Part shown: one piece after another, positions 1 to 64,000 of the stretch
How positions within the stretch are numbered: position 1 is the first letter of the stretch
Layout: every line of letters starts with the position of its first letter
Source of the DNA: Prorocentrum cordatum
Lineage: Eukaryota; Sar; Dinophyceae; Prorocentrales; Prorocentraceae
Direction: 5' to 3'
Length of the DNA: 64,000 bases
Assembly: GCA_963575745.1 (NCBI GenBank)
Contig: CAUYUJ010017658.1
Coordinates: forward strand, 5,001 to 69,000
Made by a program: the position numbers and the translations under genes
The notes under the pieces: model-generated
Told to the model about the DNA's origin: nothing
What the model saw: only the letters and a program-made list of their open reading frames with translations
The model's database searches: none

Positions 1-415
1 CCAGGGGAGAGCACGAGGACGAGCTCGAACGCGACGGCGACGAGATAGAGGAGGAGCAGACGACGACGGAAAATAAGAACACGATGACAACAATTTCGAA
101 GATGAGGCTTCGGTCGCGCCAGCTGGACAGGCAACCAAACCGACCGTGAGGCGGCGGTCGGAAGGCGAACCGTCGCAGGATTGCCTCCTAGGCACGGGGC
201 AGAGGCGGAGGAAACAGGGCGGGGACGAGGAGGACATGGAGGGGGACAGAAACGACAACGGACATAGTGTATAACTGTGGCGCCAACGGGACGGGATAAT
301 TCTAAAACAACAAAATGTATGCTTAAGGGCGCACTGGCCCCGAACCTCAATAACAATCGCAGCGCGGTGTCTGTGCCACAGAACACAGTACTCTCCTCTC
401 CAGCCACCTGCCCGT
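1..415. other. No recognisable gene
   Basis: GC-rich sequence without a usable reading frame, a known motif or a tandem repeat that I could recognise. It is the left edge of the window, so it may belong to a feature that lies outside. Confidence 0.4.
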
Positions 416-506
416 CCTCCTCCTCCCCCTCCTCCTGATCCTCCTTTCCGTCTGTCCGCCCATTTCCCCCTCCTCCTCCTCCTCCCCCTCCTCCTCCTCT
501 CACGTC
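416..506. repeat. CTC/CCT microsatellite
   Basis: Imperfect run of CCT/CTC trinucleotides on the plus strand, interrupted by short variants. It is the first of many GAG/CTC tracts in the window. Confidence 0.7.
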
Positions 507-843
507 CACGCCCCCCCCGCGCTCACTCGGTCCCGCACCCTCGCCATCTCGCAGTGTCGCGCACACGGCCGCCATCGGACGCGCGGGCATTCAGAGGTTT
601 GCTCTGGAAACTCCGCATGCCGGGAGCTGAGGCGATAGATCCAGGTCCGCGCGGGACGCCCGATTTATTGGGCGTGCCTCCGAATTTGTGTCTGGATGGC
701 TCTTCTGCGCTGCTTTATTTCAATCCTGGGCGTCTAATCCCACCAGCACTTTAGAGCGTGTAGTGGTCCAGGGGTATTTCTCTTCCCTTTTCTGAAATAC
801 CCCCTCTCCCCAACCTCTCCCTTCGACTCCTTTGCCAAGAACC

Positions 844-1002
844 TGCAATACCCTGCAGAGCTCCCCTGCAAAGACCCTGCACAGACCCCTGCAATACCCT
901 GCAAACAAGACCCCTACGATATCTGCAATACCCTGCAAAGACCATGCAAAGACCATGCAAGACCCTGCAAAGGCCCTGCAATACCCTGCCCTGCAATGAC
1001 AT
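844..1002. repeat. CCCTGCAA minisatellite
   Basis: Tandem array of a roughly 10-20 bp unit built from CCCTGCAAAGA and CCCTGCAATA variants. It ends beside the CCAGCCCTCTGGGCG repeat-element end at about 1011. Confidence 0.75.
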
Positions 1003-1147
1003 TGCAATCCTACCAGCCCTCTGGGCGTGGGTCGTTGACAGGATTCTCTTACCCAACTCCTGAATACATACACGTTGCGCGTGCGTGCCTGGTCCCCGAG
1101 AAGGCCCCAAAAGGGCCGCAAGAGTACCCAAGAGGGCCCTCAGAGGG

Positions 1148-1198
1148 CCCCCCGACAGTGGGATCCAGAGAGCCCTCTTGGATGCCACTGTCGGGGGG
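1148..1198. repeat. Hairpin at array switch point
   Basis: Arms of about 20 nt beginning CCCCCCGACAGTGG pair with one mismatch around a loop of about 11 nt that itself contains GAGAGCCCTCT. Confidence 0.8.
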
Positions 1199-1333
1199 TG
1201 GCTGTTGGACCCCTCTTGAGCCCATCCGAAGCTATCCTGAGGCGCTTGAAAAAAAACAGAGGGGCCCAACAATGGCCGCAGAGGGCCCCAAGACGGCCCC
1301 AACAGGGGCTCGCGAAGGGTCCAAAAGGGCTAC

Positions 1334-1376
1334 CCGACACTGGCATCCAGAAGGCCCTCTTGGATGCCAGTGTCGG
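1334..1376. repeat. Perfect hairpin at array switch point
   Basis: Arms CCGACACTGGCATCCA pair perfectly across a short loop. The arm is related to that of the hairpin at 1148-1198, which suggests a higher-order repeat of about 180 bp. Confidence 0.85.
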
Positions 1377-1805
1377 AAAACCCTTTTCGACCCCTTTTGA
1401 ACCCATCCGAGGCTCCCCTGAGGTTCAAGGCAGGCCCCGAGAGGGGCCCAAGAAAGGCCCAAGAGGGCCCCCAGGCGGCCCCAAGAGAGCCCCACGAAAG
1501 CCCAAGATTTACACAAGAGGGCCCTCAGATGGCCCCAGACATGTGCAACGGCCCAAGAGGGCCTGACGTCCTCGCTGCCTGGGCGGCTGGCGACCCATGC
1601 GCTGGATATTTGAAACACGCATATACACGCAACAAATACGCTACATATGGTATGGGAAACCGTGCGAAGTCTTTAGCACATGTTTTAAGGTCGCCTGTAC
1701 CTTCATCAGAGTGAGGGGCCAAACGGTCTTACAATGCTCCTGGGTGCGTGGCTGAAGTGGGGACCCGCGGAGGATATTATGTTTGTTATTGTTGCCGTCG
1801 TCCCG

Positions 1806-1938
1806 GTGGGTGGGTCGCGGCGCGGGTGGGTCGCGGCGCGGGTGGGTCGCGGCGCGGGTAAGTCGCGGGTGGTTTGCGGCGCCGATGGGTCGCGGGTGGG
1901 TCGCGGGTGGGTTGCGGGTGGGTCGCGGCACGGGTGAA
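1806..1938. repeat. GGTGGGTCGCGG minisatellite
   Basis: Tandem 12-16 bp units of GGTGGGTCGCGGCGC with variants. A shorter related patch lies at 7876-7945. Confidence 0.75.
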
Positions 1939-2100
1939 TCGATTGGTCCCCTCAATGCCCGCTCTTGGGGCCCTCTTGGAGCCGTCCCGCGTCCCTCCTG
2001 GAGCCGTCTAAGGGCCCTGGGAAGGGCCCAACATGGCCCCGAGACAGCTCCAAGAGGGCCCGACGACGGCTCCAAGATGGCCCCAAAAGGGCCCCGATAT

Positions 2101-2130
2101 CGGTCACGCGAGGGAGGCTTCGCGTGACCG
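2101..2130. repeat. Perfect hairpin CGGTCACGCG
   Basis: 10-bp arms CGGTCACGCG and CGCGTGACCG pair perfectly around a 10-nt loop. To the left the array reads CCAAGAGGGCC and to the right it reads CTCTTGGGGCC. Confidence 0.85.
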
Positions 2131-2250
2131 CTCTTGGGGCCCTCTTGGAGCCGTCTTGGGGCCCTCTTGGATCCGTCTGATGGCCCTAGGAACGGCCCAG
2201 GAGGGCCCCAAGACAGCTCCAAGAGCGTCGCAAGACGGCCCCAAGAGGGC

Positions 2251-2297
2251 CCCAAGAGCGGTCACGCGAAGCCTCTCTTACGTGACCGATATTGGGG
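2251..2297. repeat. Hairpin with CGGTCACG arms
   Basis: The left arm contains CGGTCACG and the right arm CGTGACCG, with further pairing into the flanking CCAAGAG / TTGGGG sequence. It repeats the arm of the hairpin at 2101-2130. Confidence 0.75.
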
Positions 2298-2575
2298 ACC
2301 TATTGGGGGCGTCTTGGTGCCCTCTTGGGAGCCTCTTGGAGCTTTCTTGGGGCCCTCTTGGATCCTTCCCAGGGCCCTCGGCGGGGCCTATAACGGCCCC
2401 GAGACGGCTCCATGAGGCCCCAAAGCGGGCCTCAAGAGGCCCCCAAGAAGGCCCCAAGATCGGTCGAAAACATCCCCAACTCTCCAGAACCTTTTTGAAA
2501 CCTTCCGAAAACTTCCAATCGCAGAGGCCCTTACCAACTTTGAAAAATCGCGTTCTCGTATTGTGATGTCCAAAG

Positions 2576-2730
2576 AAGGTGAGGGGCCGCTCTGAGCCCC
2601 TGGGGAGGGAGCTCGGAAGAGCTCGGAGGAGCTCGGAGGGCCGAGCCCCCCGAGCCTCCCCGAGCTCCACCGAACTCCTCCGAGCTCCTCCGAGCTCCCC
2701 CACCTGGGGCCCAGAGCGGCCCCTCACCTT
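2576..2730. repeat. Foldback with GAGCTCGGAG core
   Basis: The ends AAGGTGAGGGGCCGCTCT and the inverted AGAGCGGCCCCTCACCTT enclose tandem GAGCTCGGAG units. A partial second copy of the arm occurs at 2955-2990, and the core unit recurs at 7836-7860. Confidence 0.75.
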
Positions 2731-3447
2731 CTTTGAAAACCACCTTCCGAAAACATAACTTTTTCATGATATGAAGGCCTCTGCATTTGGATGTTTTGGG
2801 GTGCTTTCAACGGTTATGGAAACTGCGAGATGCTTTCCAAAACCTCCGAAAGCATCCCCAACTGTCCACAACCGTTGGACCCCCCCCCAACCTCCAAACG
2901 CAGAGGCCCTCACCTACTTTGAAAAATCACCTGTCCGGAAAATGATTTTCAAAAGAGGTGAGGGGCCGCTCTGGGCCCCCGGGAAGGGAGCTCGGAGTTC
3001 GGAAGAGGACGGGGGGGGTCGACCCTCCAGGCTCGACCCTCCACACTCATCGCCCCTCCCAACGATCAGGGCAAATCGCCTCGGAACTGTTTTTTTTGGA
3101 TGGGCTGGTGGGGACATGCGACGTGTCAGAAATTGCCAAGGCTCCCTGCGCCACCAGCCGACGCGTGAAGAGGGGGGTGGAGGGGGAGAAGGAGCATGAG
3201 GAGAAGGATTAGTGATAACACGAAGCGGTGAAAGGTGAAGACTAGAGGGAGGAGGAAGAGGAGGCACGCAGTCCACGCACCGGCCACGCCGTCGAGCCAG
3301 GCGGCGGCAATCAGAGCGGCGAGAGGGGGGGGCGAAATGAAGGAGGAGTGATTTTGTGGTTATCTCGTCATTCATGCGATCCCCGCCGGCGCCCAGCCGG
3401 CCGCCAATCCACTGATTGGCCTGAAAGCAAAATCACCGCAGCACGCC

Positions 3448-5520
3448 TCAGGTGAACATCGCCATCGCCTCGGACACCGCCTTGTCCTTCTTTGATGAGG
3501 CCCCCTTTTTCGCTTTCGCTGCCTTCTGGAGATGGGCCGACTGGCTGTCGTTCGCCTCTTTGATTATGGCCAAGAAGTTCGCTTTGTCAGAGTCTGGCAC
3601 AAGGAACATGTAGGTCTCGAGCTCCTCCACGTCGGCCTTCGTCACGGGGCCCTGGGCCTTCTTCTCGGTCACCCGCTGCAGCTTGGCCTTCATTGCGGCG
3701 AGGCCGGTCAGCACCCTCCCCTTGGAGCCCTGGCCAGACGACTCGGTGAACCGGACAAAATAATCGAACTTGTCGACGAGCCCCTTGACCTTCGGCTCGG
3801 CCTCCAGAGATCCGAGCTCAGGACACTTCGCATCGACAAGGGAGCACAGCACCTTCTTGACTGCATCATGCATAACCTGGGCGGCCTTGGAGGCGAGCTT
3901 GTAAATGTTATCATTCACCATGGCGGCGATCTCGTGCAAGACGGTCTCGACATTCTTCTGCCCGCCCGCCGTGGGGAAGAGCTTCTCCATGGCCACGACC
4001 AGGCGCACGTACCCATTGTCACCGCCCACGGACATGATCAACAGCGCGTCCGCGTCGAAGTCAGGGTCCGAGACCACGAAGCTGGCCTTGATCTTCTTCA
4101 TCGTGTTCCGCGTCTGCTCCCCGGTCAGGTCACCAGACTCGCGGAAGGCTTTGTTGGCTCCCTTCCGCGCGGCATTCGGGCCCCCATACAGACACTCGCT
4201 GACCCTGACATCCGAAATCGGCCGAGGGTTCGGGAGCACCGCGTCGTAACAGAATAGCTTCTCCAAGAGATTCGCGTTCGTGGCGATCGGCCTCCACGCG
4301 AATGACAACTGCAAACTCACGTGGTGAGCCAGCGACTCCACGTCGAAGGTGAACTTGGTGCCCGCGACCGTGAACTCCACGGCCCGACTCGCGGGCAAGA
4401 GCTCGTTATTCTCGATGTCGGCCACCTTCGCGATGATGTCGGTCTTCTGCTGCTGGAGGCTCTCCTGAGATGGGGCCGGGCAAGCGCGGCCCCCGTGCGG
4501 GGGCACCAGCACCCCGGGCAACCCATGCCCGAAACGGGCGATTGCGATGGACCCCCGCCAACACCCCCTCCAACAAGGGGGGCATTCTTTCTCATATAGC
4601 TCAGAACAACCACCCCACCCCACCCCGATGGATGCACAGGGTCCTGCGTCAAAGGACCTGCCTTGCCCCACTTGACCGCCTCCTCTTCGATGATTCCGTC
4701 GACCTTCTTACCAAGGACTGTCAGCAAAGCGAACGGCCACATCGCCATGCCCGCGTCGCCACTGCCGATCACAGTGTTCAGCTCCGACAAGACGGTGCCG
4801 TAGTCCCCGTTGCAACCCAACACCTTCTTCAACGGCTCCTCTGGCATCGCCGACACCACGAGAGACAAATTGTCCTTGCAGAACTGGGCAGCCGTGGGCT
4901 TCGCTTTCACCTTAGCCGACGTCGCCCGCTTCCACGCCGAATTCACCGTGGTGTCGCAGAAGGGTTTGAAGAACGCCTCGTAGTAATCGGCGTAGGAGGT
5001 CGCCAGGCCAGCTCTGTGGACGAATCGCGCGAAAGCCTGGGCGAGCGCGGCCTGCTTCGGACAGCTGGGGCTGATTGTTTGCATCCATTTCGTCAACCCG
5101 ATCACCTCGGTCCTGTTTCTCGGCGTCTTCGACCCGATCCACGTGACCACCAAGGAGTGGTCGGGCTTCTTTTTCTTCGTGGGGACCATCGCCCGCAGGA
5201 GCGCGGGGTCCACCTGCTCAGGCGGATCAGGAGCTGTGAGAAGCTCCGGGCGCGACACGTGCTTCGGATGCCGCTGCCGCACATTGCGGTAGAAAACGGA
5301 ACCCAAGGCGAACGAGGGATTCTTCCGCTTCTCCCGCACGCCCTCCAGCACATCCTCATCGGCCGTCTTACCGCTAGTACCCTTCACGAGGTAGATCTGG
5401 TTCTCTGAGTACCCTTTTCAGGTTATCCTTACAAGCTTTCGTAGCAACCTCTGTAGACGGCTGAGCCTTTAACTTCCTCCTGAGTGCCCGGTCCTGCGCG
5501 CTGCCTTGGCCACCCGACAT
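3448..5520 (-). CDS. Unrecognised protein, about 624 aa, two exons, one-base frameshift
   Basis: The reading frame starts at the ATG at 5520 (MSGGQGSAQDRALRRK) and ends at 3448 after EAMAMFT. I do not recognise the family. Exon 1 runs 5520-4662 and exon 2 runs 4464-3448. The intron 4465-4661 is GC-AG and joins exon 1 in phase 0 to a Gln-rich segment ESLQQQK. Exon 1 is broken once: at the AAAA run (plus-strand TTTT at 5415-5418) one A too many shifts the frame. Dropping one A reconnects the upstream KACKDNLK frame to the SENQIYLVKGTSGK frame, and exon 1 is then exactly 286 codons. The product is Lys-rich, has no visible signal peptide or membrane segment, and has charged, soluble, helix-prone stretches plus a Lys/Ala/Ser-rich C-terminus. 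The shift may be a sequencing error or a real lesion. A protein-coding gene is likely because frame, codon pattern and intron agree; function is unknown. Confidence 0.7.
4465..4661 (-). other. GC-AG intron of the 624-aa gene
   Basis: On the minus strand the exon ends GGCAAG, the intron begins GCAGGT and ends CATCTCAG, and the next exon begins GAGAGC. Length is 197 bp. Splicing joins two open frames in phase 0, and the sequence between has different, Gly/Pro-rich composition. GC donors are well known in dinoflagellates. Confidence 0.7.
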
Positions 5521-5737
5521 GAAGGCACTGCGCGCGCCCGCTCGAACTGACCAGCACGGGCAACAGATGGGCAGACGATCGCCGGTGAAGGATAGCTGCG
5601 GCCTGAACCAGAATGGCCACGGGCAGGAGGTGAGACCTTGTAAGGAGAAGGCAATGTGGAAGGGAACATAATTATTATATTTACGATTTCCAGATGGCGC
5701 AAATGCTTCGGTCACGACGTGGATGCGTTGGGCCCAT

Positions 5738-6060
5738 GAGGGCCCAAGATGGTTTTGAGAGGGTCCCGAGGAGGCCCCAAGAGGGCCCACGAGGGCCCAA
5801 ATGGAGCTCAAAGACGGCTCCAAGAGGGCCCCAAGAGGGCCCACAGGCAACATACACCAATGTTGTCTTTGAATCCCGCTTTGGGGGCAAAGTTGGGGCT
5901 CTCCTGGGGCCCTCTTGGAGCCCTCTTGGGTCTCTCTTGGAGCCCCCTGGGGTCATCTTGAACCCCTCTTGGGGCGCCCTGAAAGCTCTGCCAGGGCCCC
6001 CAAACGGCCTTGGAGGACCCCAAGAGGGCCGAAAGATGGCTCCCAGAGGGCCCATAACTT
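5738..6060. repeat. CCAAGAGGGCCC-type array, inverted halves
   Basis: The left half reads CCAAGAGGGCCC and the right half GGGCCCTCTTGG. Near the switch there is a small hairpin, CAACAT ... ATGTTG (5848-5865). A second switch lies near 5970-6000. Confidence 0.75.
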
Positions 6061-6350
6061 AAGAGACATGTGACGGAGCACAGTCTCCAACAAGGAAGCG
6101 GTTCACCCTAAATTGCCGTTGAATTTGGGGCCCTCCTGGAGCCATATTGGGCCTCCCCTGGAGCCTTCCCGGCATTGTGTGGCGTCTCGGCCGCCATGCG
6201 CGCACTCCGTCTTCATTTGAACTAGGCTGCGTCGTTTTGATGCTTACGCAGAAGCCCAGATGATTCTCGTTCAGGCCCTGTGTGGCTTGCTGCGGACAAG
6301 CACAACGCAATGCTTTACAACTCAACGCCAGTCAAATCCGCGACCCGATT
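6061..6350. other. No recognisable gene
   Basis: Unique-looking sequence with short broken frames only. I see no motif that supports a gene. Confidence 0.4.
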
Positions 6351-6354
6351 CTGC

Positions 6355-6506
6355 TGTGAATTCCTTGTGAAAACTTTGTGAATTTTCTATGAATTTTTTC
6401 GCCCGTCTTTTGCGCCAATGTATCGCGCGCGGGCGGTGCGTTTTTTCCACTGAGAATTCACCAAGAATTCACTCCGCACTGCGCCGTCAGAATTCACCGA
6501 AGAATC
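6355..6506. repeat. GAATTCAC-type short repeats
   Basis: Repeated GAATTC/GTGAATT and AAGAATTCAC words in a less GC-rich patch, directly left of a CACCAGCCC element end. Confidence 0.5.
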
Positions 6507-6749
6507 CACCAGCCCTGTGGGCGTGAGTGGTCTAGAGCGCTTCCTCTTCCAGCCTCCTCATCAAACACGTCTCCATACCCTGTGCCCTAGGGTTTCCCCC
6601 CCCCCTCTCCACACACCCCTCCACCCTCTCTCCACCCCCCCCTCCACCCTCCACCACCCCCTCGACCACCCCCTCCTCCCCCCTCCACCCCCCCTTCACC
6701 TCCCCCTCCACCCCCTCGGATGTCCATTGGAAGCTTTTTGGGAGCCCGG

Positions 6750-7072
6750 GTTGGGTTTGGGCCCTCTTGGAACCCTCTTGGGGACCTCTTGGAGCCCTCC
6801 TGGAGCCCTCTTGGTTCCCCCTGAGGGCCCCAAGAAAGCTCCAAGAGGGCCCCAAGAGGGCCCAGGAGTTATGTACCAACCGAGGGCCCGCTGGTACATA
6901 ACTCCTGGGTCCCTCTTGGGGCCCTCTTGGGGCCTCCCAGGGCCCTCTTGGAGCCCTCGGTGGGCCCTCTTGGAGCTCCCAGAGGGCCCCAAGAGAGCTC
7001 CAAGAGGGCCCCAAGACGGCTCCAGGCGGCTCCAGAGGGACCCAAGACGGCTCCAGAGAACCCCAAGACGGT
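6750..7072. repeat. Long inverted CCAAGAG array
   Basis: Two arms of the degenerate CCAAGAGGGCCC unit face each other around the perfect hairpin at 6864-6906. Confidence 0.8.
6864..6906. repeat. Perfect 15-bp hairpin at the array centre
   Basis: Arms AGGAGTTATGTACCA and TGGTACATAACTCCT pair perfectly around a 13-nt loop. It is the clearest example of a unique palindrome at the point where the surrounding array reverses orientation. Confidence 0.9.
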
Positions 7073-7299
7073 TCATCTGTCTCCTACCCCTCCTGATCTT
7101 ACTCCTGATCCTATGCATCATCCTTCTACCCACTCCCTCATCCATCCATCCAGCCTCATTCTCCTCCTCCCTCCCTCGCACGGTTCGGCGATCCCCTGTT
7201 TTGCTCCACACTTCCCTGATCACCTCAACTCGCCTGGGCGTCGTTCCTGGATGGGCTGGTGGGGATGCGCGAAGCGTCAAAAATTCACCAGCGGGCTTG

Positions 7300-8470
7300 C
7301 CGGTGAGACAGAATGGGCCTGGCAACCGCGACGCTGCAGCTGAAGGTAGACACCGCCTCCAAGGGGGTGAATCGTCGCATCTCCCCCTCCTTTCTTCCCA
7401 CTCTTTGAAGGCCTGGCCCCCGACCTCGGGAACCATACCTTGAGCTTCACGTACCGCGCTTTCTTGGGGCACCGTCAGGGTCCGTGGTCCTCTTGGGGCC
7501 CTCTTGATGTCTCTTGGAGCCCTCGGAGGGGTTCGGGCGTAAGGTCTGGCCCCCAACCGTGAGAGTCAGCCGCAAAAGCAAAGGAACGGCAAAGCACGTG
7601 GGCGACACCCTCGGGCCTCTGCGAGACAGTGCTAACCTACTCATGCCTTCGCACCGTTCCCAACAGTTACACGGAGCACCGCATCGATAGCGGATGGGCC
7701 GGCACGCCCGAAAATGGAGCAGCAGTCAGCTTCATCCAAGCCGCATGTTTTGCATGCCTTGCAGCGTGGCACGCCGTAGTGGTGACCGGTTGTCGCGCTT
7801 CCCAACAATTACTCGGAACTGATTGTGGTCCACGGAGGAGCTCGGAGGAGCTCGGAGGTTCGGGCTCCTCCAAGACGGGTGGGTCGCGGGGCCGATAGGT
7901 TTCGGGCGGGTCGCGAAGCGGGTGGGTCGCTCGTGGGTCGCAGGCGCCGCGCTGGCCCACCAGCCCCCTCACTCTTATCCGCCATTGCGGGGTGCTACAT
8001 TATCTGAAGTCCCTCCGCTTGCGCGGAGGTTTCTCGTTCAGGGGGGAAATTCGTTACTTTTCCCCCCCTCTGCGACCAGCGGACGCGCCAACAAATCCGT
8101 GGCCCAGAAGGCGAAGCGCGGTCATCCTCGCGACGCGGGCCCCGAGGGCGAAACGCGGTCATCTTCGCACCGCGAGCCCTGACAGAGGTCTCCGGCCACC
8201 TAGCTGCGGCGGGGTTTCGGCCACGTTCGCAGGACAGGGCTCGGACCCACCGATGGCTAACAATACACTTGCACCCAGGCCTGCGGGGCCTGACATGTGA
8301 AAAAACTAACTTCGTCACTGTTTTTGGATGGGCAATTGGGGGTGCCCGAATCGTCCACAATTCAGAACGGAGGCGGGAGAGCACAAAGCATAGAGCAGGA
8401 GAAGATCTACGACGCATGATCGGACCATATCTGCGCGGGCACGCTCAGAGCGGCGCGCACACGATCCAGT
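7300..8470. other. Gene-free stretch with short repeats
   Basis: Contains a short CTTGGGGCCCTCTTG patch (7490-7530), GAGGAGCTCGG units (7836-7860), GGTGGGTCGCGG units (7876-7945) and a diverged right-end motif TTTTGGATGGGCAATTGGGG near 8322-8342. I see no supportable gene. Confidence 0.5.
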
Positions 8471-8473
8471 CCA

Positions 8474-11400
8474 TCAGCAAAACAAGCGATCAAGCTCTCT
8501 AACACGCTCTGCGCAGCCAGGCCTCCTACAGATGGCCTCCCGCGCTTCCAAATACACCGCCTGGGCACGATAACCTGCCACCTCCTCCGCGGTGAAACGC
8601 CGGAGGGGGTCACCGTGCCTGTGGGCGAGATTATAAAAATACTGCATGCGGTGGCACCACGCAGATGCCATGAAGAACGAGTTTCCCGCTTCAAATTTAT
8701 CCACGCCGTACCTGCCAGAGAACGGGGTACGTCGATCCCGGCACCACTGCACGACGTCCTGGCCAATCGCCGTTCCCGTGTGGCAACTCTGAGCGGAACC
8801 CTTCTTCGACACCTCGCCTTTGATATTACCACGCAAGACGACTCGGAAATCGTCAAAACGGCTGTCTTCAGTTTGATCGAGGGCTGCACGGGCGCCCTGG
8901 AGTTCCTTCCACATCGCTTCAGCGTCCGCCACGTCCATGTCGAGTTCCTCCAGGTCCGAATCGCCGCTAGAGGACGACGAAGACGCGAGCCTGAGCTTGG
9001 CGCTCCTGGTGCATCCCATGAGCTTCTCGCGAGAATCCCTGTCCTGGGACGCCGCGGGCCCCTTCGGCTTCCTGTGAGCCGACGCCCCTGCCCCGCTCCC
9101 CCGGCCCGCCGCGGCCGGGGCGTCCACGCTACATCGGGATATGAAAATGTCGAGCGGGACGGCGAACTTAGCCGCGCTCACGAAGACGCAATCTTCGGAG
9201 TACTCCAAGCCCGTGTACACGTCCACATCACTGGCACGAACATCGACAAAACGCTCGGCCTCAAAAGTACGGGTCCAGTCCACTTTGAAACGGTGGCGGC
9301 CCCATGCTCGGAAGGTCTGCTCTGCTTCGGGGCCATCCGGCAGAATCGGCATGGCAGTCTGCTCGTGGACGGCCTCGCAGAAAGATGCCACCACCGGCTG
9401 TTGCATCGCAAACATGAATACGCCAACCCCGATGTCACCGGCGCCGCCGCGGACGACGAAAGCCACGCCCTCGAAGCTCGAGCGCCGCGCGGCCACGTCC
9501 GCCGCCCATGCCGGCAGGGCCGCCCGTTCCTCCACCTCTTCCGCATCCCTCAAGGCGCCAGCCAGGACGTCGGACATCATCGGCGGCGCCTCGCAACGGA
9601 GACGTCGAGAAGATGCCACTGCCGAGCGACTGTAGCCAGCCGCGTCCCACTCGGCATCCAGCAGGGAGAAGTCCTCCTCCGTCAAATACGCCGACTGGAA
9701 GGAGAGAGGCGGCCGGTCAGAAACCCTGCTCAGCTTTGCCCGAGCCGCGGCAAGCTGGCCAACCAGCTCAGCTCGGATCTCCGCTTGCCCTTGTATTTTG
9801 ACGGAAGCCCTCACAGAAGCGATCCTCTTGAATATGCGCTTGAAGCGCCTTGGCTTCGAACGCCATTTCTTGCCGATCTTTTTGATGACTTCATTGCGTT
9901 TTCTGCTGCGGGCCACTTTGCTCTCGCCCACGCTCTTCTTAGCGAGGGTGGCCATGATGCCGCTTACGAACGCATGCTTCCCCGAAACATTTCCGGGCTG
10001 CTTCCGGTCGAGTCGGCCCAGCTTGGTCTCGAGTTTCTGCGCGTGCTTCTCCTCCACAGAGGGTTTCGGCGTCAGCTTGTGGAGGAACAAACACATTGTC
10101 CTGGACAGCAACGTCACCAATTCATATTCGGGGTGGAAGCGCGACAATGCGGCAATTGACCCATGCATCTGCTCTACAACAACCGTGGACCACGGGGCAT
10201 CCCCGAGGAGCTCGACCGTGCGCTGCAGAACAGGCAGCGGGACAGCACCGAGCTGCAACAAATCCCAAACCTTTCCAGCTGTTCGGTTGCTAGGCCTCGG
10301 GCCGGCCTTAAGGGCCGACAGGTTGGCTCCGACGTCACCGCGCACCAATGTCCAGGGCAAGCTTTCGGCCACGCTCAGCACGCGGAAATTGAAGAACGCC
10401 ACGGCCTTATGGGCAGCCCGCACACACGTCGACTGCAATGCGCGCCAACTGACCCCAGACAGAGCGCCGAGCTTTTTATACACAAAGGTTGGCAAGCTCC
10501 GTATCCACTCCATATTGTCAGCCAGTGCGCTTCTAAGTGCAGGGGCCGTTCGGGCAACCCTGTTGTCTTTCATTATCATGGCCAATACCGCATCCGGCAC
10601 TTGGGATACCAGAGCGGCCTCGGCGACGAACTCCCAGCAACCGTCCTGCTCCGACGCCAAAACTGGTTCAGAAAGAAGCCGGACACATGCGGCTGATCCA
10701 ACGCAAAAGCCAGCATGGCACTCAGGCCCAACAGTTGAGCAGCTGCCAGGCGCTGCGACGCACGGCCAAGCGACAACCAGCGTGAGTCTGTGTATTTCTT
10801 GAACTTCCAAACGCGCAGGAGCACGTTGGCTATCTTGTCTGCCACGATGCCATCGGACGCCGCGCTGCGGCCGACCCAAAGAACCCCATTTTCAAAACGC
10901 AGCTGGAGCCCTATGAGCACATCCACGGTGTCCTCCTCGAGGCACAGGCTTGACCAGAGAGCTCTCCACGACGTGGCCTCGCAGTCGCTCCAATCATCAG
11001 CCAGCCGGAACGCCTGGAACACCCATGCGTGCATATAGCGGGTGACGGCGTCAAAAGACTGGCGAATCGCAGCAACGGACAAATATACATTCTTTAAAAG
11101 GTCGGAATCATGAAAACGGTGAGGGAGCGACCATTTGAATGCATTCATGGCGTCGTGGCACGCGCATGCCGTCGCCTCTACCCACTCAGTGAGAGTCAAC
11201 AACTCCTGCTCTTCAACCGTGCTTCCGAACGAACTGCTAACCAAAGAGTGCCAAGCAGATAGCATTCTTGAGAAAGCCTCGAAACCGCACCGGTCAAAAC
11301 AATACGCTTGCACGCAAGGCCCTTTGTGCCCATGCTGCCGGCAGGTACGCCAGTAGCCCCTGCACGCCTCGAACATGCGAGGTACAGTCTTCCCCTCTGT

Positions 11401-11751
11401 GAGCGGGCGCGGATCCTCTGAGCACAGATTCGTGCGCGCGCGCCCTGCAGCGTCAAGTGTGCGAGTGAATTGGCACGACGTCAAAAACTCGAACGTGGCC
11501 TTGCCAGAGCGCCTAAACTTTCTCCCAGCGGGCAAGGACGCACTCACCGACTGCGACACTGAAATCGGCGTCCCGTCTGCCTGGCACGCCTGGAGCACGG
11601 GGCCGCCAGCAGCACTCGCGACGCATCGCGACGCACAGTGCTTCAAAGCCGCCTTGCCCACCTCACACAATTTGTCGGCTTCTCTCTTCTCGGGGTCGGT
11701 TAAGGACTTTGAGCACTTTGCAAACTTGTCGATTCTGCTCTGGACTGACAT
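8474..11751 (-). CDS. Unrecognised large protein, about 1092 aa, possibly transposase-derived
   Basis: The start is placed at ATG 11751 (MSVQSRIDKFAKC); an in-frame ATG 14 codons upstream at 11793 is an alternative. The stop is at 8474 after ELDRLFC. Two long frames overlap and must be joined near 10659-10662, where a TTTT run on the minus strand is one T short. Adding one T links the QPHVSGFFLNQF frame to ASEQDGCWEFVAEA, giving a continuous frame with no intron. Visible features: a Cys/His-rich segment at about residues 140-170 (CRGYWRTCRQHGHKGPC and following CFDRCG) that could bind zinc; a DSRWLSLGRASQRL segment near residue 340, reminiscent of but not proof of hAT-type transposases; a very basic stretch around residues 620-660 (RSRKRNEVIKKIGKKW); a Ser-rich acidic patch SSSSSSGDSDLEELD at about 930-945. 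No membrane segment is apparent. Family and function are unknown. Confidence 0.65.
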
Positions 11752-11759
11752 TTGAACCG

Positions 11760-13415
11760 AAGTGGCTGCGGAGCGTGAGATAAGCAATGGCAAATTTACG
11801 ATTCATACGCCAGCAGGTCTGAGCACACAGTGCCAAACATCCTGAATGTAAACACCCCCGGGACAGGACGATACTAATAAAACACCCTGGATCGCAAACT
11901 CGCGCTCGCCACGTCGGGGGGGGGGGCAACGCAGCCCGCATTTCAGCCGCCCACTGTGGCACCGACTGGCTATATATGGGAGCGTTGTTTTCGGGGGCTG
12001 GGAGGGCGCGTAGATTGAGGAACTACCCGACCACCTTGCTTTGACAAACAACTTCGACTGTGAATGCTAGATGGGTGACGGCCCCACGGGCCCCGCCGTC
12101 TTCTTGCGCTACGCCCCCCCCCCCCCCACTCTCTGCAGCCGTCCACGGATCCACCGCGCCCCCCTGGAGGGGCATCCAAGCCGCGATGATAAGATTTTGG
12201 CTGCGATTCCAGAGAGCGCGCGTGCACCGTGGATGTGCGACTGCCTCGGCTATGCGACGCAGGCGTTTTAATACTGCTCCCCCCCGAAAAGGCGGGTCGA
12301 AGTAAAACGAATAGGTGTAGCGCAAAACGACGGGACTGGAGAGGGCCCCACTCTGAGCGACACAGAATTGACATGCTACACATGATAACAATATCCCGCA
12401 CAGGGACCTGGAGCAAAGGGCGGAGACCGAGTTTGCCAACGCAAAACAAACACACTCTGAACATATGGGAGACTCAGCAAAGAGTAACAAAACCAATAAC
12501 AATTGAAACCACAACATAAACAGCAACACCTTATTGCTCAACGTAACAAGAAATGCCACCCGCAGCCCCCTAATGCCTCCTGCATCTGGCCTTTAACTTT
12601 TTTTACCCCAAGGTGCCTTCTGCGCGTTGATGCCCCTGGAGGCGCGCAATCCCCGAGTGGACAAGATCGTGGCATGTGCTCTTGATGGTGGTAATGTGTG
12701 TTTACACTGTTTCGAATCATGGGGCTCCACGGCGGCACAGCCCACGGTTTTCCAGTCACGTCGGCGGGGGTCTGCGCGACGCAATGTTTCTCGCCATGGC
12801 GGCTCTCGAACGCGGTAGTTGTTTATTGTGCCGCTGTTTTGTTGCATCCTGGCGAAAGAACCAACCAACGTTCACTGCAGGTCGCGCGCGGCATTGGGCC
12901 GCGCGCTGGACGTTGACCCAATCGCGCGATAGCATCCGACGGAGGGGGGCAATGGCGAAGACAACAGCGATGACCACGAGCGCCGACGTGGCGATCATGC
13001 CGACGATGGCAATGACAAGAATGAGGGCACGTGCCGGCAGCATTCGGGGCCTTGGAAGGGGTCATCCAAGATCGCCGCGCGCGCGGCGCGCGAATCGCGC
13101 GGGGCGCGGTAAGCGACGCCTGGCCCCGACGCTTCAGGCCTGAAGCTACGTTACGCGACCCGCCAGGGCGAGAGCGCCAGCAAGGCATCGACCGCCCGCC
13201 AAAACCAAATTTCCACTTGTAAGAAAGTGCCAGATTCCACGTCGAAAATCAAGTGCGACATGCCAGAATCCACCAAGTTTTCACGCTTAGCTGGGGTTGT
13301 GGATGACGCCTTTGCCACATCTGCCAAGACGCGCGGTGCTTGCCAGCGGCCGTGCATCTTTGCTCTCTTTCTCGTCCCTCCCCCTCCGGGCTCTCTTGTG
13401 CTGTGAGTCTGCCTG
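11760..13415. other. Gene-free intergenic stretch
   Basis: No reading frame with recognisable content. It holds short G and C runs (near 11920 and 12118), a less GC-rich patch at 12440-12560, and GCGCGC-rich sequence at 12890-13110. I see no repeat family shared with the rest of the window. Confidence 0.5.
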
Positions 13416-13419
13416 TTCC

Positions 13420-13580
13420 TCTTATTCCCACCCGCCCCTGCACCCCTTGCTCCGTACTCCCGCTCCCTCCCCCCTCCTTCCCTGCTCCTTCCCCCTCCCT
13501 CCTTCCCACCCCCCTCCCTCCATCCCTTCCCCTCTCTCCCCCCTTCTCCTACTCCTCCCCGCCCCCCTCCCTCCCCCCCT
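13420..13580. repeat. CCCTCC pyrimidine-rich tract
   Basis: Polypyrimidine C/T tract made of CCCTCC and CTTCCC words, directly before a pure trinucleotide run. Confidence 0.7.
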
Positions 13581-13583
13581 CCC

Positions 13584-13591
13584 TGCGACGA

Positions 13592-13646
<55 letters not shown>
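13584..13646. repeat. GAC/ACG trinucleotide microsatellite
   Basis: Nearly pure run of about 20 GAC units, read ACG in the plus frame. Confidence 0.9.
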
Positions 13647-14248
13647 GGCCGTCTGCGCGCCTCTGTCACGCACGCGACCCCCCCATGGGTCCCCCCCTCG
13701 GCGGCGAGCCCGGGGGCAAGCCAGACGAGGCGGATCTTCTCCGAAGGCGGCGTAGCTTCCCAAAGGCCCTCGGGCCTCCCGAGAAGCCGCATCTGTCTTC
13801 GGAGAGGGCTCAGAAAGCTTGCTTCTCAGGAGGCCGGAGGCCTTCCGAGCGCAACCAAAACGCACCGGCACTGCTACTCCGCAGGCCTCTCCCAGGGTGC
13901 GTTCCGACAAGAATCATGAGGCGAATCCAGCCGTGGCGACGAGGTCCTCCTAGGAGGCCCGAAAAGGGGGAAACGAGGGAAGGACTATGGGTATTCGGGG
14001 GCGGCCAAGAGGGGGGCGTCCAAGAGGGGGGGTGCAAATCATGGCCGGCGGCATGTGCGCGGCCCAAGGGGGGGGCCAGGGACGTAATGAAGTAAGAAGA
14101 GGCGCCATGACATCTGGGGAAAGATCATGGCCCACGCCATGATATCCCCCCCCTAGCCATCACCCCCCTCTTTGCCGCCCCTGAGGTATTATACCTCCTC
14201 CTCCTCTGACACTGCCCCCCAGGGCTCGCCGCCGACCCACACTAGGGG

Positions 14249-14412
14249 GCAAACGAACCTACCTCGCTTTTGACCACCGTCGCTTCCAAGAGCTACCAAG
14301 CGATGCCAAACTACGGCACGCTCTGGTCAGGCCACTCGACGGGGAGGCGCGTGGCATGACTTGGTTTTGCCTGGAAGCGAAAGCGGGGTAGGTCATTCAC
14401 GCTCTGACACAC
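14249..14412. mobile_element. Foldback element, CCTACCTCGCTTT family, copy 1
   Basis: Shares about 160 bp with 22867-23030 at high identity, from GGCAAACGAACCTACC to TTCACGCTC. The ends CCTACCTCGCTTT and AAAGCGGGGTAGG are inverted repeats of 13 bp with one mismatch. Without coding capacity it fits a MITE. Confidence 0.65.
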
Positions 14413-14715
14413 GGCCCGCGCGCCGGGGCCTGCAGCTGCGAGACGTGCGCTGCCGGGAGCGACCTCCGCCTCAGGTACCTCGGGGCCCGCAGCGGGAGCG
14501 CTCCCGCTGCTGCTGCCCTCGGGCCCACCGCGCAGCGCTCCACCGCCAGTGTTTGCCCTGGCGCCGGGACTTCGGGGGCTGGTTGGCGTGTTCAGTTCAA
14601 GGTCGCATTTCTCGGGCGTTGCGTAGTGGGGGGGCGTTCAATGGGGGTCCCTTTCGGGCCCCTTTGGGGTATACGGTCGACCCGTATCATAAGGATGCAG
14701 AATACGGATGCACGG

Positions 14716-14850
14716 GCCTTGGAAGGCCATCTCAAAGCTTTTCGAACGGGGCGCGGCCAGCGAAAGCGGCCAAGGATGAACCGAGGAGGCAAGGATGAAA
14801 GGGTACCCTTCGAAACATTTCCCATCCCTACTGTGCGGAGTGACTGTATG
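14716..14850. repeat. Dispersed repeat with AAGGGTACCCTT palindrome, copy 1
   Basis: Matches 23868-23995 over about 125 bp and, less well, 30372-30512. A shared core is GGAGGCAAGGATGAAAGGG followed by the KpnI-type palindrome GGGTACCC, then a GACTGTA end. Confidence 0.6.
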
Positions 14851-15024
14851 ACAGGTGCACCTGTCTTCACCCTGCCGTTCATCACTCAGGAGGGGAACGA
14901 AAACACACAGAAACAATTCATCGTCGACTCCCCAGAAGAGGTGGGAAAATGTGGGAAGTGGGGGGGGGGAAGACGCAAAGAAGCCAGCAAATATGGGGAA
15001 AATACATGGGGAATTCTGGGATTT

Positions 15025-15231
15025 GGACGCCCGGAATGGGTACGGAAAAAATGGGTACAATGCCCAACAACAACTGTTGTCCCAAACCAACAGCGGCTGC
15101 TGTTGGGGAGACGGCCTTCTGTCTCGAATGGACACAGGCCGCGGGGGCGTGGACAGCGAATCCTGTTCAAAATGAACAGGAACTGATGTTGGGCATTGTA
15201 ACCATTCTTTCCGTACCCATTTCGGGCGTCC
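15025..15231. mobile_element. 207-bp foldback element, copy 1
   Basis: Begins GGACGCCCGGAATGGGTAC and ends with the inverted TACCCATTTCGGGCGTCC. Inverted arms extend about 45 bp to TGCCCAACA. The inner region carries CCAACAGCGGCTGCTGTTGG and CCTGTTCAAAATGAACAGG palindromes. Two other copies (39418-39624 and 58805-59011) have exactly the same length. No coding capacity; a MITE-type element. Confidence 0.85.
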
Positions 15232-15525
15232 AGATGGGGTCTGTGTCTGTTTATTGATGTGTCCCTCTTGGACCGTCTTGGATTCTTGTTGGGGCCCTCT
15301 TGGAGCGCTCCAGGGAGCGTGGAAGGCCGCACCCAGGAGGAAAACCATCTCTGACCTGAGTTTGCCGGGAGAGTCCCGGGACCTGGCCAGGGTACTTTTC
15401 GCCCGGGGCCCCCCAGGGGCCGCCCCGCGCGCGCGAACTAGAAATATTGTTATACGTAATTACTGGAGATCTCAGCACGCCCCTGGCCCGTTGGGCCGGC
15501 GAGTTGATGTGTCCCTGGGCCCCTT

Positions 15526-15566
15526 CGGCATTGTACCCATTCTTTCCGTACCCATTTCGGGCGTCC
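15526..15566. mobile_element. 207-bp foldback element, solo right end
   Basis: The 41 bp from GGCATTGTACCC to GGGCGTCC match the right terminus of the 207-bp element. The flanking CAGATGGG and TCTGTGTCT match the flank of copy 1, so this looks like a local duplication of copy 1's end and flank. Confidence 0.7.
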
Positions 15567-15596
15567 AGATGGGATCTGTGTCTTCGGGGATCCTCT

Positions 15597-15800
15597 GACC
15601 CGGGTTAATCCAGACCCGGGTCAGCAGGAAACCAAAAACTGCAATGCAGGAAAAAAAACTGAAATGCAGGTCCTCGCAAACCCGGGTCAGCCAATACGCG
15701 CGGCCGCCTTGCGGCCACGAGCGGCTCCCTAACCCGGGTCAGCCAGAGGGGGCCTTCGCAGGATCCTGCAGGATCCGGCGCCCTGGCTGACCCCCGTTTG
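15597..15800. repeat. ACCCGGGTCAG palindromic repeats
   Basis: Several CTGACCCGGGTTA / AACCCGGGTCAGC words in both orientations, each containing the CCCGGG palindrome. Confidence 0.6.
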
Positions 15801-15984
15801 CACTGACCCCCGCCTCGAGGCTCCCGATGTCTGTTTATTGATGTGACCCGGGGCCCCTTCGATCACGCAGCGCCCGAAGCTCACCTCGGCTGCGGCCTCC
15901 CGGGGGCCGTCCTCGGGCCCCATGGCGGCCAGCAGGGAAAAGGGCTCCGGGGCGGCACGCTGGCCCTGGCAGGCGGGGGAACAA

Positions 15985-16135
15985 AGGAGGAGGAGGAGGG
16001 GAACAGGAGCGAGGAGGAGGGAGGAGGAGGAGGAGGAGGAGGAGGAGGAGGAGGAGGGAGGAGGAGGAGGAGGAGGAGGGTGGAGGAGGAGGAGGAGGAG
16101 GAGGAGGAGGAGGAGGAGGAGGAGGAGGAGGAGCC
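15985..16135. repeat. GGA microsatellite
   Basis: About 150 bp of GAG/GGA repeats with interruptions. It produces poly-Glu and poly-Gly frames on the plus strand and poly-Pro, poly-Ser and poly-Leu frames on the minus strand. Confidence 0.9.
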
Positions 16136-16552
16136 ATTTTCTATTTTTCGTCCAATATCTGCGTGCAGGGGGGGCATGCCCGACCTAACCGTAGGCTGTC
16201 CTGGGTCCCCCGCTCGGGGGGGGCTCGAGGCCCCTCTGGGGCCCGCCGGGGAAAACAAAAAACACCACACGTCGGAAGCGCGGGGCTCAATTTCAAGGGG
16301 CCCAGGGACACACAACTAAGTACACACAAATCCCAGGATTCCCTTATATTTTCCCATATATTCTGGATGTTCGCCTTCCCCCCCCCCACTGCCCATATTT
16401 TCGCATATTCTCTTGGGAGTGACGATTAATAGTGTCTGTGTTTTTTTCCCCCTCCTGAGAAACACCATACGTTGGAAGCGTGGGACTCAACAGAGCGACG
16501 GAAAGAAACGAGCCTGATGCGAGAAGACATAATTAGCGACCTTGCGCCGCGG

Positions 16553-16752
16553 CTTACACGTCGGTTGGAAGGAAGTAGGTCAAAGCATGAAGCAGGAAGG
16601 CGGACAAAGTAGGTTGGGTCCAGTCCCTCCCAGAGAAAAACAACAAAGCACAGCAAACACATTTCGGTTCTTGAAGTATAGTAGAAGGGCGCTAGAAATA
16701 AATTGGGATCTGGGAGTCCAAAAAAGACCGGCTTTCAACGACTGGCGCGTAC
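16553..16752. mobile_element. Foldback element, CATCGGTCG family, copy 2 (diverged)
   Basis: Aligns with 23268-23452: both contain GAAGTAGGT, AGGAAGGCG, TTCTTGAAGTA, GGGCGCT/AGGCGCT, ATTGGGATCTGGGA and CTTTCAACGAC in the same order. The ends ACGTCGGTTGG and CAACGACTGGCGCGT are imperfect inverted repeats. Confidence 0.55.
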
Positions 16753-16759
16753 CCGGGCC

Positions 16760-18310
16760 GTCAGCATGACACATCGTGGAGAAGAGGGCGCTTACTCTCG
16801 CATCCTTGCGCGCGAATGACCGCGCAGACGGCCCCGTGTCCCGCCGCCGCTCTGTTGAAGTCTTCCTGGAAGGCGGCGCCGCCACGGCGGGCACGCGAGG
16901 CACCTGCTACACCCAATAGCCCCCGGCCCGGTCCACGTCCCCTGAGATCCGACGTAGCGAACAAAAATTAAAATATCGTGACAAAATCACGCCCGGAGCC
17001 CTAGACCCCGTCTTTCTGCGTCATTTGTCGTGCCGGATCGATCTGCGAGAGTCCCGGGGCCCGAAATCATGCGAAAACGCCCGGCTCGAGAAAACTGAGG
17101 CTCCAGGATCTCGGGGTCCACTTTCTGGAAGGAGCCACCCACGCTCGAAAGGAGGGCTGCTGCTGCCCTCTGGCCCTGGCGCGCACAGAAGCCGTGGCGG
17201 CCAGGTGCTCTTCCTCCGCCTGGGCCCGTTCCCGCCTTCGGACAGCGACTCCCGGGGAAGAGGTCGAGAGCCCCGTGCAGGGCCCAAGCCACGCCAATCC
17301 TGCCCCGCGCTCTTGGCCGCGTGCTCGGCGGCTCACGCAGAGGGCGCCGTGTGGCCACGCGTGGCTGCTGTGCCTCCCATGCCTCCCGCGGGTCCATCCC
17401 GGTCGGCCGCGCCCTCCTCCGTGACTGCGGCGCCCGACTGCCGGTGCTAAGTTGCACAGAAGGCCTTTGTCAAACCCCTGCGGGTCTCTTGGCGTGATTT
17501 TCATTCTTTCCATCGCGCCCACGTGCGCTGTGATCTGTGGGCTGGTAGCTCGTAGTTCCTGCCAGGGTGGGCCTGAAGCCGCACATCAGGCATTCAAACC
17601 AATGCATATAAGCCCTCGCGTGTGGCTGCTCTAGCTTCGACTACAGAAGAGCAGCGCACAAACAGCAATCGGCCTTCAGGGACCAGCCCTTGGATCACAA
17701 TCTCAACATGTAGGCGAAATGCCGGGCCAGGGCCAGGCGGCACCGCAGGCCCCTCGCAGGCTCGACGAGCGACGGGCCACCGCCTGCCGCCCGCGGCACG
17801 GCCAGGGCGAACGGGCAGCGCCGGGGCACTTCGGCTGCCAGGGCGGCCGTCGCCGGGCGGGGCCGGCGGGGCACGGCAGCGGCCGGCAGCAGCGGGAAGG
17901 CGCCGGCAGCCGCAGGCCGCGAGCTGGGCGTGGCTTAATGGGGGGGGTCGTAGATGGGGGGGTCAGAAACGGTCCCCTTTCCTGCCCCTTTCGGGCCCCT
18001 CCGGAGCCTCAGGGGGCTAGTTTAGGTACCGTTTGGGTACCTTTTCGAACCACCCTTGCCACCCCCTCATTTATGACCCCCCCATTACGCGGCGCCCAAT
18101 GAGCGGGATGCCGGCCGAGGAACGGGTGGGCCCGAGCTGGAGGCCTGGAGGGGAGCACCGGCAGCAACACAGGGGGCTGCCTCACCAGGCGAGGGTGATC
18201 CCGGATTCTGGCGTCGGTGGTGGTGCTTCGGCCACCCAGGAAGCCATGGCCGAGATCGGGATCAGCTTCCCTCGGTGGAGGCACGCCGCCGACATTGGTG
18301 TTGACGCTAA
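16760..18310. other. Gene-free GC-rich stretch
   Basis: Long GC-rich frames exist on both strands but none has recognisable protein content. I see no repeat shared with the rest of the window. Confidence 0.4.
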
Positions 18311-18315
18311 CCTTG

Positions 18316-18469
18316 AGTCGGGCCTGTCCCCCTACAGGGGGATTTTGGACGAAAAATAAAGAAATAGTTAAACAATGCCCTACAATATTCAAAAATGGTC
18401 AAAAAATCGTCCCCAGACTTTTTTAAAACTATTTTTGAAGTTTCCTCCTGTAGAGAGACAAGCCCGACT
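18316..18469. mobile_element. AGTCGGGCCTGTCCCC foldback element, copy 1
   Basis: The left terminus AGTCGGGCCTGTCCCCCT pairs with the right terminus, inverted, which reads TGTAGAGAGACAAGCCCGACT. The interior is AT-rich for this window and contains AAAATCGTCCCCAGAC. Four copies of 146-157 bp were found (also 27025-27170, 27294-27448 and 28470-28626). A TTAA-like tetranucleotide follows the right end in each. MITE-type, non-coding. Confidence 0.75.
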
Positions 18470-18647
18470 TAACGCGAACCGCTGGGCCTGCCACGGAGCA
18501 CACCCCGAAACGCCGACTGGCGCGCCCCAGCTGGGGCTCTGGCGGCCCGCGGCGGACGCTTGCTGCCTAAGCGGCCGCCGCCCGGCGCTGGCGGCGGCGG
18601 CATGGCGGTGGCCAGCAGCGACGGGCAGCGGCGTTCGGGGATGGGCG

Positions 18648-18780
18648 GAACCCCCTTTAGCGAAACGTGGTTCAGTGAAAACGACCTCGGGCCCAAGTCT
18701 GGCGGGCGCAAGCCCGGGAAAATGACGGCCGCGGCGCCCTCCGGGCGAACCGAACACGACGTGTCAGGGTGGGTGGGGGC
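18648..18780. repeat. Dispersed repeat with GTGAAAACGACCT core, copy 1
   Basis: Matches 28136-28262 over about 110 bp (AAACGTGGTT, GTGAAAACGACCT, TGGCGGGCGCAAGCC, ACGGCCGCGGCGCCCTC, GAACCGAA) and partly matches 23668-23765. It lies just right of the AGTCGGGCC foldback here and just left of one at 28470. Confidence 0.6.
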
Positions 18781-18847
18781 TCAGGGTGTCAGAACCGAAA
18801 ACGACGTGTCGGAACCGACAACGGACAAGTCATTAAACGACGTGCTG

Positions 18848-18971
18848 GCCATCGCTCGGACGTCCATTTCCTGTGCTTTTTTCGGTTCCGTGCGTGGTTT
18901 TGTTCGCGAAATGACAAAGGATGCCTTCGATGGTCCTCGCCGAGGAAAAAAACGCACACGTCCGAGCGTGT
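18848..18971. mobile_element. CATCGCTCGGACGT foldback element, copy 1
   Basis: The terminus CCATCGCTCGGACGTCC and the inverted ACGTCCGAGCG enclose about 95 bp with GTGCGTGGTT and TCCTCGCCGAGGA. It matches 37813-37937 closely and 30561-30687 distantly. Confidence 0.7.
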
Positions 18972-19007
18972 CGGGGTGGTAAAACAAAGCTAGGATCGGG
19001 ATAAATC

Positions 19008-19057
19008 GCTCCAGAGCGTTCCGGAGCGCTCTCAGAGCGTTCCGGAACGCTCTGGAG
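19008..19057. repeat. Large palindrome GCTCCAGAGCGTTCCGG
   Basis: Near-perfect 50-bp palindrome built of GAGCGTTCCGG units, with nested smaller palindromes (TCCGGA and AGCGCT). Confidence 0.8.
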
Positions 19058-19059
19058 CG

Positions 19060-20340
19060 GCCGCGGCGCCCAATACATCCTCCAAACCCGCCGATTCTTA
19101 GAGATTTCGAGATATCCCGATCCGAGTTTGTCCCGATCTCCGCGTCGTTTTAGCTGGGGGTTTTGTCCGCCCCCGAGGCGTTCCTGGGAGCACCGCCGCG
19201 AGCCGGAGAGTCCGGCCGGGGGTGCGGAGATCGGCGGGGTCGGCCGCCCCGTGGGGAGGCCCCGCGGGGGGCCGCGGGGTGGCCCGGCCGCGGGGGAGCG
19301 ATACAGTCGGGGCGTTCACCTAAGGAACCCCAAATAAGGAACGAGGCCCCTATTTTCCGCAAGTTGAACTTCGATTTCTTATCGAGAACCGACGGGGAAT
19401 CCAAGGCAAGCTGCGAAACAATTCAGGAACGCGGAGCCCCTCCCCAACGAAAAGGGTTCCTTCTTCAGGGCCCCGACTGTATGGCGCTCGGGCTGCTGGC
19501 CGCGGCGCCGGCGCGGCAGGTCGGAGCGGGCAGCTGAGCGCCCGCGGGTGCGTGCTGCCCCCGTCCACTCCCCTGCTCCACGTGGCGCCGTCTCTCGGTC
19601 CGGCGCTTCTCGCCTCCTCGCCGCTGGGCGCCTCTTGCACCGTTAGGAGAAAAGCGTGGCGGAGAATCGGGGCAGATAGCTCCTATCACGACGCCGATTG
19701 TGCCACGTCGGATGCCAAGGTATACATCGAATGTGCAACGCGCTCGCGTGGGAGCGGGGAGCCCGTCCCAGGCCGGCATGCTCCTGAATCCGCGCTCGGC
19801 TGTGCCGACGAGGTGGCCCCTGGAGGTCGGAAAACAGTCAACCCAACGAGTGCAAGGGCATGTGCACCTTTTGGTTGGCGCTCCTTCGTCGCATCTCGAG
19901 CACGAGAAGCCCATCGTGGACGACGTCGGGCGCCGCTGGATGATGTGGACAAGGGACGGAGTTCCAATAAGTCAATTCTTTCGACACTGATCCGTGCGAA
20001 CAGAAAAGGGACGGACGATCAGACGACGATCGGATTATGCTTAGCACCATCTCTGCCACTCCTGCGTATTCCCCGGCCACAGGCAGCCACGGCATGAAGA
20101 AAGGGTCGATGAGAATAGGGTGCGCAACGCACAGAAGAAGGTTTCAACGAGGCGCAACTTGAGCAGGGACCGACCGTCCCAGCAGTCCTGTAGGCCTACC
20201 ACGACATGTTCTTAGAACCCAAAGGTGTTCTAATCCGCCGATCCGGCGTGTGAGTTTCTGAGAGCGTGGACTTGAGCTCGCTCAAGCTTCGCTCTGCCGA
20301 GGGGGGGAGGGACCTCATTTCCGACCTAATTTCCGACCTA
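19060..20340. other. Gene-free stretch
   Basis: No recognisable protein, RNA or shared repeat; only overlapping GC-rich frames without family features. Confidence 0.4.
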
Positions 20341-20344
20341 ATTC

Positions 20345-20920
20345 CGACCTTCGCCCCACCCCCCCCTCCAGAGCGGACCCCCCGCAGAGCGCCCCCCCCC
20401 CCCCCCCCCCATTATCCTGCAGCCCAGACCCCCACCCCCTGCAGAGCGAAACCTCTCCCCTGCAGCCCCCCCCCCCCTGGTGAGCGGACCCTCCCCTTCC
20501 CTCCCTGCCCCCCCCCCCTCCCCCCTGCAGAGCTGAGCAGACCCCGCCTGCAGAGCGAACCTCACCCCTGCAGAGCGGACCCCCCCCCCTCCCCTGCACC
20601 CCCCCCCCTGCAGAGCAGACCCCCCCTCCTGCCCCTCTCCCCCTGCAGAGCGAACCCCCCCCCTGCAGAGCGGACCCCCCCCCCCCTGCAGACCAGCCCC
20701 CCCTCCCCCCTGCAGAGCGGGTCTCCCCCCGTGCAGCCCCGCCCCCCTGCAGAGCGGACCCCCCCCCTCTCCCCTGCACCCCCCCCCCTGCAGAGCAGAC
20801 CCCCCCTCCTGCAGCCCCCCCCCCCCTGCAGAGCGGACCCCCCCTCTCCCCTGCAGCCCCTCCCTCTGCCGAGCGGACCCCCCCTGCAGAGCAGACCCCC
20901 CCCCTGCAACCCAGCTCCCC
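20345..20920. repeat. C-run / CTGCAGAGCGGACC minisatellite
   Basis: Array of CTGCAGAGCGGACC units separated by runs of 5-16 C. The PstI site CTGCAG occurs in nearly every unit. The minus strand is strongly G-rich, with many GGGGGG runs suited to G-quadruplex folding. Confidence 0.85.
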
Positions 20921-20921
20921 C

Positions 20922-20923
<2 letters not shown>

Positions 20924-21009
<86 letters not shown>

Positions 21010-21165
21010 TCGCGTCATCGTCGTCGTCGTCGTCGTCGTCGCTCGCGTCGTCGTCGTCATCGTCGTCGTCGTCGTCGTCGTGGTCGTTGTCGTCGTCGCT
21101 CTCGTCGTCGTCGTCGTCGACGTATTCGTTTTCGTCGTCGTTTTCGTCTTCCTCGTCGTCGTTCA
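20924..21165. repeat. GTC trinucleotide tract
   Basis: About 240 bp of GTC/TCG repeats, first nearly pure and then interrupted by GCTCGC, GTCATC and TTTTCG. It encodes poly-Asp on the minus strand, which explains the long acidic frame there. Confidence 0.9.
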
Positions 21166-21317
21166 TTTCCACAGGCACCCGGAGCGCCCCGGATCGGCGG
21201 CACTGGCCGGAGGCCACTACAATAACAAAAACACGGTTCTTTGAACATGACCCCGACATGTGAAAACAAGACAGTCGCAGCCAGAAGTGCTCTGAGAACA
21301 TGTCGCGCAGACCACAA

Positions 21318-21350
21318 CAAGATCTTAGAACATTCTTTCGTAGGCCTTTA
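21318..21350. repeat. TTAGAACATTCTTT repeat, copy 1
   Basis: CTTAGAACATTCTTTCGTAGG repeats at 21606-21630 with one change; a partial, inverted relative lies at 20190-20220. Confidence 0.5.
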
Positions 21351-21627
21351 CAGTGCGAGCGCGGCCGCAAGAAACCCTCGCAAGAAGCCCAACCCTGAAA
21401 ACCCGCGCGCGAAGTGCACCAGAGGGGAAACCTGGAGCACTCTGAACGCAGCAGCTCCTTCAACGGCCGCGGGAAGTCGCCGCGCAGCGCGCGGGGCGAA
21501 GAAACCCAGGATACCCTGACGCAAAGCTTATGGTCTCTTGATGTGCGCCCCCACTGTAGGCGAGCTAGGACGCTTCGCCACTGCTTGAGCAGGCCAGAAC
21601 AAGTTCTTAGAACATTCTTTGGTAGGC

Positions 21628-21830
21628 CTCCTCCTCCTCCCTCCTCCTCATCCACCTCTTCCTCTGCCACCGCCTCCTCCTCCTCCTCCTCGTCCTCGTC
21701 GTCGTCGTCCTCCTCCTCCTCCTCCACCTCCCTCCCCCCTCCCCCTCCCCTCCCCTCCTCCTCCTCCTCCTCCTCCTCCTCCTCCTCCTCGCCCCTCCTG
21801 CTCCTCCTGCTCCTCCTCCTCTTCGAGCTA
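21628..21830. repeat. CTC/CCT microsatellite
   Basis: About 200 bp of CCT/CTC with GTC and CTCCCC interruptions. Confidence 0.85.
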
Positions 21831-22015
21831 GGACGATTCGCCACTGCTCGAGCAACTGCTGCCAACTCCGCACCCTGGCGGCCCAGGGCAACCCGAAGAG
21901 CGGCCGGGCCGGCCCGCGGGGCGCTCGAGCAGCTCCGCGGCCTGCGGGTCGCCCGCCGCGCCCATGGCCTGCCGGCAGGTGGGCGTGCGCGAGACTCTCG
22001 CGGGCGACGATAGGG

Positions 22016-22123
22016 TTATGTTGTTCCCATCCTATCTAAGGGCCACATCCCAGAAATAATTTCGAGCATCCAGAAAAGTGTCGAAAGAGTGTTGAAACAG
22101 TGTCTCCCAGGGCCCGGCACGTA
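22016..22123. mobile_element. Left half of a GTTATG-ended foldback element
   Basis: Matches 37215-37333 (TTATGTTG, CCACATCCC, ATAATTTCGAGCA, GTCGAAAGAGTGT, TCTCCCAGGGCCCG). At the point where the other copy continues, this one is followed directly by the 200-bp MITE at 22124, so it is truncated or interrupted by that insertion. Confidence 0.55.
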
Positions 22124-22323
22124 TAGCGGAACAAGAAGTGACATAAGCAGAAAAACTCTGAGGTCCGCGCGGATTTCTCGGATCGGCGCTGGGGCCCCCC
22201 GGCGGCACCTCCGGCGCCGCCCCTGGCGCGCTCTGCGCGCCAGGGAGTGGGGTCCAGCGCCGATCCGAGAAATCCGCGCGGACCTCCGAGTTTTCTATGT
22301 TTATGTCGCTTCTTGGTCCCCTA
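22124..22323. mobile_element. 200-bp MITE, GCGCGGATTTCTCGG family, copy 1
   Basis: Ends TAGCGGAACAAGAAG and inverted CTTCTTGGTCCCCTA. The arms continue through GTGACATAA, GTCCGCGCGGATTTCTCGG and ATCGGCGCTGG, giving about 70 bp of inverted repeat. It is the sister copy of the element inside the PPR gene at 32555-32753 and nearly identical through the inner arms. No target duplication was seen here. Confidence 0.85.
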
Positions 22324-22446
22324 GATGGGGGCGAATAGCCCAGGGGCGGGCATTGCACGCCTTCGCCCGGGAGCCTTCTCGAAGACACAGATCAGCGGCG
22401 CTCCTGCGTACACGTGCTGCTCTCCCCTGGGCTACTCGCCCCATCG
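22324..22446. repeat. Foldback with GATGGGGGCGAATAGCC ends
   Basis: The ends GATGGGGGCGAATAGCCCAG and inverted CTGGGCTACTCGCCCCATC pair over about 20 bp around a 75-bp unique centre. It directly abuts the MITE at 22124-22323. Confidence 0.7.
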
Positions 22447-22486
22447 CCGCCTCGGAGGCTCGAGGCCCCAGGATGCCCCGAAGAAG

Positions 22487-22625
22487 TGTGATACAAAGCA
22501 AGTGTGATAAAACACTGTGATAGAAACTGTGGTAAAAAGCAGTGATAACAAATATGTGATAAAAACTGTGATATGAAACCAGTGTGATAAAAAAACACTG
22601 TCATAAAACAACTGTGTCAAAACAC
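22487..22625. repeat. GTGTGATAAAACACTG minisatellite
   Basis: AT-richer array of 10-17 bp units (ACTGTGATA, AGTGTGATAAAA), unlike the GC-rich surroundings. Confidence 0.75.
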
Positions 22626-22659
22626 TTGTTCGACGCCTCCCCCCATTAGTGGGCCCTGG

Positions 22660-22850
22660 AAACGACAAGGCCGTTTTGTTACCGGTTCCGTTTTGACGTT
22701 TTTTTGCCGGTTCCGACGCCGGTTTGTTACTGGTTCCGTCGCCGTTTTGGAGCCCTTTGCTTGCCGTTTCCGGTCGCCGTTTTTTTTTGCCGTTCCCATT
22801 TTCAAGGAACATTTTTCTAGAAACGTTGAAAAAACGGCCCTGCCGTTTCT
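22660..22850. repeat. CCGTTTTG / CCGGTTCCG degenerate repeat
   Basis: Alternating GCCGTTTT, GGTTCCG and TTGCCG words without a clear unit length. Confidence 0.5.
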
Positions 22851-22866
22851 GGGGCCCACAGATAGG

Positions 22867-23030
22867 GGGCAAACAAACCTACCTCGCTTTTGACCACCCT
22901 CGCTTCTAAGAGACACCAAGCGATGCCAAACTACGGCCTGCACTGGTCAGGCCGCTTGACGAGAAGGCGCGTGGTATGGCTTGGCTTTGCCTGGAAGCGA
23001 AAGCGGGGGAGGTAATTCACGCTCGAAGTT
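22867..23030. mobile_element. Foldback element, CCTACCTCGCTTT family, copy 2
   Basis: Second copy of the element at 14249-14412, with the same termini and order of words (GCGATGCCAAACTACGG, TGGTCAGGCC, GGCGCGTGG, TTTGCCTGGAAGCGAAAGC). Confidence 0.65.
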
Positions 23031-23267
23031 TCCGGGGCCCACAAAGTCCCCCTCACCCGCTGCCGGCCCCCCAAAAGGTTCGCGCCAGGGGCCCCTCGGC
23101 GGCCCAGGGCTGCCCCGGGCGCCAGTGCGGGAAGGGGGGGGGGGGCAGACGGCGCGAGGCGGGGAGTGCGGTCGGCCCGTGTCGGCAGGATGCGCGGGAG
23201 GGAGGCAAAGGGCCTCGAACGCCCGATCCGAGAAAGAAATCCACGCGGGCCTCCGAGGTTTTATGCT

Positions 23268-23452
23268 TACCCATCGGTCGGAAGAAGTAGGTAGAAACAT
23301 GGGGTAGGAAGGCGCTGGAAATAGATTGGGTTTCCGCACACCTCCTGAAGAGGAAGGAAGAGGGAAAACGACTCGACTCTTGAAGTAGGAAGGCGCTGAA
23401 AGTAGATTGGAATCTGGGAATCCAAAAATACATACTTTCAACGACCGATGGG
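23268..23452. mobile_element. Foldback element, CATCGGTCG family, copy 1
   Basis: The ends TACCCATCGGTCG and inverted CGACCGATGGGTA are perfect. It contains an internal tandem of AGTAGGAAGGCGCTGAAAG-type units. Confidence 0.75.
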
Positions 23453-23667
23453 TATGTCATTCTTCGTTCCCCTATTCTTCCACCCCCCTCTCCAACACCG
23501 CCCTCCTCCTCGCTTCCTCCTCCGGGAGGCACTGCAAAAGCACCATACGGAAAACCCCACGGGAGACCGTGCGGGGAGACCACACGGCAAACCATACGGA
23601 AAATCATACAAGACCATACGGGAGACCCTCAACTCTCGGCGGTGGACAAGGGGCCGAAATCGACGGA

Positions 23668-23765
23668 CCTGGGCCCGCGAACATGACGGCCGCGACGCCC
23701 TCTCGCGAACCGAAAACGGCCAATTCCTGAATTGACGTGTCAGGGTAGGAGGTCTGTCCACCCCC
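23668..23765. repeat. Dispersed repeat with GACGGCCGCG core, copy 3
   Basis: Partial match to 18648-18780 and 28136-28262: GACGGCCGCGACGCCCTCTC, GAACCGAAAACG, GACGTGTCAGGGT and TCTGTCCACCCCCGA. Confidence 0.5.
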
Positions 23766-23867
23766 GACACCCAAAGAAGGAATCAAACAAGGCTGTTTAG
23801 AAAACGCCCAAGGCCGTTTAGTAAACGCCAATTGTCCGGTCTGGATGGTTTGTCCTCCCTTGGTTGG

Positions 23868-23995
23868 ACGCCCATTCCGAAGCTTTTCGAGCGCGGCGCG
23901 GCGAACGAAACTGGCCGAGGATGTACCGAGGAGGCAAGGATGCAAGGGTACCCTTGGAAATGTTGCCCATCTTTGCTATGCGGGCTGACTGTAGG
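23868..23995. repeat. Dispersed repeat with AAGGGTACCCTT palindrome, copy 2
   Basis: Matches 14716-14850: AAGCTTTTCGA, CGGCGCGGC, GAGGAGGCAAGGATG, AAGGGTACCCTT and a GACTGTA end. Confidence 0.6.
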
Positions 23996-24299
23996 AGTGG
24001 GGTGTCCCGAAGTCCCGTCGAGGAGTGGGCTGCGGAGAAGCCCGTCGAAGCATCCAACTTGGCCAAGCTCTGCGCCAGAGCTCTGCGGCAGAACTCCGGT
24101 GTGGTTCCATCCCGAGCGTGATAACCTGAGCAGGAGGGGTGTGCGGATGGGGAAGGGGGACGATGAGGAAGAAGAGTTCTTCTGGCCCGCCTCGCCGACG
24201 AGGGGCACCTCGACTGCGAGCCAAGGGGTGCCAGGGTACGGCGGGCACGGTCCTTCCTTCGCACCCACCGCTGGCGGGCTAGTCTCGACAAGCTAGATA

Positions 24300-26360
24300 G
24301 ACAACCAAGCCATGTCGGGCAACATGTGGGCAACGAGCCGCTGGTGTATCACGCCATTGTGTGACACTGCCCCTTGCAGATCGTGTTCGGACAGGACAAG
24401 GTATGCGAATGAGATGGATCCATAGGTATGCAGATGAACCTGGGGCGTGTCTTATTTATTCTGGTGAAACTCGTGCAACACGCAACACGTCAGAACTCGT
24501 CCGTGTTGATCCACGATATCAGTGCGCGACGAATTACAAAGCAAGCATCTTCGATTGGTATACTCGAACCTCGAATCTTGTGAGTGGAGGCTGCGCTAAC
24601 AAATCTGCCAACGAGCAATCCTGCCGAACATAGAGGCGTGGACAGACGGTGCTTCATGCAACCTCACGAAGCGACTTCTCCTGGTCCTCCGTCTGGTATG
24701 TTTGTTTCATCTGTTTCTTTTTCGTCCCCTCCTTTTCTCCCTCCTTCGCGAATGCGCCGCGAGACCCGAAGGTACAACTGTGGCAAGCCCACAAGCGACA
24801 AGAGGGAAATTGGAGTCCCGCGGCCTCCAGCGTACGAGCGGGAGGGGGACGACGATGAGCAGGAGGAGGACGGGGAAGCGGACGATGAGAGAAATGCAGA
24901 AGGATTGATAAAGGAGAGGGATGGGGAGCGGGCAGGAAGAAGAGGAAAGAAACAGGGATGGCAGGGTAGGGATGAGGAGGCCGAAAAGGAAAACGGGATC
25001 AGGGTGGGGAGGACAAAGCAGAAGGTGTGTACTCAAGATGACGAGCAACAGCACGCAACTATATTCTCCGCCGCGGGGGAAACCTGACCTCAGTGCCGCT
25101 GGGCATTTCACGCGGCCGTGCTCCGCCGCGTGCCTTGGGGCTCAAGTGTCGCCGGCCGCCCTTAGTCCGCTGTGGAGGGGGCGCGGCTGGGTTGGGCACC
25201 GGCGGCGCCCCTCGAGTGCCAGCGACAGCGCGGCAACTCCCAGGGCGGCTCCTGAGCATGCCTCCGGACACGTGTTCCCGCCCCTGCTCCTGGAAGGTGT
25301 CGCCCAGGTGGCGGTGAGGAAAGGGTGGCCTCCAGGTGACTTCGGCCAACCAGCGTCCTCGCGAAGCAGAGAACTCCGACGCCCGGCACCTCCAAGCAGC
25401 GCCCCATGCCGTGCACTCCAACACTGCGCGCGGCAGTCCGCGCAGCCGACCTCAGACTGCACTGGCAGCCTGCAGAAGCACGCGTGGCAGAGCAAGCGCG
25501 CCCACGTGCCCAGGCAGTGCGCCAGGAGGCCCCATCAACACCTCCATTGGGTCCTCGAGCTCTGAGATTTGCAACCTCGTGGCTCGAAGTCCAGAAAACC
25601 GGCCCCGCGAATCGCCTTCCGCGTGGACAGGTGGGGATACTTGTTGGTCCGCGGGCGCGCGAAGACGAGTCGAACGCCGAGCGTGCTAGGGCGGGCCAGC
25701 TCCGCAGCCAAGAGAAGTACACCAGAGAACAACCCGACCAAGAACCCAGAACCCACCGAAATCGGCCCGGATCCAATACCCGGGAACCTGGGAACCCAGC
25801 TTGCTACCAAAATCGGCAGGACAATGTTGCCAAATCTTGCAAGGACCCCTTCAGTGCAAGCGCTGATTGGGGAGAAACAGTGGGGCGAGCGGCGACTGGT
25901 GGGGATACTTTTGTTGATCGCGAGCGTAGCAGAAGTGCCGAACGCCGTCCGAAAGTCGTAACACACTGGCTACGGCCTACTGCGCAAGCGGGAGAGAGAA
26001 AGAGAGAGGCAACTAGAAAACAGCGGGGAGGAGGAGGAGACAACAGGAGGCGGGCCTCACTGCCACTCAGAAGTGCGCTTTGAATGGTAGGGATACTTTC
26101 GCTCGCGAGCGACGCGGGCAGCCGCGCGCCGTCTAACAAGTCGTGAAAGTGCAGGCCCAGCGCAGGCAGCGCGCGGAAAATGGGGGTACGCGAAGCGTCA
26201 CGAATTATGCCGAAGGGTAAATCTGGGGGCAGGGGACTCACGGACTGGCCTTGGCCAACGTGGCTACGGGCTCTTGAAGGTGGAGGAAGAGAATGAGGGA
26301 GAGAGGGAGAAGGACAAGGAAGACCAGTAGGATTTGGACGAGAAAGAATAACACCTGCAG
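24300..26360. other. Gene-free stretch
   Basis: No recognisable coding content. A right-end motif of the CACCAGCCC-type elements (GGGGGTACGCGAAGCGTCA) occurs alone at 26181-26200. The rest appears to be single-copy within this window. Confidence 0.4.
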
Positions 26361-26365
26361 GCATC

Positions 26366-26612
26366 ATGCGCTGCTGCTGCTGCTCCTCCTCCTCTGTCCT
26401 CCTCCTCCTCCTCCTCGTCCTCCTCCTCCTCGTCTTCCTCCTCCTCCTCCTCCTCTTGGCTCTCCCCGCTGCTGCTGCTGCTCCTCCCCCTCCTTCTCCT
26501 CGTCGTCATCGTCGTCGTCGTCCTCCTCCTCCTCGTCCTCCCTGCGCCTCATGCCTCCCCAGGAGGAGAACGAGGAGGAGGAGGAGGAGGAGGAGGAGGA
26601 AGAGGAGGAGAA
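26366..26612. repeat. CTC then GAG microsatellites, back to back
   Basis: A CTC/CTG-type tract of about 170 bp, with GTC/ATC interruptions, is followed by a GAG tract of about 50 bp, so the two arms are inverted relative to each other. Confidence 0.85.
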
Positions 26613-27024
26613 AGACCGTGGGAGGGGCCATCCCGAAGCTGCTTCCTGCGCAAACCGGGGGCCTCGAACAGAACCTTGAGGCAATCCAGATGCACCAAAT
26701 TGCTGCTCCGCCGCGTCCCGCCAGCAGCCGTGAAGTCGCGCACTGGGCGCGGGCGCAACGAAAAGCAACGGCGGCCGATCATCCGGAAGACGGATGGGGG
26801 CGAGATCTTCTTCGCGTCCGGGCGTCACAGCAAGTCGACGGCAGAGCTTTCCACGTTTTCGCTCGATGGAAGCAGCTCTGGGCCAACCACGCCGCGACAT
26901 GCGGCTCAGGACGGGGAAGCCGGCCCCAAGGAAGAGATCGAGGTCCCTTGGGGGCCCACGTCACGAAAACATGCGTCTGGGAGGGCATGTTCAAACCGAG
27001 GGATGGACTTAGCCGCTTGCGCTA

Positions 27025-27170
27025 GGTCGGGCCTGTCCCCCTACAGTAGGGCGAAAAACTCAAAGTACCCCAACAATGCTCCTAAATACCCAAACATAGT
27101 AAAAAAAATCGTCCCCCGAATATTTTTGAATATGTTTGAGTATTCCTCCTGTAGAGGGACAGGCCCGACT
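27025..27170. mobile_element. AGTCGGGCCTGTCCCC foldback element, copy 2
   Basis: Left end GGTCGGGCCTGTCCCCCTAC and right end GTAGAGGGACAGGCCCGACT. Interior with AAAATCGTCCCCCGAATA. Followed by TTAA-like sequence and, 123 bp on, by copy 3 in the same orientation. Confidence 0.75.
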
Positions 27171-27293
27171 TAACGCTTGCACGAGCTGCTGCCAAGACTT
27201 TCAGGTGTCTGCGCCGGAAGCGGGGGGGGGACCGCCGCCCACCCTCTGCTTTTGGAAAGGGAGAGGGCTCAACACCCTCCCCCCCGGGCTTCA

Positions 27294-27448
27294 GGTCGGG
27301 CATGTCCCCCATACAGGCGGAATTTGGACGATGAACCAAACATAACAAAAACATGCCCCAAAATGGACAACAAATAATAGAAAAATCGTCCCCATACTAT
27401 TTTTTGACTATTTCGGGGTATTCCTCCTGTAGAGAGACACGCCCGATT
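27294..27448. mobile_element. AGTCGGGCCTGTCCCC foldback element, copy 3
   Basis: Left end GGTCGGGCATGTCCCCC and right end GTAGAGAGACACGCCCGATT. The interior contains AAATCGTCCCCATACT, the counterpart of the conserved ATCGTCCCC word in the other copies. Confidence 0.75.
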
Positions 27449-27449
27449 T

Positions 27450-28010
27450 AACCCCTGCTTGAGCCGTCCTTCAGGTACTCCAGATTTCGTAATGAAAGGG
27501 AGGAGGTCTGGACCCTCCAAGACAAGCCATTTCAGACCCCCCCCCGTGGGAGAACCCTCCAAAACATCGTCCCCAGACCCCCCAGGCCCTCCAAGATAGC
27601 CTGGAAGAGACCCCCCCCCGAAATGAAACCCCCTTCCCTTTATTACGAAATCTGGAGTACTCCCTGTCACTGGAGGCACCACCAGGAGGACTCCCAGCAC
27701 ACCACTCGTGCCCCCCTGAAAGGCCTTTCAGACGGGTGGCCCCCGGAGCTCTCGACCACTTCCCAAGAGGAGCGACTCTTCCGCCTGAGTCGTCTTGTGA
27801 GGACCCGGGGCCTGGAATCGGCCTCCAGCTTGACTACCTACCAGACCACCCCAACCCAACCCGAAGACCCGAATTTCGGGTTGGGGGGGGGGTACGGGTT
27901 CCATATGCGTTTTCTCGATGTTCCCCGACCCCCCCCCACTGGAAATGGAGGTCAATTTGAGGCCTTCGGGTTGGGTTGGGGTGGTTTGGTGGGTGGTGAC
28001 AGCTGCTGAA
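27450..28010. repeat. Nested inverted repeats
   Basis: TACTCCAGATTTCGTAAT (about 27475-27492) is repeated inverted as ATTACGAAATCTGGAGTA (about 27643-27660). A second pair surrounds 27820-28000, with CCCAACCCGAAG against GGTTGGGTTGGGG words. No gene is evident. Confidence 0.6.
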
Positions 28011-28135
28011 AATCGAGGCTCCTCCCCGCAGGGGCGTGTCGAGTCGCCAGAGGTCGGTCAAAATGCTCGGCCTCCGAACCTGTCCAGGGGTGCGCTCTGG
28101 CCGGTTCGAGGCGGGTCCAGTCGGCGATGGACAGA

Positions 28136-28262
28136 CCTCCCTTCAGTAAAACGTGGTTTAGTGAAAACGACCTGAGGCCCAAACCTGGCGGGCGCAAGCC
28201 TGGAAAATAACGGCCGCGGCGCCCTCTCGAGAACCGAAAACGAACTATCCACTAATCGACGT
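28136..28262. repeat. Dispersed repeat with GTGAAAACGACCT core, copy 2
   Basis: Best match to 18648-18780 (AAAACGTGGTTTAGTGAAAA, TGGCGGGCGCAAGCCTGG, ACGGCCGCGGCGCCCTC). Confidence 0.6.
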
Positions 28263-28469
28263 ATCACTGTTGGGGGTTCTGTCCACCCCCGAGTCCAGCC
28301 GTCGCGTCGAAAACACTCCGGAGGCCCCAAAGGGACCAAGAGCGCCCCTGGCCCTCCGACCCTCGAAGCTCGAAGTCCAGGGTCGGAAGGCAAGGCATTT
28401 GGATGGACCTCCCCAGGGAGGCTCACCGGGAGCCGGGCGTTGCTGAATGGGGGGAGGAAGATCGATTCA

Positions 28470-28626
28470 AGTCGGGCCTGTCCCCCTAGAGGGGGACCTT
28501 CGAAGAGAAGTTACAAATAGTCAAAGAATACTCAAACATTGTGAACAAGATACTCAAGAAATCGTCCCCAGACTTTTTTTGTTCTCTATTTCTTGAGATT
28601 CCCCATGTAGAGGGACAGGCCCGACT
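28470..28626. mobile_element. AGTCGGGCCTGTCCCC foldback element, copy 4
   Basis: Left end AGTCGGGCCTGTCCCCCTAG and right end GTAGAGGGACAGGCCCGACT. Interior with AAATCGTCCCCAGAC as in copy 1. Confidence 0.8.
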
Positions 28627-28654
28627 TAAAGATAGATGGGGGGGGGATGAAGAG

Positions 28655-28935
28655 GAGTGCACCTTGCCCAGGGGGCCACGACACGCTGCCCTGGGTGGGG
28701 GGGGACGCATGCGGCCGCGGCCACTGGGGCCTCCGGTGTAGCCCTCCACGGGGCCACGAGGCGCTGTACTGGGCGAGGAGGCGCATGCGGCCGCTGCCCC
28801 TGGGGCCTTCGGTGGAGCTCCTTCTGGGGCCACGAGGCGCTGTAAGGGGTGGCGCTGACGCATGCGAAGGCGGCCTCTGGGGCGTTCGGTGGAGCTCCCA
28901 AGGGGGTCACGAAGCGCGTGAGGGGTGTGCCAGAA
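28655..28935. repeat. ~77-bp minisatellite, antisense, 3-4 units
   Basis: Units of GGCCACGAGGCGCTGT ... GCGCATGCGGCCGC ... GGTGGAGCTCC. The reverse complement matches the large array at 57320-58330 (GGGAGCTCCACCGAAGG ... GCATGCG ... CGCTTCGTGACC), so the same satellite sits at two loci in opposite orientation. Confidence 0.75.
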
Positions 28936-29386
28936 TGGTTGACATGCAGAGGCTAGAGGCAGGGATGGGAGGAGGGGGAGGAGGACGCGAGGAGAGGAGA
29001 GGAGAGGAGAGGAGATTCGGGGCGCTGTCTCTTCAAAACGAGGACCCAACACCACAGGATGATAGGGAATAAACATGTCTGAACCCCCCCCAAATGTCTC
29101 ACAGTGACTGTGCTCGTGACTCCACCAACTCGCAAAGTGCAGTGCAGCCACAACCTGCTATCTTGTCGCATGGTCTTGCGCTTGTTGCCTCAAAGAGAGG
29201 TGCGCGATCACCTCGATCGAGCTCGGCGGAATCCGATTCACACACTCCTTCCTCTGCTTGCTCATTTGCCTTGTTGACGGCGAAGTCACATAGCGCCCGT
29301 GGGTAATTTCACCAGCCCTCAGGGCGGGAGTGGTTTAGCGAGCTTCCTCTTCAACCCTCCTTCTTCAACCCCTCCACCGGGGAGGA

Positions 29387-29492
29387 GGGGGAGGAGGGGG
29401 AGGAGGAGGAGGAGGAGGAAGAGGAGGAGGAAGAGGAGGAGAAGGCGGATGAGGAGGAGGAGGAGGAGGAGGAGGAGGAGGAGGAGGAGGAG
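29387..29492. repeat. GAG microsatellite
   Basis: About 100 bp of GAG with AAG and GCG interruptions. Confidence 0.9.
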
Positions 29493-29499
29493 TCGGGAT

Positions 29500-29860
29500 G
29501 GGACGGGCGCCGAGGCGTTGGAGCTTCCAAGATGGCCAAAATGAATCCAAAGGGGCCCCAGAGAACCCAATCTGGCCTCCAACACGGCTCAACATACTCC
29601 AACATGCTCAAACATGGCCCAGCGACCGCTCCAGGCCGGGTCCAAGTGGCCCTGGAGTCTCCTCAGAACGCCCCCGAGAAGCCCAATTCCTTTTAAAGCC
29701 CAAAGAACATGAATGTGTCTTGCCTTCTCGCCGTGTCGCTTCTCATGGCCTTCCGAGGTCTCCAGGTGGCTCCAAGATGTTTCAACAAGGCGCCAAGAGG
29801 GGACCAAGTGAAACCCAAGAAGGTCCCATGAGCGTCCTAACATGCGATGTCAGGGGCTCT
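29500..29860. repeat. CCAAGATGGCC-type degenerate array
   Basis: Looser version of the CCAAGAGGGCCC unit on the plus strand (CCAAGATGGCC, CCAAAATGAATCC, CCAAGAAGGTCCC). Confidence 0.5.
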
Positions 29861-29994
29861 TGAGGAGCGATGCTGTTAAAAACGCCCCCTTCGCTCAACG
29901 TCAACATCATCGAAACAACATTGCTTCCCAAAACAATGCTTGCACTTAGGGGCTCTTACTTCCGTCACCGAGGACTCGGATGGGTATGACGAGG

Positions 29995-30345
29995 ACCCGC
30001 CCGCCTCTTTGCCGCCTTGTGCCGCATGTGGGGGTATGCCGAATACTCGCCTCGGTGCCGCCCGTTGCCGCCTGTGGGCGTATGCCGAGGATTCGCCATG
30101 CTGCTGCCCGTTGCCGCGCCGTTGCCGCCTCGTGCGCTGTGGAGGTATGCCCAAGATCCGCACGCTGCCGCCCGTTGCCGCAGGCTTCGCTGCGTTGCCG
30201 CCTCGCTGCCGCCTCGCTGCCGCGCCGCTGCCGCCTCGTGCGCTGCGTGGGGTGCCGAGGGTTCGCCCCGCTGCCGCCCGCTGCCGCCCGTGGCCACCTC
30301 CCTGCCTGCCGGCGCCGCCTCTGTGCGCGTACAACGAAAACGTAT
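29995..30345. repeat. CCGTTGCCGCC minisatellite
   Basis: Tandem units of about 42 bp containing GTATGCC-AGGATTCGCC and GCTGCCGCCCGTTGCCGCC. A related patch occurs at 30515-30560 and 30690-30910. It opens long frames in several phases. Confidence 0.7.
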
Positions 30346-30371
30346 ATTAAGGACGCGCGGTAAGGACGCAA

Positions 30372-30512
30372 GACCCTTGGAGGCCGAATTCGGGATTTGT
30401 GGGCGGCGGGCGACCAAAACCCCAATGGAAACGGCAAAGGACGGGCCGCAGGAGCAAGGACACAGGGGTACCCTAGAAGAGGCGCGCGTCCTTCCTATGC
30501 GCGTTGACTGTA
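30372..30512. repeat. Dispersed repeat with GGGTACCC, copy 3 (diverged)
   Basis: Shares GCAAGGACACAGGGGTACCCT and TTGACTGTA ends with 14716-14850 and 23868-23995. Confidence 0.4.
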
Positions 30513-30560
30513 CGCCGAGGACTCGCCACGTTTCCGCCCGCTGCCGCCAGTCGGCGTCCT

Positions 30561-30687
30561 GCCGTCGCTCGGACGTCCCCTCCCCGCGCACTTCTCGGTG
30601 TCGTGCGCGGCCTTCCTCGCAGCGTGGCGGGGTGTGCGCTCCTCGACGGCCCCCGCCCTCGAGAAGCCGGCGCGCCCGAGCGATGCA
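30561..30687. mobile_element. CATCGCTCGGACGT foldback element, copy 3 (diverged)
   Basis: Ends GTCGCTCGGACGTCCC and inverted GCGCGCCCGAGCGATGC. The spacing and internal CTCGACGG-CTCGAG words match copies 1 and 2. Confidence 0.5.
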
Positions 30688-30999
30688 AGGGGGCGTGCCA
30701 CGGACTCGCTGCGCGGCCGCCCGCTGCCGCCCGTGTGGGTCTGCCCAGGACCTGCCGCGCTGCCACCCGCTGCCGCCGCGAGCGCTGGGGGCGGGCCTGC
30801 CGAGGAGGCGCCACGTTGCCGCCCGTGCCGCCTCTCGTGTGAGATCGCGCCGAGGGTCCGCCGCGGTTCCGCCCGGCGCGCCCCGGCTGCCGCCGCACAG
30901 GCTGCACCAGGTGGCTCACACCGCGCAGCTTGCTCGTCCCCCCTGCACGGGCCTTCAGTTTGGGGTCCACACTGGGGGCAAGATGGCCTCACGCAGCTT

Positions 31000-31480
31000 G
31001 CTCGTCCCCCCTGCACTGACCCTCAGTTTGGGGTCCACAATGGGGGCAAGATGGCCTCAGAGACCCCAGGGTGGCCTCCAGTATGCCCCAATGTACGCCG
31101 AGATGGCTCCAGATGGCCTCCATTACGCCTCGGAGGCCCCAATACACCAATACACCCAGAAGACGGCCCCGAGTGGACCCCAAGAGACCAACAGTCTTCC
31201 AACCCCCATGGAGAACGAATGTGTCTGTGTTGCCTTCTCGCCTGTTCACTTCCGATTTGCTTTGAAGGCCTCAGGATGGCTCCAAGATGGCTCAAGATGG
31301 TCCCAAGAGAGGCCCAAGATGGCCCCAAGAGCGCCACAAGCGGCAACTTTTTGTGCTCAGCAGGAGCAAGGCCAATAATTACGTAGACCCCCTTTTTTAG
31401 CAGTGGCCTTCAAGATGGCCTCGATGGCTTCCAAATTGCCCCAACAGGGCCCAAAGACAGCCCAAGGAACCTGCCAAGGG
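31000..31480. repeat. CCAAGATGGCCTC-type array
   Basis: Degenerate 12-bp units, all on the plus strand, with a duplicated AGCTTGCTCGTCCCCCCTGC segment (30925-31015). Confidence 0.65.
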
Positions 31481-31940
31481 GCCCCATACCAAATGATCAT
31501 CGATGGCATTTATGGTTGACTGGCGATGGCAGTTATGATCTCCTGAGACTGCTCAGGCTGATCCCGATCCCTGGCTTGGCGGATGCCCCCCCTTTGTCCC
31601 GCTGCGTGTTCCCAAACTTTTCTGATCAATGCAATTCACATGAACATCGTTGCTGGACAGGCTGGTGGGGAGTACTCGACACATCAATAAAACTGCAAGC
31701 GAAACATCGACTTCGGCACCACTTGCCAGAATCCGCTGATTAACAATCACTAGCGCCCGGGCAACAAAATATTGGGCTAATACGTGGATGGACAAACCGG
31801 CGCTGCAACACCCTGGAAATACTTTTCGACGCGTGCCCCGGGTCCATTAGAGAGCGACGTCCGGCTTCAAGATTGCTCGCTCTCATCTTCTCTATTTCCC
31901 ACGAGATGATTTCAACAAAAAGTCCTCCCACATCACAGCT

Positions 31941-34900
31941 TCACAATGTCGGCAATGCTTTCAATACTTTGTCAACGTCAACATCCAACCTTAGCTGCTG
32001 CATCCCTGTCATTAGTTCCAAAGCCTGCTGCCACAAGCCTTCTGACCTGCAGGCGTCGAGTATGGCCCTGTAGTTCACAGCCAAGGAGTCACGCCAACGC
32101 GCATTGAGCCTGGCCAAATCCAACAATTCCCCGAGTACCGTCAGCGCCTGCTGCCACTCACCGCTTTGCGTGCAAGAGCCAATGCAAGCGTTGAAGCAGG
32201 CACGATTTGGCTTCACTTCTGCCTGCCGCAAGCAGTTCCACAAAAACATAGCCAGTCGCCAGTTACCACTTTCTTTGCACGCGTCCATCGCAGCGCTGTA
32301 AAAAGTGGCATCGGGGTCAAGCTTGTGTCGCAATACGTCGCTCAATAACCAGATCAGCGGCTGCTCACCCTTGCCTCTCTCGTACACCCTGGCCACAGAA
32401 CTATAGGTTGCGACGTTGGGCTCCAATCTCGCTGACCTCAGCCTTTTCAACAGTGCCAACGCGTGCTGCCATTCGCCTCCCGCTTCGCACGCCTGGAGTG
32501 CGGCATGGAAATTGGCCAACTTCGGCCTAGACTGTTCGAGTGATTTGACTATTGTAGGGGAACGAAAAGTGACATAAACATAAGAACTCGGCGGTCCGCG
32601 CGGATTTCTCGGATCGGCGCTGGACCCCCCTCCCTGGCGCGCGGAGCGCGCCAGGGGCGGCGCCGGAGGCGCCGCCGGGGGGCCCCAGCGCCGATCCGAG
32701 AAATCCGCGCGGACCTCAGAGTTTTTATGTTTATGTCACTGTTCGTCCCCCTATATTGATCGCGGTTCCCCACAACTCTTGCTGGCGGTGATTGCCTTGT
32801 CGTTAAGAGCAAGGGCAACATCTGGCTCCAGCTCCGCCCGCAAAGCTTCGCTCAGCAGTCCCAGCACCTGCCTCCAGGCTCTGCCTGTGGAGCATGCGTC
32901 TACTGCAGCATTGTAGCTTGTGGCGGTCGGTTCCAACCTTCCATCGCACATCTGCCAAAACAGATGCAGCGCGTGTTTCCATGTCATTCCCACCTGGCAG
33001 CTGCGCATCGCTGCGTTGTAGATCTGCACGGTCGGATGCAGCTTGGTCCGAAAAAACGAGTTTGACAACGTCAACGCCTGCTGCCATTTCTTGCTTGTCC
33101 TGCACGCGGTGATTACAGCGAGAAAGTTTATGGCGTTTGGATTCAGCTTCGCCTGCGGCATATCACAAAATAGCGACAACGCCTGCTGCCACTCACCATT
33201 TATCCCACACGCGCTGATAGCACCATCGTACATGATTGCATCTGGCTCCATCTGTGCTAACAGAAGATCGGCAAACAATGCCAACACCTGCTGCCACTCG
33301 CCGCTCTCCGCGCACATGCTGAATATAGGGTTATAGCTGGATCGGATGGAGCTTGGATCCAAATTTCTTCGGCGAAACTCGTCCAACAACGACAAAGCCT
33401 GTCGCCACTGTGCGCACGTGTTGATCAAAATGGTATATCCGATGGCAGCTGCCTTCCCATCATCTTCTTCTTGCAACAAATCGCTGCGCAACGCCATCGC
33501 GTGCTGCCATTTGCCAACTCCCTCGCACGCCGTGATTGCAGCGCAGCAGCTGTTCACGTCGGGCTGTATACTAACACCCGCCAGTCCGCGGAGCAACGCC
33601 AACGCCTGCTGCCAGGAGGGGTCGGGGGGAGCGGGGGAAGGGAAGCGGAGGCGGGAAAGGAGAGCATGTGGAGGAGGTGGAAGAAACGTGTGAGAACACT
33701 GTCATCGCCTGCAGCCACCTCCCGCCCTCCGCATACTCCCACATCGCGGCGTTGTAGGTGATGATGTCAGGCTTGAGCTGTCCTTGCGACAACTCGCCCA
33801 GGAGCGCGAACACGTGCTGTCGCTCCCGTCCTCGGAGGATGAGGAAAGCTAAGACACACAATATGCTATGAACAATCTGCCACCGTGCCGCTGGGCAAGG
33901 AGTGGGCGTATCCTCAAGTCCTTCAACTGCTCCTCTGAGCCTTAATCGTCACTTGTGAGGAGTTCTGAAGGAACTGGACCCCAAATTCTCACATCCTCTT
34001 GGGCTTCCCGCAGCGCTCCCCTGGGGCTTTCCGGGCCAAAAGGGTCCCAAGACGTGCCAAGAGGGCTCCCAGAGGCCACCAAGACGGTCCAAGAGCAAAT
34101 CATCGGTTCTCCTCTCGTTTTTTTGCAGGACTTGGCGTTCTCGCCTTTCGGCTCCCCGACGCTCCCAGACGGCCCTGGAGGCCCCCCGAGACCGCCAAGA
34201 CAGCCCAACAGGCCTCCAAGAGGGCCCCCAAAACGGACCAAGAGGACCCCTAGACAGTCCAAGGGGCGCCCAAAACGGCCAAAGAGGGCCCAAGACGGCC
34301 CCACACGGGGCCCCAAAAGAGGGAGTGCACGAACAGAAGATCCGAGCCGTCCGCCCAGGAGGCCCCAAGAAGCCCCCAAGAGGCTCTCAAAAGGCTCTCA
34401 AGAGGCTCTCAAGAGGCCCCCAAGAGGCTCTCAAGAGGCCCCCACGAGGCTCTCAAGAGGCCCAAAAGAGGCCCTCAAGATGCCCAAAAGAGGCCCCCAA
34501 ACGGCCCCCACGAGGCGTCCAAACTGTCTCCGAAAGGCTCCCGAGAAGCCCCCCACCAGATTCCGGCGAACATCCAATAAGCTTCATCCCCACAACCCAG
34601 GCACGGTGGCGGGATGGGCCGAAGGCCATTCGATGTTTTATCAGTGCGGATAGCCCTGACCCAACATGAAACACATCAACCACACCAGTGGACCGAGGTA
34701 CTTCACACCACCTGAGGATGAGAGAGGAAAGGACAACAGGAGGAGTATGTTTTCCATATGCCTTTTGTGAGCCAATCCTTTGCGACACGCACTGATTGCA
34801 CTGTTGTAGACCTCGACGTTTGGCTTCACACTCGCTTGTCGCATCCCCTTCAGCAACTGCACCGCCTGCTGCCAGTCTCCCTGGGAATCACAAGTGGTGA

Positions 34901-35462
34901 TTGCAGCGTGGTAGAACGTCATATCAAGCCCCATCTTCGTCTGCAACAGGTCGCTCATCGAAGCCAACGCATGCTGCCAACTCCTGGCGGCCTCGCACTC
35001 CTTGATTGCAAGGCTGTGGACAACAAGGTCTGGATGCAACTGATCTTGCAGAAGCTCATCCAACAACAATGGCAGATACGCCCTCCCACCTGGGTTTCGG
35101 CACGCGCTCATTGTCAAGGTGTACGTTACGACATCTGGAACCGATTTCGCTTGCCTTAGTTCGCTCAGCATTGACATCGCCTGCTGCCATTCCCCAGCTC
35201 TTTCGCACGCGCCGATTGCAGCATTGAAACTTGCCACTCCTGGTGTTGGCGTTGCTTTCCGCAACTCGCCGACCAAGGCCAATGATTGACGCCAGTACGC
35301 GCCTTCTCCGAGCGTCTTGATACCAGCAGTGTACACTGCTGGGTGCAACTTGATTTTGTTGATGAACGCGCGTTGAAACAATTCTCGAATCCGATCCCAT
35401 TCCTGCGCTTCGCCCAGTCGTTCAATGTCATTGACGAGGGCAATCACATTTGGCGACCGCAT
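31941..35462 (-). CDS. Pentatricopeptide repeat (PPR) protein, about 755 aa without the MITE
   Basis: PPR proteins bind organellar RNA in a sequence-guided way and act in RNA processing, editing or translation in mitochondria or plastids. Here degenerate 35-aa units of the form PDVVTYNAAISACEKGGEWQQAL recur nearly end to end (for example GEWQQALSLF, KWQQALTLS and GEWQQALTVL). The start is the ATG at 35462 (MRSPNVIALVNDIERL); no clear targeting peptide is seen. Exons: 35462-34778, 33830-33709, 33605-32754 and 32549-31941. Intron 1 (GA-AG, 947 bp) and intron 2 (GC-AG, 103 bp) are placed so that each junction rebuilds a complete PPR unit. Between the last two exons a 199-bp MITE brings an in-frame TAG after EPRSI. 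Without it and one target copy the frame continues as VKSLEQSRPKLANFHAAL. The gene is therefore either broken by the MITE or uses it as an intron. Confidence 0.85.
32549..32761 (-). other. Candidate MITE-derived intron (GA-AG) in the PPR gene
   Basis: If splicing removes the inserted element, the nearest dinoflagellate-type boundaries are a GA donor at 32761 and the AG of CAATAG ending at 32549. That 213-bp segment is a multiple of three, and joining its flanks gives an in-frame product that replaces four residues by one. This is a hypothesis; the exact removal of 32555-32753 plus one 5-bp duplicate also restores the frame. Confidence 0.35.
32550..32758. mobile_element. 199-bp MITE inserted in the PPR coding sequence, with 5-bp TSD
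   Basis: The element spans 32555-32753, with ends TAGGGGAACGAAAAG and inverted GTTCGTCCCCCTA and about 70-bp inverted arms through GTGACATAAACATAA and CCGCGCGGATTTCTCGG. The 5-bp sequence TATTG is duplicated at 32550-32554 and 32754-32758. The centre is a GC palindrome (GGCGGCGCCGGAGGCGCC). It has no coding capacity. The sister copy is at 22124-22323. Confidence 0.9.
33606..33708 (-). other. GC-AG intron 2 of the PPR gene
   Basis: On the minus strand, the exon ends GGCTGCAG, the intron begins GCGATGACA and ends GGCAGCAG, and the next exon begins GCGTTGGCG. The length is 103 bp. Joining gives one complete PPR unit (GGRWLQALALLRGLAG). Both junctions share AG followed by GCG. Confidence 0.75.
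34000..34560. repeat. CCAAGAGGCCC array within PPR intron 1
   Basis: Degenerate units CCAAGAGGCTCTCAAGAGG and CAAGAGGGCCC on the plus strand, antisense to the gene. There is no orientation switch with a clear hairpin. Confidence 0.75.
34592..34629. repeat. ACCCAGGCACGGTGGCGG repeat, copy 1
   Basis: The roughly 38-bp block ACCCAGGCACGGTGGCGG then GATGGGCCGAAGGCCA recurs almost exactly at 36427-36465. Confidence 0.6.
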
Positions 35463-35469
35463 CTGACCC

Positions 35470-35850
35470 GAGTTCGAAGATGACGAGGGACAGTGGAATC
35501 GACTGTTCGCGAAACGCTAGATTCGCCTTTGCTCTCAATCAGACATATGACTCATGACCTTGAGCCGTCTCGACTTGTAAACAATGCTTGGTGTACGGGG
35601 GAGGGGAGGGGCGATGCCAAGTGGAAGGAACATCTGTGGGGTGGGGGGGCATATCTATGCCAGATCGGATGGGACAATTGATCATGGATGAAATATAATT
35701 ATACCGCTGAACTTCAAATCGTGTGTTTCATTTGGAAGTGGGACTCTGCCAGGGCATTGCTCGGACGATTCCAGTATGCAGAGGACGCTCAGAGGGCATT
35801 CAAAAGGAAACTCAGCGACGCTTTCGGAAACCAAACCGATGTGCAAGCTG
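35470..35850. other. Region upstream of the PPR gene
   Basis: This 380-bp stretch lies 5' of the PPR start codon and would hold its promoter and trans-splice acceptor. I see no recognisable core element; dinoflagellate promoters are poorly defined and generally lack TATA boxes. Confidence 0.3.
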
Positions 35851-35851
35851 T

Positions 35852-35975
35852 CTTGGAGTACATGTCGAACCCTTCCAAAAAACGACGCAACATGTCTGAA
35901 CCCTTTCAAGCAACGACGCAACATGTCTTGGAGTACATGCCGAACTCTTTCAAAACAACACGACGCAACATGTCT
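35852..35975. repeat. AACGACGCAACATGTCT tandem repeat
   Basis: Three to four units containing CGACGCAACATGTCT, alternating with TTGGAGTACATG-CGAAC and CTTTCAA words. Confidence 0.65.
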
Positions 35976-36104
35976 GACTGGGATCCACCAGCGTGCCGTG
36001 CGCGACGAGTGGAGTGTCCTCGGGCCCCCTCGGGCTCCCTGAACTGAGCAGTGTAAAAAGCTCGTCAAAGGGCCAGAAACGCAAGGAGCCACAACCACAG
36101 ATGG

Positions 36105-36146
36105 CCCCTCCTCCTCCTCCTCCTCCTCCTCCTCCTCCTCCGCCTC
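36105..36146. repeat. CCT microsatellite
   Basis: About 14 CCT units, nearly pure. Confidence 0.9.
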
Positions 36147-36289
36147 CTCGCGATCCGTCTGGCCCCAACGGGCCGCCAGGCCTAGCAGAAACCAGAAAAC
36201 CCCGACAGACAATGAATACATAGTTTCTCTGATTGGATCTCCCTGAGCGTGTCGCGTGTGTTGTTTGTTGCTCGATTCGTTCGGCCCCA

Positions 36290-37212
36290 GAGGGTGGTAT
36301 CACACATGCCCCCAACATGCCCCCGCGAGCGCCCCAGAGCCCCCCAAGATGCCTGGTGCTCCTAGAGGCCGCCAAGAAGTACCCAAGAAGCCTCCCAGGA
36401 GACCCGAAGACACCCCTCTGGTTCACGACCCAGGCACGGTGGCGGGATGGGCCGAAGGCCACTACATCCGCCGCCCCCTGTTGGCCTGCCACAAAGGAGG
36501 AGGAGGATGAGGAGGAGGAGGAGGAGGAGGAGGAGGTTACCTGGCGAGCTGATGTTCAGGACGTTTCTGGTTCTTTTGCACCCTCCCCTGGGGCTTCGGC
36601 GGTGCGTGTCTCCTCGGTCTTGCCGATCCAACTGGTCCCAAGATGGCCTCCACGACTGCCCAAATGCCTCGAAGACGGCCACTATGGCCCCACGAGGGCC
36701 CAAGATAGCCCCAAGATCGCGTCCAAGACGGTCCCAGGATGCCTCCAAGACCGCTACGATGGCCCAAGGTAGCCCAAGACGGCACCACAAGCGCACAAGA
36801 GGCCCCGAAGATGGCCCAAGAGGCCTCCGAAAGGTCCTCCAAGAAGGCCCCGACGCGGCCCGAATCACTGATGTTCGTGAGGTTGTTTGGCAGAATTAGG
36901 TGTTTGCTTCTTTTCTGCCTTCCGACGGGCCCCTGAGGCCCCCAAAATCGCCCGCAGATGGCCCCAAAGGCCTCCAAGATGACCCCGTGACGGCCAAAGA
37001 AGCCTCCAAAGCGGCCACAAGAGGGCCCCAAGAAGGGACACGAGACCTCCAAGGCGCCCAAAGATGCCCTCCAAAACGGCCCTCAAGCGCCCCCAGAGGA
37101 CCCCGAGTCGGTGTAAAAAGGCATCCAAGACGGCTCTCGACAGCGTCAGACGGGCCCGGAACGCCGTAAGACAGCCAACTATGCCCCCCAAGAAGCCCCC
37201 AAATGACCCCAA
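36290..37212. repeat. CCAAGATGGCC-type array
   Basis: Long loose array of CCAAGATGGCC, CCAAGACGGCC and CCTCCAAGA units on the plus strand, interrupted at 36497-36620 by a GGA microsatellite and unique sequence. No gene is supported. Confidence 0.65.
36497..36535. repeat. GGA microsatellite
   Basis: Short GAG tract preceded by a second ACCCAGGCACGGTGGCGG block at 36427-36465. Confidence 0.85.
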
Positions 37213-37214
37213 GA

Positions 37215-37420
37215 GTTATGTTGCTCTCATCGCACTTAAGGACCACATCCCATACATAATTTCGAGCACCCAGGAAAATGTCGAAAGAGTGTCGAAACAG
37301 TGTCGAAAGAGTGTCTCCCAGGGCCCGACACGTGAAAATTCTCGAATTTTGGGGTGTTTTCTTGGTGCTCGAAATTCATTCTGGTGATCAAGGCTAAAGT
37401 AGGTTGGAACATCATAACCC
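37215..37420. mobile_element. GTTATG-ended foldback element
   Basis: The left end GTTATGTTGCTC and inverted right end GAACATCATAAC form the outer pair. Inner arms ATTTCGAGCACCCAGGAA and TTCTTGGTGCTCGAAAT pair strongly. The left half matches 22016-22123. Confidence 0.6.
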
Positions 37421-37549
37421 AAGCGGGCCAAGGAGGCCTTCAAGAGACCTCCAAAACGCTCCCAGGAAGCTCCCAGGAGGCCCCGAGAGTGGCCCCAGAG
37501 GCCAAAAGGCTCTCAAGATGCCTTCTCCTTCTCCATGCTCCCCTTTTTC

Positions 37550-37650
37550 TCCTTTTTTCTCTCCCTCCTCCTCCTCCTCCTCCTGCCCCTCCTCCTCCTC
37601 CTCCTCCTCCTCCTCCTCCTCCTCCTCCTCCTCCTCCCTCCTCCTCTTCC
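37550..37650. repeat. CTC microsatellite
   Basis: About 90 bp of CTC/CCT; a second, shorter CTC tract precedes the related block at 38583. Confidence 0.9.
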
Positions 37651-37654
37651 TTTC

Positions 37655-37802
37655 AAACGTGTTCCCCGAAGGGCCTCCACAACGGCTGGGGAACATCTGG
37701 TCCAACAGCGTGGCCGAACTTTGCCCAAACGTTTGGCCACGTAGGCGTGCCCCAAAAGAAAGGGCCCGGCGGTGATTCAACGCAGGCGTCGTCGATCAGG
37801 CA
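37655..37802. repeat. Dispersed repeat CACAACGGCTGGGG, copy 1
   Basis: Aligns with 38583-38735 over about 140 bp (GTGTTCCCCGAAGGGC, CACAACGGCTGGGG, TTGGCCAC, GGCGGTGATTC, AGGCGTC-TCGAT). Both copies follow a CTC tract and a CCAAGAG array, so the compound block itself seems duplicated about 0.95 kb apart. Confidence 0.6.
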
Positions 37803-37812
37803 CCCCCTGTCT

Positions 37813-37937
37813 CGCCATCGCTCGGACGTCCATTCCCTGTGTTTTTTTCGGCTTCGTGCGTGGTTGTTTCGGCAAATGGTCAAGGATGCTCCTCGATGGT
37901 CCTCGCCGAGAAAAAAAGCACACGTCCGAGCGATGCC
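37813..37937. mobile_element. CATCGCTCGGACGT foldback element, copy 2
   Basis: The ends GCCATCGCTCGGACGTCC and ACGTCCGAGCGATGCC are inverted repeats of 15 bp or more. The interior contains GTGCGTGGTT and GATGGTCCTCGCCGAG as in copy 1. Confidence 0.75.
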
Positions 37938-38079
37938 AAGCCTGTTGGCTTGCCACAGTTGTGCACGGCATGCCTGGTCTTTCACTGTTTTTTTTGTCAG
38001 CGTTCCCATGGGGTCTCGGCCGATAGCGCCGGCCACCCGCAGGGACCCACAAGGCTGGGAAACAGCTGGAACACTCGCT

Positions 38080-38520
38080 CGTGAGGCGGCCAGGATGGCT
38101 TCCAGGGTGCCTCCAAGACGACCAAGGTGGTCCCAAGATTGCCTCCAGAACAAACACAAGACGCCTCCAATGCGCCTCCAAGACGCCCAAGATAGCCCCA
38201 CGACGGCTCGATGTCCTCCAGACAGTCCAGGAGGCCCCCAAGATGCCCCAAGGGGGCTCCCAGGGGACTTCCAGAAGGCCAAACTCATGATTGTCTTGTG
38301 GTTATGCAAAAGATGTTAGCGTTCTCGCCCTTTCACGCTTCCGACTCTCCAAGACGACCCTATGAGCCAAAATGGCCCCAAGTCGGTCCAGAGAGGCCTC
38401 CGAGACGGATTCAGATGGCGTCTGACGGGCCAGGAACCCCCTCAGACGGTCAAAAAGCGTCCCAAAGAGCCTCCAAAGGCCCCAAGAGGCCCATGGAAGC
38501 CCCCAAGAGGCCCTCAGCAA
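38080..38520. repeat. CCAAGATGGCC-type array
   Basis: Loose CCTCCAAGACG and CCCCAAGATAGCC units on the plus strand, ending at a short CTC/TTTCC tract. Confidence 0.6.
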
Positions 38521-38582
38521 ACACCCATGAGGCCTCCTCCTCCTCCCTTTCCTTCCTTTCTTCCTCTTTTTCTTTCTCTCCC

Positions 38583-38735
38583 AAGTGTTGCCCCAAAGGG
38601 CTTTCACAACGGCTGGGGGAACAACAAGTCCGACAACTTGGCCGAGCCCTGGCCGCAACGTTCGGCCACACAGGCGCTTCCAAAAGGCAATGGGCGGCGG
38701 TGATTCGCCATAGGCGTCTTCGATCTCCCGCGCCC
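38583..38735. repeat. Dispersed repeat CACAACGGCTGGGG, copy 2
   Basis: See the copy at 37655-37802; the order of shared words is the same. Confidence 0.6.
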
Positions 38736-39234
38736 TGATGATGTATCAAATTACCAAGGGTGCCTGGCGTGCTCGATTTCTGAGTGTTCAATTCTTTCAA
38801 ACAAGCTCCCACCAGCCCCCGACCCAGCCCGCCGGCCACCGAAAAGGCCCAAGTCGGCCCCAAACTCATATCGGTACTATTGCGAACGTTCTCTGATTCG
38901 GCGTTTCGTCGACATTGGGCGGAAGGGAAGGGGGAAGGGGTCTGGCTCTGAGCCCCTGCGCAGTACGACTGTTTGCGGCAGCGTGTCCTCTGAGGTAGGC
39001 ATTGCATGTAACAAAGGGCCCCTGTTACCGGCCATGAAGGCCGACCCATGAAGGCGGGGATACGATTAGATGGGAAGGCTCAAAGGGGCCCCTGTTACGA
39101 TCGTTGCGCCCCTGTCACCCTGTTGCTGGACCCTATACGATAGATTGTTTTGCCGATCGTGGGGGGGGCGGGAGCCCGCACCGATCGGCAGAACAATGCA
39201 CCAGAAAACGACCACATTCTGTGCCTGCTCTCGG

Positions 39235-39405
39235 CTCTCGGCGGTGCCTCGGCCTCCTCCTCCTCCTCCTGCTCCTGCTCCTCCTCCTCCTCCTCCTCCT
39301 CATCCTGCCCCTCCTCCTCCTGCTCCTCCTCCTGCTCCTCCTCCTGCTCCTCCTCCCCCCCCTCCTGCTCCTCCTGCCCCCCTCCTCCTCCCGCTCCTCC
39401 CCATT
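39235..39405. repeat. CTC/TGC microsatellite
   Basis: CTC units with frequent CTGCTC variants, directly left of a 207-bp foldback element. Confidence 0.85.
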
Positions 39406-39417
39406 ATCCTCCCGTTT

Positions 39418-39624
39418 GGACGCCCGAAATGGGTATTGAAACAATGGGCACAATGCCCAACAACAATTGTGGTCCCAAACCAACAGCGGCCGCTGCTGGG
39501 CAGGCGGCCTTCTGCCTCGAGTGGGCACGGGCCGCGGCGGCGCGGACAGCGAGTCCTGTTCGATATGAACAGGAACTGCTGTTGGGCATTGTGCCCATTC
39601 TTTCCGTGCCCATTTCGGGCGTCC
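39418..39624. mobile_element. 207-bp foldback element, copy 2
   Basis: Ends GGACGCCCGAAATGGGTA and inverted CCCATTTCGGGCGTCC, with the same internal order of palindromes as copy 1. It is flanked on both sides by CTC microsatellites. Confidence 0.85.
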
Positions 39625-39644
39625 AGGGAGAGCTCCAACTCACC

Positions 39645-39985
39645 TCCTCCTCCTCCTCCTCCTCCTCCTCCTCCGCTTAGGAAAGGGGGCGCAGCCACGC
39701 CTAACGACGAGGCCGTCTCGAAATCCCGGTGGTTCGCGCAGCCGGTGATGATGGCGCCCACCATGCCCTCGGGTCCCGGGGGGCGAGGCCGTCGCCCCTC
39801 CTCCTCCTCCTCCTCCTCCTCCTGCGGCATCCCTCATCTTTCTCCCTTTTCCTCCTCCTCCTCCTCCTCCTCCTGCAGCCTCCTCCTGTAGCCTCCCTCC
39901 TCCTCCTCCTCCTCCTCCTCCTCCTCCTGCAGCCTCCTCCTGCGGCCTCCTCCTGTGGCCTCCCTCCTCCTCCTCCTCTACAGTT
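39645..39985. repeat. CTC/CCT microsatellite clusters
   Basis: Three CTC-rich tracts (39645-39673, 39797-39825, 39848-39985) with CTGCAGCCTCCTCCTG units between them. Confidence 0.8.
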
Positions 39986-40137
39986 ACACAGTATGAATAC
40001 TACTCTCCCTCTTCCCCTGATGACGGTTCCGAAGTATGAGCCCCTCCCCCGCGTACTGTTTCTTACGCACAAGATTCCCTGGAGTTGGGTTTTCGCCTGC
40101 ATGTTTTGCAAAATGCTGCTCTCGCTGAGGCGCCGGC

Positions 40138-40290
40138 CTCATTTCCGTGCTCGTTCCGAATCGTGCTCCCGCTGCAGCGCTGGCCTCATTTCCGTGCTTC
40201 CGCTCGTTCCGAATCGTGTTCCCGCTGCAGCGCTGGCCTCATTTCCGCGCTTCCGTTCGTTCCGACCCGTGCTCCCGCTGCAGCGCTGGC
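40138..40290. repeat. 53-bp tandem repeat, three units
   Basis: Units CTCATTTCCGTGCTTCCG ... CGTTCCGAATCGTG ... CCCGCTGCAGCGCTGGC of 47, 53 and 53 bp. Confidence 0.85.
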
Positions 40291-40520
40291 GTCATTTCCC
40301 GTGCCATGCCACGGCATGCAATGCAATGCTAGGTTGATACTACGCTTTGCGGTGCTCTTCTACGCCATGCCACGCCGTGCTCTAAAATGCATCGCGTATC
40401 CTTTTCGGGATCATTGTCATGCTCGACATCCGACTGTGCGAGTAGAGAGGGGATCTACGCCATGAGAAGCGATGGGAGGGAGGGGTAGGATGTCAGATTG
40501 ACGCGAGCGCACCTAGCTTG

Positions 40521-40597
40521 TCCTCCTCCCCCTCCCCCTCCCCCTCCCCCTCCTCCTCCTCCTCCACCTCCTCCTCCTCCTCCTTCTCGACAAAGCC
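40521..40597. repeat. CCT/CCCCT microsatellite
   Basis: CTCCCC units followed by CTC units. Confidence 0.8.
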
Positions 40598-40767
40598 TGG
40601 CGCCGCGATAGGTCTCGCAGCACACCTTGAGGTGAGTGGGAGGCGCAACCCATTGATCGGGCCCGAATCACTTCCGCCACCACTCGCTCCAGTTCACCTC
40701 TCGGGTAAGACACCAGAAAGACAAACGAGTTAGTCTACTGATAGGGAGGCGACCTCGCCAGCGCGGA

Positions 40768-43700
40768 TCAGACCACCAATGCGGAACGGCTGGCGTAACA
40801 GATGCCGCTTCTTATTGCGGCTATACCTGGCTGGCACACGCGCGAGATTACCATAACGCGCGCGCCATGAGACCCTGCCACGGGGGCCCCATTGCACTCT
40901 TGAAAAAGGCGAGTGGTCACCTTAAGACCCCCGAGACCACGCACAACGCACACGACACACCACGCGCCCGCGTCGAGCTGGAACGCATGCGCGACATGCC
41001 TTTTTCCCTCCTGCCGCGGCCGCGCGCACATGTGCAGCGTCTGCGCGCAGGAGGGGGCGAGGGGTGGGGACGGGGGGAAGGGGCTCCACCGTGCAAGTTG
41101 GCTGTTCAGGAGACGGTCTAACCCGCCTCTGTTCAGGCGTAACATGCTCACAACCAAAATCGGCGAAACAAGCTCCCACCCATCGGCCAGGACTTTGGCT
41201 TTGCTTTTGAACTGGCCCCTGTAGGACTGAGAAATCTTCGCACGCGACGCCGACCACTGGGCCCAAGAGTCAGCCTCATCGTTGCCAGCGTTCTCAAAAG
41301 CACTGCGGAGGCCGAGCTGAACCCTGGTCTGCGTGCAATGTCCCTGCACTTTCCTGAAACAGACTTCGAATGAGCCTTCCCAGTCGTGAACCTTGGCCCA
41401 AAGCCCGCGCTGCAACTCAGGCCATGCACTGCGGGGTCGCAGCGCCCCGTCCTCCTCGGCAGTGCAAGCCATCATGCACGAAGGACGAGTCTGTGTACAG
41501 CGCGGGGCGTGGACGGGCGCGCTGCAGCGCTCTGTAAAAGGCGCGCAGCTCAGCATAACCAATCTCTTAACACAATTCGCGCAACATGCCACGCATCACG
41601 GAGAGCACGCTGTGAGTAGAGGGGCAGGGCGAGACGATGGCCCACGCAACGGCCTGCGCGTGGGAGGCGAGGCGCCGGCTCAGCTGCCATCGAAGAATAT
41701 AGAATATATGGTTTGCCATCGCCTCGGGACCTCCTCCAAACCTTCTGTCGGGCACGGGCTTGCAGGGGGGGAGATCAGCAAGCGGCAGCAGCAGCCTCTC
41801 AGCTAGAAGGGGGGGAGAGGTTGAGTAGCCGCACGTGCAATAGAAGCAATATAGGAAGTGATGGGAGTTCTTTCCGCGGCCTCTTCACGCATGCCACGCG
41901 CTGCGTGCCTGTGCAACAAACTCCCAGGGGAGGCGCCGCACGCTGCTCGCGTGGGGTTGCTGGACAACTTAGCCTCCCGCTGTCTGCGTCGCGGCCGCTG
42001 GCCCCCTGAAACACTCTTGATATACTCGCGCTCCACGGGGGAAAGGGATCGGGGGGTTCTGAGCGGGGCAAGGCCGCATCCATTCTTCAACTCAGGGACC
42101 TCCAGACGGGCTGCGACCTTGCCCCAGATCTAATACTCGACCGCCCTCTGGAGCCAAACTACAAAAGTCTTCGGGCCCACTTCCTGGACGGAGAGCTGCC
42201 CAAGGGTGGGGCGCCTGATAACAAAACCCTCGACCTGAAGTCCGAGACGAATCGCCCTGGCCGCGCAGGCCGCAATGGGCCCTCGGACCCCCGCCCAACG
42301 ACTGCCGTGGCTGGAGAAGCGTCGGCGAACATAGCATATTCCTTGTTCATGCAGCGCAGCAGGCAGCAGACAATCCCAGACGGCCACCGCAAAATATCTG
42401 ACATGGCCCGATCATACATTAATATGCTGGATCGCATCGCGGCGACTCATACAGCATAAAGAAGCAACGTGCGGCTGCGACCAGACAACCTATCTACCTG
42501 GACTTGTGCTTGCATGGCGCGCGATATGCGAAACTCCGTGCAATTTGCGCCGCTCACCGTTCCCCCCCCCGTACTTGTAGAAAGCCAGGAAGGCGGCCTG
42601 CACCGTGCTATGTAGTCGGCGTTTGTTTGACGTGCTTGCCGGGCGAGGCGATCTTCCGAGCCCGAGCCAAAGCCGGTGCTCTACGCGCAGCTCGCGCGGC
42701 CCGCAACCGACAGACTGCAGCCTAAACATAGACCAAGGTTGCGTTCATTGTCAGCGCCCTGAGCATTGAAATGGCGGAGCCTACGGACCAGCTGAATGCG
42801 AATCGACTTCGGTGGCGCAACGACCCATCTCATGCGACGGTGAGCGACCAAATGCGCCTTCTGCAGCTCATCATCACGCAAGGTCGTAGCCCCTGCGAGG
42901 TCCTCGACCACATCCTGCTCTCTTCCTGCGCGGTGGGCTCCGAAATTACTTGCGGCGATCACAAATTTGACGTGCTGATAGGCCGCCGCAACCACGTCAA
43001 CCGGGTCGGTTAAAATGAGCTGGAGCATCAGCGCGGCGAACTGACATCCTGGCACAACGGCCTGACGTGCCTCCAGTGGCCTTGAAACCACGTCCCCAAG
43101 GGAAAAGGATCCGCGGGACCCTGTGGAGCTCGACCAGAAGCCTCAGCTGGCGGAGTGGAAGCCCCAATGCCACAGCAGCACAAACCAGCTCGCTGTGCCG
43201 AACATGTTCGAAGGCCTTCTGGAGGTAAAGCAACGTGGGCCCACTGGAAAGCCTGCGAGGCGGCCCGCTCCGAGCTGGCGGCCTGGACCCAAACGAGCTT
43301 GTCGCTGCTGCGGCCTGATGTCGACCACCAGTAGGGCCTTATCGTTGGCGGCCTGCCATCTCTTGATGAGCGGGCGTCGCAACCGCCCTTGAATTCGAGC
43401 AAGTATGTGAATGAAAACTATCGGTCGAACACCCCCTTCACGCTTGCCAAGAAAAACGACTTTGGTCCGAAAGCGAGGCCACTAACAACGCGTTTCAACC
43501 TCCCCCAGGAGCTCGATCATAACCAGCAAGACTCCATCGGAAAAGGTGCAACAAGTGCAACGGGGAAGGCGAATCGAAACCACATCCCAGTCGCTAGGGA
43601 AAACTGCGAACGCATGTCTTGGAATCCGACAGGCTGGGATGCGGCAGCTCGGGCCCCATGTCCCCGGGGCAGGAGATGGAATCGGAGAGTGCCCCCGCCC

Positions 43701-43870
43701 TCCACCATCCCGCCCACGGAGCCTCGAGCAATTCCATCTCCTCCGCCACGGTGGCAGGGCGCCTGGCACTTTGCACCTGGACAACTGAGCTGGGATACCC
43801 CGGGCTGGGCAGGCCTCGCGTAGGAGTTGAGGGCCGCGCCTCCTGTGCAACTATGAGTAGCGCACCACAA
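40768..43870 (-). pseudogene. Decayed non-LTR reverse-transcriptase element (element 3)
   Basis: Protein fragments in several minus-strand frames keep the order of a retroelement polyprotein. At 43402-43143 there is an RT finger region (RRPLIKRWQAANDK, WSTSGRSSDKLVWVQAA). At 43233-42997 there is a box A-like region (LQKAFEHVRHSEL). At 43091-42681 there is RT palm sequence (VVPGCQFAALMLQLILTDP). At 41592-41200 there is a fragment ending GNDEADSWAQWSASRA, similar to the C-terminal motif of RNase H. Multiple frame changes and stops make it non-functional. It is the left flank of the complete element 1 and may be the sequence into which element 1 inserted. Outer limits are uncertain. Confidence 0.65.
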
Positions 43871-43874
43871 GCGC

Positions 43875-44062
43875 CACCCGCTGAGCTTGACAGATGCAGC
43901 TTGCTTTCAAACTGCGCTGGCTATACTGCTCGCCGCGCGCGGGGCACACTCCGCAAGCATGTGCGGTAGCTCACGCGCCAGCGATAGCAGAGTGAGCCAC
44001 GGCGAGGCGTCCGCCTCGGGAGTCTTGCTGACCTGGGACATGGGCCGGAGGCGCCTAGCAAG
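43875..44062. other. Left flank of retroelement 1
   Basis: Between the last recognisable RT fragment and the target duplication. An open minus-strand frame (LVLCALLGASGPCP) crosses the target site and continues in phase into the right flank at 50470-50593, consistent with one locus split by the insertion. I do not recognise the product. Confidence 0.35.
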
Positions 44063-44078
44063 GCGCAGAGCACAAGCG
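44063..44078. repeat. Target-site duplication of element 1, left copy
   Basis: GCGCAGAGCACAAGCG, identical to 50454-50469. The bases just outside differ on the two sides, so 16 bp is the full length. Confidence 0.9.
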
Positions 44079-44352
44079 GTGTGTCCAAGTCGGGAGCCCC
44101 AACCGAACCCAAAGGAACGGAAGAGGGCCGAATTGAAAAGAGAGGGGCCTCAAGAACCTCGAGGCCCCACGCGGAGATCAACCCATAGGTCGATCCGAGA
44201 TCAGCCAAACGGGCTGTCAAACAGTGAAGCCTAGGCCACCACAAGGCCCAGTCCAGACGACAGGGGGCGGCAGGCGGCAGCCTGGGGCAAAGACCCACTG
44301 GTGGGGGGAGGCCCCAGGCTAGGCTGGAAGGTCCAGCAGCAGAAGGATTCGA

Positions 44353-47300
44353 CTAATCGGATGAACCCGAATCAGTCCCACCCCCGTCCCCCACCCCGTC
44401 CCTCCCCACAGCCGCCGTCTCCTCCGGTCGGAGGGCGGCAGCGACGCGAGAGGGCGCAGCTGGGCTGGATGGGGCGGCCTCTTGGCTGCCTGGACCCGCT
44501 GCAGCATCAGCCCCGAGGAGGATGGGCCGCCGCGTCCTGGGCACACGTCCTGCTGACAGGGCTTTAACCTGGGAGCGAACGCTAGCACGAGTGGCTTTAT
44601 TGACTGGCGGCCCAAGACAATCCTCACGGAGCTTTTTAATATACTTGTCAACCTGCAAACTATAGCGCCCACAGAGTTCACAGATTCCAGCGGGGCCCCA
44701 ACGAATGTGTTTATGTCCTCTACCGATTTTTGGGGCCCCAAGACAATGCGAGTTAAAAAGGGTCCTGTAGCTCACAGGGGTAGTGGCGATCCTGAGGCAC
44801 TTAGAACATCTCACTTGGGCACCGTCCTGGACAAACTCATGTTCGGTGAGGGAGAGCTTGGGGGCCTGATCTAACTTGTTTTTCTTAACCAGGGGCTCCC
44901 CAACCTCCTTGAACATCCTGACCGTGCGGGATGTCATGCACGCCGTGAACTGGGCGATCTTCTTGGACTGGACGATCATCTGCTTGTGATGTTCTGCCAG
45001 CGTGTCCGCGACCTTCACGCCCATAGCTCCAGCATGTGCAAAGAAGTCGGCCCATGCATTCCCATGGGCATGGGCGAGTGATCCACCTGCCTCGATAAAA
45101 TCCTGAATATCTTTGTGGGAAGGCACCCAGACAAATTCAGAGCGCCGCTGGTCATGTCGGCAGAGATGGAAGATCTTGCGCCAGACCTCGGCGTGCAGCG
45201 AGCCGCTAGCTTCGAGTTCTGGACTCCATTTGTTAGCTTCACGTACGAACGACAGGTGATCACTGACAAGTAAGCCTGGCCGTTCCATCATCATCAACGC
45301 TCGGTATCCCGCGTAGCGTTCTCCCCGAGGCACCGTTTGGTCGCGGCCAGGGAGGCCCCCGTACTGAGCTCGAACTGGGATCCCCGTCGACGGACATATC
45401 TGAACAATGGCCCATCCGACACGGCCCAGAGTAGGATGACTGATGTGCATTCCCGAAGCGTCGCAATAAGTGATAGAAGACCAGAGCCCATCAGCATCAC
45501 CCCATGGCAGTATCTCTGGGGTCTCATCTGGAAGACGGGGTTGCAAAGGCTCCGTCGGAAGTCCATATGTCAGATCAAAAGTATCGGGGTCATTCTTGTT
45601 CTCCTCCACAAGTTTCAACCTGACTTCGCGGAACTCAACTACGTCGTCGGGAATGACCTCGGGGCATGCATCTGAGAGCTGCAATGTAGCAGGGCAGACG
45701 TTCCACTGATGCGAGAGAGTACCTTTGGGAGCACCGCAATATGGGCATTCACGAGACGCCCCGACTCCAAGGTCCACTGACCTGTCGGGACACAAAAGAC
45801 CTCCAGCCCACAACTTCCTGAGTGCTCCCCTCATTGGTCCAGCTTTGACAGAAAACAACGCCAGTCTCATGGCCCGTCGCCAAATCTTCTCGTCGCCGAT
45901 CCGCTCTGGTAGATGGTGAAGGATACGTCCCACCTGGAGCCGATGAATAGATTCCACCAGACGCTTCTCCAGATCTCTGGGAGCAACATACAGTAGCGAA
46001 TATTGTTGTCCAAGGTCGTTCGTAAAAAGAGCGGGTCCGCTGAACTGCCATCCGATACGAATCAATGTAAACCATACTGTCGACATCGGTCCTCGTGCCA
46101 TGGCCCAAGTCGGCTTGGCATCTTGGAACTTGTCGGATACATACTGCCATGTGTGATGCAGCTCAGCTAAGGATACTCTGCTGTCCCATATAAAGCTATG
46201 GTATCTTTTGACAACAAGAATAGTACAATCAAAAACAAGGTCGAATCTGTCATCCCTTTGAGTAGCAAGGTAGAGCGTGAGTGATGCATTACGGGCAGCT
46301 CCAATCATACCGCCCGCGAAAGTGCGCAACTGCTTGAGCACAGTGTCCGACGTACCACTCACACCCGTGCCGTGCCCCACTGCAGGTAACAACCCAGTGC
46401 GCCACAACACCCCAAGCCGCTCGTGCACAGCACGCTCCAACGTGCGTATCTTTCCGACCCTCTCCTTAAGCTTAGCCATGCGTGCTTGCTCTTGGATACG
46501 ACGTGCTTTGACCCCGTGGAGCTCGTGACCTAAGTTGCGCATGTGGTGCTTGGGCTTGAGTTTCATGCACTTGACCCCCGACGAAAACCGATGTCGAGCA
46601 CGAACCGTGGTAGCAACGAATCCCGACTTAGAGTTCTGGAGGATGAGGCCTAACTCTCTCACGTCACCACCGAAGTTGCGTACGCACGTGTGCAGTATGT
46701 CTGCTCCTCTGGGGTCAAGGCCTTGCCACTGCATGGTAAAGTCGTCCATAAGCACGCGTGCTGTGATATCTGGATATCTATTGTACTGGTTAGAGACCAC
46801 CCGATGCAGAACAACCATAAGTATAGTGGTAGCATGTGTAAGCCAGCCAGAATGCCCTGACGGGCCACATACATCGAGCTAATATTACCATATGCACGTA
46901 TGGTCCGTGGAACACGATAAGTTTGTAGCACCATCCAGATCAATCTAAGAGGGAAATATAGTGCTCTAGCTTCTCGAATTATCATGCTCCATACTATGGT
47001 CTCATAGCACTTGAACATGTCCAGGAATACTGTAACGACATGCAACTTGCGTGCGTGTGCCGATTCGGCCTGTAAGTTTAAGTGGAACGCACAGTCCGAT
47101 GAAGAACGTCCAGCTCCCGTCCCCCAGAATGCAGGGTGTCTGTGAGCTTTTTCCCAGGCCGTGCTTAGATGTCGACGAGCACGGCCCCATATCCTCAACA
47201 TTGTGTTGAGGAGAGCAATGAGTCGTGTGCCTCCGCTCGGCTTCGGAAGCATACACAACTCCGTGAACAAAAGGTCCTGCGGCCAGATCAGCCGCTTCTC

Positions 47301-49079
47301 GCAGGCCATGAACATCTCGGCCATGGCTTGTAGCCCTTCATCGCATACAAACCAAAAATGCCGAGGCAGAATACGCATCTGCCCACGTCCTGTGCGACGG
47401 GCAAAAGACATGATGGTGGCCCGAATCTGGGCCCCCGTGAGCTCTGGCAGGTGCTCCCACTCATCTGCATCAGCAGGACGAGGAAGCTCGCCAGCGCCAT
47501 GTAGACTCCAAATCTGCTGCCACTTCTCTAGCTCGTGGTCCGCCAGCTGCGCTGGCGTAGAGTGGTCAGAGGCTTGCAACACTTGCTGCAGGGCACGAAG
47601 TCGGGTGAAACGGTGCGCATCACGCCCACCATTTTTGAAAGCATCCTCGGACCACTGCTGCCATTCCTCCTTGCGGCGCTGCGAATGCAAATCCTGCACC
47701 AGCTGCGCCTGAGCAATGATCTGCTCAAGCTTGCGATCTAATTCGAGGTCTTGAAACCATGCTGTCCACCCTGCCTGCAGAAAATCACGAGCCGAGTCAT
47801 CCATCATTCGGAGCACATCATGCGAACTATGCACTCGACGAGAGAAGTTGTCCAGGTCGTAGCAGAGAACGCCCAGCTTCTCGACGTGACTTTGCTTGAG
47901 CTTCTTGCGAGTCTGTCCTCGTCTTCCCTCGCGGAGTTGCTGCTCATTGAGTGTAGAGAACTGCTCCTTTCCAACCGAGGCAGAGACACCCACGTTGCAA
48001 ATGAGATGGATGGGCGTGCCCATGTACTCGGACATTCGACGGATGTGTCGGGCCCATCTTGCAGCAACTCGCCAGGCATAAACACATCCGTGTCCTGACT
48101 CCCGCCGATCTTCAGGAGTACCGTTGAACGCGGCGAGCTCCGCGGCAACGCTCGAGGGTGTCAGATATCGCAGGACATGCTCTCCGACAATGTCGTGCCT
48201 CCCTGCTAACTCGAGCTCGATCGTATTGACCACCTGCAACCACGCCGCGCCCAATTCCGTGTCAGACTTGATGAGGTCTATCTGCTCACGGACGACACTC
48301 CAGTTGCAAGGAAACCTTGAGCACCCTGCCTTGACCGTGGTGGGCATCTCCTTGGCCTCCTGGATTCTCCTGAGCATCACTGGGCACTCCTGTGTTGTGA
48401 CGGGCATCGTCACAGGCAGGCGAGGCTTGGCATCTGCATCCTCGACTACAGCTGGCCTGCGAATGCGCGGTAGCATCGCCGCACCCACCAAAAAATAGTC
48501 GATCACGGTACCTGGGAGGGTCTGCCTGCACGTAGTTGCCCGAGACGCTGCGACTAAGCCTCCAATGCTGTGGAGCCAATCCGTCCCGACGTCCTCAGGG
48601 CTGTTGTTGAAGTCGCCGCCACACAACCAGTTGGTGTGGCCCAACGACCTCATGAGCATCACATGCTCCGCTAACTGCTTGAGCAGAGCAACGTTGTGGA
48701 CAGACATGCCTTCGCCGACGTATAAGTAGATAGTGTAGACGATGAGTCCCCCAGATGGCCCCCATGACAACTTTGTGGCCATGAGCCTCGACGGGACGAT
48801 CACTCCGTCCTCGGTCTTGGGGGCAGCTGTGACGACCACATGTTTCCGAGTAAGAACTGCAAACCCTGCTGAACGTCCGCCCGCATCCGTGGTCTTGGCG
48901 GCGGACCAGATCCCATGCCAGCCTCGCTGCAAAGCCTTGGCCTGGGCATCAGGTAATTTATCTGGAAGAATGTGATGTTCCTGCACCGTCATCACCTGAG
49001 CCTTAGACCATTCCAGGTAGTCTAGAAGCTGAGGCTGTGACGAGCAGTTGAAGGTCTCGATCGTATGAGCTTCCGTCAT
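44353..49079 (-). CDS. Element 1 ORF2: AP endonuclease, reverse transcriptase, RNase H (about 1575 aa, one frameshift)
   Basis: Enzyme of target-primed reverse transcription. It starts at ATG 49079, 46 bp after ORF1. Residues 1-230 are an AP endonuclease: TVQEHH (E34), GGDFNNS (D156, N158) and TVIDYFLVG (D194); the usual final Ser-Asp-His is not seen in the expected place (ADAKPRLPVTMPV). RT follows: LPKPSGGTRLIAL at about residue 640, box A FLDMFKCYE at about 685, QGILAG at about 735, then the catalytic VLMDDFTMQW at about 778. A CCHC finger (CPYC-x8-H-x4-C) lies near 1115. RNase H covers about 1190-1350 (TYCDAS, RGERYAGY, LLVSDHLS, GNAWADFF), followed by two more Cys pairs (CSKC, CELC). The frame shifts near 46842, between QGILAG and LTHATTILMVV; one extra C restores it. 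In the 5' direction this frame stays open through all of ORF1. Confidence 0.88.
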
Positions 49080-49125
49080 GGTGACCGTAGTATTAAGCAA
49101 CAACCAAGCCACACAGCAGAGATGT

Positions 49126-50271
49126 CTAGGCCGTAACCTTCTGCTTCTTCGTGAACTGAGTGAACTGCTCAGCTGCCCGCTTGGCTGCTGCGCGAATTTC
49201 CTCTTCATCCTCGGGGACTGGTACTCCCATGGACTGGAGCAGGTTCTTGAGATCCTCAGGGTCCTCCTGGCCAGCGAATGCAAAGCCTCCTGCAGCAGGG
49301 GGCTGACCACCATCATCCCCAGGAGGAGACTGCTGAGGAGGAGCAGCTGAACCGTTGGCCTCTGGCGGGACCTCGGGCGGCTGGCTGAGCTTCTTCTCGG
49401 CCAGCTTGAGCATGTCCATGCATTCACGGAGCTTGCCCCCCAAGATGTCAGCGCCGGTTTGCTCAAGGCCTCTCGCCTTAAGCATGGTCCCAAGCGCCTC
49501 GACGGAGGTTCCCATGGACTCAATGGTGGCGCTGAGATCCTTCTGCTTGGGCGACAGCGGCTGCTCCTTGAGCACCTGCTTGATCTCCTCTTCCTTCGCA
49601 GTGATCTGTTCCAGGGTGAGCTGCAACGCTTGGTCGGCGTCGGCCAGCGCCTTGGCCGCCTCCTCGAGACGACTCTGAGCCTGAGCACGCACCCCTTCGA
49701 GACGAATACGTTTCTCCTCAAGCTGCTTCTTCTGATTGACCACATCATGCGCCCTCCATTCGAAGGGCTGGGCAGCACGCAACTTGGACTTGCACGCGTC
49801 GCGGTGCCTCTCCAAATGAAACTTCTGCTCCCTGCCGAACTCAGTGCTGGGCTCCTTGGGCAGCGCCTTGAGCATGGACTCTGCCTGGGCCAGCTCCTCT
49901 TTCCACTTGGCGTTCTCGTTCGCGAGCCGATCTCCCCCATCAACTTGCATGGCATTACCATCTGCTGCATCAGGGGCCGCTGGGGCCTGCTGCTTGGCTG
50001 CCAGCTGTCGTTGAAGGTCGGCCAGCTTCTTCTCGAGCATTCTCTCACGGTGCGAAGGGCTTGGCGGCTTCTTGGCACTGGTGCTCGGCGCCTCCGACAG
50101 CTGACGGACCGAATGGAAGGCCATGTCTTTGCTGCAGCCGCACTGGGTACAAGCCGAAGCTGTGGCCGCATTCCACCAGCGAGCGCCCGCCTTGCTAGTG
50201 CACCATTTGCAGTTCCACTGCGATGCCCATGCCATCCTTCGCACAGCCCCACGAGAAGCAGGAGGAGCCAT
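49126..50271 (-). CDS. Element 1 ORF1: RanBP2-type zinc finger and coiled coil (381 aa)
   Basis: ORF1 proteins of non-LTR elements bind the element RNA and form the RNP. The first ATG after the leader is at 50271 (MAPPASRGAVRRM); the frame is open further 5' but only non-ATG starts lie there. Near residues 15-45 the spacing W-x-C-x2-C-x9-N-x6-C-x2-C (WNCKWC ... NAATASACTQC) matches a RanBP2-type zinc finger except for a longer first loop. This is unusual, as CCHC knuckles or RRMs are more common. Residues about 75-330 are charged, Lys/Glu/Gln-rich and heptad-like (MLEKKLADLQRQLAAKQQ, NQKKQLEEKRIRLEG), consistent with coiled coils, then a Pro/Gly linker and a final basic KKQKVTA. It is intact. 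The stop at 49126 is 46 bp before the ORF2 ATG, in another frame. Confidence 0.85.
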   Translation of the reverse strand: MAPPASRGAVRRMAWASQWNCKWCTSKAGARWWNAATASACTQCGCSKDMAFHSVRQLSEAPSTSAKKPPSPSHRERMLEKKLADLQRQLAAKQQAPAAPDAADGNAMQVDGGDRLANENAKWKEELAQAESMLKALPKEPSTEFGREQKFHLERHRDACKSKLRAAQPFEWRAHDVVNQKKQLEEKRIRLEGVRAQAQSRLEEAAKALADADQALQLTLEQITAKEEEIKQVLKEQPLSPKQKDLSATIESMGTSVEALGTMLKARGLEQTGADILGGKLRECMDMLKLAEKKLSQPPEVPPEANGSAAPPQQSPPGDDGGQPPAAGGFAFAGQEDPEDLKNLLQSMGVPVPEDEEEIRAAAKRAAEQFTQFTKKQKVTA

Positions 50272-50430
50272 GCTCGATCCCCGCGGGGAGTCGTGTTGCC
50301 AGAACGCGTGCTCACCAGCCTGGCGGCAACTGAGGTGAGCACAGTTCGTGAAAGCTGATTGGTTGCACGGGGGCCTTGAGCCGCCCCCTTGGCTGTGATT
50401 CAAGCTCCAACGCCGGGGGCCACGTTGGAA

Positions 50431-50452
50431 CTTGAGCCAAAATGGCTACGGA
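50431..50452 (-). other. Dinoflagellate spliced leader at the 5' end of element 1
   Basis: The minus strand reads TCCGTAGCC, then ATTTTGGCTCAAG, all 22 positions of the dinoflagellate SL consensus (first base T of the permitted A/G/T). It is separated from the target-site duplication by one G. There is no donor GT after the SL, so it is captured exon sequence and not an SL RNA gene. Confidence 0.95.
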
Positions 50453-50453
50453 C

Positions 50454-50469
50454 GCGCAGAGCACAAGCG
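50454..50469. repeat. Target-site duplication of element 1, right copy
   Basis: GCGCAGAGCACAAGCG, identical to 44063-44078, one base beyond the spliced leader. Confidence 0.9.
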
Positions 50470-50765
50470 CGTAGGGGAACAGGCTGCGCGGACCCCAGTC
50501 CAGCGAGACGCCTGGCCAGGAGCCGCCACCACGTGGCAACGGGAGAGATCCTGGGCAACCAAGCACGCAGCGGCTTCGGTGGCGCCTTGGCACAGAAAAC
50601 GGGCCACGAGCTCAGCCGAAATACTATGGGCAATCCTGGTGCACGATGTCGCGGGCGTCCGCGCGGCCGAACTCCGCCGTCTGAATCCACGATTGCCTGC
50701 GCATGTCAATGTCCATATCGGCCTGCTCGACTGTCTCACGAAAGTGCCCCCGGCGTGGTACTGGA

Positions 50766-51503
50766 TCAGCTCGCAAGCGTCCAATGGGGAGGTCGACTGG
50801 GAAGCGACGTGGAACCCGAATCGCTGGGTGACAAAGGGAGCATCGCGCCTTCACGTGCAGAGTAAGCCGAACAAGATAGCGCAACTGCAGCTGCAACATC
50901 TGTCAGCACGTCTATCTTGGATCCATGTGCAAGAGTACCCGGGACGGCAAAGAAATCAAGGGCCCGCGCCTTGGATTCAGAGGAGCTCGTGCACGTTAGC
51001 ACCACTGGAGCCCAAATGGTTGCGCCCAACGCCGTCGGCCAACCGGGCGCATCCAGATCGGCCGGGGTGATGTCCTCCTCCTCCTCGTCCAATGCAAATA
51101 GATCTTCCTTCCCCCGCCCCTTTTCCACGCGCAAGTTCGTACTGCGCAACGGTCCGCCTTCCTCCGCATACATCTGACGTCTTCGTTCTCCAGTGCGGGG
51201 CGACCGGATATCCTGGCCCTCTTCCAAGGCCGTTCTATACGACCACCTTTCGGACGACATGGAGGCTTGGGGGGTGGGGGAAGAACCGGCAGCTGGCAAA
51301 TGCGATGGGCGTGATGATGACGATGCTGGTGACGCGCCCTCGAGCTGGCGACAGCGCGCGATGGAGATGTTGCCCTGCGATGCCATGTCGCTATCGTCCC
51401 CGCTTTCGACCTCGCTCGGCCGATCCCACTGTCGATCTCGCAGGGTCGGGGCGCGCTGGATCGACGTCGCTACAGGTGTCAGAACCCAGTGCCGATCTCG
51501 CAT
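50766..51503 (-). CDS. Unrecognised reading frame, 245 aa
   Basis: Open frame with acidic and Ser-rich composition (MASQGNISIARCRQLEGASPASSSS; LFALDEEEEDITPADLD). I recognise no family. It lies between the two SL-headed retroelements and its 5' end reaches into the TCGAT repeat block. A second frame downstream (50899-50624, RETVEQADMDIDMRRQSW) may be its shifted continuation. It could be the N-terminal part of an older retroelement protein or a chance frame in GC-rich DNA. Confidence 0.3.
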   Translation of the reverse strand: MRDRHWVLTPVATSIQRAPTLRDRQWDRPSEVESGDDSDMASQGNISIARCRQLEGASPASSSSRPSHLPAAGSSPTPQASMSSERWSYRTALEEGQDIRSPRTGERRRQMYAEEGGPLRSTNLRVEKGRGKEDLFALDEEEEDITPADLDAPGWPTALGATIWAPVVLTCTSSSESKARALDFFAVPGTLAHGSKIDVLTDVAAAVALSCSAYSAREGAMLPLSPSDSGSTSLPSRPPHWTLAS

Positions 51504-51570
51504 CCGATCTCTTTATCGGTATCGCTATCGATCATACTATCGATACCTCGATCGATATCACAATCAACCT
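51385..51570. repeat. Degenerate TCGAT/CTATCGAT repeat, left part
   Basis: Short words CTATCGAT, TCGATCTCG and ATCGATATC recur. The same type of sequence resumes at 56833-56925, directly beyond element 2, so the block was split by that insertion. Confidence 0.65.
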
Positions 51571-51649
51571 CGCTGTCGATCCCACCTCTTCTTCGACGGG
51601 GGCACAGTTCGGAGTGGGTGCTGGCCGTGGCGTGCATCTCGAAGCCGGG

Positions 51650-54600
51650 AATCAGGGCTCGCCGTGGGCTGCTGGCTCTGTTTGTTGCAAGAAGGCGGTC
51701 GCCTCGGTGGGCGAGCATTCGAGCGCCCGAGTGGCTCTGGCTCGGCACCCCTTCGGTCGGGGGCTCCCATCTGCCCAGGGGCGTGCCCTGAGCACGGGCT
51801 GGCAGCGCCTCCAGGAGAGGGGGCGAGCTCGAGCCATCCTTCGGGTGCGAAAGACACTCTGTCTCCACAGCGCGGCAAGCCTAGGGCGCCGCCGCGCGGT
51901 CGCCCCAAAGCGCGTTTCGAAGACCTCCGACGGGGAAGCGAAGCGCATGGGGCGGCGGGCATTCAGCGCCGCAAACAAGGCATCAATGCAAGCAGCTCGC
52001 TTTAAAGAGGCCGTTGGAGAGTCAGGAGAAAGCGAAAGACAGGGGGGGGACCAGTGGGATCTCACTGGGTCACTGTGGGCACACATTTCGTCCTGGAGCC
52101 ATTTTCTCCAAATAGCTTCAAGGTGGGGGCATCTGGAATAATGATGATTCGAATCCGAATCAACAAAATCATCAGAACGCAACCAAAGACTCACCCCATA
52201 GGCTCGGAATGAAAGCGGGGAAAGTACATATGGAGCCTGTGATCAGCCTCAGCGGAGCAACGCCGATGCACATCGAGGTCGCATCGCAGACGGCCTCGAT
52301 CGACTGGCACATGCACTCAATCCCACGGGCAGTAGCGGCAGTGACAAGCTTCTGGGCTCGACGCGGGAGGCTGGCACGAACAAGCTCTGACTGCTGCATG
52401 GCGCGGATTTCAATGTGGAGTTTCTGTTGCAGCCGCGACGTGCCGCGAGCCAAACGCACGGGGGGCCCTAGATACCACTACCTCATCTTCCGCGCGTGCC
52501 CCGGGAAGGATGTCTCAATCCAGCCCTTGTGCCACCTAGAGGGGATATGCTCTAGGTTGCCCCTCGCCTCCCCCAGCTCCTCCAGAACTCCATAGACAAA
52601 CTGAAACCTTAAAAGCTGGCGAATCTGAGTGGCTCGTGAAACCGCCTCAGCGTCAACGAACTCCGCGCGGAATCCCAGGTCCTCCATTTTAGTGGCAATG
52701 TTGTAGGGGATGACGTTCCGAAGGCCAGAAATCAAACGCGTGGCGCTTTCACGATATTGGTGTATCAATTGGCGATCAGGCGGGTAAAGCTGGAGACGGA
52801 ATAGAAGCTTCGACAAGCACGTGGGCCGGAAAGCCAGCGCACTCTGGGCAATCCTTAGTCCGAGATGGCACGTTTGGTACACGCGCTCCGAAAATCCAGG
52901 ATCGGCGGCCAGACGTTCTCCGCCGCGCCTGGGCCGATCGGAAGCCCAAAGCAAACGGCCCAGGAACCGACTTGAATATCCGCGAACCGGCACGGCCGAA
53001 AGCCGGGCACTGTCGAGACCTCCGCGCAGTATCAGCTAGCACTTCGAAAAGTTCAGCCGAAGGTCAGCAGTGGGCAGGAGCTGCGCCATCGCAGACAGGA
53101 GCGGGTCTAGATCCGCGAGAACATTCAGCAGGCCAAACAGAAAGTCGTCCGCACACGCAAGATTGAAATATCCATGTTGCGAGCATCGATGACGTATCCA
53201 ACGCCGGAGGAGGTCAACTGCCAATGCGAAAAGGAACATCAATGCAGGACAACCTCGTTTAACCCCAGCCTCGATCAAACGAATATGGAACCTTCTCCCA
53301 CCCACCGTGATAACAGCAACATTGCCATCGTGCAGCATGCGAAAGAAGCGAACGACGAAGGCAGGCAACCCCATTACCTCCAACACGTGGAAGAGCAAGG
53401 CCTGAGGAAAGCTCAGGAAAGCCGACGCAAAGCCGGTCAGAAGAATGGCAGGAGCTCGCGTCGTCGCAGAGGTGCCGCACAAGCCCCCGCGCCTCCGCCC
53501 TCGCCACATTCTCGATCATGCCCCTACATCCAGAAAGTTTCTGTTCTTCCCCCATTAAGTCACGCGTGTGCTTCGCCGGAGAGACGGAGGCAGTCGCGAG
53601 CAACTTCACATCAGTATTGCTCATACTCAGTGGACGAGCGGAGGCGGGGGCGCGCGTCAGTGGGCAGCCAGGCTGGTCCAGCGGGCCAGCTCCCTTAGGA
53701 AGGAAGACAAGCAAAGTTCTAACTATGTCCGCAGGAAGCCGATCGACCTCCCCTGTGAACAGCGTCAGGTAGCAAGGGTACAGGGCGCGCGAGGCATCAG
53801 GGGACCTCAAAACTGCATATGAGACCCCGTCGGGGCCAGGGATGCTGTGGGGGCGCTCGCGTAGCATGTCAAACCAAGATGCGTAGTCAACTTTCCATTC
53901 GGCATCGATGGGGAGTGAAGGAAGCCTCTGAATCGGTGGGTTGATTTCGTTCCAAAGCGACTCTGGAACCAAAGAAAGATGAGGGGTCCGAGCCCAGTGA
54001 TCACCCAAGACAATGGCCGATTCCTCGAAAGGTCCCACAGGGGCTACCAGCGGCATCCGCGACAGCCCCAATATAAGTCCTGCTGCGAACCCTCCTCCGC
54101 GACAGCTTGCGGCGGCGAAGACGGGCAGCGAGAGCACGTCGGCGCATGCCATCCAAGTCAGCTTGCATCAAATCCTTTTCCTCCTCCTCCAACACCATCC
54201 GATCGAGGCAGTGCGCGTGCTGTGTTATACCGCGCAGGTTCACGCAGGCGCACTCCTTATCAAAGTGGGCCTCCAGCCGCGGGTATGCAATAATTGCTGA
54301 GCGTGCGCGGCGGGAGTCGTGCATCATGGCCGCACGGAGCGCAGACATCGCCCAGGAGTGCCTCTCCTGGCGCGCGCGAGCCTCGCGCGCACGCGCAGAC
54401 TGCCGAGCAGAGTGGCCGGCCTCCAAAAACATCTCCTTGGCCAGAGAAAGGGGCCTCCAAGCGTCCCAAGACTCAGGAGTAGTCCCCGAGAGCGTCTCCG
54501 CACCCTGACTGAATTCAGTCAGCCCAACAATCCACGGAAGAAAGATGGGCTGCCTGGGATCGGGTCGGGAACCTCTCGGTCGTAGACTGACGCGGGATGT

Positions 54601-55400
54601 GGTCACTCGGCATCGCAGAGCGTAGAGCGCCAATAATGGAAGTAGAAGTGCCAAATCTCTGATCAAGGCAGGCGGCAACGAGGTGTAGAGGCGATCCAGA
54701 CGGGCAGTTTGCGCGACTGCGCGCCCCCTTCTTCCCCTTCGGGTGTTTCGATTTTGGTGCGATTCAGTGAACCGAAGGAAAAAACGAAAATACAATCTAG
54801 AATGACGGCGATGCACAGGAGCAAGCCCACCTCCATCGCCAGCAAAACGACCCTCCCCCCAAAACACAGAATCCCAAGCACCCAGGAGAAGAATACGAGA
54901 GAGATCCTCATCTCCACCAGGCAGGCAGCGAGCAGCGCCACCCTGGAGAATGCGTCGGGCTCCAACATGCAGGGCAGACGTGCCCGAAGTATCAGGCACG
55001 TGCATATTGTGCGCAATCAACTGGCCGCGCTGACCCCTGAGCTGATTCTTGATGATCCCCCCCGCGATCAGTTACGAGTGCTCGACTGCGGTGAGACAAA
55101 ATGGGAAGGAGTGCGACAAGGCCGCGACGATGCCGCCTTCGCTGGACGAGCCAGGCGCGAATGAAGGTGCAAAAGCGTGGCGAGGTAATTCGCGCCCCAA
55201 TTCAGCAATGTCACCCTTGTGGACATGAGTCTCCTGAGCTGCTGTAATGTCTTGTGCGCTGCGCAATCGCATGGATGTGATGTATCGAGCCGAGGCCCTC
55301 CATGTAGTGTTTCTGACTGAGGCGAAGTGCGCATCTGTGCTCCATGGGCAGAGAGACAACGCGGACGGGGGAAGAAATGGGAAAGAAGAAGACAAGGGGG
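51650..55400 (-). pseudogene. Element 2 ORF2 remnant: endonuclease, RT and zinc finger fragments
   Basis: Ordered fragments in changing minus-strand frames. Endonuclease: AAQETHVHKGDIAELG and SEGGIVAALS at about 55330-55120, then RLDRLYTSLPPALIRD at about 54720-54660. RT: SIPGPDGVSYAVLR at about 53850-53800, ARPLSMSNTDVKLLA at about 53640-53600, VKRGCPALMFLFALAVDLL with the catalytic LACADDFLFGL at about 53270-53130. An RT thumb region lies at 52993-52478, and a Cys/His finger (HHYSRCPHLEAIW) at about 52130-52090. At least five frame changes separate them, so it is inactive. Confidence 0.75.
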
Positions 55401-55503
55401 GAGAAGGGGCAGGAAGGTTGGGGACATCGCCGTGCTCGCAGCCCTCTTCAGCGCGAATAGGGGCGGCGAGGCTGAATGGCCGCGGCTGCTTGCATTTCCG
55501 GAA

Positions 55504-56358
55504 TCAAAGAAAATATCCCAACTTCAACGAAGATATCGTGATCGCATTCACAAGAGGCAGCCCCAGCCGCATCGACTTGCACCTAAACAGCTGGCGCGGG
55601 GCCACGTCGGCGCCGCGTGTTGCGCGAAGATCCCCCGATGCCTGCGCTGCCGCCGTCGCGCCTAGGGGCGGGCGGGGGCCTGCGTCAACAACGATCGAAC
55701 CTTTCCAAGCGACAAGAATAGCTGCCTCGAGATAATATCGAAGTCTCGGCGCAAGCGGAGGGAAAGAGGGGCGCCAGGGTAGATGGGGGTCGGGCGTAGT
55801 CCATGCACCATCTGAACGCGCAGAATTATCTAATAATGAACTGGCAGCACTCGCGTGTTCAAACAAGAACGAAACCTTCTTCGAGAGACCGAAAGCACGA
55901 ATAAGGATATGGCCGCGAGCAGATTGCGGAGCAAACTGGGCGACGCACCGAACGCCGACCTCCTTGATATCGGCAATTAGAAGTGGGCGCGGAAAGCCTA
56001 AGAGCGCAAGCTTGCAGGCACCATTCTGCAGGCGCTCACTCTGGTTGCCCCGGTCTCTGTGCGCAGCAGTGCGCGAGGAGGACGAGGGGGAAGACGTGGC
56101 GGCCTGCTCGGCAATGCTCTCCAGCTTCTTGTCGGCGGACCTCTGGGCTTCCTGCGGCGCAGACAACTGCTGCGCGATGTCGGCACACTTGGCATCAAAA
56201 CTGGCGTCGATCTCGGATTGAGACGTGCTAGTGTCCATGAGCTCGTGTGGCGACGAAAAGTCCATCCTGAGCGCCTCGATCTTCGCGTCCTGTTGCTTGA
56301 ACGAGTGGTGAAGGTCATGATGTGCTTGGGCGCGCCGTTGGTTGGTGTCCCTAGACAT
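55504..56358 (-). CDS. Element 2 ORF1-like protein, 284 aa
   Basis: Starts at ATG 56358 (MSRDTNQRRAQAHHDLHHSF). The N-terminal third is charged and heptad-like (FKQQDAKIEALRMDF, AQRSADKKLESIAEQAA), suggesting a coiled coil. It is followed by a Ser-rich linker and a compact segment NGACKLALLGFPRPLLIADIK then KVSFLFEHASAASSLL, which resembles the small RNA-binding-type domain of dinoflagellate retroelement ORF1 proteins as I know them. It lacks the RanBP2-like finger of element 1. The last 100 residues may be out of the original frame. Confidence 0.5.
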   Translation of the reverse strand: MSRDTNQRRAQAHHDLHHSFKQQDAKIEALRMDFSSPHELMDTSTSQSEIDASFDAKCADIAQQLSAPQEAQRSADKKLESIAEQAATSSPSSSSRTAAHRDRGNQSERLQNGACKLALLGFPRPLLIADIKEVGVRCVAQFAPQSARGHILIRAFGLSKKVSFLFEHASAASSLLDNSARSDGAWTTPDPHLPWRPSFPPLAPRLRYYLEAAILVAWKGSIVVDAGPRPPLGATAAAQASGDLRATRGADVAPRQLFRCKSMRLGLPLVNAITISSLKLGYFL

Positions 56359-56780
56359 CGGAGTGAGCTGGCTGGTCAGCTTGTTGCATCGGGTGATCGA
56401 TCCTTGTACCGACGCTCTCAGATTGACGACATCTGGATTATTTTGGTCGCATCATTTGATTGTGGCTCTGCTAGCTCGCAGTGGTCACCTGCAGCTTAGA
56501 CGCGACACCTTCACCATATTGCAAACGTTCACGGCGAACATCGGGATTGCGACTGGCGGAACGTGTCTGAGAAGTCGAATCCGAAGATTCACTGCAGCCT
56601 CCAGACCGTCGCTCCCCCCCCCATGGCGGCTGACTGAAAACAAAGGGACCGAAGAGCGAAACATAGCGGTACGGCTTCACCAAGAGCTCACACAATCGCG
56701 GTGGGGTGCGGAGCCTGTGTCGCGGGCCAGTCCAGCCGCCACCACGGGAACGGTCCTGCACCACCTCGAGAGATGTGTTA

Positions 56781-56817
56781 CTTGAGCCAACATGGCTTGA
56801 GCCGCAATGGCTACGGA
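56781..56817 (-). other. Tandem relict spliced leaders at the 5' end of element 2
   Basis: On the minus strand the outer copy (56817-56796) matches the 22-nt SL at 20 positions: TCCGTAGCC, then ATTGCGGCTCAAG. It is followed without a gap by CCATGTTGGCTCAAG (56795-56781), which is the last 15 nt of the SL with one change. The inner copy starts exactly after the internal TAG of the SL, the acceptor used when a captured SL is trans-spliced again. Confidence 0.9.
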
Positions 56818-56925
56818 CGCTGTCGATTCCACGTTTGCTCTCACTACTCATCCCATTCTAGCGATCTCGTTGTCGATCTCACTATCGACTTCACTATCGA
56901 TACCAAGGCAAGACACCCCTGGGCA
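56818..56925. repeat. Degenerate TCGAT repeat, right part, including TSD copy
   Basis: Begins with the target duplicate and continues as GATCTCG, TTGTCGATCTC and ACTATCGATACC words, the continuation of the block at 51385-51570. Confidence 0.65.
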
Positions 56926-57319
56926 CTGCCCGCCCACCGCCGACGGAACACCGACGGGACACCACAAAACACCACAGCAGGACAGTCCTGGCCACCGCGC
57001 GCCCACCAGGGGCGGGAGGGCGGTCCACTGCATCCGAATCGCCCCAGTGACGGCGGGGTCATTCCTTTCGCGCGCCCACGCAACTTCGCCTCGCCCGCGC
57101 GCGCGACACGACGATTTTCCGGTGGGGGGCTCCCCTATCCACAGCGATCTCACCCCCTCCGAATTCCTGAACGTCCTGCGGTGGTGGGTCTTTGATTGAA
57201 GAACCAGCGCTCCACGTCTCACTTACTCACTAACGCACCAGCTCCTCTCGCTCCTCCCTCCTTCCATCACTGCCCCTGCCCTCCGCATGTCAACCAATTC
57301 GGCACACCTCCCACGCGCA

Positions 57320-58330
57320 TCGTGACGGCAACGGGAGCTTCACCGAGGCACCAGAGGCGACGTTCGCATGCGTCTGCACCACCCAGTGCAGCGCTTCGTG
57401 GCTTCATAGGGAGCCCCCGAAGGTCACAGAGGCGACATTCGCATGCGTCTCCCCCTCCCAACACACTGCTTCGTGACCCCATAGGGAGCTCCACCGAAGG
57501 CCCCAGAGGCGACGTTCGCATGTATTTCCCCCGCCAAGTACAACTTGTCGTGGCACCATCGGGAACTCGACCGAAGGCTGCAGCGGCGACGTTCGTAGCC
57601 GTTCCCCCTACCCAGCACAGCGTTGTCTAACACCACACGGGGCTCCACCGAAGGCCCCGGAGGCGACGTTCGCAGGCGCATCCTCCACCCAGTACGGCGT
57701 CTCGTAACCCCATAGGGAACTCCGCCGAAGGCCCCAGAGGCGACGTGATAATGCTGTTCCCCGCGCCCACTATAACGTTTCGTGCCCCCATAACGAGCTC
57801 CACCGAAGGCCCCAGATACGACGTTCGCATGCGTCTCCCCCGCCCAATACGACGCTTCGTGGTCCCATAGGGAGCTCCACCGAAGGCACCAGAGGCGTCG
57901 TTCGCATGCTGTCCCCCCCACCCAGCACGGCGCTTCGTGACCCCATGGGGAGCTCCACCGAAAGCCCCAGAGGCAACGTGCGCATGCTGTCTCCCCCGCC
58001 CTGTATAACGCTTCGTGACCCCATCGGGGCTCCACCGGAAGCCCCAGAGGCGACGTGCGCATGCGCCCCCCCTGCCCAGCGCAGCGTCTCGTGACCCCAT
58101 AGGGAGCTCCACCGAAACCCCCACTGGCCCCGGCTGCGCGCGTCTCCCCCGTCCAGCACGGCGTTTTGTGACCCCCGAGGGAGTTCCACCGGAAACCCCA
58201 GTGTCCACGGCTGCGTGCGTCTACCCCGCCAACATACCGTTTCGTGGATCATCGGGAGCTCCACCGAAGGCCCCACTGGCCGCGGCCGCATGCGACTCAC
58301 TCACCCATGACCGCACACCCCTCACGCGCT
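57320..58330. repeat. ~77-bp minisatellite, about 13 units
   Basis: Each unit contains GGGAGCTCCACCGAAGGCC, AGAGGCGACGTTCGCATGC, a CCCCCGCCCA stretch and CGCTTCGTGACCCC. Unit lengths vary between about 74 and 79 bp. The minus strand stays open in overlapping frames and would encode repeats like VELPMGSRDAVLGGG, but the frame changes between units and no start or family is evident. Confidence 0.85.
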
Positions 58331-58804
58331 TCGTGGCCTCGTCAGTGCGGGGTCCCAATATACACACCACCACCAGGCGGCCGTAGGAAAGGAACAAATC
58401 CTGCGCGCGACCGCCCTGACAGGATGGACCACCCCGTCGGGAATGTGATGCACCACCCAGAAGTATACAGCACGTGAAGCTGTTTTTCTCTTGCGCGTGC
58501 AACCGCGTACCCAAATGACGCTGCACACGCGACATGTCATTACCGCGAGATTTGGCGCACCCTGCAACCCACCGCCAAAACAATAATCCGATCAATCGCC
58601 ATGACAGAAAACGTAGCCGCGGCGGTGATGTACACGCGTGGGCCCCGGATTAAGGCGCTCAACCGAAATCGGTACCCACAACGCGGCACTCACAACTGCA
58701 TATGGCTGGGTCCTTCGCCTGGGTGCTCTGTTGACCGCCCTGGAACCAGAAAGCTGCCCCCGAAAACCGAAACCTGCGACCTGCAACCTGCGAGTCTCCT
58801 GTTT

Positions 58805-59011
58805 GGACGCCCGAAATGGGTACCGAAAGAGTGGGTACAATGCCCAACAGCAAATGTTGTCCCAAACCAACAGCGGCCGCTGTTGGGCAGGCGGCCTCCT
58901 GTCTCGAATGGACACAGGCCGCAGCGGCGTGGACATCGAGCCCTGTTCAAAATGAACAAGATCCGCTGTTGGGCATTGTACCCATTCTTTCAGTACCCAT
59001 TTCGTGCGTGC
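58805..59011. mobile_element. 207-bp foldback element, copy 3
   Basis: Left end GGACGCCCGAAATGGGTACC. The right end has two changes (TACCCATTTCGTGCGTGC). Same internal order of palindromes and exactly the same length as copies 1 and 2. Confidence 0.85.
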
Positions 59012-59019
59012 AGATCCTG

Positions 59020-60030
59020 GGCTCCAGCCTGCGACTTTCCCGGGCTCCCTCCACTCCTCCTCGCAAATGTGCCCTGGCCTGGTCGGGCAGCTTGGAGTTC
59101 CGCTTGGAAGCCAGCTCGCCGAGCAGCGCAGCCCCCCGCGCCTCGGGGGGGCGGGAGAAGGGGCGGGGGGGCGGGGGGATGCGGGGGGGGCTCTGGGGAG
59201 GGAGGGGAACAAGAGCCCTCTTCCTTCGACTCGGGCAAGGAGCGGGCCCCTGCTCCCGTCGGCTGATTCACCCGGAGGGAGCTGGTCAGAGAGCCCTGCC
59301 AGGGCAGGTGCAGGGCGTTTTTGTGCTGCGAACGTGGAATGACAAAACAGACAGCTGGATACAGATGCTCCCTCCGTATAATCCGATGGAGGGGGGGAGG
59401 AGGGAAACAAAGAGGACAAGGGAGGAGGATCGAAGATCGGGAATCGACATTTTGGGGGGTCTTTCGTCCATGGGCCTCTGGGATGCGTCTCGTCGTCACG
59501 GCCGGATCCGCCTTGGAATTCTGGCCAAAGCTTGTTCGTGGACCGAATCCCAGGGGCCGACTTCTGTGGTCTCGGGGGAGGGCGGAAACAAGAGGATTGA
59601 GCAGGCGTAGTGGGAAAAGAGGCTCTGTGGGGAAGAAAGGGATACTCAATGTGAGAAGACAAAGGTCCTGAGGAAAACCATCCTGAAGGCACTCGCGGGG
59701 TCACACAAGGGTGCTGCGACAGACCGTGGGGTGGACTCGGCATCCCCAACGACCTCACCGCACGGTCCGTCACTGCGCGGTTTTGGGACCTTTGAGGCCC
59801 CAACCGCCCCAAACTCGGGTCGGGCGAAAGGGGGGGATAGCAAAGGGGGGGGTTGAGAATCAGCTCACGTGGCTGATTTTCCCGGCGCCTCCCGGCGCCG
59901 GAGGCGGCCATGTATTGAGGAATAGGCCCCTCGGTGAGGCCGAAACCAGCTGCATGCAGCAAATTTCGTAACCCCCCCTTTCCCAATCCCAGGGTGTATT
60001 GCAACATCGTTGACGCTGTTTGGGTCTACT
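59020..60030. other. Gene-free stretch
   Basis: Contains a G-rich patch (59140-59210) and long frames on both strands, none with recognisable content. A 471-aa minus frame passes through it and through the 207-bp foldback, so it is not credible as a gene. Confidence 0.45.
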
Positions 60031-60037
60031 CTGGTCC

Positions 60038-60178
60038 TCGACCTCCTCCTCCTCCTCCTCCTCCTCCTCTTCTTCCTCCTCCTCCTCCTCCTCCTCGACC
60101 TCCTCTTCCTCCTGTCCCCCTCCTCCTCCTCCTCCTCCTGCTGCTGCTCCTCCTCCTCCTCCTCCTCCTGCTTCGGGG
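60038..60178. repeat. CTC/CCT microsatellite
   Basis: About 140 bp of CTC/CCT with TCTTC and GCTGCTG interruptions. Confidence 0.9.
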
Positions 60179-60339
60179 GCGGCAGCGTCTAGGCCCCAGC
60201 AAACTCTTCCCCCCTTCCTTCCCTCCCCGCTCCCTGCCAGCCCACAATCCACATCCCCTCCCCTTCAACCCTTCCTTCCTTCCGTCCTTCCTTTGATGGG
60301 CGTGTTTTCCACCACCACCACCATAAGTTGGAGGGGGGG

Positions 60340-60465
60340 TCCTCCTCCTCCTCCTGACCCTCCTCCTCCTCCTCCTCCTCTCCGTTTTTCTCCTCCTTTC
60401 CCTCCACCTCCTCCTCTTCCTCCTCCTTCTCCTCCTCGCCCTCCTCCTCCTTCCCCCCTGTGGTG
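60340..60465. repeat. CCT/CTC microsatellite
   Basis: Second CCT-rich cluster, interrupted by CTTTCCCTCC and TTCTC words. Confidence 0.85.
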
Positions 60466-60599
60466 GAAAACAGGCTCATCATCCTTCCTTTTTTCCTCTC
60501 TCCCCCTCCCTTGCGGGTTGGGTGCCAGCGCGACGCCGCCGTGCGTCGCGCAGCAGCGGAGCAGCACCTCTCGCGCACCGAGGCAGGGGAAGGGGGGAA

Positions 60600-61070
60600 A
60601 TGAGAAGAACAGGGGGGAATGGATGGGAAGAGGGAGAACATTGTTGTTATCAGTGGGCCCCCGAACGCACATAGAGACGTCCAGGGAACAACAACGGTAA
60701 TACTGGAGGCTACGGTTGGGGAAATGACGGGGGCAAGGAGCGGAAAGAAGGGGATGAGGCGCGTGAGAGAGGACGGAACGAAAACACGGGGAGGGGAGGA
60801 TGAGTAATACGGATCAGGGACAGGGAATAATAACGAGTGGAAGGGAAGAGTGAAACAAGATATGCGTAGTGGATGGGGAAGGAAGGGAAGGGATGACCGG
60901 TTGGAGAAAAAGGGGGGGAGGGGGGAGATGGCATGTGGGGGAAGAGGAAAGGGCCACTGAGGAGGAAACAGGGGGGATTACTCCGACGGTGAGGCCCCGC
61001 ATGATAGTCTCTTTGCGGTGCCCCTCGTTTCCTCCTCGTCGCTTTGGCGGAGGCGTCCGCCAGCCCTTTG
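60600..61070. repeat. Purine-rich GGGAA tract
   Basis: G/A-rich on the plus strand (GGGAAGG, GGGGAGGGGGGAG) without a fixed unit. It ends before the next CTC tract. Confidence 0.5.
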
Positions 61071-61074
61071 ACGC

Positions 61075-61172
61075 GCCTCCTCCTCCTCCTCGTCCTCTTC
61101 GACAACCGTCTCGTCCGTCACCTCCTCCTCCTCCTCCTCCTCCTCTTTCTCCCTCCTCCTCCTCGCCGCCCT
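61075..61172. repeat. CTC microsatellite
   Basis: CTC units with TCGTC and CGTC interruptions. Confidence 0.85.
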
Positions 61173-61639
61173 ACCCACGATTCTTCTCTTATCCTCCTCC
61201 TGCCTGTTTTCCCCATGCGTCCCCTTTGGCCCCTGACCAAAGTAAATCGACTTTCCTCGGCGCCGATGCGGCATGCGCGCGTTATCCGATGGCCGAGCCG
61301 TTGGGGGAGCCCCGTGGGCGAGGCCGTTGGAGCAATCCCGCGACGCGGTTGGGGCGCGGGGGCCAGCCGTCGGGACAACGCCCAGGTCTCGAGCGAATCG
61401 CGACCGCACTCCGGCGGCAGGCTGCTTGAAGTCCAGCTCTGCCGCGAACTCCTCCGCCTCATCCCTGGGGTTCACCGCTCTCTCGTAGAACTCTTCGCGC
61501 GCTCTCCGCAGGGGCGCCGGCGGCCCGCGCTCCAGGAAGTCTCGGCAATAATACATTTGCCGGCGACCAACTCGGCTTATGACGCCCCGGAGGAGGCAAA
61601 CAGCTAAAACGCCCGGCTTTATTCTAAGTTTGAAATCGC

Positions 61640-61835
61640 GATGAACAAATATGACTTCAACGAACTCACGAAATACAAGTGTGAGAACGTGACCACAATA
61701 AAAAACGAAATCCGATGCGGCCGTAAACGGAAGTGCGAATGTAACGAACATCCGAAATGCAAGTGCGACTTCGGCGGGAAATGGAAATGCAAATGTGACT
61801 TCGGCGACGAACGGAAGTGCATATTCGCCCAGATG
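61640..61835. repeat. GGAAATGCAAATGTGACTTCGGC minisatellite (decayed)
   Basis: Units of about 30 bp with AAATGCAAGTGCGACTTCGG, GAAATGGAAATGCAAATG and ACGGAAGTGC variants become less similar to the left. The plus frame is Cys/Lys-rich (KCKCDFGGKWKCKCDFG) but follows the repeat and shows no start context or family. Confidence 0.65.
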
Positions 61836-62460
61836 CAAATGCTAACGACAATGGGCAACTACCACTATCGCTTGGAGTGCACTCGCTCAAATTACTCAGA
61901 TCCCCTAGCGTCGCGCGCGACTCTATTCCAGCGCGCCCACGTCGTGTTGTCACGCGCCGCGCCCCAACGCTGAGTTGAACTGGCGGCGAAACGATCCCTT
62001 GGATTGCGCGCCGGGGCTCCTGGCGCGAACGCCCATGCACCGCGCGGACCGCTGCGGCGTTCAGCTCGCTGGGCAACGACCGATCGCCACGCTTGCCCAC
62101 CGTGCGTCGGCGCAACCAGGGCCCAACATGCCCAGGCGAGGCCATAGACAAGGGGGCTCGCCCGACGTCCCCTTCCCATTCTCAGGGGGACATCGGCGTC
62201 GACGGGCACTGGCAGGTGATCCAGGAGATTGTGCGACCGCAGCCGAAGGGATCGAGGTGGCGATTTTAGCGGGCGACAACCGTCATCTCCGCGATCTACG
62301 CAGCAGCGGACAACATCGCGGCGGGAAGCCGACCGCGACCGCCCCGCGCCAGCTCGCGCCCCGCGCGCCAACCGCCGCCGCCCCGAAGCACGAACCACCC
62401 CACGACCCGACCAAAATTGACATGAGCTGCGGGGCACATAGGGAAAGGGCTCCCGCCTGA

Positions 62461-62955
62461 GACGTCCTCGCATTTCACTCACAAGCGAGGCTCGCGCTCG
62501 ACGCTTCCTCCTGATTCAAGCCTGAAGAAGCAAAAGGCGACGACAATTACAAAATTTGGGATGACCCGAGTGGATTTCTAACATGAACTGCGGGCCCCAG
62601 ATGGAAGGAACTCCATTTTCAGACTTCCTCACAATTCATTCACGCACGAGGTTCCTGCTCGAGAATTCTTCCACATTCAAGCCTGAAGGGCCCAACAATG
62701 ACGACAAATAATAATTTATGGACGACCGCCTCGGGTTCCTGACATTCGCTGCGGGCCCCATCGGCAGGGGCTCCCTTCTAAGACTTCCTCGCAATTCATC
62801 CTCGCAACTCATTCACAGATGAGGTTCCCGCTGGCAAATTCCTCCACACTCAGGCCTCAGGGCCTCAGTGACGACTAATCTAATTTTTTGGATGGCCCGC
62901 CTCGGACTCCTAACGTGAGCTGCGGTCCCCATAGGGAGGGGGCTCCCGTCTGAGA
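62461..62955. repeat. ~160-bp satellite, units 1-3
   Basis: Three tandem units share GACTTCCTCGCAATTCA, TTCACAGACGAGG-TCCCGCTCG, TTCCTCCACATTCAAGCCT, TGGATGGCCCGCTCGG and GAGCTGCGGGCCCC in that order. Divergence between units is moderate. Confidence 0.8.
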
Positions 62956-63435
62956 ATCCCACCAGCCCTCTGGGCGTCGGTGGTTTAGAGCGTTTCCTCT
63001 TCCACCCCTCCTTCTTCCCCTTCGGGGAGGGGTTTGCCCCTCCCCCTACCCCCTCCCCACTGACCTGGACAGGGGGGGCGGGGAGCGGTCAGAGCGTCCA
63101 AAACGGCCTCGCCGAGGAAGTCAAAATCATTGATTTTACTAAGATGTTGGCCCCATTTTGGCCCCCAGAGGGGGCAGCACTAATTGAAGCTCCCCTCTTC
63201 TTTGATCGATTTCTTCCTAGATGGCCCCAAGAAGCGCCCAGGAGGCACCAAGAGGCCCCAAGATGGCCCCAAGATGGCCCCAAGAGGTCCCCAGGAGGCT
63301 CCCAAGAGGATCCCAAACGGCCCAAAGAGGCCCCCCCGAGGCACCCAAGACGCCGAAACGCCCCCCAGGACGACCCTCTACTCGCCTGGGCGTCGCTTCT
63401 GGGCGGGCTGGTGGGGATACGCGAAGCGTTTAGAA
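62956..63435. mobile_element. CACCAGCCC ... GGGCTGGTG element inserted in the satellite
   Basis: Left end CCCACCAGCCCTCTGGGCG, TGGTTTAGAGCGTTTCCTC. Right end CTCGCCTGGGCGTCGCTTC, GGGCTGGTGGGGATACGCG, AAGCGTTT. It splits the satellite; AGAAT precedes the left end and follows the right end, a possible 5-bp target duplication. The interior is a C-rich tract and a CCAAGAG array. Confidence 0.6.
63225..63350. repeat. CCAAGAGGCCC array
   Basis: CCCCAAGATGG, CCAAGAGGCCC and CCCAAGAGGATCCC units on the plus strand within the inserted element. Confidence 0.75.
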
Positions 63436-63860
63436 TTCCTTGCAATTCGCTCACTGACGAGGCTCCCTTCCGAGACTTCCTCCATATTCAGGCCTGACGA
63501 GCCAACAAACAAATTTGAATGATGACCCCCTCTCGGATTCAAACATGAGCGCGGGCCCCAGAGGGGGGGGAGTCACCGCTTCAGACTTCGTCGCAATTCG
63601 CTCAGATACGAAGCTCCCGCTCGAGACTTCCTCCACGTTCAAGCCTCAGGTGCCCCGAAAAGCACAAATCACACATGTTTGGATGGCCCGCTCGGGTTCA
63701 ACCATGAGCCGCGGGCCCCGAAGGGATGGGGTTTCCGCCTGAGGCCGCCGCGCAGTTCACTCACAGACGAGGCCCCCGCTCGTGTCTTCCTCCATGTTCA
63801 AGCCTCAGGGGACCAAATGTGACGTCAATCGAACATTTTCGGTTGATCCGTTCGGATTGG
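63436..63860. repeat. ~160-bp satellite, units 4-6
   Basis: Continuation of the units at 62461-62955 beyond the inserted element, with the same ordered words (GAGACTTCCTCCA-TTCA, CAGGCCT/AAGCCTCAGG, GAGCGCGGGCCCC). Confidence 0.75.
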
Positions 63861-63885
63861 GATGCGGATGGTAATGGTGATACGG

Positions 63886-63895
63886 ATGACGATGG

Positions 63896-63927
<32 letters not shown>

Positions 63928-63934
63928 GTTGTTC
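63886..63934. repeat. GAT microsatellite
   Basis: About 15 GAT units, the last 12 nearly pure. Confidence 0.9.
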
Positions 63935-64000
63935 TTCCTCCGCCGCAGCAGCGATTCGCAATCCATCCAGGGTGGGGCCCAGGGCATCTCCCCTGCGCTC

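Follow-up and report, generated by a model that had tools for sequence, protein, structure and literature searches.

Full-length LINEs of at least two unrelated groups in the genome of Prorocentrum cordatum start exactly at the spliced leader (SL) of their host, which indicates that they were copied from messages that the host had processed. One of these LINEs, which we call element 1, lies in a stretch of 64,000 nucleotides (the window; C16809:5001-69000, 60.2% GC). Judging from sequence comparisons across the genome searched (4,128,499,153 bases in 21,875 contigs), element 1 is very probably a copy of a LINE family that uses its own SL-trans-spliced mRNA as the template for retrotransposition, and the same would hold for unrelated groups.

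Anatomy of the SL-headed elements in the window

Element 1 occupies positions 50452-44079 on the minus strand. The original prediction held that identical 16-bp target-site duplications (TSDs) bound it, and that a full, unmutated dinoflagellate SL (DinoSL) lies one base inside the 5' duplication. Both statements agree with what we found. The 5' TSD, CGCTTGTGCTCTGCGC (50454-50469, minus strand), and the 3' TSD (44063-44078, minus strand) are identical over 16 nt, and this 16-mer occurs exactly twice within the window. Read from the sequence, one extra base, a G at 50453, separates the 5' TSD from a complete 22-nt DinoSL (50452-50431), T followed by CCGTAGCCATTTTGGCTCAAG, which forms the terminal sequence of the element. 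Shuffling the sequence 100 times gave 0.00 matches to the SL 21-mer with up to three mismatches.

The remainder of element 1 is organized as follows on the same strand. A 5' untranslated region (UTR) of 159 nt (50430-50272), the first 44 nt of which were aligned with 19 other copies, leads to ORF1 (50271-49126), a frame of 381 amino acids that matches no Pfam family. The 5' part of ORF2 (49079-46659) encodes, according to Pfam, an endonuclease (EN; PF03372) and the start of a reverse transcriptase (RT; PF00078). Its 3' part lies in a different frame (46878-44353) and holds RT sequence with a DD motif recognized by eye, as well as a region with homology to the RNase H segment of another SL-headed locus, L027. 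The 3' UTR and 3' end (44352-44079) finish in ..GACTTGGACACAC, without poly(A). The change of frame falls inside the RT, where the open frames 46659-50399 and 44353-46878 overlap. Element 1 had been described as nearly intact, and ORF1, EN and RT are indeed present; however, given the break within the RT, this copy is nearly, yet not fully, intact. Four other elements assigned to the same RT group (group 1; L015, L018, L021 and L026) also change frame within or just after the RT, at differing places, whereas ORF2 of L027 is open throughout the part available. These frame changes may reflect decay or a programmed shift.

Several features place element 1 among the LINEs. The AP-type endonuclease domain PF03372 scores above its cut-off in element 1 and in three loci described below (L014, L017 and L019). 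PF00078 is matched in element 1 with an E value of 1.4e-5 and 25.3 bits, below the curated cut-off of 29.6, and in L014 with an E value of 1.2e-15 and 58.2 bits. The RNase H domain PF00075 is found in L027 (E 9.5e-8); the homologous region of element 1 was recovered with an iterated profile, and Pfam gave no RNase H match in element 1 itself. When the two terminal 1.5-kb stretches were compared for element 1, for a second element in the window (element 2) and for L014, neither long terminal repeats (LTRs) nor terminal inverted repeats were found. A poly(A) or simple-repeat tail was not found in element 1, the longest run of A in its last 60 nt being 2; such tails are not universal among LINEs. 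We tentatively compare this architecture with that of I/ingi-like APE-type LINEs with RNase H. No relatives of ORF2 were found among the phages and viral contigs searched, and a search of the PDB returned nothing useful, with EN matches at E 0.02 or worse.

Just past the 3' end of element 1, positions 43481-40771 (minus strand) hold the degraded RT, and the domain that follows it, of an older LINE in which element 1 may be nested.

Element 2 is a decayed LINE (56780-51586, minus strand) with group-2 RT at 54167-53262 and 53515-53039. Its head (56817-56781) consists of an SL with two mismatches followed by a 15-nt relic SL with one, and it is flanked by a 5' TSD (56832-56818) that matches the 3' copy (51585-51571) at 14 of 15 nt. 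Among 169 upstream 15-mers, a single one finds a match this close within the following 10 kb. Element 2 (56817-51586) is thus also SL-headed, and the window holds two SL-headed LINEs. Four further SL-like sites, with 4-5 mismatches, lie on the minus strand at 5622-5602, 11771-11751, 26269-26249 and 51025-51005, and are probably the heads of older insertions. Together with the three sites in the heads of elements 1 and 2, the window has seven sites within five mismatches of the SL, all of them in minus orientation; the average over 40 Markov simulations was 0.1.

The spliced leader in other copies and in an unrelated family

Copies of element 1 were sought by body first, with the 300 nt that follow the SL as the query and the SL itself excluded. 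At least 41 matches were found, the window's own included (40 candidates scored), and we read the 5' ends at 21 loci, which account for 22 of the 40 matches outside the window. Tabulating these 5' junctions, a check that had been set beforehand, showed the exact 21-nt SL at the identical junction in 19 of the 21. The DNA upstream of the SL differs among these 19 copies, with nothing conserved there. Fifteen copies have a T immediately before CCG, two a G and two a C. Sixteen of the 19 have one clean SL and three have an SL followed by a 15-nt relic. The two loci without SL are L044 (C3193), which is altered up to base 18 of the body, and L066 (C21674), a 5'-truncated copy, the one such copy examined, which starts 133 nt into the body.

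Elements of the SLACS/CRE kind, which insert in SL RNA genes, exist in trypanosomes. If element 1 were site-specific in this way, its SL would be target DNA; we give this an almost negligible probability, since the DNA ahead of the SL is different at different sites, and the SL is not part of the TSD but enclosed by it.

The 3' end of element 1 is likewise shared, its last 300 bases having at least 41 matches in the genome. Fourteen loci were read at both ends, 12 with SL and two without. When the flank before the SL was compared with the flank after the 3' end, all 12 SL-headed copies had a TSD of variable length (13-18 nt; 16 nt in the window copy). As a control, 132 mismatched pairings of flanks shared 4.7 nt on average and 13 at most. 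This maximum, from the pair C13497/C14889, equals the lowest true value; both copies lie in CCT-rich tracts, so their two TSDs are less certain. At the SL-less loci C21674 and C3193 no TSD was found, the longest shared stretches being 7 and 5 nt. In the SL-headed copies the inserted sequence begins with the SL, stops at a fixed 3' end and is enclosed by a 13-18-bp TSD. Counting the window's, there are 13 full-length copies, every one with SL and TSD, in keeping with the earlier claim that the SL is the terminal sequence of autonomous-type non-LTR copies. That 44063-44078 is a real duplication is upheld too, since SL-headed copies at 12 other sites also lie inside TSDs.

The bases between TSD and SL are less regular. 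Among the 12 copies, five have no extra base, one has a G (C15725), two a C, one TT and one 12 nt, and two are unclear within tracts. A cap-templated G was considered as a rule and rejected, because the extra bases vary or are absent; for the same reason, they do not prove that reverse transcription ran up to the cap. The copy on C15725 has a composite 5' end (L036; G000:C15725:75836-76210), in which the TSD precedes an SL and 133 bases of 5' UTR; the TSD sequence then recurs, and a further SL heads the full element.

An SL could also be gained if the RT jumped from the 5' end of the LINE RNA to free SL RNA or to another mRNA, as in U6/LINE-1 chimeras, and LINE-1 chimeras formed by template switching, ligation and occasional trans-splicing are described in passages of PMC13174262. 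We consider this highly improbable here, as in all 19 SL-headed copies the body is joined at the same base after an AG and is preceded by nothing but the SL exon (or the SL and a relic), and as the SL at the 5' ends read is the norm and not occasional.

Within the element-1 family none of the 21 SL columns varies among the 19 copies, against 8 of 45 columns in the adjoining stretch of the alignment. Such invariance is only mildly improbable if the SL is simply inherited, and identity of the SL across families therefore weighs more. A second family, named for the locus L014, provides this comparison. Its query was again the 300 bases after the SL, with 40 matches scored of 292 first-look candidates, L014 itself included, and all 40 begin at base 1 after the SL. 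L014 and element 1 have no nucleotide match. We read 20 of the 38 5' ends outside L014 and a second member, L025: the SL is exact in 16, a one-base variant in three, and reduced to its last 15 nt in one. The three single mismatches are each private and fall at different positions. The copy with the last 15 nt alone (L073; CCATTTTGGCTCAAG) is preceded by DNA that is not SL, and what it retains equals the relic form. In this family the ATG directly follows the SL, which is the entire 5' UTR. The stop-to-stop frame of L014 extends over 1,869 amino acids, with EN and RT above their Pfam cut-offs.

These two families bear on whether element 1 might be a passive retrocopy of a single chance trans-spliced transcript, with no role for the SL in its life cycle. 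SL relics in retroposed host genes are established (PMC6050394, PMC3229502, PMC12014239, in the portions of these reports consulted). We nevertheless judge the passive retrocopy very unlikely, given that the SL heads 19 of 21 element-1 5' ends and, exactly or with one change, 19 of 20 in the L014 family, that these are many independent insertions, and that no longer form occurs among the copies read.

Loci chosen by the spliced leader, and their target tracts

The genome contains 14,218 exact SL 21-mers, and the reversed control has none. From the first 22 matches on contigs C1 and C2, a non-random sample, we took 20 loci of 10 kb at exact SLs; the two matches not made into separate loci are C1:639 and C1:893877, the latter inside L016. 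A LINE EN and/or RT lies downstream of the SL, on the same strand, in 15 of the 20, and separate RT profiles divide these LINEs into two groups. Since the profiles were iterated on the same 20 loci, independent support comes from tblastn, which found relatives of element-1 ORF2 in seven loci, all on the SL strand, and from Pfam, which supports L014, L016, L017, L018, L019, L023 and L027 (L018, L023 and part of L027 below cut-off; in L027 the RNase H is above it and the RT and EN below). Together with the unrelated L014 family, these 15 loci carry the claim of a terminal SL beyond the family for which it was made.

Long stop-to-stop frames are also present in L017 (1,584 amino acids), L019 (1,444) and L027 (at least 2,665). 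L031 is probably a sixteenth LINE: its frame of at least 2,055 amino acids contains a fragmentary RNase H match below cut-off (E 1e-3) and, recognized by eye, a YADD motif and a stretch resembling an endonuclease. Its order is unusual, with RNase H, endonuclease-like, RT-like and C2H2 finger segments following one another at 3836-10000 (plus strand; endonuclease and RT by eye). Four of the 20 loci (L013, L020, L024 and L028) gave no LINE signal by tblastn, profiles or Pfam, and L013 shares 65 bases with the 5' UTR of element 1. The sole antisense LINE signal is in L026, where it belongs to a distinct relic located upstream of the SL. A tandem of SL and 15-nt relic was seen by eye in L013, L017, L022, L024 and L030. 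Genomic DinoSL counts that serve as marks of retrogenes may largely count LINE heads, to the extent that 15 of 20 loci in a small, non-random sample can tell.

In 14 of the 20 loci, the 24 nt before the SL form a CCT or AGG tract (seven each). Such tracts make up 2.6% of positions in the window and 2.8% of 5,799 positions drawn at random from these 20 loci. In the L014 family a CCT tract (score 0.7 or more) occupies the 24 nt before the SL in 18 of 20 copies, and in both L014 and L025 it resumes right after the 3' end, which places the two elements inside the tract. Only 2 of 19 flanks in the element-1 family have a CCT or AGG tract before the SL, and we rejected CCT/AGG targeting as a general rule. 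As tracts are common in one family and rare in the other, the targeting of tracts is a property of individual families. By inserting into CCT tracts, the L014 family may gain a pyrimidine tract in front of the SL acceptor. Against such placement being general, other families lie beside AGG tracts and element 1 lies mostly outside tracts; a pyrimidine tract before the SL is thus not required in general.

A proposed cycle and its relation to known systems

We propose that a genomic copy of element 1 would be transcribed, probably as transcription reads through an array of genes in the same orientation. Of 52 pairs of neighbouring exact SLs, taken from 100 places listed and at least 10 kb apart, 37 point in the same direction (p 0.003). 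The host would splice its 22-nt SL onto an AG acceptor, as the constant junction between SL and body suggests. The mRNA would then be translated, and the element's EN and RT would copy the template by target-primed reverse transcription (TPRT), starting at the 3' UTR and continuing through the whole SL. The SL in the genome holds two AGs: splicing at the last (CTCAAG|) would restore one clean SL, and splicing at the first (CCGTAG|) would leave a 15-nt relic. The junction between SL and body is a fixed base after AG, and relics of an earlier round are present. Both the clean form and the form with relic are seen, and we infer a choice of acceptor between the two AGs. The tandem relics and the identity of the SL across families suggest that the host may supply a cap and leader in each cycle.

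Another explanation, which we regard as unlikely, is that the SL is inherited as DNA, with the genomic SL serving as initiator or promoter, its first base being where transcription starts, and with no trans-splicing. A start within the SL has been raised as an option for a host gene (PMC2488372), and retroposed SLs have been proposed to carry a TTT(G) promoter motif (PMC6050394), both in the passages available; the single clean SL of 16 of the 19 element-1 copies would fit as well. However, the copies with SL and relic in tandem (3 of 19 in the element-1 family, element 2 and several of the loci chosen by SL) are explained by splicing at the internal AG. In addition, no internal variant of the SL is shared among the copies read, the three mismatches in 20 L014-family copies being at different positions, and families whose bodies have no nucleotide match possess the identical host SL.

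Extending the trans-splicing cycle to the whole genome yields a broader reading, which we offer tentatively and with somewhat less than even confidence. LINEs of several groups would have dispensed with any 5' end specific to them, the genomic SL would act as a portable trans-splice acceptor through which each insertion is reprocessed, host retrogenes marked by an SL would arise in part through the LINE machinery, and LINE heads, not retrogene marks, would account for most of the approximately 14,000 exact SLs.

Element 1 resembles APE-type LINEs with RNase H in its EN, RT, RNase H-like region, TSDs and lack of LTRs; unlike them, it has the host SL in place of element sequence at its 5' end, and no poly(A) tail. 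The trypanosomatid L1Tc/ingi elements are similar to the LINEs described here in that they encode AP endonuclease, RT and RNase H and inhabit a host whose mRNAs are trans-spliced (PMC4748587, in part). L1Tc, though, is transcribed from an internal 5' promoter, Pr77, into unspliced transcripts (PMC4748587), whereas here the 5' terminus is the SL itself. In this dinoflagellate, RNA processing would provide the 5' end for a whole class of parasites, a solution opposite to that of trypanosome L1Tc. LINE-1/mRNA trans-splicing chimeras offer a parallel in that a foreign 5' exon is joined to LINE RNA before TPRT; excerpts from PMC13174262 report them for 17 mRNAs in mammals, while here most 5' ends read have the SL.

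Dinoflagellate retrogenes with DinoSL relics share with element 1 the SL and 15-nt relics in DNA, derived from reverse-transcribed trans-spliced mRNA (PMC6050394, PMC3229502, in part). In contrast to them, the message copied here encodes EN and RT, and its copies have defined ends and TSDs. The source of RT for those retrogenes is given as unknown in the relevant section of PMC6050394, which leans towards Ty1/copia (LTR elements); passages of PMC10235124 and PMC12014239 allow LINEs, among others, as mediators. LINEs whose full-length copies are copies of SL-mRNA are a candidate for the RT behind dinoflagellate mRNA recycling. The virus DinoRNAV, too, is a parasite with a 5' dinoSL, for which molecular mimicry has been speculated, and a dinoSL lies near 6 of 26 endogenised DinoRNAV RdRp ORFs, with LINEs among the suggested mediators (PMC10235124, in part). 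Those endogenous copies are fragments of an RNA virus and not a self-mobilising LINE. Among the matches listed from the open-licence PMC literature, the passages returned held no description of SL-headed LINEs.

The exact SL also occurs in one viral contig and two prokaryote-bin contigs. The viral contig (L001; IMGVR_UViG_3300045993_001077) is AT-rich and virus-like, with 22% GC and a glycosyltransferase 41 ORF, and carries two exact DinoSLs directly before an ORF of 254 amino acids with 49% GC (2913-2746 and 2700-1936, minus strand); this ORF is perhaps a dinoflagellate message captured by a virus. The other two contigs (L002 and L003), which were binned as Dehalococcoidia MAGs, have one exact DinoSL each and are perhaps misbinned dinoflagellate DNA.
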